Shown: positions 1-27,616 of the stretch, one piece after another | How positions within the stretch are numbered: the first letter of the stretch is position 1 | Layout of the letters: the number at the start of each line of letters is the position of its first letter | DNA from: a virus | DNA length: 27,616 nt | Strand: one strand, 5' to 3' | Virus record (IMG/VR): IMGVR_UViG_3300035180_000306 | Span: 1-27,616 of that record | Notes under the pieces: model-generated | Database searches by the model: none | What the model was told of the DNA's origin: nothing | Seen by the model: the letters and a program-made list of their open reading frames with translations, nothing else | Program-made: the position numbers and the translations under genes

Positions 1-123
1 AAGATGGAGAAGACCCTTGGGAGTATGCCCATCGCTGCGGTAGTGGCAGGGTTTGAGTTCAAAGACGAAAAATGGATAGACTTCGATGTCTCTGGTAATT
101 TGGTGCAAAGACTCGCAAGCTAA
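1..123 (+). CDS. 3' end of an unidentified gene upstream of the polymerase
   Basis: An open frame runs from the first base of the window to a TAA at 121-123 and is cut off at its 5' end. The visible 40 residues include the short stretches GSMPIAAVVAGFEF and KWIDFDVSGN. I do not recognise the family. An ATG at 4-6 exists, but nothing upstream can be seen to judge it as a start. The gene overlaps the proposed polymerase start at 86 by 38 bp in another frame, which is longer than the other overlaps in this window. Either the two genes truly overlap, or the polymerase starts lower down, for example at the in-frame GTG at 125. By position it probably belongs to the replication module. Confidence 0.5.
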   Translation, partial: KMEKTLGSMPIAAVVAGFEFKDEKWIDFDVSGNLVQRLAS

Positions 124-2458
124 GGTGCTCACGGCCCTGTCCCCGGTTCTGTCCGGGTTCAATGGCCTGGACATCCAGATTGTGAATGACCTGACCACTA
201 CCCCCAAAGTGCAGGGGGCTGTGGTCATTTTGGCGTTGGGGAATGACCCCAAGCTGTTGATGGAGACTATGAAGGTGGTGCCCAAGGGGCGAACCACCAC
301 AAGTCTTCGAGGCAGCTACTTCGGGCACGAGACCTTTGGTTGCCCGATCATGTTCAGCTACGCCCCCGGGATTGTGGACATGGACTACGGCAAGTACGTC
401 GATCTGTTGACCGATGTTGGCACTGCCTGCCGCTTCGCCAAGACGGGCTCCAAGAGTCCTGTGTTGGGGGAGTACAAATACGTGGACGACTTTAAGGAGG
501 TGAACGCTAGGGTTGATGCCCTGTTCGCTGAGACTGGAAAGCCAGTCGAATCCACGCTGGACTTGGAGACAGTGGGACTAGACCCCTATCTGCTCCCAAA
601 AGATGATCACCCAGGCGCATACATTGTCACGGTGCAAGTATCGGTTGAACCAGGCAAGTCCTACGTGAAACGCTTCGATAGCCGGAAGGCGGAGGAAGCG
701 GGGCTGTCGGATATGGAGTTCTTGGAGCAGTTGGGCTGGTTCCTGAATACCCCCAAGGTGAGCCTTGGTGGTGCGAACCTGAAATTCGATCTTCACTGGG
801 TAGCTGTGAGGGCCCGCCTGGAATGCACGAACTTCAAGTTCGACACCACCCTCGTAGGCTCTTTGCTTGATGAGAACCGCTCGAACGGCCTGGATGTCCA
901 TGTGAAAATCTATGCCCCTGAGTTGGGGGGTTACTCGGACGAGTTTGATAGGCAGATTGACAAGAGTCGGATGGACTTGGTGCCACCAGAGACCCTGCTG
1001 CCTTACGCTGGTGGTGATACGGATGGCTGTCTGCGTGTCCGCAAAGTGATGAAGCAGGACTTGCTGAAGACACCGGCACTGGCAGGCTTTTACGTGAACA
1101 TCCTCCACCCTGCGGCCCGAGCCTTCGAGATGGTGGAGCGCGGTGGCGTGCTGGTGGACATGGACGCCTACAAGGAATTGGAGGCAGACCTCCTCGGTGA
1201 ACTAGACACGCTGACCACCAAGGCTAAGAGCATCATGGGGGGACGATTGGTAGCCAAACACCATGACCCCGACAAGAGGGGTGGCTTGAACCTGACCAAG
1301 GCCAGTCTGTTGGTGGATTTTATGTTCTCCCCGATGGGCCTGAACTTGAAGCCTAAGATGACCACGGAGAAGACCGGAGCCCCGAGCACCTCTTTGGATC
1401 ACCTGATGATGTTCAAGGAAGTACCCGAAGCCACGGAGTTCGTCGCACTGCTGAAGGACTTCTCTTCGGCCACGAAGACGCTTGCCACCTACGTGTATGG
1501 GTTCCAAAAGCACATTCGTAGTGATGGAAGATTCCACCCCTCATATTACTTCTTTGCGGGTAACAAGGATGAAGGTGAAGGGGGAACCAATACTGGGAGG
1601 TTGTCGTGTAGAGACCCTGCGTTCCAGACCATACCAAAGCATACTAAATGGGCGAAGAAGCTACGTAAGTGTTTCCCAGCCCCGCCAGGAATGCTTGTGC
1701 TGGAGAACGACTACTCTCAAGGTGAACTGCGGGTGATCGCCTGTATAGCCAACGATGAGACCATGATAGAGGCGTATGCCCGGGGCATGGACTTGCACGT
1801 CATAACCTCTGGTCGGTTCGCTGGCTACAGTTACGAGGAAATGCTGGCCCTGAAAAAGACGAATAAGGAGATGTTCGACCGCATACGGCAGCTTGGCAAA
1901 GCGGGTAATTTCGGGCTGATCTATGGCATGGGAACAGAAGGGTTCCAGAGCTACGCGGAACTGAACTACGGCGTTAAGCTCTCCTTCGAGGAGGCGGACA
2001 AGTTCCGCTCGGGATTCTTCGAGACGTATTACCGTCTGCCGGAGTACCACAAGACCTACAAAGCCTTCGCACGGAAGCATGGGTACGTCACCTCCCCCCT
2101 GGGCCGGGTGCGCCATCTCCCGCTGATCAATAGCGTGAAGCGCGAAGTGCAGGCGGGTGCTGAACGCCAGGCCATCAACAGTCCGGTGCAGAGCTGCCTG
2201 TCTGACATGATGATCTGGGCTATTGCGATCTCCCATCAGCAGGGCTGGTTTAAGGAAGCTCCCTGCTTCGGGGCCATCCATGACGCCAAGTACGTCTACA
2301 TACCAGAGGACAACTACGAGTTCTACGTGAAGCGCGAACTGGAGTTGATGGAGTCGCTTCCGTTTGAAAAAGTTGGTTGGAAGCCTCAACTGAAGTTCGT
2401 GGCTGATGCCAAGATCGGGCGCAACATGGCAGAGTTGAGGGAGTTCGACCGGAAATGA
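86..2458 (+). CDS. DNA polymerase, family A, with 3'-5' proofreading exonuclease
   Basis: This is a 790-residue replicative DNA polymerase of the Pol I (family A) type. The exonuclease domain has three recognisable motifs: LDLET with D159 and E161 (Exo I), NLKFD with D235 (Exo II) and YAGGD with Y307 and D311 (Exo III). The polymerase domain has motif A, ENDYSQGELR with catalytic D542; motif B from R601, RQLGKAGNFGLIYG; and motif C around H732-D733. Motif C reads HDAK where most family members have HDE, so the acidic residue after the catalytic Asp is Ala. The first ~140 residues match nothing I know. There is no 5'-3' exonuclease domain, as usual for phage enzymes. ATG 86 is chosen because a weak GGA lies about 9 bases upstream; GTG 125 is the alternative. 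It is the last gene before a terminator and the structural genes, so it probably closes the replication unit. Confidence 0.95.
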   Translation: MSLVIWCKDSQAKVLTALSPVLSGFNGLDIQIVNDLTTTPKVQGAVVILALGNDPKLLMETMKVVPKGRTTTSLRGSYFGHETFGCPIMFSYAPGIVDMDYGKYVDLLTDVGTACRFAKTGSKSPVLGEYKYVDDFKEVNARVDALFAETGKPVESTLDLETVGLDPYLLPKDDHPGAYIVTVQVSVEPGKSYVKRFDSRKAEEAGLSDMEFLEQLGWFLNTPKVSLGGANLKFDLHWVAVRARLECTNFKFDTTLVGSLLDENRSNGLDVHVKIYAPELGGYSDEFDRQIDKSRMDLVPPETLLPYAGGDTDGCLRVRKVMKQDLLKTPALAGFYVNILHPAARAFEMVERGGVLVDMDAYKELEADLLGELDTLTTKAKSIMGGRLVAKHHDPDKRGGLNLTKASLLVDFMFSPMGLNLKPKMTTEKTGAPSTSLDHLMMFKEVPEATEFVALLKDFSSATKTLATYVYGFQKHIRSDGRFHPSYYFFAGNKDEGEGGTNTGRLSCRDPAFQTIPKHTKWAKKLRKCFPAPPGMLVLENDYSQGELRVIACIANDETMIEAYARGMDLHVITSGRFAGYSYEEMLALKKTNKEMFDRIRQLGKAGNFGLIYGMGTEGFQSYAELNYGVKLSFEEADKFRSGFFETYYRLPEYHKTYKAFARKHGYVTSPLGRVRHLPLINSVKREVQAGAERQAINSPVQSCLSDMMIWAIAISHQQGWFKEAPCFGAIHDAKYVYIPEDNYEFYVKRELELMESLPFEKVGWKPQLKFVADAKIGRNMAELREFDRK

Positions 2459-2483
2459 GGATGCCCTGATTCATCCCGGTGAT

Positions 2484-2512
2484 CACCTTGGGATAGCTGC
2501 TACGCCAAGGTG
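2484..2512 (+). other. Hairpin downstream of the polymerase gene
   Basis: CACCTTGG at 2484-2491 pairs perfectly with CCAAGGTG at 2505-2512. The 13-base loop can add a small inner TAG/CTA stem. No T-tract follows, so it is not a classic terminator. It could stabilise the polymerase mRNA 3' end, be a processing site, or be a protein site. Confidence 0.5.
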
Positions 2513-2589
2513 TTCAACAAGATTTGAAGGGGACGGCGGGGCAGGTGGCGATGTGGTACTACCTGTGGCATCTGGCCTTTGACTGCTCT

Positions 2590-2603
2590 TGCAATTGATT
2601 GCA
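2590..2603 (-). repeat. 14-bp motif, copy 1 (intergenic, reverse)
   Basis: TGCAATTGATTGCA, the reverse complement of the main orientation. It sits 6 bp before the terminator at 2609 and 37 bp upstream of the portal promoter -35, so it is the only intergenic copy clearly outside a promoter core and away from a start codon. Confidence 0.9.
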
Positions 2604-2608
2604 AAACG

Positions 2609-2632
2609 AGGGAGCCCAAGTGGCTCCCTTTT
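2609..2632 (+). terminator. Intrinsic terminator after the DNA polymerase
   Basis: AGGGAGCC (2609-2616) pairs with GGCTCCCT (2622-2629) across a 5-base loop and is followed directly by T residues. It should end transcripts coming from the replication module before the portal promoter. Confidence 0.85.
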
Positions 2633-2640
2633 AATGCGTG

Positions 2641-2670
2641 TTGTCTGGTAGGCGCTTTGGTCTGTACAAT
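2641..2670 (+). promoter_or_regulatory. Promoter for the portal gene
   Basis: TTGTCT at 2641-2646 and TACAAT at 2665-2670 are separated by 18 bp. Transcription would start near 2677, giving a leader of about 30 bases before the portal ATG at 2707. It lies just downstream of the terminator at 2609-2632. Confidence 0.6.
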
Positions 2671-2706
2671 GGAGCCAGTTCATCAATCTCCCCCAACGAG
2701 GCAGGT

Positions 2707-4485
2707 ATGTCAATCATTATGAAGACCAAGAAAGAGGCCAAGGCTGAAGAGCCGAAGATCACTTTTGTCCAGAAAGTGATAGGTTCCGACACGTATCTGG
2801 TGATGGCTGACTCGGCTTTGCAGTTGGAAGACGAGTTTACGAACTTGTACTTCACCACGTCGAGTGTGTCAAACGTCGTGCTCCAGCCCCCATACGAGCC
2901 GAAGATGTTGACCCATCTGGTGGCACATAACAACGTGTTGGCACAGTGTATCGAGACGATGGAGGTGAACATCGACGGCACCGGCTACGAGTTCATTTCG
3001 GTAGAGGAGGGCAAGGAAGGGGACACGGCAGAGAAGGAAGCCCTCGAAGCCTTCTTCGATGAACCATACCCTGGAAAGGGCTTCATACAGATTAGACGCA
3101 AGCTGCGCCGTGACATGGAGAGCACTGGGTATGGCTTCTTGGAGGCTCTGCGCAACCTCGCTGGTGATCTGGTGGGTATCCGCAACTTGGAGAGTTACTC
3201 CATGCGCTTTGTAAAGCTGGATGATCCAGTGTTGGTCACGAAGACGATCATGCGAGGGGGCAAGGAGGTGGAGTTACAGATGTACGAACGTGAGCGCCGC
3301 TTCATGCAGAGGGTGGGTAACACTAACCTGTACTACCGTGAGTTCGGCACCACGCGCCAACTGGATAAGTTCACCGGTGAGTGGGAGACCGCCTCGAATG
3401 TGATTCCCCCTGAGCGCCGCGCCACCGAGTTGATCTACTTCGATGTGAACCCAGACACCCGTGGGCCTTATAGCGTGCCCCGCTGGATCAATCAGTTGCC
3501 GTCCGTGGTTGGCTCCCGCAAAGCTGAAGAGCAGAACCTGGAGTTCTTCGATGCGGGAGGCATGCCCCCGGCCATCATCTTCGTACAGGGTGGAACTCTG
3601 GCAAAGGACGCCTCTGACCAGCTTCGCGCCTACCTGTCGGGCAAGAACAAGAACCGCAACCGTGCTGTGGTCGTGGAGGCTCAGTCTTCGTCTGGCTCTC
3701 TGGAGTCCGCAGGCAACGTGCAGGTGCGTGTAGAACGCTTTGGTGCCGAACGTGCGAATGATGCAATGTATGCCAACTATGACCAGACGGCTGAGGAGCA
3801 TATTCGTATTGGCTTTCGTTTGCCCCCGATGTTCCTAGGGCGTGCCCAGGACTACAACTTTGCCACGGCTGTGGTTAGCTACATGGTGGCCGAAGAACAG
3901 GTGTTCAAGCCGGAGCGTGTAGAGTTTGATGAACGCATCAACAAGACTATACTGAAGGCCCTTGGCATCAAGACATGGGAGTTGCGTAGCAAGCCGATCA
4001 CACTGAAGACCGTCGAGGACAAGATGAAGGCCCTGCAATTGATTGCAGACAAGGTAGACGGCAGAGACCTCGTGAAGGAAGTCAACTCGATTGCTGGAAC
4101 AGACCTGAAGTTCAATGAATCTGGGACAGCTCCTGAACCGACCCCGGGGGGACAGACCGGGGCTGGGGGAGACCCCCTTCCAGGGATGCCAACAACCCCC
4201 GGATTGGACTCCACGCCACCCATTATCCAAGCGAAGACCGATCAAGAGCCCAAAAAGTCTCTAAACCTTGTCAATGTGGCGCACGAGTACGGGGTGATAA
4301 AGGGATTGCTGGTTTCCAAGTACGAACTGACGGAAGACGAAAAGCTGGAAGTCCTCAAGACGGTTGAGTCCCTGAGTGGCACTGACCTTGCTACCTTTAA
4401 CGAACTGGTGTCCGCCTACACTCTGGGCGGAATCAGTAAAGACCTAGTGACCCTTACCGCAGATTGCTGCCACGTTCATGGTTGA
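2707..4485 (+). CDS. Portal protein (PBSX/Mu-like family)
   Basis: This is a 592-residue portal protein, forming the dodecameric channel at the capsid vertex through which DNA is packaged and ejected. Recognisable family stretches include the early 'AHNNVLAQCIE' region, 'RRDMESTGYGFLEALRN', 'GPYSVPRWINQLP', 'LEFFDAGGMPPAIIF' and 'IGFRLPPMFLGRAQDYNF'. The last ~100 residues are a Pro/Gly-rich linker (PTPGGQTGAGGDPLPG) and a helical tail. The frame is open from GTG 2638, but ATG 2707 is preferred: it has GAGG about 5 bases upstream and lies 30 bases after the expected transcription start, whereas 2638 lies upstream of the promoter. The 3' end overlaps the next gene by 8 bp. A 14-bp motif copy lies inside, at 4034. 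A packaging terminase would be expected next to it but is not in the window. Confidence 0.92.
   Translation: MSIIMKTKKEAKAEEPKITFVQKVIGSDTYLVMADSALQLEDEFTNLYFTTSSVSNVVLQPPYEPKMLTHLVAHNNVLAQCIETMEVNIDGTGYEFISVEEGKEGDTAEKEALEAFFDEPYPGKGFIQIRRKLRRDMESTGYGFLEALRNLAGDLVGIRNLESYSMRFVKLDDPVLVTKTIMRGGKEVELQMYERERRFMQRVGNTNLYYREFGTTRQLDKFTGEWETASNVIPPERRATELIYFDVNPDTRGPYSVPRWINQLPSVVGSRKAEEQNLEFFDAGGMPPAIIFVQGGTLAKDASDQLRAYLSGKNKNRNRAVVVEAQSSSGSLESAGNVQVRVERFGAERANDAMYANYDQTAEEHIRIGFRLPPMFLGRAQDYNFATAVVSYMVAEEQVFKPERVEFDERINKTILKALGIKTWELRSKPITLKTVEDKMKALQLIADKVDGRDLVKEVNSIAGTDLKFNESGTAPEPTPGGQTGAGGDPLPGMPTTPGLDSTPPIIQAKTDQEPKKSLNLVNVAHEYGVIKGLLVSKYELTEDEKLEVLKTVESLSGTDLATFNELVSAYTLGGISKDLVTLTADCCHVHG
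4034..4047 (-). repeat. 14-bp motif, copy 2 (inside portal gene, reverse)
   Basis: TGCAATTGATTGCA, read by the portal frame as CTG CAA TTG ATT GCA (Leu-Gln-Leu-Ile-Ala). Confidence 0.9.
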
Positions 4486-6091
4486 CATCCGAACCTACCT
4501 AGAATTAGAGGTGCAGCTTCACAAGAGGCTGCACAAGACTTGGGGGCCAATCGCTGCCAAGCTCCAGGCGGGGGTGGTGGACGCCATCGACCAGGGAGAC
4601 TTCGCCAAAGCGTATTCCTTGGCTAAAGACATCGACCTGTCCCCTGTAGGGGAGAAGAACAAGCAGTACATCAAGTACCTGATGCTGGCCTGTGCTAACT
4701 TCGGTGCTCGCATGGCTACGGACTCGAAGACCACGTTTGTTTCAGGTGGGAACTACGACAAGCTGATGGATGCGGTGGCCGAGAACTTCTGTAAGTCCAT
4801 TGAACTGAATGCCACGGTGCAGGTGTACAAGGCGGTCGTGCAATCAATTGCAAAGGCGCAAGAGGAACTCAAGACGGCTGAGAAGGCCGATAAGCCTCGT
4901 TACGTCCAGGAGTTCGTGGATTTCACTGTTGAGGGGGACAAGATCATGCAGTTGATCTCGTCCTTGCACACCTCACGTCTCGCAGTATGGGGCTTTGCAG
5001 CGGAGGCAGACTTTCTGGGGCTGACCATCTACAAGCTGTCTGCGGTGCTGGACGGGCGCACTTCCGCCTTCTGCCGATCCATCAACGGCAAGGTGTTCAA
5101 GGTGGACGACGCCCGTAAGTCGATCAACGAAATTCTGTCAGTGCAGAACCCGGATGATGTGAAGGAATTGCAACCCTGGCCGAAGCAGGACAAGGCCAGC
5201 ATTGAGAAGTACGACGAGATGACGCCGCAAGAGTTGACGGCAGCGGGTCTCCATATCCCTCCGTTCCATCCAGGATGCCGGACGATGCTTGTGAGGGTAG
5301 GTAAAGCCCCACGCACGGAGAAGCCGAGTGTTCCCAAAGAACGGGAAAAGCTGCCCAAGGTGGTGTCCACAAAGGAAACCTTCGAGGAACTTGGCCTGAA
5401 GGTGACGGATTCGGCCCTCAAGCACTGGAACGATTTCGTTGGCGTGTCGCCCATCGTTATCCTGGCAAAGCTCACTGGCTTCACGCCGAAAGAGATTTTG
5501 GATGGAGTGCTAGGGAAGCTGTACCGAACGATTACTATCGGGGAAGATGGAGACATCAAGTTCCATACCAAGATGCCGATTGGTGAAGGGAAGCTGGATG
5601 CACAGATGGTATATGACCCCTTCACCGGGACGATGCACATGAATTATGCGGAGTTCAAAAAGGCGGAGCCTAAAGAAGCTGCCGAGTTCTTGAAGCGGCT
5701 TATGAAGAACTCTGCGGAGGTGGCCGAGACCATTGGGGCATCCACGCTGTCCCTGGTGGCGGATGGAGACCTCGGTGCCTACACCTACTCGAAGATGGGG
5801 TTGCTGCCTGCCCCAGGGGACTGGTTCGACATCAAGGAGTCGATCATCCAGAACCTGGATGATGGGAAGCTGCCGGAGGTGGCGCTGGCTCTGTCACCCG
5901 GGCAGATGAACATACTAATGGACTTGCTGGGGTCGAAGAACGAGAATGCCATGCAGATGATCGCCAACTTACCGTTCAAGGTGGGAGGCAAGGACATTGG
6001 CGAAGTCTTGTTCAAGGGTGTAAAGTTCAACGCCATGCTTGACCTGACGGATACCGAGAAGGTGTCCAAGTTCGTGGAGGTGCTGGGATGA
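4478..6091 (+). CDS. MuF-like minor head protein with C-terminal extension
   Basis: This 537-residue protein matches the phage Mu F / SPP1 gp7 head morphogenesis family, a minor capsid protein bound to the portal. The diagnostic region is around residues 180-270: LDGRTSAFCRSINGKVF with D192 and C199, then PPFHPGCRTMLVR with H264 and C267. The N-terminal ~170 residues are helical. After about residue 290 comes a further ~245-residue region that is not part of the classic MuF core. It has a strand-rich segment followed by a helix and the stretch GASTLSLVADGDLGAYTYSKMG (residues 420-441 approximately), slightly reminiscent of acetyltransferase folds. MuF proteins often carry extra C-terminal domains, including toxins, so this could be an injected effector, but I cannot name it. 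ATG 4478 overlaps the portal stop by 8 bp, indicating translational coupling. One motif copy lies at 4839. Confidence 0.88.
   Translation: MVDIRTYLELEVQLHKRLHKTWGPIAAKLQAGVVDAIDQGDFAKAYSLAKDIDLSPVGEKNKQYIKYLMLACANFGARMATDSKTTFVSGGNYDKLMDAVAENFCKSIELNATVQVYKAVVQSIAKAQEELKTAEKADKPRYVQEFVDFTVEGDKIMQLISSLHTSRLAVWGFAAEADFLGLTIYKLSAVLDGRTSAFCRSINGKVFKVDDARKSINEILSVQNPDDVKELQPWPKQDKASIEKYDEMTPQELTAAGLHIPPFHPGCRTMLVRVGKAPRTEKPSVPKEREKLPKVVSTKETFEELGLKVTDSALKHWNDFVGVSPIVILAKLTGFTPKEILDGVLGKLYRTITIGEDGDIKFHTKMPIGEGKLDAQMVYDPFTGTMHMNYAEFKKAEPKEAAEFLKRLMKNSAEVAETIGASTLSLVADGDLGAYTYSKMGLLPAPGDWFDIKESIIQNLDDGKLPEVALALSPGQMNILMDLLGSKNENAMQMIANLPFKVGGKDIGEVLFKGVKFNAMLDLTDTEKVSKFVEVLG
4839..4852 (+). repeat. 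14-bp motif, copy 3 (inside MuF-like gene)
   Basis: TGCAATCAATTGCA, read in frame as GTG CAA TCA ATT GCA (Val-Gln-Ser-Ile-Ala) in a helical part of the protein. Confidence 0.9.
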
Positions 6092-6228
6092 GAGAGACCC
6101 TGAAGTCCGAGGACAATGACGCGGTGTATGCCGAAATGGTTCCGAAGACGGACGAGGAATTGGTTAAGCAGTTCCTCATCAACACGTTGGGGTACACGGA
6201 GTCTAGGGTCTCCGAAGCCTTTGCTTGA
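6088..6228 (+). CDS. Small hypothetical protein, 46 residues
   Basis: A short frame begins at ATG 6088, overlapping the TGA of the MuF-like gene in an ATGA junction, and ends at TGA 6226-6228. The protein starts MRETLKSEDNDAVYAEM and continues as a charged, probably helical peptide ending SRVSEAFA. The overlap, the amino-acid composition and the lack of another gene in this stretch support it as real. Its family is unknown. The -35 box of the next promoter overlaps its stop codon. Confidence 0.6.
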   Translation: MRETLKSEDNDAVYAEMVPKTDEELVKQFLINTLGYTESRVSEAFA

Positions 6229-6254
6229 GTGGAACCCCAAGTAGGTGGTATGAT
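6225..6254 (+). promoter_or_regulatory. Promoter for the XkdF-like protease gene
   Basis: TTGAGT at 6225-6230 and TATGAT at 6249-6254 with an 18-bp spacer. The predicted start point is near 6261, which falls within the 14-bp motif copy at 6259-6272. Occupancy of the motif would therefore block the start site. Confidence 0.5.
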
Positions 6255-6258
6255 CGGC

Positions 6259-6272
6259 TGCAATCAATTGCA
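6259..6272 (+). repeat. 14-bp motif, copy 4 (promoter start site, upstream of protease gene)
   Basis: TGCAATCAATTGCA, beginning exactly 26 bp before the ATG at 6285 and touching the AAAAGG ribosome binding site. The copy at 26895 has the same 26-bp spacing to its start codon. Confidence 0.9.
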
Positions 6273-6284
6273 AAAGGTGCACTC

Positions 6285-6875
6285 ATGAAATGCGTGGTCA
6301 AAAAAGACGAGGAAGGTCAGGAGTTGCACCTCGTATATGGTGAGGTGTATGCGCCGAACCGACCGGACGCCGATGGTGAATACATGACTGCCGAGCAGAT
6401 TATGAAGATGGCCCACGAGTTCGTGCGGAAGCAGCGCGTAGATCGGGTGGATCAGCAGCACGACAACGAAGCCATTCCAGGTGTGACCGTGGTGGAGTCC
6501 TTCATCGCTCGTAAGGACGATCCCGACTTCATCGAAGGTGCCTGGGTGGTGGGGGTGCATATACCCGACGACGACACCTGGGAAAAGGTGAAGAGTGGCG
6601 AGATCAATGGCTTCAGCATGGAAGCGATGGTTGTGCGCGAGTACCAGGAGGTGGAGCTTGAAATACCCCCAGTGGTCTCGGGGTTGACCAGCAAGAACGA
6701 AAATCACGTCCACAAGTTCTACGTGACCTACAACGGGGATGGGAAATTCCTGGGAGGTACGACTGATGAGGTGGACGGCCACAAGCACCCCATCTTAACC
6801 GGTACGATCACTGAAGAGGTGAACGGGCACCGGCATTCGTTTTCAGCCGTTGACAACATAGAGATAGTCGGCTGA
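6285..6875 (+). CDS. XkdF-like putative prohead protease
   Basis: This 196-residue protein resembles the phage XkdF family, thought to be a serine protease that matures the prohead. The family pattern is visible: GEVYAPNRPDADGEYMTAEQI, then VDQQHDN with H59, VTVVESFIAR, WVVGVHIPDDDTWEKVKSGEINGFSMEA with S111. H59 and S111 are possible catalytic residues by analogy; this is an inference. The C-terminal third is unusual, with three His-X-His sites: HVH at 141-143, HKH at 166-168 and HRH at 182-184, the last two following Gly within similar 'GHxH' stretches. These could bind metal. ATG 6285 is preferred over TTG 6225 because AAAAGG lies 7 bases upstream and 6225 precedes the predicted transcript start. 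Scaffold-like and capsid genes follow, as expected. Confidence 0.8.
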   Translation: MKCVVKKDEEGQELHLVYGEVYAPNRPDADGEYMTAEQIMKMAHEFVRKQRVDRVDQQHDNEAIPGVTVVESFIARKDDPDFIEGAWVVGVHIPDDDTWEKVKSGEINGFSMEAMVVREYQEVELEIPPVVSGLTSKNENHVHKFYVTYNGDGKFLGGTTDEVDGHKHPILTGTITEEVNGHRHSFSAVDNIEIVG

Positions 6876-6876
6876 G

Positions 6877-6906
6877 TTGTTAGGTGGGATTCGGGAGTAG
6901 TACACT
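6877..6906 (+). promoter_or_regulatory. Promoter for the scaffold-capsid unit
   Basis: TTGTTA at 6877-6882 and TACACT at 6901-6906 with an 18-bp spacer, predicted start near 6913 and a ~19-base leader. The -10 box overlaps one arm of a small inverted repeat, ACACT (6902-6906) with AGTGT (6916-6920). An alternative -10 is TACAGT at 6913. No 14-bp motif copy is present here. Confidence 0.45.
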
Positions 6907-6931
6907 TCCGGCTACAGTGTGAGAACGTGAC

Positions 6932-8101
6932 ATGAGAATCAAGACGACACTTAAAGAAATGAAGAACGCTGATGTGCGCTTTATTTCGCTTGTGACTCGT
7001 GGAGCGAACCGCATCCCGTTTCGTATCATTAAATCCGACAAGGAGAGTGGAATGATTGACCTCGGCAACATCAAGAGGGTGCTGAAGGGTGAAAAAGTCA
7101 CCCCGAAGTCCCAAGCTCCCGAAGTCGTGGCTGTCGTGGTCATGGATCACGGTGAGGACACGCTGGAGGGTGTTAAAAAAGCACTGGCTGATAACGGCCT
7201 GCCCTTTGACAAGGCCACCAAGAACGAAGATGGTACTGTTGTGCTGTCTTCTGGTGATCTGCCCGCAGACGCCCACATCGTCCGCCTGTCAGAAGACATG
7301 GCGGTAGTGATGAAAGACTTCTCCCCCTACAGTGAGGAGCTGTCCAACAGCACGGACTTCAACGAAGTGATGGCGGCCCAGGGCTACTACCAGGGCATCC
7401 GCACCGCCTGCGATGCTGTTGTGTCCACCATCTCGAACATCCTGTACAACGCTGATAGCGGTGTCGATGCTTCCTCTAAGGTGGGGGATGTGCTGTCGAA
7501 GTTCAGCACCTACGTGACTACCCTGACCAAGGGCCTACCGACCTCCGCCTTTAAGGCCGAAGTAGCGGTGGCTGAAGTAGTCAAGTCCGCCAAAGACAAG
7601 ACGAAGAACAAGAGCAACGGCATGGCCTGCCCCGAAGGTGTCGATCCCAAGAAGTGGGCCGAGATGTCCGACGCTGAGAAGAAGGCGTGCAAGGACAAGG
7701 CCAAGAAGGAAGATGGTCAAGGAGCTGAAGAAGGTGCTACGGCTGGTGAAGGTTCTGTTTCGGATGTGAACGCCGAAGGCGAGGGCGCTGCCGGGTCTGA
7801 AAAGACCGATGAATCTGGCGCTGCGCTGAAAGCTGTGATGGAACAACTCTCCACACTGTCTGAAGCCGTCAAGGGTGTGTCGGGTGAGGTGGCAAAGGTT
7901 GCCAAGTCGCAGAATGATCTTTCTGGGCGTGTTGACGAAATCGCTCGGAAGGCTGAAACTGCGACCCAAGTAGTCAAGTCCACGGTGGTTGCGGGTGCAG
8001 TCGCTGGTGATGAACCGGCACAGTCGCAGCAGGTGAAGAAGTCGGGTGACTCCGACCCCCGCACCGGCTGCTTCGACACCGGCTTCATGCGCCGCCGCTG
8101 A
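6932..8101 (+). CDS. Putative scaffold protein preceding the major capsid gene
   Basis: This is a 389-residue protein. It opens with KNADVRFISLVTRGANRIPFR, a stretch I associate with head assembly proteins found beside XkdF-like proteases. Residues ~40-215 look globular. Residues ~217-300 are rich in Lys, Glu, Ala and Gly, with a Cys-containing segment MACPEGVDPKKWAEMSDAEKKAC, and residues ~300-350 form a likely coiled coil (LKAVMEQLSTLSEAVKGV). The position between protease and capsid genes, the charged composition and the coiled coil fit a scaffold that is cut by the upstream protease during maturation. That role is inferred. The ribosome binding site before ATG 6932 is weak; ATG 6959 and ATG 7051 are possible lower starts. 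The protein ends in an Arg-rich FMRRR. Confidence 0.6.
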   Translation: MRIKTTLKEMKNADVRFISLVTRGANRIPFRIIKSDKESGMIDLGNIKRVLKGEKVTPKSQAPEVVAVVVMDHGEDTLEGVKKALADNGLPFDKATKNEDGTVVLSSGDLPADAHIVRLSEDMAVVMKDFSPYSEELSNSTDFNEVMAAQGYYQGIRTACDAVVSTISNILYNADSGVDASSKVGDVLSKFSTYVTTLTKGLPTSAFKAEVAVAEVVKSAKDKTKNKSNGMACPEGVDPKKWAEMSDAEKKACKDKAKKEDGQGAEEGATAGEGSVSDVNAEGEGAAGSEKTDESGAALKAVMEQLSTLSEAVKGVSGEVAKVAKSQNDLSGRVDEIARKAETATQVVKSTVVAGAVAGDEPAQSQQVKKSGDSDPRTGCFDTGFMRRR

Positions 8102-8153
8102 AACCTGTCACATAATAGTTGTTACCCCCCAACTGAAGGAAAGAGGAATTAAA

Positions 8154-9089
8154 ATGCCTACCAATCAGGAAATCATCAAAAAGGCCGACATGGCGCTGTC
8201 TGACCTAGCCATCGCTGGCCGTCTGAGCCCGGAGCAGACCGATCAATTCGTCCGTACCGTCATGGATCAGCCCACGTTGATCCAGTCGTGCCGCACTGTC
8301 GCCATGAACGGCCCGGAGCAGAAGATCAACAAGATCGGCTTCGGTTCGCGCATCCTGCGCCCCGCTGTGTCTAGCACTGCCTTGGCTGCTACTGACCGCG
8401 TGAAGCCCGATCTGGGCCAGGTGCTGATCACCACCAAGGAAGTGATCGCTGAAGTTCACCTCCCGTATGACGTTATCGAGGACAACATCGAGCGCGGCAA
8501 TATTACGGCGGGTGCCGAACAAGGTGCCGGAGGTATCCACCAGACCATCGTGGACATGATCGGCGAGCGTGCGGCTCTCGACTTGGAAGAACTCGGCATC
8601 CGTGGTGACACGGCCAGCGCTGATGCCTACCTGAGTCTGGCCGATGGCTGGCTGAAGAAGGCTTCTGCGAACGTGGTCAACGTGGGTGGCACCTTCACTA
8701 AGGAAGCTATCAAGGCGGCTGTCAAGGCCACCCCGGACAAGTACCTGCGCAACCGTACATCCATGACCCACTTTGTTTCGGTGGACAACGAAACCGAGAT
8801 GCGCGATCAGTACGCTACCCGCGAGACCGTGATGGGTGATGCCAACATCCAGGGCAACCTGCCACTGTACGTGTTCGGTTCCCAGGTGAAGGGCGTCCCC
8901 ATGATGCCTTCAGATAGTGGTCTGTTCACTGACCCGCTGAACTTGATCTTCGCCATCCAGCGCAATATCCAGTTCGAGTACGATAAGGACATTCGATCCC
9001 GCGTCTTTATCATCGTGCTGACGGCCCGAGTCGGCTTCGAGTTGGAAGAGGTCAACGCGCTGACCAAGTACACCGGCATCACCGGCTAA
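8154..9089 (+). CDS. Major capsid protein (HK97-like fold, XkdG-like)
   Basis: This 311-residue protein is the probable shell subunit. Supporting features are its place right after the scaffold-like gene, the length, and typical stretches such as IGFGSRILRPA, LITTKEVIAEVHLPYDVIEDNIERG, TIVDMIGERAALDLEELGIRGDT and a C-terminal region GSQVKGVPMMPSDSG followed by LIFAIQRNIQFEYDKDIRSRVFIIVLTARVGFE. The frame is open from 8046, but ATG 8154 is chosen because a strong AGAGGA lies at 8142-8147. There is no large N-terminal delta domain, which fits the use of a separate scaffold. A terminator follows at 9133, suitable for insulating a very highly expressed gene. Confidence 0.88.
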   Translation: MPTNQEIIKKADMALSDLAIAGRLSPEQTDQFVRTVMDQPTLIQSCRTVAMNGPEQKINKIGFGSRILRPAVSSTALAATDRVKPDLGQVLITTKEVIAEVHLPYDVIEDNIERGNITAGAEQGAGGIHQTIVDMIGERAALDLEELGIRGDTASADAYLSLADGWLKKASANVVNVGGTFTKEAIKAAVKATPDKYLRNRTSMTHFVSVDNETEMRDQYATRETVMGDANIQGNLPLYVFGSQVKGVPMMPSDSGLFTDPLNLIFAIQRNIQFEYDKDIRSRVFIIVLTARVGFELEEVNALTKYTGITG

Positions 9090-9132
9090 CCGCCAGGGGC
9101 TGGGGCAACCTGGCTCTATCGGAGTACAATGC

Positions 9133-9163
9133 AAAGGCAGGCTTCGGTCTGCCTTTGTTCTTT
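9133..9163 (+). terminator. Intrinsic terminator after the capsid gene
   Basis: AAAGGCAG (9133-9140) pairs with CTGCCTTT (9149-9156). The loop GCTTCGGT can add a G-T and a C-G pair around a TTCG tetraloop. A moderately T-rich tail follows. A TACAAT box at 9125-9130 abuts its 5' arm. Confidence 0.8.
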
Positions 9164-9178
9164 GTGGGTACGGATTGC

Positions 9179-9208
9179 TTGCAATCAATTGCAAATGCTC
9201 TGTACAAT
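9179..9208 (+). promoter_or_regulatory. Promoter for the head-tail connector unit
   Basis: TTGCAA at 9179-9184 and TACAAT at 9203-9208 with an 18-bp spacer. The -35 box is made almost entirely of the first half of the 14-bp motif at 9180-9193, so a protein on the motif would exclude RNA polymerase. The predicted start is near 9215, with a ~24-base leader. Confidence 0.55.
9180..9193 (+). repeat. 14-bp motif, copy 5 (over a promoter -35)
   Basis: TGCAATCAATTGCA, lying between the capsid terminator and the gene at 9239 and covering the -35 element of its promoter. Confidence 0.92.
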
Positions 9209-9238
9209 GAAGTCCCCAATACTCAACTGGAGTGAAAC

Positions 9239-9676
9239 ATGGCAATCACAATATCGACCAACAAGGCGGACACCGAGGCCACTGCAACCGACGCTGCCAC
9301 GGCTGCTGGTGCACCCATCGAGATCACCAAGCTGACGTTGGCGATCTACCAACGCTATTCGCGTGGTGGCATCTTGTACGAAGCTGGTAAGGTGTACGGC
9401 TTTACAGCCGAGCAGGCCGAGACCCTGCTGGCTGAAGAAGACGAGGGCCGTCCGATCTGGCGCAAGTACCGTGCGCCCAAGGTGGAGGATAGTGTCCCCT
9501 CGAAGGAGCCCGAGGTAATCATCCAGACCGAACGTGAACTGCCGGTGCTGAATCCGGTGGAAGTCGTCAACGGACGCCTGGAGGTGGGCACTGAAGATGA
9601 ACTGAAGGAACTCGGCCTGCCTGGCGATGGTAAGGGCGATGACGGTGGCGAAAGCGGCCCGGTTGTGACTGTCTAA
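9239..9676 (+). CDS. Hypothetical head-associated protein, 145 residues
   Basis: An acidic 145-residue protein with an Ala/Thr-rich N-terminus, a central folded-looking segment (LAIYQRYSRGGILYEAGKVY, AEQAETLLAEEDEGRPIW) and a Gly/Asp-rich C-terminus. The central segment resembles small proteins often found just after phage capsid genes, which may decorate or complete the head, but I cannot assign a named family. ATG 9239 has GGAG six bases upstream and lies ~24 bases after the predicted transcript start. It is the first gene of the connector unit. Confidence 0.75.
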   Translation: MAITISTNKADTEATATDAATAAGAPIEITKLTLAIYQRYSRGGILYEAGKVYGFTAEQAETLLAEEDEGRPIWRKYRAPKVEDSVPSKEPEVIIQTERELPVLNPVEVVNGRLEVGTEDELKELGLPGDGKGDDGGESGPVVTV

Positions 9677-9689
9677 AAGGGGTGGCAGC

Positions 9690-10298
9690 ATGAGTAACAA
9701 ACTCTTCATCAATGTAGATGCCGTCAAGCAGCGGATGGCTATCAACCCTGAGCTTGAAGGTGTAGATGATGCGGTGGAGTCCGCTATTCGTGCTGCCCAA
9801 CTCCGTATAGAGTCCGAATACGACAGCAAATTGGATCGCCTGGACAATGCAGACACCTTCTATATGGACGCTGAGAGCTTTAGTGGTCTCCAGCCTGGGG
9901 GGGTGTTCCGGCTGCTGCTCCGCAATGCTTTCGTATTCGTTGACCCGACCCACCCGTTGGTTGTGAAGAGTGGTGACAAGTGGAACCTGTGTAGTGAGGT
10001 GGTTGACCCCTCCTTGTACGAGATAGACCTGCTGCGCGGCATCCTGAAAGTGGATGCGGATGCCTTGCAGGACAAGTACGTGATGGTGGAGTACACCTCC
10101 GGGTTTGAGTCCGCATCACAGGTGCCTGATTGGGTAGCCGAGGCTATCCTGGGGTACACGCCAGTAGTGTTCAACTTCGGGCAGACCACGAACCGCAATG
10201 ATGAGGCAGAGAAGGGCTACAGGGCGTCGGGAGACCACGCTCTGGCCGTCATGTCTCGGTATCGCCGAAACACCGGGTTCATGCTGAGACCGCTGTAA
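9690..10298 (+). CDS. Head-tail adaptor (gp6/YqbG-like connector)
   Basis: This 202-residue protein is probably the connector ring bound beneath the portal. The N-terminal part, DAVKQRMAIN then VESAIRAAQLRIESEYDSKLD, has the helical pattern of gp6-like adaptors, and a strand-rich middle (VVDPSLYEIDLLRGILKVDAD, KYVMVEYTSGFE) is followed by a helix PDWVAEAILGYTPVVFNF. It starts at ATG 9690 after AAGGGG and precedes two tail completion genes, which supports the role. Confidence 0.7.
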   Translation: MSNKLFINVDAVKQRMAINPELEGVDDAVESAIRAAQLRIESEYDSKLDRLDNADTFYMDAESFSGLQPGGVFRLLLRNAFVFVDPTHPLVVKSGDKWNLCSEVVDPSLYEIDLLRGILKVDADALQDKYVMVEYTSGFESASQVPDWVAEAILGYTPVVFNFGQTTNRNDEAEKGYRASGDHALAVMSRYRRNTGFMLRPL

Positions 10299-10301
10299 GC
10301 C

Positions 10302-10718
10302 ATGCTGAGGATCACTGTCCAGGGCCAGGCGGGGCTTGAGCGTACACTGAACGACCTCAGCAAGGCCCTGGTTGTTCGTGACATTCTGGACGAGGCCTCT
10401 GCGGTACTGCTGGGGCGCATTCGTCAGCGGTTCTTGGATGAGACTGACCCCGATGGGGTTGCGTGGATTCCTAGTAGGGCCTCCCGTCTACGTGCTGGTG
10501 GTGGTACTTTGTTCGACACAGGGAGGCTGTTCCACAGCATCCAGTTGTTTTCGGTAGACGAGGAATCTCGGGCCATCGGTACAAACGTACCCTACGCACC
10601 CTTTCACCAGTTCGGAACTCGTACTCTACCACGGCGACAGTTTCTTGGCTTCAGTGACGAGGACGCCACGATAGTAGAGGGGCTTATCATCAAGCGCGTG
10701 CAGGAGGCACTGGAATGA
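10302..10718 (+). CDS. Tail completion protein, Mu gpG-like (virion morphogenesis)
   Basis: This 138-residue protein fits the phage virion morphogenesis family that includes Mu gpG and P2 gpS. The typical pattern is visible: a helix ending RFLDETDPDGVAWIPSR, then GGGTLFDTGRLFHSIQ, then AIGTNVPYAPFHQFGTRTLPRRQFLGFSDED. The family acts at the head-tail joint or in tail completion. It begins 3 bp after the adaptor stop and overlaps the next gene by an ATGA junction at 10715. Confidence 0.85.
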   Translation: MLRITVQGQAGLERTLNDLSKALVVRDILDEASAVLLGRIRQRFLDETDPDGVAWIPSRASRLRAGGGTLFDTGRLFHSIQLFSVDEESRAIGTNVPYAPFHQFGTRTLPRRQFLGFSDEDATIVEGLIIKRVQEALE

Positions 10719-11173
10719 CTCAAATTACAGATGTTGCATTCAGGTGTGTTGATGACCTGAAGACGAAGCTGGAGTCACTGGCGAAGTTGAAGGGCAAGGC
10801 GTTCTGGGTGTACAACGAAGATCACCTGATGGACAAGACCAAGGGCATCACCTTTCCGGCTGTGGGTGTGGTGTACGAGGGAATCCGGGCGGTGAGCGAG
10901 AACCAGAAGGACACCTACAAGGTAGGCTTCTCTGGTGAATTGGTGGCGTCGGTCATGGTGATTCAGCGCCCTGACACGATCAGCCCAGCAGACACGAAAA
11001 AGCCTGCTGTAGAATTGCTGGATGATATTCGGGGGCAGATCATGGGCACCAAGTCGCCATCGGGGCACCAATGGCGCTTCGTTGTGGAGGCTTCGGCCTC
11101 CGAGAAGAACGGTGTGGTCATCTGGATTCAACGCTGGAGTACACCCGTCCAACTGATGCCGGTTGTTCGGTAG
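10715..11173 (+). CDS. Probable tail terminator protein
   Basis: This 152-residue alpha/beta protein lies between the tail completion gene and the tail tube gene, the usual place of the tail terminator that caps the tube. Visible features are an N-terminal helix (VDDLKTKLESLAKL), several strands (GITFPAVGVVYEGI, YKVGFSGELVASVMVI), a helix (KPAVELLDDIRGQIMG) and a last strand region HQWRFVVEASASEKNGVVIWIQRW. This order suits the terminator fold, but the call rests mainly on position. Translation is coupled to the preceding gene. Confidence 0.6.
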   Translation: MTQITDVAFRCVDDLKTKLESLAKLKGKAFWVYNEDHLMDKTKGITFPAVGVVYEGIRAVSENQKDTYKVGFSGELVASVMVIQRPDTISPADTKKPAVELLDDIRGQIMGTKSPSGHQWRFVVEASASEKNGVVIWIQRWSTPVQLMPVVR

Positions 11174-11192
11174 GTCTTGGCGGGATTACAAT
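11163..11192 (+). promoter_or_regulatory. Promoter for the tail tube gene
   Basis: TTGTTC at 11163-11168 and TACAAT at 11187-11192 with an 18-bp spacer. The predicted start is near 11199, with a ~45-base leader ending in a strong AGGAG. The -35 lies inside the end of the preceding gene. Confidence 0.6.
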
Positions 11193-11243
11193 CCGCTGAG
11201 TGTAAATCTGGGTGGAAGCACCCTCTTTCTAGGAGATTAAAAA

Positions 11244-11999
11244 ATGGCAACTTGGGACGCGGTGGATCACTACTACTCCGGTCAGGGCGTGGTGCTGCTG
11301 GCCGAACGCGATGCGCAGGGCAAGCCCACTGGCTTTGTTCCTGTCGGCAACGTGTCCGATCTGAAGATCACTGTCAGCACCTCGGTGCTGGAGCACAAGG
11401 AGTCGCACACCGGCCAGCGTGGCACGGATTTGCGTCTGACCACAGAAACGAAGTGCGCTCTGTCGATGACGATGGAGAACTTCGTGGCCGATAACTTGGC
11501 CCGCGTGTCGCGGGGTGCGGCAACCAAGGTAGCTGCCGCTACCATCACGGGAGAGGCCATCAATGCGTCCCTCGGCAAGGTAGTGTCGCTGGCGCACATC
11601 AAGGTCAGTAACGTGGTTGTGAAGCACGGAAATACTACCCTGGTGGCTGGCACAGACTACTTCGTGAACGCTGACGCGGGGTCGATCAAGTTCGCGGACA
11701 CGATTATTGGTGTGGCCGATGGCGACGCGCTGACGGTGGACTACCAGTTCGCTGACCAGCTTGTGGTAGATGCCCTGACCCAGGGCGCTAAGGAACTGTA
11801 CATGCGCTTCGAGGGCCTGAACACCGCTGAAGGCAATGACCCGGTAGTGGTAGAAGTGTTCAAGTTCAGTACCGACCCGTTCAAAGAACTGGCGCTTATC
11901 GGTGACACGGTGCAGTCGTTCGTGCTGGAAGGCTCCGTGCTGGCTGACGGCTCCCGCAGCGTAGGCAGCAAATACTTTAAGGTAACGAAGCTGAACTGA
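11244..11999 (+). CDS. Major tail tube protein
   Basis: This 251-residue protein is the likely tube subunit. It opens with YYSGQGVVLLAERDAQGKPTGFVPVGNVSDLKI and continues as a strand-rich protein with LEHKESHTGQRGTDLRLTTETKCALSMTMEN and a C-terminal FVLEGSVLADGSRSVGSKYFKV. These fit tail tube proteins of long-tailed phages. It has its own promoter, a strong ribosome binding site (CTAGGAGAT at 11229-11237) and a terminator after it, as expected for a high-copy structural protein. The chaperone pair and tape measure follow. A repeat-like insertion (VVVKHGNTTLVAGTDYFVN) may form an extra surface domain. Confidence 0.85.
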   Translation: MATWDAVDHYYSGQGVVLLAERDAQGKPTGFVPVGNVSDLKITVSTSVLEHKESHTGQRGTDLRLTTETKCALSMTMENFVADNLARVSRGAATKVAAATITGEAINASLGKVVSLAHIKVSNVVVKHGNTTLVAGTDYFVNADAGSIKFADTIIGVADGDALTVDYQFADQLVVDALTQGAKELYMRFEGLNTAEGNDPVVVEVFKFSTDPFKELALIGDTVQSFVLEGSVLADGSRSVGSKYFKVTKLN

Positions 12000-12010
12000 T
12001 AGAGTGCCAG

Positions 12011-12040
12011 TTGTGCAATCAATTGCAAGGCTGGCATAAT
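12011..12040 (+). promoter_or_regulatory. Possible promoter before the tape measure chaperone
   Basis: TTGTGC at 12011-12016 and CATAAT at 12035-12040 with an 18-bp spacer. The 14-bp motif (12014-12027) fills the end of the -35 and the spacer. Transcription would start near 12047, inside the 5' arm of the terminator, so the new RNA could not form the full stem. Both boxes are weak. Confidence 0.35.
12014..12027 (+). repeat. 14-bp motif, copy 6 (between tail tube and chaperone)
   Basis: TGCAATCAATTGCA, 15 bp after the tail tube stop and 16 bp before the terminator stem, within a possible promoter spacer. Confidence 0.92.
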
Positions 12041-12042
12041 GT

Positions 12043-12075
12043 GGGAGGGCAGAGATGCCCTCCCTTTTTCTTTGT
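12043..12075 (+). terminator. Strong intrinsic terminator after the tail tube gene
   Basis: GGGAGGGCA (12043-12051) pairs perfectly with TGCCCTCCC (12056-12064) around a GAGA loop. It is followed by a T-rich run at 12065-12073. This is the strongest terminator in the window. Confidence 0.92.
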
Positions 12076-12094
12076 ACCCTGAATGGAGTCAATC

Positions 12095-12514
12095 ATGAGC
12101 GAATCGACCGACCTGAACAAGATCATCCCCTCCGACGAACCGATGGTCATTGGCGGCAAGACGATCACCCCCCGCACCATGAAGGTGAAGCAGTTACCAG
12201 CCGTCCTCAAGGCCGTGCAGCCCTTCGCAGGCGTTTTCAAGGACGGTGTGCAGTCGCTTGACATCCCCACCCTGCTGATCGACTACACGCCCAACGTGGT
12301 GGAATTGGTTCACCAGTTGACCGGTGAAGACAAGGAGTGGGTAGAGAACCTGGAGTTGGACGAGATGATCGAGGTCTTCACCAAGGTTGTGGAGGTCAAC
12401 CTCGATTTTTTTATCCGAAAAGTGCTACCCCTGTTGTCCGAGGCGATGGTTCGGCTCGGAGGCGGCTTGTCCAGCAAGACTCAGATCAGTGGGCAGGCAT
12501 CTTCCAGCACTTGA
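12095..12514 (+). CDS. Tape measure chaperone, zero-frame product (gpG-like)
   Basis: This 139-residue protein sits directly before the tape measure gene and has the look of lambda gpG-type tail assembly chaperones: an N-terminal MVIGGKTITPRTMKVKQLPAVLKAV, then LLIDYTPNVVELVHQLTGED and ELDEMIEVFTKVVEVNLDFF. ATG 12095 is preferred over ATG 12083 because GGAG at 12085-12088 is well spaced from it. The zero frame contains GAT TTT TTT ATC at 12404-12415, giving a perfect T-TTT-TTT slippery heptamer at 12406-12412. A long open -1 frame continues to the tape measure start. The unshifted product ends with GLSSKTQISGQASSST. Confidence 0.82.
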   Translation: MSESTDLNKIIPSDEPMVIGGKTITPRTMKVKQLPAVLKAVQPFAGVFKDGVQSLDIPTLLIDYTPNVVELVHQLTGEDKEWVENLELDEMIEVFTKVVEVNLDFFIRKVLPLLSEAMVRLGGGLSSKTQISGQASSST

Positions 12515-12702
12515 TAAGCAGCGGCCATCGGTACAACGACATCTTGGAATACACATGGCCGCAACTGCTGGCGTTCTCAAAGGCCGCAGCAGCGGAACGG
12601 GACAGTCGCTCAGTGGAGCATTTTTCGCTACTATTGACGGCACAAAGGGGCGACAAGAAAGCCATTGATCGCCTCTTCAACGTGTACACGAGAGGTAAGT
12701 AA
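12095..12702 (+). CDS. Tape measure chaperone, -1 frameshift fusion (gpGT-like)
   Basis: A -1 slip at T-TTT-TTT (12406-12412) would join the first 106 residues of the gpG-like protein to a 96-residue extension read from 12412 to 12699, giving about 202 residues. The extension contains WAGIFQHLISSGHRYNDILEY, then WPQLLAFSKAAAAERDSRS and KKAIDRLFNVYTRGK. It has the helical character of gpT domains and has no usable start with a good ribosome binding site. Phage P2 uses a similar T6G slippery site for E/E'. The T7 run is unusual in this GC-rich DNA, where Phe is often TTC. The linker between the slip site and the convincing T domain (about 12412-12480) is Arg-rich and less convincing, so a slip nearer the zero-frame stop is not excluded. 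The stop overlaps the tape measure ATG (TAATG). Confidence 0.72.
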
Positions 12703-15700
12703 TGGCATCGTCTAACCTGCAAATCCTGGTTCAAGCCTTTGTCCAAGGGCTCGACCAACTCCAGCAACTTGGGCGGCAGATGTCCCAGGTCGGGGTGGAT
12801 GCACAACAGGCTGGTCAGTCAGCAGGCGGGGCGGCTCAGGGATTCACCGCCGCTGGGCAAGGTGCGGCCAACGCTGGAGGTCAACTAGCTCAGTTTGTGG
12901 CCCAGGGGAATGAGGCAGCAGCCTCCTTCAAATCCTTGATCGAGTTAGCGAAAGGGGCTGCGGTGGCCTTCGCTGGCTTCGTCGCCGTCGCCTCGATGAA
13001 GGACGCGGCAGACATATCGGCTCGCAATGAGACGCTGGGCGTGACTCTCGGTATCGTCGGCAAGAACGCCGGGTACACCACGGAGGAGCTTGCCAAGTAT
13101 GAGACCGAGGTGAAGGGGCTGGGCATCACGACCAGTGCCGCCCGGGACTCGCTTATCCAGATGATTCAGGCAGGGCTGCAAATTGGCCCTGTAGCTGCGG
13201 GTGGTGCATCTCAGATCGCACTCATGGCTCGCGCTGCCCAAGACTTGGCGGTGGTGACAGGTGAGAACTCCTCGTCCACGCTGCGCCGGATGATCACGAA
13301 CATCCAGCAGTTGGATGTAGTAGGTCTCCGCTTCATGGGCATTGTCGTCAACCTGGAAGACGCGACAGCCAAGTATGCAGAGAAGCTAGGCAAGACCGCT
13401 GGAGCCCTCACTAGCACAGAGAAGCAGCAAGCTCTGCTCAATGCTGCAATGGAGAAGGCGAGGGGCTTGCAAGGGGCCTACGAGGCTTCCCTGGACACCG
13501 TGGGAAAGAAGCTCTCTTCCATGAAACGGTATCAGGAAGAGGCTGCGTCGGCCATTGGTAACACCCTGCTCCCGGCCTACACCGTATTGGTGGATGCAGC
13601 CACGGCTTTCCTGAAGAAGGTGCAGGAGATCGCCTCGGGTATCGCTGAGAGTGGTAAGGTAGCACAAGTCCTCAAAGACATCATGAGGGGTGTGTTGGAC
13701 TTCGCGGGGGAGATCACCTCTGCCTTGGTGGGTGCTTTGCAATCAATTGCACCAGCACTTGAGTCCGCGTTCAGCAAGCTCCAGGAGGCGTTCAAGGACA
13801 TCGACCTTGGCGGCATCACCGAAGGATTCAAGACGATACTAGGCTACGCCGTTGACTTCGGCACTGCGGTGGTGAACGCCATCGGTGATGCCGCCCCAAG
13901 CATCCGCCTGCTGGTTGACGCCTTCGGTATGGTTGGCTCTGCCATCATGGACGCCGTGAAGGAAATCTTCAGCTTTGGTGAGGGAATGGGGGATGCCAAC
14001 GCCGCAGGAGACCTCCTGTCCACCCTCCTACAGTCCCTGGGGCTTCTGGTTGCTGGCTTTGCTGACGGCTTGAATGCCGTCAAGGCGGTGGCCGAGGTAA
14101 TGTTCGCTGGCCTGACTGTAGGATTCGGAGCCATAGCCAATGTGATAGGGGATGTGGTGGGCCTAGTGAGCAAAGACCTTGGTCAAGCCTTCAAGCAGGT
14201 TGGTGATGCCGCCATTGAGATGGGTATGAAGTCGGCTGAGGCTGCTCGCAAGACCTTCGAGAGTTTCTCCACTGGAGAAACCTACGTCCAGAAGTACGCC
14301 GACAAGCTCAAGGAACTGCCTGCGGCCCACGAAGCTGACGCCGAAGCAGCTAAGAAGTCCGCTGACGTGAAGAAGGAGGCCTTCAATCAAGCTGAAGAGT
14401 TGGTTCGTAAATACACGAGGGCTGTGAATGATGGCAAGTTGTCTGGTGAGGCGGCTGCCACTGAGTTCAAGAATGTGACTGCTGAGATCGCTACGATGGC
14501 GAAGGAGTTCGATTTCACTCAGAAGGAAGTCGAGCAACTGAACAACAAGTTGCAGGGCTCTCTGGACAAGTCGGACAAGACTGCTGAAGCCTTCAAGACG
14601 CTGGGCACTACTGCCTCGGATTTCGGCAAACAGACCTCTGCTGCTGGCACCAGGGCAGTGGAGGCGTTCAACCAGTTGGCCCAATCCGGTAAGCTGACCT
14701 CGGAGGAACTGTACCGTGCCTTCGACAAGGCGCTGAACATGGAGACTTCCATCGCGGGGCTCACACAGTTCCGTCAGGCGCTGGATCAGGCCTTCAAGGA
14801 TGGCAAGATCAGTGCAGAAGAGTACGGCTCTGCCGTGCAATTGGTAGGGGCCAAGTTCGACGAACTTCTGGACAAGCAACTGAAGGCTGCCCACACCAAG
14901 GAAGACTTCAAGCAGTTGGAAGATCAGGTTAAGGCGCTGGGTGATTCCGGGGCCATCTCCGGTCAGCAGGTATCCAGTGCCCTGGAGAAGATTCAGGAGA
15001 AGGCATCTGGAGCCCGTGAAGAGATTCAGCGCCTTGCTCAGCAGCAGACCGCATTGGCGGAGGCTTCGACCCGTCTGGCTAAAGCTGACCTCGCAGCCAC
15101 CCAAGCTAACATAGAAGTACAGCGTGCCATGAACGCCCTGATCCAGGCCGAGATTCGCTTCCGTCAGGACGGCACTGAGCTTGCCCAGCAGGAACTCGAA
15201 GCCGCACGCCTGAACGTACAACTGGCCGAGCAGAGGGAGCAGCTTGCCCAACTTCAGAGGCAGCAAGAGTCCGCTGCGATGGATGTGCTGATCGCCAAGC
15301 AGCAACTCCTGAACGCTGAGAAGGAAAAAGAACTCAACATCGGTAATGCTATTATTGCCGCTAAGGTTGATGCTGCACAGAAGGAGTTGGAGTCGAAGCA
15401 ACTGGTGTTGGAGCACACGAAGCAAGATGTCGAGGCCCAACAGCAAAATGTGATAGTCACTCAAGCTGCGGCGGAGCAAGCTCGTGTGTTGGCCGATAAC
15501 ATGCGTGACGCTGCGGACAACACCAAGAAGACCGCTGAGGCTGGTAATGGTGTTAAGGGTTGGGTAGTAGATTCTTCGGAGCAGATCGCCACCTTCACCT
15601 CCGACAGTGTGGTGCAGCAGTTCCGGCAGATCGGATTGTCCCTTGAGGAGGCATCTAAACGGGCCTATGATCTGATGGGGGGCATGAACGCGGTGGTGGC

Positions 15701-16589
15701 CTTTGGTAAGGAAGGGGTGAACCATTACTACGCCATCATGACGGCCATCCAGGAGACCAAGAAAGAACTGGAGGCTCAAGCCGAAGCTGCCAAGGCTGTG
15801 GAAGAGAACTACCGCAAGGTGAAGGATCAAGCCGAGGACATCGCCAGTGGGGCGGAGGATGCCACCAACCAGATGGGAGAATGGGGTGACAGTGCTAACG
15901 CCGTGTCGGAAGCCTACCGTCGCATTCGCAAGGATGCCACTGCCGCCGCTACCGCCGCCAATGACTCCGCCCGCTCCTTTATAGACTCTGCATTGAGTAT
16001 CCAGGAAGAACTTCTGAATGCCCAGGGCAAGGAAGATGAGGCCACCAAGTTACGCTACTCGCAGCGCCAAAAGGAATTGGCCCTTGAGTACCAAATGCTT
16101 CAGGTCAAGATTCGTGCGGCCATTGTGACGGCTAAGGCAGCAGGGGTGAACACTGGGGACTTGGAGAAGTCTTTGGCGGATGCTTCCTCCGCATACCAGC
16201 AAGCTCAAAACGACCTGAAGGAACTGGAGCGTCTCGATCTCGAATCCATCAGCAAGAAGCGAGAAGAGGAGAAGAAGGCGGATGACGAAGCAAAGGCTCG
16301 TGCAGCAGAGGATGCCCGCAAGGCTGATGAAGACAAAAAGGCTGCTGCCGCTGAAGATACTGCCTCTAAGGTGAATGAACTCACGGTTGCGAGTCATGTG
16401 TCGAGGGCAGTTGACAACAGCATGAGCTACGTGCAATCAATTGCAAACGGATGTTCGCTGTCGGGTGGCTCCAGCAAGACGGTGACGGTAAACTTCACCC
16501 TCGGGAGTTCTAGTGTTCCGGTGCAGGTGGCGGAGGGTGATGAGACTCAGTTGCTTGACCTGCTCCAACGTGCAAGAGGTGTCGCATGA
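12702..16589 (+). CDS. Tail tape measure protein
   Basis: At 1295 residues this is the longest gene and is placed directly after the chaperone pair. Tape measures set tail length; at about 1.5 Å per residue this predicts a tail near 190 nm. It is mostly helical. Hydrophobic segments lie at about residues 83-100 (AKGAAVAFAGFVAVASM) and 445-490 (SLGLLVAGFADGL, MFAGLTVGFGAIANVIGDVVG), typical of regions thought to reach the host membrane. Residues ~560-760 contain loosely repeated 'DGK(L/I)SxE' units, and ~770-945 and ~1100-1225 are long coiled coils rich in Gln, Glu, Ala and Lys. No peptidase motif was noticed. Two 14-bp motif copies lie inside, both read as Gln-Ser-Ile-Ala. The gene overlaps the next by an ATGA junction. 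Confidence 0.93.
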   Translation: MASSNLQILVQAFVQGLDQLQQLGRQMSQVGVDAQQAGQSAGGAAQGFTAAGQGAANAGGQLAQFVAQGNEAAASFKSLIELAKGAAVAFAGFVAVASMKDAADISARNETLGVTLGIVGKNAGYTTEELAKYETEVKGLGITTSAARDSLIQMIQAGLQIGPVAAGGASQIALMARAAQDLAVVTGENSSSTLRRMITNIQQLDVVGLRFMGIVVNLEDATAKYAEKLGKTAGALTSTEKQQALLNAAMEKARGLQGAYEASLDTVGKKLSSMKRYQEEAASAIGNTLLPAYTVLVDAATAFLKKVQEIASGIAESGKVAQVLKDIMRGVLDFAGEITSALVGALQSIAPALESAFSKLQEAFKDIDLGGITEGFKTILGYAVDFGTAVVNAIGDAAPSIRLLVDAFGMVGSAIMDAVKEIFSFGEGMGDANAAGDLLSTLLQSLGLLVAGFADGLNAVKAVAEVMFAGLTVGFGAIANVIGDVVGLVSKDLGQAFKQVGDAAIEMGMKSAEAARKTFESFSTGETYVQKYADKLKELPAAHEADAEAAKKSADVKKEAFNQAEELVRKYTRAVNDGKLSGEAAATEFKNVTAEIATMAKEFDFTQKEVEQLNNKLQGSLDKSDKTAEAFKTLGTTASDFGKQTSAAGTRAVEAFNQLAQSGKLTSEELYRAFDKALNMETSIAGLTQFRQALDQAFKDGKISAEEYGSAVQLVGAKFDELLDKQLKAAHTKEDFKQLEDQVKALGDSGAISGQQVSSALEKIQEKASGAREEIQRLAQQQTALAEASTRLAKADLAATQANIEVQRAMNALIQAEIRFRQDGTELAQQELEAARLNVQLAEQREQLAQLQRQQESAAMDVLIAKQQLLNAEKEKELNIGNAIIAAKVDAAQKELESKQLVLEHTKQDVEAQQQNVIVTQAAAEQARVLADNMRDAADNTKKTAEAGNGVKGWVVDSSEQIATFTSDSVVQQFRQIGLSLEEASKRAYDLMGGMNAVVAFGKEGVNHYYAIMTAIQETKKELEAQAEAAKAVEENYRKVKDQAEDIASGAEDATNQMGEWGDSANAVSEAYRRIRKDATAAATAANDSARSFIDSALSIQEELLNAQGKEDEATKLRYSQRQKELALEYQMLQVKIRAAIVTAKAAGVNTGDLEKSLADASSAYQQAQNDLKELERLDLESISKKREEEKKADDEAKARAAEDARKADEDKKAAAAEDTASKVNELTVASHVSRAVDNSMSYVQSIANGCSLSGGSSKTVTVNFTLGSSSVPVQVAEGDETQLLDLLQRARGVA
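13738..13751 (+). repeat. 14-bp motif, copy 7 (inside tape measure gene)
   Basis: TGCAATCAATTGCA, read as TTG CAA TCA ATT GCA (Leu-Gln-Ser-Ile-Ala) near residue 346. Confidence 0.9.
16432..16445 (+). repeat. 14-bp motif, copy 8 (near the tape measure 3' end)
   Basis: TGCAATCAATTGCA, read as GTG CAA TCA ATT GCA (Val-Gln-Ser-Ile-Ala) near residue 1244, about 140 bp before the next gene starts. Confidence 0.9.
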
Positions 16590-16999
16590 GGTTGATAGAT
16601 CAAACGTCGCAGGCAGAAATCGCTCTGCCGGACGACATGCTGTGGGTGGATGAGTTCAAGTGGACGCCTGTGTCCTCGACGGGATCGTACTCCCTGGCGG
16701 GGTCACTCATCATCGAGCAAGGGGTGAAGCTGGCCGGGAGGCCGATTTCCTTGGAGCCCCCAGAGCCTGAAATGGCCTGGGTCTCCCGGGAAACGGTTGA
16801 CGCACTGAAAGAGGCCGCTGCGCTACCTGCCCGTAAGTTCAAGTTGGTGCTAGAATACCCCACTGATTCGCGGGAGTTTCTGGTGGTCTTTGCCCCTGAC
16901 ACCGATCCGATAGAAGCTCACCCGGTGAAGGGATTCCCGGAGCACACGCCTGATGCGTGGTTCCAAGTCAAACTCAAGTTCGTAGAGGTGCAACCGTGA
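16586..16999 (+). CDS. Small tail protein downstream of the tape measure
   Basis: This 137-residue strand-rich protein begins MRLIDQTSQAEIALPDDMLWVDEFKWTPV and contains SLAGSLIIEQGVKLAGRPISLEPPE and FKLVLEYPTDSREFLVVFAPDTDPIEAHPV. The pattern resembles tail-tip proteins found just after tape measure genes in several long-tailed phages, possibly a distal tail or tip adaptor protein; the exact role is inferred from position. It overlaps the tape measure stop by an ATGA junction and its own stop overlaps the next gene's GTG. Confidence 0.7.
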   Translation: MRLIDQTSQAEIALPDDMLWVDEFKWTPVSSTGSYSLAGSLIIEQGVKLAGRPISLEPPEPEMAWVSRETVDALKEAAALPARKFKLVLEYPTDSREFLVVFAPDTDPIEAHPVKGFPEHTPDAWFQVKLKFVEVQP

Positions 17000-19900
17000 C
17001 CATTCTAAGCGGAGACATCAAGCTCCTGAAGCCCCAGGTACTGCTCGACACCAGCGACGGTGGTGGAGCCATGACCGGCATCGAAGTTGTTGATGGGCAG
17101 TCGAACAACCTGTTCCCCGATGTGTCGGAACTTGACCGCACGTATGGCCGTATAGCAATGCGCAAGGCGTTTGCCGCCGTACTGACTAACAACACGGACA
17201 GCTATTACGGGGCGCATACCATCGTGAGTAGAATGCCTGACGACCCTAGGGTGAGCGTGAGCCTCTTCAGCACGGCTGACTGGTTCGACCGTCGCAGCAA
17301 CGCTCAAGACAAGATAGAACGCTACCTAGCACGCGGCCCGAAGTGGGCGGGGCATCTACTGGAAGTGCAACTGGAAGGGCAGCGTGCCATCCAGATAGCG
17401 GAGCGCACCCAGGACGAAGAGCCCAAGGTGGGCCAAGGTCTGGTGTTGGTTCAGGACGAAGGCAAACCGACCGAGTACGAGCAGTACGTCCGTGTGACCA
17501 AGGTGACTTCTGTGGAGCGTATTTTCACGGTTGGTAACAGGGACATTACCCGCAAGGTACTGACAGTGGAGATCAGTGACCCGTTGCGCTACAACTTTGA
17601 AGGCCCGACAGTAGAGCAGTTCGAGAATGGAAACCAGGGTAATGCTGTATGCCGAGATACCAACGTGGCGAACGCTGCCACTTACTACGGCATCAGCAAG
17701 CTGACGAACGCCGGGGCCCTCAACGACGCCAGTATTCAGGTGGATAGCATCTTCACGCAATTGGTGCCGTCCGCATCATCCGAGACACCGATGGTTGACC
17801 TGACGGCGGCAGGCATGAGTAGCCTGTATGTACCCGGCAACGACAACCAGATCACGGTGACGATCAACGCACCGATGTCGCCCAACACGAAGCTGTACGT
17901 GGGCAACTCCATAGTGCCCGGAACCTTCAGCATGAATGCTGGGGGCAACGTGGTGACGGATGTTGGTGGACTGCTGAAGTACAACGGTATCGAGATAGGC
18001 ACTATAGAGTACGATAAGGGGCTGTTGAACTGGAACGCCAACGCCTTCAGCCACAATGGAGGCAAGCAGGTGACGTTCAAGCCAGCAGCGGTGCCGAATC
18101 GCGTGGCCGACACTACTAGCATCAGCATAGTGCAGGACACCCGAGGGTACAACTATACGATCACGCTGCTGCCGGTGCCCATGCCGGGGTCTCTGTCGGT
18201 TAGCTACATGTCTCAGGGCAAGGTGTACTACCTGTACGACCGTGGTGACGGGGTGCTGAAGGGCTCCGACGCCGCCTTTGGCACGGGCTCGATCAACTAT
18301 GCGACAGGATCGGTGATCCTGACCACGGGTGCTCTACCTGATGCTGACTCGGAGGTCATCTTCGCCTGGGGCAAAAAAGTGACCACATTCGCTCGTGCGG
18401 ACATGGTGGTTGCACCTTCGTACTTTGAGTTCACACTAACCCACCCCGCCATCGCTCCCGGTCAAGTGCAGATCGCTTGGACTGTGAACGGCATCGCCAA
18501 GACCGCCACCGATGACGGCAACGGTAACTTGACCGGGGATGCAACTGGCACGGTGAACTATGGATCGGGGAAGGTAAAGCTGATTCCCAGTCAACTGGTG
18601 CAGAAGGGAACCGAGTTCACGATCAACTACCAGTGGGGGCCACCCAATGAGCAACGGTTCGACATGCCAACGCGGGACAGCAACGGCAACGTGTCCATCG
18701 TGCTACCCGACATGGGTGGGGCAGTAATCCCCAAGTCAGTGGAACTGGTTTGGAACGTCAACATCGTAGACAGTCCTCTGCTTGACACCGAGTATCAGCA
18801 GGTCATTTCCAGTATCTGGAACCCTCCTCCGCCTTGGATGCTAAGAGACCCACTGGTGCAGGGCTTCGACAATGGTGATAGCACGATTCGCCGTGCTGAT
18901 GGCTCGGTGAACCCTGGAACGATTAACTACGCCACTCGCCAGATCACGTTCCTGCCGGATTTCAACGTCAAGATTCCCCGCCCGGAATGGAACAACGTGC
19001 TGATGGGAACCATCACGCAGAATACTGTCGTCACGCAGAATAATATGTGGGGCAGGGGCAATATCACCACGGTGATCGGCAACTACCGTCGAGTAATGAC
19101 TCTCACGGAAGTGAACACGGTTGCCACCATGCCTATTGATGAGAAGGGCTACGTGATAGTAAAGTGGCGCACCTCTGCTGGGGCCACCGCAGTCACCGAG
19201 ACCTTCACCGGCAATGAGATCGTCTTCGATCTGACCCCCGGCTACGCCGAGGACATCTTGCAAGGCTCCACCCGGTTCGTATGCGGAGGCCTGACCTATA
19301 TCGACCGCCTGGGGAGTCTGTACCACAGTATTGACCCCTCGAACGGCTCTGGTACGGCTGCTGGCAGTATTCAGTACCAGTCGGGGAAGGTGACGCTGGA
19401 CTCTTGGCAACCCGGGCAGCCGAACAGTCTGACCCTGCAAGCACTGGTGACGGAAGTGGACATGGACTCGGTAGACGAGGTGGTGTTCCGCATCCCCATA
19501 GCTCCGGTGCGTCCCGGTTCGGTGCAGATTCGTGCTGTGCCTATTATGGGCGGCCAACAGGTATCGGTGACGGCGGACGCTCAAGGTAAGATCAGCGGCA
19601 ACGGCATGATAGGCTCCGTCGATTACGTGAGCGGCGTGGTTCGGATCAAGTTCGGTGTGAAGCGCACGGTGGATGCTTCTGTGACTTCGCAGTCCTGGTT
19701 TGTGGCCGATGCTGTATTCACTGAGGATTCTGTCCAGAAGATCATCGAGCCCAAGCCGGTATACCCGGATTCGATACGCTACAACGCTGTTGGCTTCACG
19801 TACCTGCCTCTGTCGGCCAGCATCCTGGGTCTCGATCCGGTGCGCTTGCCCAGTGATGGCCGGGTGCCGATTTTCCGCATGTCGGACGTGGTGGTGGTTC

Positions 19901-20682
19901 ACAACACCCAGACGGTGGCCTTCCCGATAGGCGCTGGTGTTGGTGCCACGCTGGATGTGGGCCGTGTCCGCCTGAGCTATATAAAGGTGTACGATGCCAA
20001 CGGCCAGCCACTTGACCCCAACATGTACAATGTGGACTTGGATGCCGGTATAGTAACGCTGAAGTCGAACTTCGTACTGGGAACCCTGACGGAGCCGCTG
20101 GTAGCCGAGCATCGAATAGAAGACATGGCGGTGGTAACGGACGTGCAGATCAATGGTCGCCTGTCTCTGAACCGCCCGCTGACCCATGCCTTCCCTGCGA
20201 ACTCGTCCTATGCCTCCAGTGCTCTGGTGATCACGGATATGCAGGCCCGAGCTTACGGCAAGTTCAGTCAGGAGTCATGGACGAATGCGTGGGCTGACGC
20301 CATCATAGGCAATCCGATATTGGCGCAGTACAACGATGTCCAGTACCCGATCACGGTCTCGAATCGTGGCTCTGCTGAGGAGAAGTGGGCTATCATCTTC
20401 ACCTCGAACACTGCGTTCCGAGTGGTTGGACAGAGTCTTGGTCAGATAGCAACGGGGGACATCAACAGTGATTGTGCCCCGGTGAATCCTGCGACCAATG
20501 CGCCGTACTTCACGATCCGGGCCCTTGGGTGGGGAGGTGGTTGGTCGGCTGGAAACGTGCTACGCTTCAACACCGCTGGTGCGAACTATCCGATTTGGAT
20601 GGCCCGCACGGTGCTGCAAGGCCCAGCTACCGCGCTCAACGATAGCTTCCAAATCCAAATCCGTGGTGACATCGACCGCTGA
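16996..20682 (+). CDS. Large tail tip protein with repeated beta domains
   Basis: This is a 1228-residue structural protein in the tail tip region. The first ~220 residues look like a tail-associated domain (SELDRTYGRIAMRKAFAAV, YGAHTIVSRMPDDPRVSVSLFS). The rest is a string of beta-rich units, each carrying a 'G(S/T)(I/V)xYxxGxV' signature. I place six: near residues 335 (GTIEYDKGLL), 431 (GSINYATGSV), 518 (GTVNYGSGKV), 641 (GTINYATRQI), 790 (GSIQYQSGKV) and 873 (GSVDYVSGVV). Several are preceded by 'DGxGxLxG'-like turns. Such repeats suggest stacked immunoglobulin-like modules for host contact or tip assembly. The frame is open from 16957, but GTG 16996 is preferred: GAGG lies upstream and GTGA overlaps the preceding stop. 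It could be a hub, a central fibre, or a fused tip protein. Confidence 0.78.
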   Translation: MTILSGDIKLLKPQVLLDTSDGGGAMTGIEVVDGQSNNLFPDVSELDRTYGRIAMRKAFAAVLTNNTDSYYGAHTIVSRMPDDPRVSVSLFSTADWFDRRSNAQDKIERYLARGPKWAGHLLEVQLEGQRAIQIAERTQDEEPKVGQGLVLVQDEGKPTEYEQYVRVTKVTSVERIFTVGNRDITRKVLTVEISDPLRYNFEGPTVEQFENGNQGNAVCRDTNVANAATYYGISKLTNAGALNDASIQVDSIFTQLVPSASSETPMVDLTAAGMSSLYVPGNDNQITVTINAPMSPNTKLYVGNSIVPGTFSMNAGGNVVTDVGGLLKYNGIEIGTIEYDKGLLNWNANAFSHNGGKQVTFKPAAVPNRVADTTSISIVQDTRGYNYTITLLPVPMPGSLSVSYMSQGKVYYLYDRGDGVLKGSDAAFGTGSINYATGSVILTTGALPDADSEVIFAWGKKVTTFARADMVVAPSYFEFTLTHPAIAPGQVQIAWTVNGIAKTATDDGNGNLTGDATGTVNYGSGKVKLIPSQLVQKGTEFTINYQWGPPNEQRFDMPTRDSNGNVSIVLPDMGGAVIPKSVELVWNVNIVDSPLLDTEYQQVISSIWNPPPPWMLRDPLVQGFDNGDSTIRRADGSVNPGTINYATRQITFLPDFNVKIPRPEWNNVLMGTITQNTVVTQNNMWGRGNITTVIGNYRRVMTLTEVNTVATMPIDEKGYVIVKWRTSAGATAVTETFTGNEIVFDLTPGYAEDILQGSTRFVCGGLTYIDRLGSLYHSIDPSNGSGTAAGSIQYQSGKVTLDSWQPGQPNSLTLQALVTEVDMDSVDEVVFRIPIAPVRPGSVQIRAVPIMGGQQVSVTADAQGKISGNGMIGSVDYVSGVVRIKFGVKRTVDASVTSQSWFVADAVFTEDSVQKIIEPKPVYPDSIRYNAVGFTYLPLSASILGLDPVRLPSDGRVPIFRMSDVVVVHNTQTVAFPIGAGVGATLDVGRVRLSYIKVYDANGQPLDPNMYNVDLDAGIVTLKSNFVLGTLTEPLVAEHRIEDMAVVTDVQINGRLSLNRPLTHAFPANSSYASSALVITDMQARAYGKFSQESWTNAWADAIIGNPILAQYNDVQYPITVSNRGSAEEKWAIIFTSNTAFRVVGQSLGQIATGDINSDCAPVNPATNAPYFTIRALGWGGGWSAGNVLRFNTAGANYPIWMARTVLQGPATALNDSFQIQIRGDIDR

Positions 20683-20685
20683 TCC

Positions 20686-20699
20686 TGCAATCAATTGCA
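20686..20699 (+). repeat. 14-bp motif, copy 9 (between two tail genes)
   Basis: TGCAATCAATTGCA, 4 bp after the stop of the 1228-residue protein gene and just before the TTAGGAG ribosome binding site of the next gene. Flanking C and G extend the possible RNA stem to CTGCAA/TTGCAG around a TCAA loop. I see no convincing promoter here. Confidence 0.9.
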
Positions 20700-20717
20700 G
20701 AACTTAGGAGAAAAGAC

Positions 20718-21983
20718 ATGGCATTGTATCCCATCAAGTGGTTTCACTCTGGTATGCAGGGGGCCCCTGCCCTTGTGAACTCCTGGGGAGACCTCACAGC
20801 CCTCTTGGACGCTGTTCTTGTGAACGGCTTCAACTTGAAGGCCATTGACTCACTGACCTTCACAGGGGGAATCGCAACGGCCACTATCAGCTCGGGCCAT
20901 CTGTATCAGGTTGATCAGGTGCTGCTACTGTCTGGGGCGGAGCAGCCTCAGTACAATGGAGAACTGAGGGTGCTGTCCACCACGGCGACCACCTTCACTT
21001 TTGCGGTTGATGGTACGCCTCAGAGTCCTGCAACTACCCAAAGCAGCCTTCAAGTGAAGGTGGCCCCCCTTGGATTCCAGATTGCGTTCACCGGCACCAA
21101 CAAGCGAGTGTACCGTAGCCAGAACATCAATGGCCCCCGCACCTTCCTTCGAGTGGACAACTCTCTCGACCCGGTGTATACGACTACGTATGCCAAGTAC
21201 GCGAAGGTGACGATTGCTGAGGCGATGACCGACATCGACACCTTCGGCTCAGGAGGTCGTGCCCCTTACGATGTGTCTTCCCCGACGAAAAATGAGGTGG
21301 GCACAGGTTCCGGGGTATCGGCTGTGAACGGCTGGTATAAGTGGATTTATGCCATGTATTCCACCGCAGACTACAGTGGTGATGGCGGTGCGGTGACGAA
21401 ATCCTGGCAGATTGTTGGGGATGATAGGGGGTTCTACCTGTTCAATCGTTTGGATAACTCGTACTGGAACACACAGTACGCATTTCAGGAGATCGTGTCC
21501 TTCAAGAGTGGGGACGCCTACCCGACGATGCTGGCGGCCCATGACGCCAATTACCCTGCCAATGGTGCATGGAAGAATTACCCCGATGACAGGTGCAATC
21601 TTGACCGCACGGGGGACAGTGTTGGCAAGGTCATGATGCGCAACTATACGCAAGCTGGGAACTACATCAACGTGTGGACGCAGACCATGAATTTTTCAAA
21701 TTCTCAGCTTGTCTCTGGGAGAACTGGCAACGTGCCTTGGCCGAACGGCCCAGACTTCTCGCTGATCCTGACTCCGGTATACATCATGGAGCCAGGGGGG
21801 CACGTTCGTGGGCAGCTTCCAGGCATGTACTACACGCCCCACAACCAGCCGTACCCACACCTGTCGATTGTGCAGAACGTTACACAACTCCCTGGCCGCA
21901 AGTTTCTGGTGATTGCCAGTAACTACTCCAGTGAGGGAGGTACTCCCAGAGTGTTCTTCGACATCACCGGCCCTTGGAGGTAA
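20718..21983 (+). CDS. Tail structural protein, 421 residues
   Basis: A 421-residue protein beginning MALYPIKWFHSGMQGAPAL, followed by AGSANS-free, strand-rich sequence with ATISSGHLYQVDQVLLLSGA and FTFAVDGTP. The middle and end are rich in aromatic residues (YWNTQYAFQEIVSFK, GMYYTPHNQPYPH, ITGPWR). I associate the N-terminal pattern with tail tip genes of long-tailed phages but cannot give a specific function. The start has TTAGGAG about 7 bases upstream. It is separated from the preceding gene by 35 bp that hold motif copy 9 and is followed 3 bp later by the next gene. Confidence 0.75.
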   Translation: MALYPIKWFHSGMQGAPALVNSWGDLTALLDAVLVNGFNLKAIDSLTFTGGIATATISSGHLYQVDQVLLLSGAEQPQYNGELRVLSTTATTFTFAVDGTPQSPATTQSSLQVKVAPLGFQIAFTGTNKRVYRSQNINGPRTFLRVDNSLDPVYTTTYAKYAKVTIAEAMTDIDTFGSGGRAPYDVSSPTKNEVGTGSGVSAVNGWYKWIYAMYSTADYSGDGGAVTKSWQIVGDDRGFYLFNRLDNSYWNTQYAFQEIVSFKSGDAYPTMLAAHDANYPANGAWKNYPDDRCNLDRTGDSVGKVMMRNYTQAGNYINVWTQTMNFSNSQLVSGRTGNVPWPNGPDFSLILTPVYIMEPGGHVRGQLPGMYYTPHNQPYPHLSIVQNVTQLPGRKFLVIASNYSSEGGTPRVFFDITGPWR

Positions 21984-21986
21984 TTC

Positions 21987-24002
21987 ATGGCTGCACACCG
22001 CTATTGGCGGTTATACTTCACCACGTCCACGAATGGCACTAACGGTGACATTTGGCTGGACGAGGTGGAGTTTCAAGACCGCTTCGGTAAAAAGTTGTCC
22101 ACTGGAGGAGTACCCTCTGCAAGTAGTGAGTACAGTGGATCGTACCCAGTGGCTCAGGCATTCGATGATACCCTGAATACGTATGGGTGGTCTTCTGCAC
22201 AGGGTGCTTTCCCAGCTTGGATTGCCTACGACCACGGTTATGCTGTAGATGTAAAGCAGGTGAAGATCAACCTGCCGGAACAGGCGTCTGCCTACGATGA
22301 ACTGCCAATATTGGGGGACATCCAGGTTCAGTGGTCGGACAACGGTTCCACCTGGAAAACGATTAGGCTGTCTGCGACGCTTGGCTCTGTCGTTATTGGT
22401 GGTGTTGTGCTACTGACTTTGGAGGAAGAGCACTGCTATTGGAGAGCCCTTTTTACCGATGTGAGTGGAGGAGTTAGCGCCAGTAATAGCTTGTGGGTTG
22501 AGGAACTGACCTTCTTCAATGCCTCTGCCGTGGATGTGTCTGTCGGTGGAACCCCGATTGAGAGTGGCCACTACTCGACCTACACTGCTGCCCAAGCCTT
22601 CGACAAGACCATAACCACTGACGGAGGGTGGGCGGGGCCCCGAAATACGAACCCTGTGTGGATTGGCTATCAGACAAGTGATCCTGTGAACGTGTCCAGG
22701 GTGGACATAGCTATCACGGACAACGCTGCTGTGGTAGATCAGAGACCTGTGACTGGGGCCGTGTACATCCAGTGGTCTGATGACGGCACTGCCTGGACTG
22801 ATATGACTATCATTGGGCAGAGCCAAGGGTATGTGCAGGGCCAGGTCACTACGCTGTCGGTTGTATACCCGGTGAACACCTCGGATACCACGACGCCGTT
22901 CCTATTACCCAAGATGGGGTCAGGAAACACCGCGACATTTACCAATGGTGCCTTCACTGTGACAAAGGATGGTAGCCCTTGGGTTGACGGGGGGGCCGAC
23001 ACCTTTGACGCCACCACTGGCTTGCAATTGATTGCAGCCGGTACTGAGCCCCCCCAGTACCCTAGCAACTCTGGTTGGACGATGATTGGTGGAACTAGCT
23101 ATGTTGGGCCGGACGGGGGAGTCTCGTTTTCATTGCAGTTAGCGGGTTCCCTTGGGGTAGAAGCTGGGGTGTACTCTGGATGGGTGAATGCCGGTATTTT
23201 TGCTTTGGAGATTGAACTAGGAGCCACGCCTGACTATCCCGCCTATCTGAGATTCGGGTTCAACACCGGATATGACAACGGTTCGCCAAGAACGACAACT
23301 ACTCGAACGTTCACGATTGGCTCTAACTCTTATGAATTGAAGACGTTTAGTTGTTCATACGGGGCGAAAGATGCCTTCACCAACGGAGAGACCCAGGTGA
23401 CTGTCACAGTGGTTCCATACCTTCGCAGCCAGAACTTGGCAGGGGCTAATCCCTCTGAGATGCTCGGCAGTGGTGATGACTTCGATATTCGGGTGCTACT
23501 GAGTCGTGGCTGTACTGTGTACATCCAGTGGGGCAAGGGAACGGTAGATCAGGTTCAAGACTGGATTATTGCCGATTTGGTTGAGTCCCTTGGGTTCACT
23601 TCGGCCCCGCACTCACGGGTGTTCCCACGGGCAACCAAGCCTTCGGTACGGCTCATGACCTCTCGCTTCAATATGCCGGTTGGAGGCCAGAATTTTACCG
23701 GATACGGGGCACCCCCCAATTCCAAGTTGATGCTGCAAGTCCTTGCTAGGAAGAACGCATACATCCTGACCAATAGCTCGCTTGGAAAGATTGAGGGCCT
23801 CGTGACCATCGAGAACATTCCAGCCGCCCGTAGGGTTCGTTTGTACGACAAGTACAATGGTCAGTACCTAGCGGAAACCTTCAGTGGTAATGACGGTAAG
23901 TTCTACTTCGAGAACCTAGACCCATTCCGCGAGTATTTTGCGGTGGCTTTTGATCACACCCGCATGTACAACGCGGTTATCAGCGATATGTTGGTGCCCT
24001 GA
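21987..24002 (+). CDS. Tail adhesion-type protein with two discoidin-like domains
   Basis: This 671-residue protein has two related N-terminal domains that resemble F5/8 type C (discoidin, galactose-binding) folds. The first starts near HRYWRLYFTT (residue 4) and runs through GYAVDVKQVKINLP and DIQVQWSDNGSTWKTI; the second starts near HCYWRALFTD (residue 149) and runs through DPVNVSRVDIAITD and AVYIQWSDDGTAWTDM. They look like a tandem duplication. A middle region (about 290-590) is beta-rich with a jellyroll-like feel. Residues ~600-671 are a small beta sandwich (KIEGLVTIENIPAARRVRLYD, FSGNDGKFYFENLDP) like carboxypeptidase regulatory domains. Binding of host surface sugars is an inference from the fold. 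The stop overlaps the next gene (TGATG). Confidence 0.8.
   Translation: MAAHRYWRLYFTTSTNGTNGDIWLDEVEFQDRFGKKLSTGGVPSASSEYSGSYPVAQAFDDTLNTYGWSSAQGAFPAWIAYDHGYAVDVKQVKINLPEQASAYDELPILGDIQVQWSDNGSTWKTIRLSATLGSVVIGGVVLLTLEEEHCYWRALFTDVSGGVSASNSLWVEELTFFNASAVDVSVGGTPIESGHYSTYTAAQAFDKTITTDGGWAGPRNTNPVWIGYQTSDPVNVSRVDIAITDNAAVVDQRPVTGAVYIQWSDDGTAWTDMTIIGQSQGYVQGQVTTLSVVYPVNTSDTTTPFLLPKMGSGNTATFTNGAFTVTKDGSPWVDGGADTFDATTGLQLIAAGTEPPQYPSNSGWTMIGGTSYVGPDGGVSFSLQLAGSLGVEAGVYSGWVNAGIFALEIELGATPDYPAYLRFGFNTGYDNGSPRTTTTRTFTIGSNSYELKTFSCSYGAKDAFTNGETQVTVTVVPYLRSQNLAGANPSEMLGSGDDFDIRVLLSRGCTVYIQWGKGTVDQVQDWIIADLVESLGFTSAPHSRVFPRATKPSVRLMTSRFNMPVGGQNFTGYGAPPNSKLMLQVLARKNAYILTNSSLGKIEGLVTIENIPAARRVRLYDKYNGQYLAETFSGNDGKFYFENLDPFREYFAVAFDHTRMYNAVISDMLVP
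23023..23036 (-). repeat. 14-bp motif, copy 10 (inside discoidin-like gene, reverse)
   Basis: TGCAATTGATTGCA, read as TTG CAA TTG ATT GCA (Leu-Gln-Leu-Ile-Ala), the same peptide as copy 2 in the portal gene. Confidence 0.9.
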
Positions 24003-24412
24003 TGTTCAGCATGAGTTCAGCGGTTATCAGTGACCGGCTACAAGCACTGACTCGAAGAATTGACTCTGGTGGGCAAGCAGGGAAGCTGAAGCTGTACACG
24101 CTCCCAAGGCCAGCCCCCGGTCAGCCAGCAGGGGCTGCGGTGCTACTAGCAGAGCTTTCGTTCAAATACCCCAGTATGGATGTGGTGGTTGGTAAGGTGC
24201 TGACCATGAGGACACCGGATACCTCACTGGCACAGGTGACGGGGGAAGTAGGATGGGGGAGAATAGAGTCCAGTGTTGGTGAGTGGGTAGCTGACGGGGA
24301 TGTTGGCATCACTGGAGACGCCGACAAGGAGTTCCTGATTGACGGGGGTTCTACTCTGATCTACGCAGGAGGAGAAATCAGTGTTTCTGTGGCCCAGCTA
24401 CAGGAGCCATAA
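24002..24412 (+). CDS. Hypothetical tail protein, 136 residues
   Basis: A 136-residue protein of unknown family. It is strand-rich, with LKLYTLPRPAPGQPAGAAVLLAEL, DVVVGKVLTMRTPD and GEISVSVAQLQEP. The pattern of short strands with Gly turns fits a small tail tip or fibre-attached domain. It starts in a TGATG junction with the preceding gene; ATG 24011 is an alternative start three codons on. Confidence 0.7.
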   Translation: MFSMSSAVISDRLQALTRRIDSGGQAGKLKLYTLPRPAPGQPAGAAVLLAELSFKYPSMDVVVGKVLTMRTPDTSLAQVTGEVGWGRIESSVGEWVADGDVGITGDADKEFLIDGGSTLIYAGGEISVSVAQLQEP

Positions 24413-24424
24413 TGGAGAAGAGTC

Positions 24425-24655
24425 ATGTTCCTGATGGGCAAAGTGACGGACTCATTCGGTGCCAATGCGGCCCGAAAGGTGAGGGCTTACCGTGAGGACA
24501 CTGGGGCCCTGGTTGGCGAAACTGTCAGCTTGGCCTCAACCGGGGCGTACCAAATAGAGACCACGTATGATGGGGAGCACACTGTACTGATCTACCCTCT
24601 GCCAACCGAAACGGCCTTGAATGTGTTGGCGTTTAGAGGGGTGATTCCGGTATGA
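24425..24655 (+). CDS. Small beta-sandwich protein, carboxypeptidase regulatory-like
   Basis: This 76-residue protein (MFLMGKVTDSFGANAARKV, then YREDTGALVGETVSLASTGAYQI) looks like a single carboxypeptidase regulatory-like domain. It is similar in pattern to the last ~70 residues of the discoidin-like protein encoded at 21987, where RRVRLYDKYNGQYLAET aligns with RKVRAYREDTGALVGET. It may be a free-standing copy that joins the tail tip or fibre. GGAGAAG precedes the start. Its stop overlaps the next ATG (ATGA). Confidence 0.75.
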   Translation: MFLMGKVTDSFGANAARKVRAYREDTGALVGETVSLASTGAYQIETTYDGEHTVLIYPLPTETALNVLAFRGVIPV

Positions 24656-26628
24656 AGTACACCACCACGTACATTGTTCCTGTGGGGAACAATGTAAATG
24701 CCTCCTGGAAGGGAGAAGACTCATACGAGGTGCCTTCGGGGGGATTTGTCACGTCCAGCTTCAGGTATAGGAACGCCAAGGTGGCGATTAACTTTGGTGG
24801 CGTTTACACGCCACAGCCTGCACTGGGTGTGCGGCTGAACTTTGGGAGACCTATTGATGAATTGTCCCCTCCCGCTGAGATCACTATATCCCTTGAGGTT
24901 CAGAGTCCCACGTTTCACATGGGGGTGCTGTACGACTTGAACGTCAGTCGTCCGCTTACTCACGACATTGACTTAGGATGGCAGCAGGCCGATTTCAAGG
25001 AGGTGCAACCAGATGCTACATGGCAGTTGACGGCCCAAGATCGCACCTACAAGGGTGTGCTGTGGCAGTCTTGCAATCAATTGCACGACACGTTAGCTGC
25101 ACCTTTTTGGGGGCTGTATCATGAACGCCAGTTCTACGGAGTGCCGTGGGAGGAGGCCGACCCGACCGCCCGCATGGAGGCCAAGGAGATTTTCAAGGAA
25201 CTGTCCCGAGATCACCAGTTCAAGAGGGCCCCCTGGCAGTTGGGGGCATGGGCGGAGTGTGACGCCAATGAGCTGTTCGAGCAGATGCTGCCCATCAAGC
25301 AGTTCCGTAGTATGCCCTGGCAGTACCCGGAGTACCTGTCCTGGAGGGAGTCCTTCGGTTACAACAAGGCGAAGGCTTGGCCGCTGTGGTGGCTTGTACC
25401 CTGGGACGAAGGACGGCATCCACGCCCAGGTAGGGAGGTTCTTCCGCAACCCCCGGTAACGCCGCCCTTCATCCCGAGTTACGTGCTGAATTTCATCTGC
25501 AAGTACAAGCCTGTGCCCCCTCTTGAGGTGGTGTTGAACTTCGGTTTGCGACCTTGCATGGGGGCGGGCTTAGAAATCGTTGCAAGAAAGGTATATTTCA
25601 TCGTGAACACCATTAGTCTGAAGCGGGTATCGGACAACGAGCCCATCGAAATTCTGGGGGCCAGCGTCGGCACCGACAAGAGCAGTTGGGCGTGGTCTTT
25701 CTCAGGCTCTCTGCCGTACACTGAACTGGAGAAGGTTGAGCCATCGGACTCTGGCCCTGTTGAGGTCGAACTGGAGATTAACTCCATCAAGTGGCGCTTC
25801 CTGGTGGAGGAGTATGAAGAGAACAAGCAGTTTGCCAAGACAGCCGTCTCGATTCGTGGTAGGAGCCTGACTGCGTACCTGGACAGCCCGTATGCCCCGA
25901 CTCGCTCGTTCATCCAGAACAATCAGTTGACCAGCCGACAGTTCGCTGAAGCTGAATTGACTCGCCCAGGTCTGATCACGGGGTTTGACTTCGACTGGAT
26001 GTTCCCGGATGAGTTGGGCTGGGATATGCCCGATGGCACCTGGAGCTACAATAACTTGACGCCTATGGAAGTGATCAACCAGATTGTCCAAGGTGCAGGT
26101 GGGTATGTGAACAGTCACATGCTGAATAAGACTCTGATCGTGCGCCCTGAGTATCCTGCGCCCTTCTGGGAGTGGGGTAAGAATACCCCTGACCTCGTTC
26201 TTCCGAAGACCCTGATCCGCAGTCAGAATCTGCGCTGGGCTGAGAAGCCTCTGTATAACGGTGTTTACGTGACTGGTGAGAACACTGGCGTGACTGCCCT
26301 GGTGCGCAAGGGGGGAACCCTAGGTGATTTCCAAGCTCCATCCTTCACTGGGGCCATGATCAGTTCCAACCTCGCGGCACGGCTCAAGGGCATCAGCATC
26401 CTGTCTGCGGGGGGTAAGCAGGCCACAGTCGGCCTGGAGCTTCCGATGGAGCAGTCCGTCGGACTCATGACTCCCGGTATGCTGATAGAGGTGACGAACG
26501 GAGGCTACGGCACTGAAGCAGCATGGCGTGGGCTGATTCGCAGCACTAGCATAGAAGCACGGCGCACCAACCAATCCCTGACGGTCAGCCAGTCGGTTGA
26601 CCTAGAACGACACTATGGAGGTTTCTGA
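24652..26628 (+). CDS. Putative tail hub / baseplate-like protein, 658 residues
   Basis: This 658-residue protein has two parts. The N-terminal part carries three short 'NFG' units (VAINFGGVYTP, VRLNFGRP, VVLNFGLRP) and a Trp-rich region with three '(R/H/K)QFxxxPW' units at residues 159 (RQFYGVPW), 188 (HQFKRAPW) and 216 (KQFRSMPW), spaced 28-29 residues, probably lying between or around the NFG units. The C-terminal ~350 residues (from about ISLKRVSDNEPIEILGASV) look like a tail hub: PMEVINQIVQGAGGYVNSHMLNKTLIVRPEYP and a final WRGLIRSTSIEARRTNQSLTVSQ. Hub function is an inference from this region and from the small OB-fold-like gene that follows. One motif copy (25072) is inside. The gene starts in an ATGA overlap. 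Confidence 0.7.
   Translation: MKYTTTYIVPVGNNVNASWKGEDSYEVPSGGFVTSSFRYRNAKVAINFGGVYTPQPALGVRLNFGRPIDELSPPAEITISLEVQSPTFHMGVLYDLNVSRPLTHDIDLGWQQADFKEVQPDATWQLTAQDRTYKGVLWQSCNQLHDTLAAPFWGLYHERQFYGVPWEEADPTARMEAKEIFKELSRDHQFKRAPWQLGAWAECDANELFEQMLPIKQFRSMPWQYPEYLSWRESFGYNKAKAWPLWWLVPWDEGRHPRPGREVLPQPPVTPPFIPSYVLNFICKYKPVPPLEVVLNFGLRPCMGAGLEIVARKVYFIVNTISLKRVSDNEPIEILGASVGTDKSSWAWSFSGSLPYTELEKVEPSDSGPVEVELEINSIKWRFLVEEYEENKQFAKTAVSIRGRSLTAYLDSPYAPTRSFIQNNQLTSRQFAEAELTRPGLITGFDFDWMFPDELGWDMPDGTWSYNNLTPMEVINQIVQGAGGYVNSHMLNKTLIVRPEYPAPFWEWGKNTPDLVLPKTLIRSQNLRWAEKPLYNGVYVTGENTGVTALVRKGGTLGDFQAPSFTGAMISSNLAARLKGISILSAGGKQATVGLELPMEQSVGLMTPGMLIEVTNGGYGTEAAWRGLIRSTSIEARRTNQSLTVSQSVDLERHYGGF
25072..25085 (+). 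repeat. 14-bp motif, copy 11 (inside hub-like gene)
   Basis: TGCAATCAATTGCA, read as TGC AAT CAA TTG CAC (Cys-Asn-Gln-Leu-His). It is the only intragenic copy in this reading phase. Confidence 0.9.
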
Positions 26629-26867
26629 TGGCTGCTCTTGGAGGAATCTGGAAGAAGTTCCTTGACCTGCTCCCGAGCACCCCCCGCCAAGTAGGCACAG
26701 TGGTGAGCGTGGGCACAGCGGGGCAGTACAACGTGCAACTTGTTGGTGGCGGCACCATCACGGTACGAGGGGTAGACGTATACCAGGCGGGAGACCGGGT
26801 ATTCGTAGCTGGAGACCATATAGAGTCGAAGGCCAGCACTCTTCCTACAGTCACGATTGATGTGTAG
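26628..26867 (+). CDS. Small OB-fold-like tail tip protein
   Basis: This 79-residue protein contains RQVGTVVSVGTAGQYNVQL, then GGTITVRGVDVYQAGDRVFVAG, and ends LPTVTIDV. The order of strands resembles the OB-like domain of small tail tip or spike proteins encoded next to hub genes in long-tailed phages. The role as a hub-associated tip piece is inferred. Its ATG overlaps the hub-like gene's stop, indicating coupling. Confidence 0.72.
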   Translation: MAALGGIWKKFLDLLPSTPRQVGTVVSVGTAGQYNVQLVGGGTITVRGVDVYQAGDRVFVAGDHIESKASTLPTVTIDV

Positions 26868-26885
26868 CTTGACAGAGGTTACAAT
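26857..26885 (+). promoter_or_regulatory. Promoter for the last tail genes
   Basis: TTGATG at 26857-26862 and TACAAT at 26880-26885 with a 17-bp spacer. The predicted start is near 26892, just before the 14-bp motif copy at 26895-26908, with a ~29-base leader to ATG 26921. Confidence 0.5.
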
Positions 26886-26894
26886 GCCCGAAGT

Positions 26895-26908
26895 TGCAAT
26901 CAATTGCA
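26895..26908 (+). repeat. 14-bp motif, copy 12 (start site region, upstream of 26921 gene)
   Basis: TGCAATCAATTGCA, beginning exactly 26 bp before ATG 26921 and ending 1 bp before the GGAG ribosome binding site; same geometry as the copy at 6259. Confidence 0.92.
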
Positions 26909-26920
26909 CGGAGTAAGAAC

Positions 26921-27280
26921 ATGGCAGCAGGCAAATACAACGTATTGGTGGAGTGTGGGGCCACCTTCAAGCTGACGCTGATCCTAGGGGCGGCGGGGAT
27001 GCCTGTGAATCTGACTGGATACAAGGCTCGTGCCCAGATGCGGGAGGGCTATGATGCAAAGGAAGCCTTCCTGACCTTCACCACGGATGACGGCTCCATC
27101 GTGTTCGATGCAGTGGCTGGCAAGGTGACGCTGATAGCTTCGGCAGCAGCAACCAGTGCCGTGCAGGTTGATGGAGGAGTCTGGGACTTGGAGTTGGTCG
27201 ATCCGCTGGGTGACGTTACCCGTCTGCTGCAAGGCAAGGTTGTTGTGTCCCCGGAGTCTACCAAGATCACCAACGTGTAA
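26921..27280 (+). CDS. Small beta-rich tail protein, 119 residues
   Basis: A 119-residue protein starting MAAGKYNVLVECGATFKLTL, with MPVNLTGYKARAQMREGYD and VWDLELVDPLGDVTRLLQGKVVVSPEST. This pattern is common in small phage tail or fibre-associated proteins with an immunoglobulin-like domain near fibre genes. The frame is open from 26894, but ATG 26921 is chosen: GGAG lies 7 bases upstream and the upstream part would start in the motif at the predicted transcript start. The role is inferred from context. Confidence 0.75.
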   Translation: MAAGKYNVLVECGATFKLTLILGAAGMPVNLTGYKARAQMREGYDAKEAFLTFTTDDGSIVFDAVAGKVTLIASAAATSAVQVDGGVWDLELVDPLGDVTRLLQGKVVVSPESTKITNV

Positions 27281-27289
27281 GGAGGTCAG

Positions 27290-27544
27290 ATGAGCTTTGA
27301 TGTCCAAATCCTCCAGACGGAGGTGACGGTGCCACAGGAGCAGATAGTTGTCTTGGAGGTTCCGCAGGAACAGACCGTTGTCTTGGAGGTGACACAAGCC
27401 CAGCAAGGTCTTCCCGGCCCCCCAGGGCCACAAGGCACCGGGTCTGGAGACATGCAAAAGCTGATTTACGACCCCCACGGATTCGAGACCGACGTTTTTG
27501 ATTTAGGGCGCATGGCCGGCACCCTTGACGCTGGCACTTTCTAG
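27290..27544 (+). CDS. Small protein with a tandem repeat and collagen-like segment
   Basis: This 84-residue protein has a direct 10-residue tandem repeat, VPQEQ(I/T)VVLE, at residues 14-33, then a short collagen-like run GLPGPPGPQG, then YDPHGFETDVFDLGRMAGTLDAGTF. The C-terminal pattern is common in phage tail fibre-linked proteins. The collagen-like stretch may trimerise and link the tail to the fibre. GGAGG precedes the ATG. Confidence 0.75.
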   Translation: MSFDVQILQTEVTVPQEQIVVLEVPQEQTVVLEVTQAQQGLPGPPGPQGTGSGDMQKLIYDPHGFETDVFDLGRMAGTLDAGTF

Positions 27545-27556
27545 GAGATAAAAATC

Positions 27557-27616
27557 ATGGCACGTATACAACTTCGTCGAGGCAACGCCGCTAACCTTCC
27601 CACCTCCGGCATGCTC
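27557..27616 (+). CDS. Start of a probable tail fibre gene (cut by window end)
   Basis: Only the first 20 codons are visible, from ATG 27557: MARIQLRRGNAANLP and on. The 'QLRRGNAANLP' opening is typical of phage tail fibre or tail fibre-like N-termini. The ribosome binding site CTAGGAGAT is the same as that of the tail tube gene at 11229, which suggests high expression. The rest lies outside the window. Confidence 0.6.
   Translation, partial: MARIQLRRGNAANLPTSGML

Follow-up and report, generated by a model that had tools for sequence, protein, structure and literature searches.

The window, that is, the whole stretch of DNA that was analysed, is a 27.6-kb virus record carrying genes for portal, head, neck, major tail and tape measure proteins together with further tail genes. 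Two overlapping reading frames, G and a -1 frame that continues beyond it, separate the major tail protein gene from the tape measure gene (Table 1). The stop of the -1 frame overlaps the tape measure ATG, the final A of the TAA being shared. A DNA polymerase gene (window 86-2455; PHROG 17, E 2.1e-110) stands immediately upstream of the portal gene, and no terminase is named among the 19 window proteins scanned. A distant blastn comparison of window DNA 11200-13700 with phage records gave no match. Upstream of G, beyond the end of the major tail protein gene, a strong terminator-like hairpin (window 12043-12074; 9 pairs, 7 of them G-C) is followed by TTTTTCTTTG; such a structure could reduce how strongly the chaperone and tape measure genes are transcribed.

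Table 1. Features of the tail chaperone locus, in window coordinates
Feature	Position	Strand	Evidence or remark
Major tail protein gene	11244..11999	+	PHROG 807, E 8.3e-72; context
G, tail assembly chaperone, zero-frame product, 139 aa	12095..12514	+	PHROG 1442, E 1.7e-21
Shine-Dalgarno-like GGAGGT, probable stimulator	12391..12396	+	Within Val-Glu-Val codons; role inferred
Slippery heptamer T-TTT-TTT	12406..12412	+	In register; T-TTT-TTY at the same codons in 30/30 representatives
T extension, -1 frame after the slip	12412..12702	+	Ends at TAA 12700-12702; open frame, PHROG matches, alignment
Tape measure protein gene	12702..16589	+	PHROG 1272, E 1.3e-6, and other tape measure PHROGs

The zero-frame product can be assigned by homology to a known family of tail assembly chaperones, that of PHROG 1442. 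Pfam Phage_TAC_15 stayed below its cut-off against G (18.2 against 22 bits, E 0.0038), and a search of solved structures returned enolases at E 0.27 or worse, none of them a credible match. An in-frame ATG is also present at 12083; the start at 12095 is more likely because GGAG at 12085-12088 is placed 6 nt upstream of it. The computed mass of G alone is 15.2 kDa.

The original prediction for this locus was a programmed -1 frameshift in the tape measure chaperone at a T-TTT-TTT heptamer. In the frame of the ORF 12083/12095-12514, bases 12404-12415 do read GAT TTT TTT ATC, and the heptamer at 12406-12412 has the X-XXY-YYZ register. Its first T is located 108 nt upstream of the last base of the zero-frame stop, in agreement with the distance of about 100 bases first given. 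No other in-frame heptamer occurs in the overlap of G with the -1 frame, and the site is the sole TTTTTTY on either strand of the window, for which dinucleotide shuffles expect 3.9; an in-frame T6 is absent from eleven long ORFs (7,226 codons). Codon permutation of G (20,000 trials) placed an in-frame T6 or A6 heptamer within the overlap in 0.5% of trials, and synonymous resampling with Phe-Phe held fixed did so in 8.5%. The single heptamer in the window is modestly surprising, suggestive rather than decisive, and for this reason it is conservation that decides whether the slip site is real. The rival view that the T run arose by chance, or that the split frame reflects a sequencing error or a decayed gene, finds some room in the same kind of trial, since the overlap contained some in-frame XXXYYYZ heptamer in 22% of codon permutations and in 31% of synonymous resamplings.

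The -1 frame is open over 12328-12702 (124 codons plus stop) and thus, as predicted, from the slip site to the tape measure start. By comparison, the -1 frames of 11 long ORFs contain 361 stop-free runs, the longest of 105 codons, and none reaches 124. The +1 frame is open as well (12369-12668) and was set aside, because the T homology sits in the -1 frame. T of the window matches PHROG 14432 (E 5.8e-8) and PHROG 13355 (E 5.2e-7), both of unknown function, and is homologous to the -1 part of annotated fusions in phages MP22, MP38 and Summit; an alignment of 26 T sequences has the core W....LI..GH...DI..YT. These similarities indicate that T is conserved as a protein domain, predicted to be joined to G via the -1 frame. 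A search of solved structures with T gave no credible match; the two best (E 0.0013 and 0.0022) are to designed repeat proteins and span only 26 to 31 residues.

T might instead be a separate protein, made from an internal or coupled start codon without any frameshift, and a small ORF is indeed annotated at this position in phages DLP5 (L041), Y8A (L034), LV6 (L040) and KarBoss (L036). Against this, the -1 frame of the window contains no ATG from 12328 onward, the GTG at 12337 is immediately preceded by AAGGA with zero spacing, the TTG at 12511 has no Shine-Dalgarno sequence at normal distance, and later GTG or TTG starts would truncate T. T has no convincing start of its own in the window. 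The original prediction had described a gpT-like domain without its own ribosome binding site and had named independent initiation as evidence that would overturn it; the domain is conserved, and neither the GTG nor the TTG is preceded by a properly spaced Shine-Dalgarno sequence. Separate synthesis of T also leaves the conserved heptamer unexplained, and is extremely unlikely.

The predicted fusion has a computed mass of 22.8 kDa, a small correction to the value of about 22 kDa proposed earlier. As for the Arg-rich linker that was said to lie in it, 5 Arg/Lys occur in the 34 codons between the slip site and the G stop of the window, and linkers differ in length and sequence among relatives, so Arg richness is not a family feature.

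Relatives were collected by searches with G and with T. One contig is nearly identical (99%), and the others are 14-40% identical in G (19 sequences) and 19-46% in T (25 sequences). The A1 scans required the peptide EVNLDFF (48 matched stretches led to 21 relatives and 51 to 4), which fixes Phe-Phe and leaves its codons free; the T-domain search and the tblastn searches impose no such requirement. An alignment of 20 sequences (A3) was too diverse to serve as a search query, and tblastn with the G of L005 against the phage collection found nothing. Five of the 39 phage records matching G (MP22, MP38, DMS3, JBD93 and Y8A) and five of the six matching T were opened, and the heptamer is present in eight of these ten. 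The resulting set of 30 representatives, window included, leaves out copies and near copies (L002/L011, L003-L006, L007-L009, L024, L039 and L041) and the Vibrio phages L036 and L040, which are without T6Y, and retains the close pairs L021/L026, L015/L017 and L033/L038. The heptamer was also seen in the omitted copies L002-L006, L024, L039 and L041.

Alignment of homologues had been suggested as a check on the original prediction, and it came out clearly in its favour. All 30 representatives carry T-TTT-TTY at the codons for (D/G)-F-F, with TTT (12) or TTC (18) as the second Phe codon, and the -1 frame counted from the heptamer is open for 72 to 121 codons. The first Phe is encoded by TTT in every representative, where codon usage of the same loci predicts 9.2 (formal P 1.9e-19), and the preceding codon always ends in T, where 12.1 would be expected (formal P 6.9e-14); since the representatives are related, these probabilities, which assume independence, are too small, although the direction is plain. 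The three loci found by the T domain only (L051-L053) all have the heptamer, preceded by Asp in two and His in one. L053 (1444-1453) has a run of nine Ts that includes two in-frame heptamers, T-TTT-TTT and T-TTT-TTA.

Homologues that lack the T7 run and share another slippery site, which had been named as a refuting case, were also sought. Among the G or T relatives examined, only two turned up, the Vibrio phages LV6 and KarBoss, which match in T only, have no T6Y, and each hold an in-frame A-AAA-AAG, a motif missing from the window's overlap. These two relatives place T differently with respect to G: LV6 has it in the -1 frame following A-AAA-AAG, and KarBoss (L036 1420-1713, PQ758715) in the +1 frame of its annotated G. 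The -1 frame entered from A-AAA-AAG in the KarBoss record does not reach T; it is similar to the final part of G in LV6, pointing to a one-base difference or a sequencing error within the A run. One further locus (L010), found via the tape measure protein only and included in no count, lacks T6Y throughout the 1000 bases that precede the first Met of its tape measure frame; no G or T was recognised by eye in that region.

This pattern bears directly on chance, error or decay as the origin of the split frame. The heptamer occupies the same codons in 30/30 representatives and in 3/3 loci found with T, drawn from viral metagenomes, isolated phages and bacterial assemblies; T is conserved as a protein, and a second contig (L002) shows the same frames. 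Because of the heptamer conservation, this explanation is excluded in practice. It also bears on slippage by RNA polymerase, in which transcripts of altered length at the T7 run would encode the fusion and the ribosome would not slip. T7 runs can provoke such slippage, which PMC4066793 names among the reasons for the rarity of UUUUUUU in E. coli genes, and the nine Ts of L053 would suit it. However, 18 of the 30 representatives have T6C, with just six Ts, and polymerase slippage would not need the register that is kept, a T-ending codon followed by TTT. It is therefore very unlikely.

Gene order, register, the stop-free -1 frame, the homologies found for G and for T, and retention of the slip site in diverged relatives together support the reading that the locus very probably encodes a chaperone pair of the lambda gpG/gpGT type, produced via programmed -1 ribosomal frameshifting; anatomy, homology and conservation thus uphold the core of the original prediction. 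Most ribosomes would translate G through to its stop. In a minority, TTT TTT in the P and A sites would re-pair one base back, and the slipped ribosomes would continue in the -1 frame (FF-YPKSA...) up to the TAA at 12700, yielding a G-T fusion of 202 residues as the minor product at a fixed ratio to G. The predicted role of both G and G-T is to bind the tape measure protein, and that of T is to recruit the major tail protein. We infer the slip, its ratio, the Shine-Dalgarno-like action described below and the functions of both products, with the product functions and the minor ratio taken from lambda. There, as described in PMC5009743, the tape measure protein is bound by gpG together with the scarcer gpGT, at about 30:1, and T is the part that binds the major tail protein; the -1 slip near the end of G, the minor fusion and the tape measure gene that follows resemble the window. 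For a tail chaperone cluster tested elsewhere, 6-7% frameshifting is given in PMC3711429. The window represents a new case of a type of frameshift already well known in long-tailed phages, and it supplies the fusion gene for an uncultured phage lineage. The slip site of lambda differs from that of the window; the likeness is one of arrangement and logic. This conserved tail chaperone frameshift was reportedly described by Xu, Hendrix and Duda in 2004.

An additional element, absent from the original prediction, is the GGAGGT that ends 9 nt before the first T of the slip site. The Glu codon within it is GAG in 24 of the 25 representatives with Glu there, as against 14.5 expected by codon usage (P 9e-6), and a control using other Glu-Val pairs of the same loci (GAG in 108 of 167) gives P 3e-4, both values assuming independence of loci. 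At the median locus this spot pairs with the anti-Shine-Dalgarno sequence so well that fewer than 1% of all 8-mers in G do as well. The element is thus a Shine-Dalgarno-like sequence, conserved among most relatives, within the 6-17 nt before the motif, as specified for signals of the dnaX/IS type. By analogy with dnaX it is a likely stimulator of the slip, probably acting by pairing with the tail of 16S rRNA in the ribosome that is translating G. The heptamer is kept in L015 and L053, which have GAA at the Glu codon, and in L034, L035 and L037, where anti-Shine-Dalgarno pairing is weak or missing, so the element is a common aid at most and not a requirement.

Shine-Dalgarno stimulators are described for dnaX and many IS elements in a review (PMC5009743), and a conserved Shine-Dalgarno sequence was found in 3 of 13 IS and prophage clusters searched 6-17 nt upstream (PMC4066793). 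For frameshifts in tail chaperones, sites of this kind already serve as a predictive feature in PRFect (PMC10885494). In the literature covered, which lacks most subscription journals, no text was found that describes a Shine-Dalgarno-like stimulator for this family of chaperones. It is conceivable, if somewhat doubtful, that the best conserved peptide, E-V-N-L-D-F-F, is kept largely for an RNA cassette made up of a 16S-pairing GAGGT, a fixed 9-nt spacer and T-TTT-TTY, with no downstream structure. If so, the family would set its G to G-T ratio via a Shine-Dalgarno-like element inside the gene, and this widely conserved element would be a simple lever on the chaperone ratio needed in tail assembly.

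Downstream structure was assessed in the 30 loci by folding, with pseudoknots left unscored: the mean z just after the site is -0.64, compared with -0.72 at a control offset 180 nt upstream. A hairpin AGGTTG/CAACCT (12384-12402), picked up by the terminator scan, is not conserved, as in 24 other loci 2 to 5 of its 6 positions are able to pair, and an Rfam search gave one match at chance level. The E. coli dnaX and IS signals have a Shine-Dalgarno-like stimulator before an X-XXY-YYZ heptamer (PMC5009743, PMC4066793), as the window probably does; dnaX differs in using A-AAA-AAG with a downstream hairpin, a feature that some bacterial signals lack, in an unrelated protein, whereas no conserved downstream structure was found in the family of the window.

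The closest known parallels are Mu-like siphophages of Pseudomonas aeruginosa, Casadabanvirus (MP22, MP38, DMS3 and JBD93) and PaMx73, with homologous G (relatives of PHROG 1442) and homologous T. Like the window, they have the pair flanked by the major tail protein upstream and the tape measure protein downstream, and an in-register slip site at the same codons. They differ in having T-TTT-TTC preceded by Gly before Phe-Phe, in contrast to T-TTT-TTT and Asp in the window, and protein identity is low (MP22 against the window, G 19% and T 25%). The U-UUU-UUC type of site is described for PaMx73 (PMC4378225) and for SPP1 (PMC6316719). The Stenotrophomonas phages Summit and DLP5 share T-TTT-TTT in register, homologous G and T (23% and 30% identical to the window, respectively) and a tape measure gene next, but Summit, unlike the window, shows no Shine-Dalgarno-like pairing at the upstream position.

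The MP22 record annotates the slippery site, the MP38 record names gpG/gpGT, and the Summit record annotates a frameshift product; in the sources seen, the frameshift of MP22, MP38, Summit and PaMx73 is an annotation or a prediction. Several public records of relatives, namely those of DMS3 (L038), JBD93 (L039), DLP5 and Y8A, carry the slip site and an open -1 frame without an annotated G-T fusion. Y8A, a Psychrobacter phage, has an unusual gene order at L034 1893-2239: its G-T pair is followed by an Arc-like gene on the opposite strand rather than by a tape measure gene, and is preceded by a Mu gpP-like tail gene.
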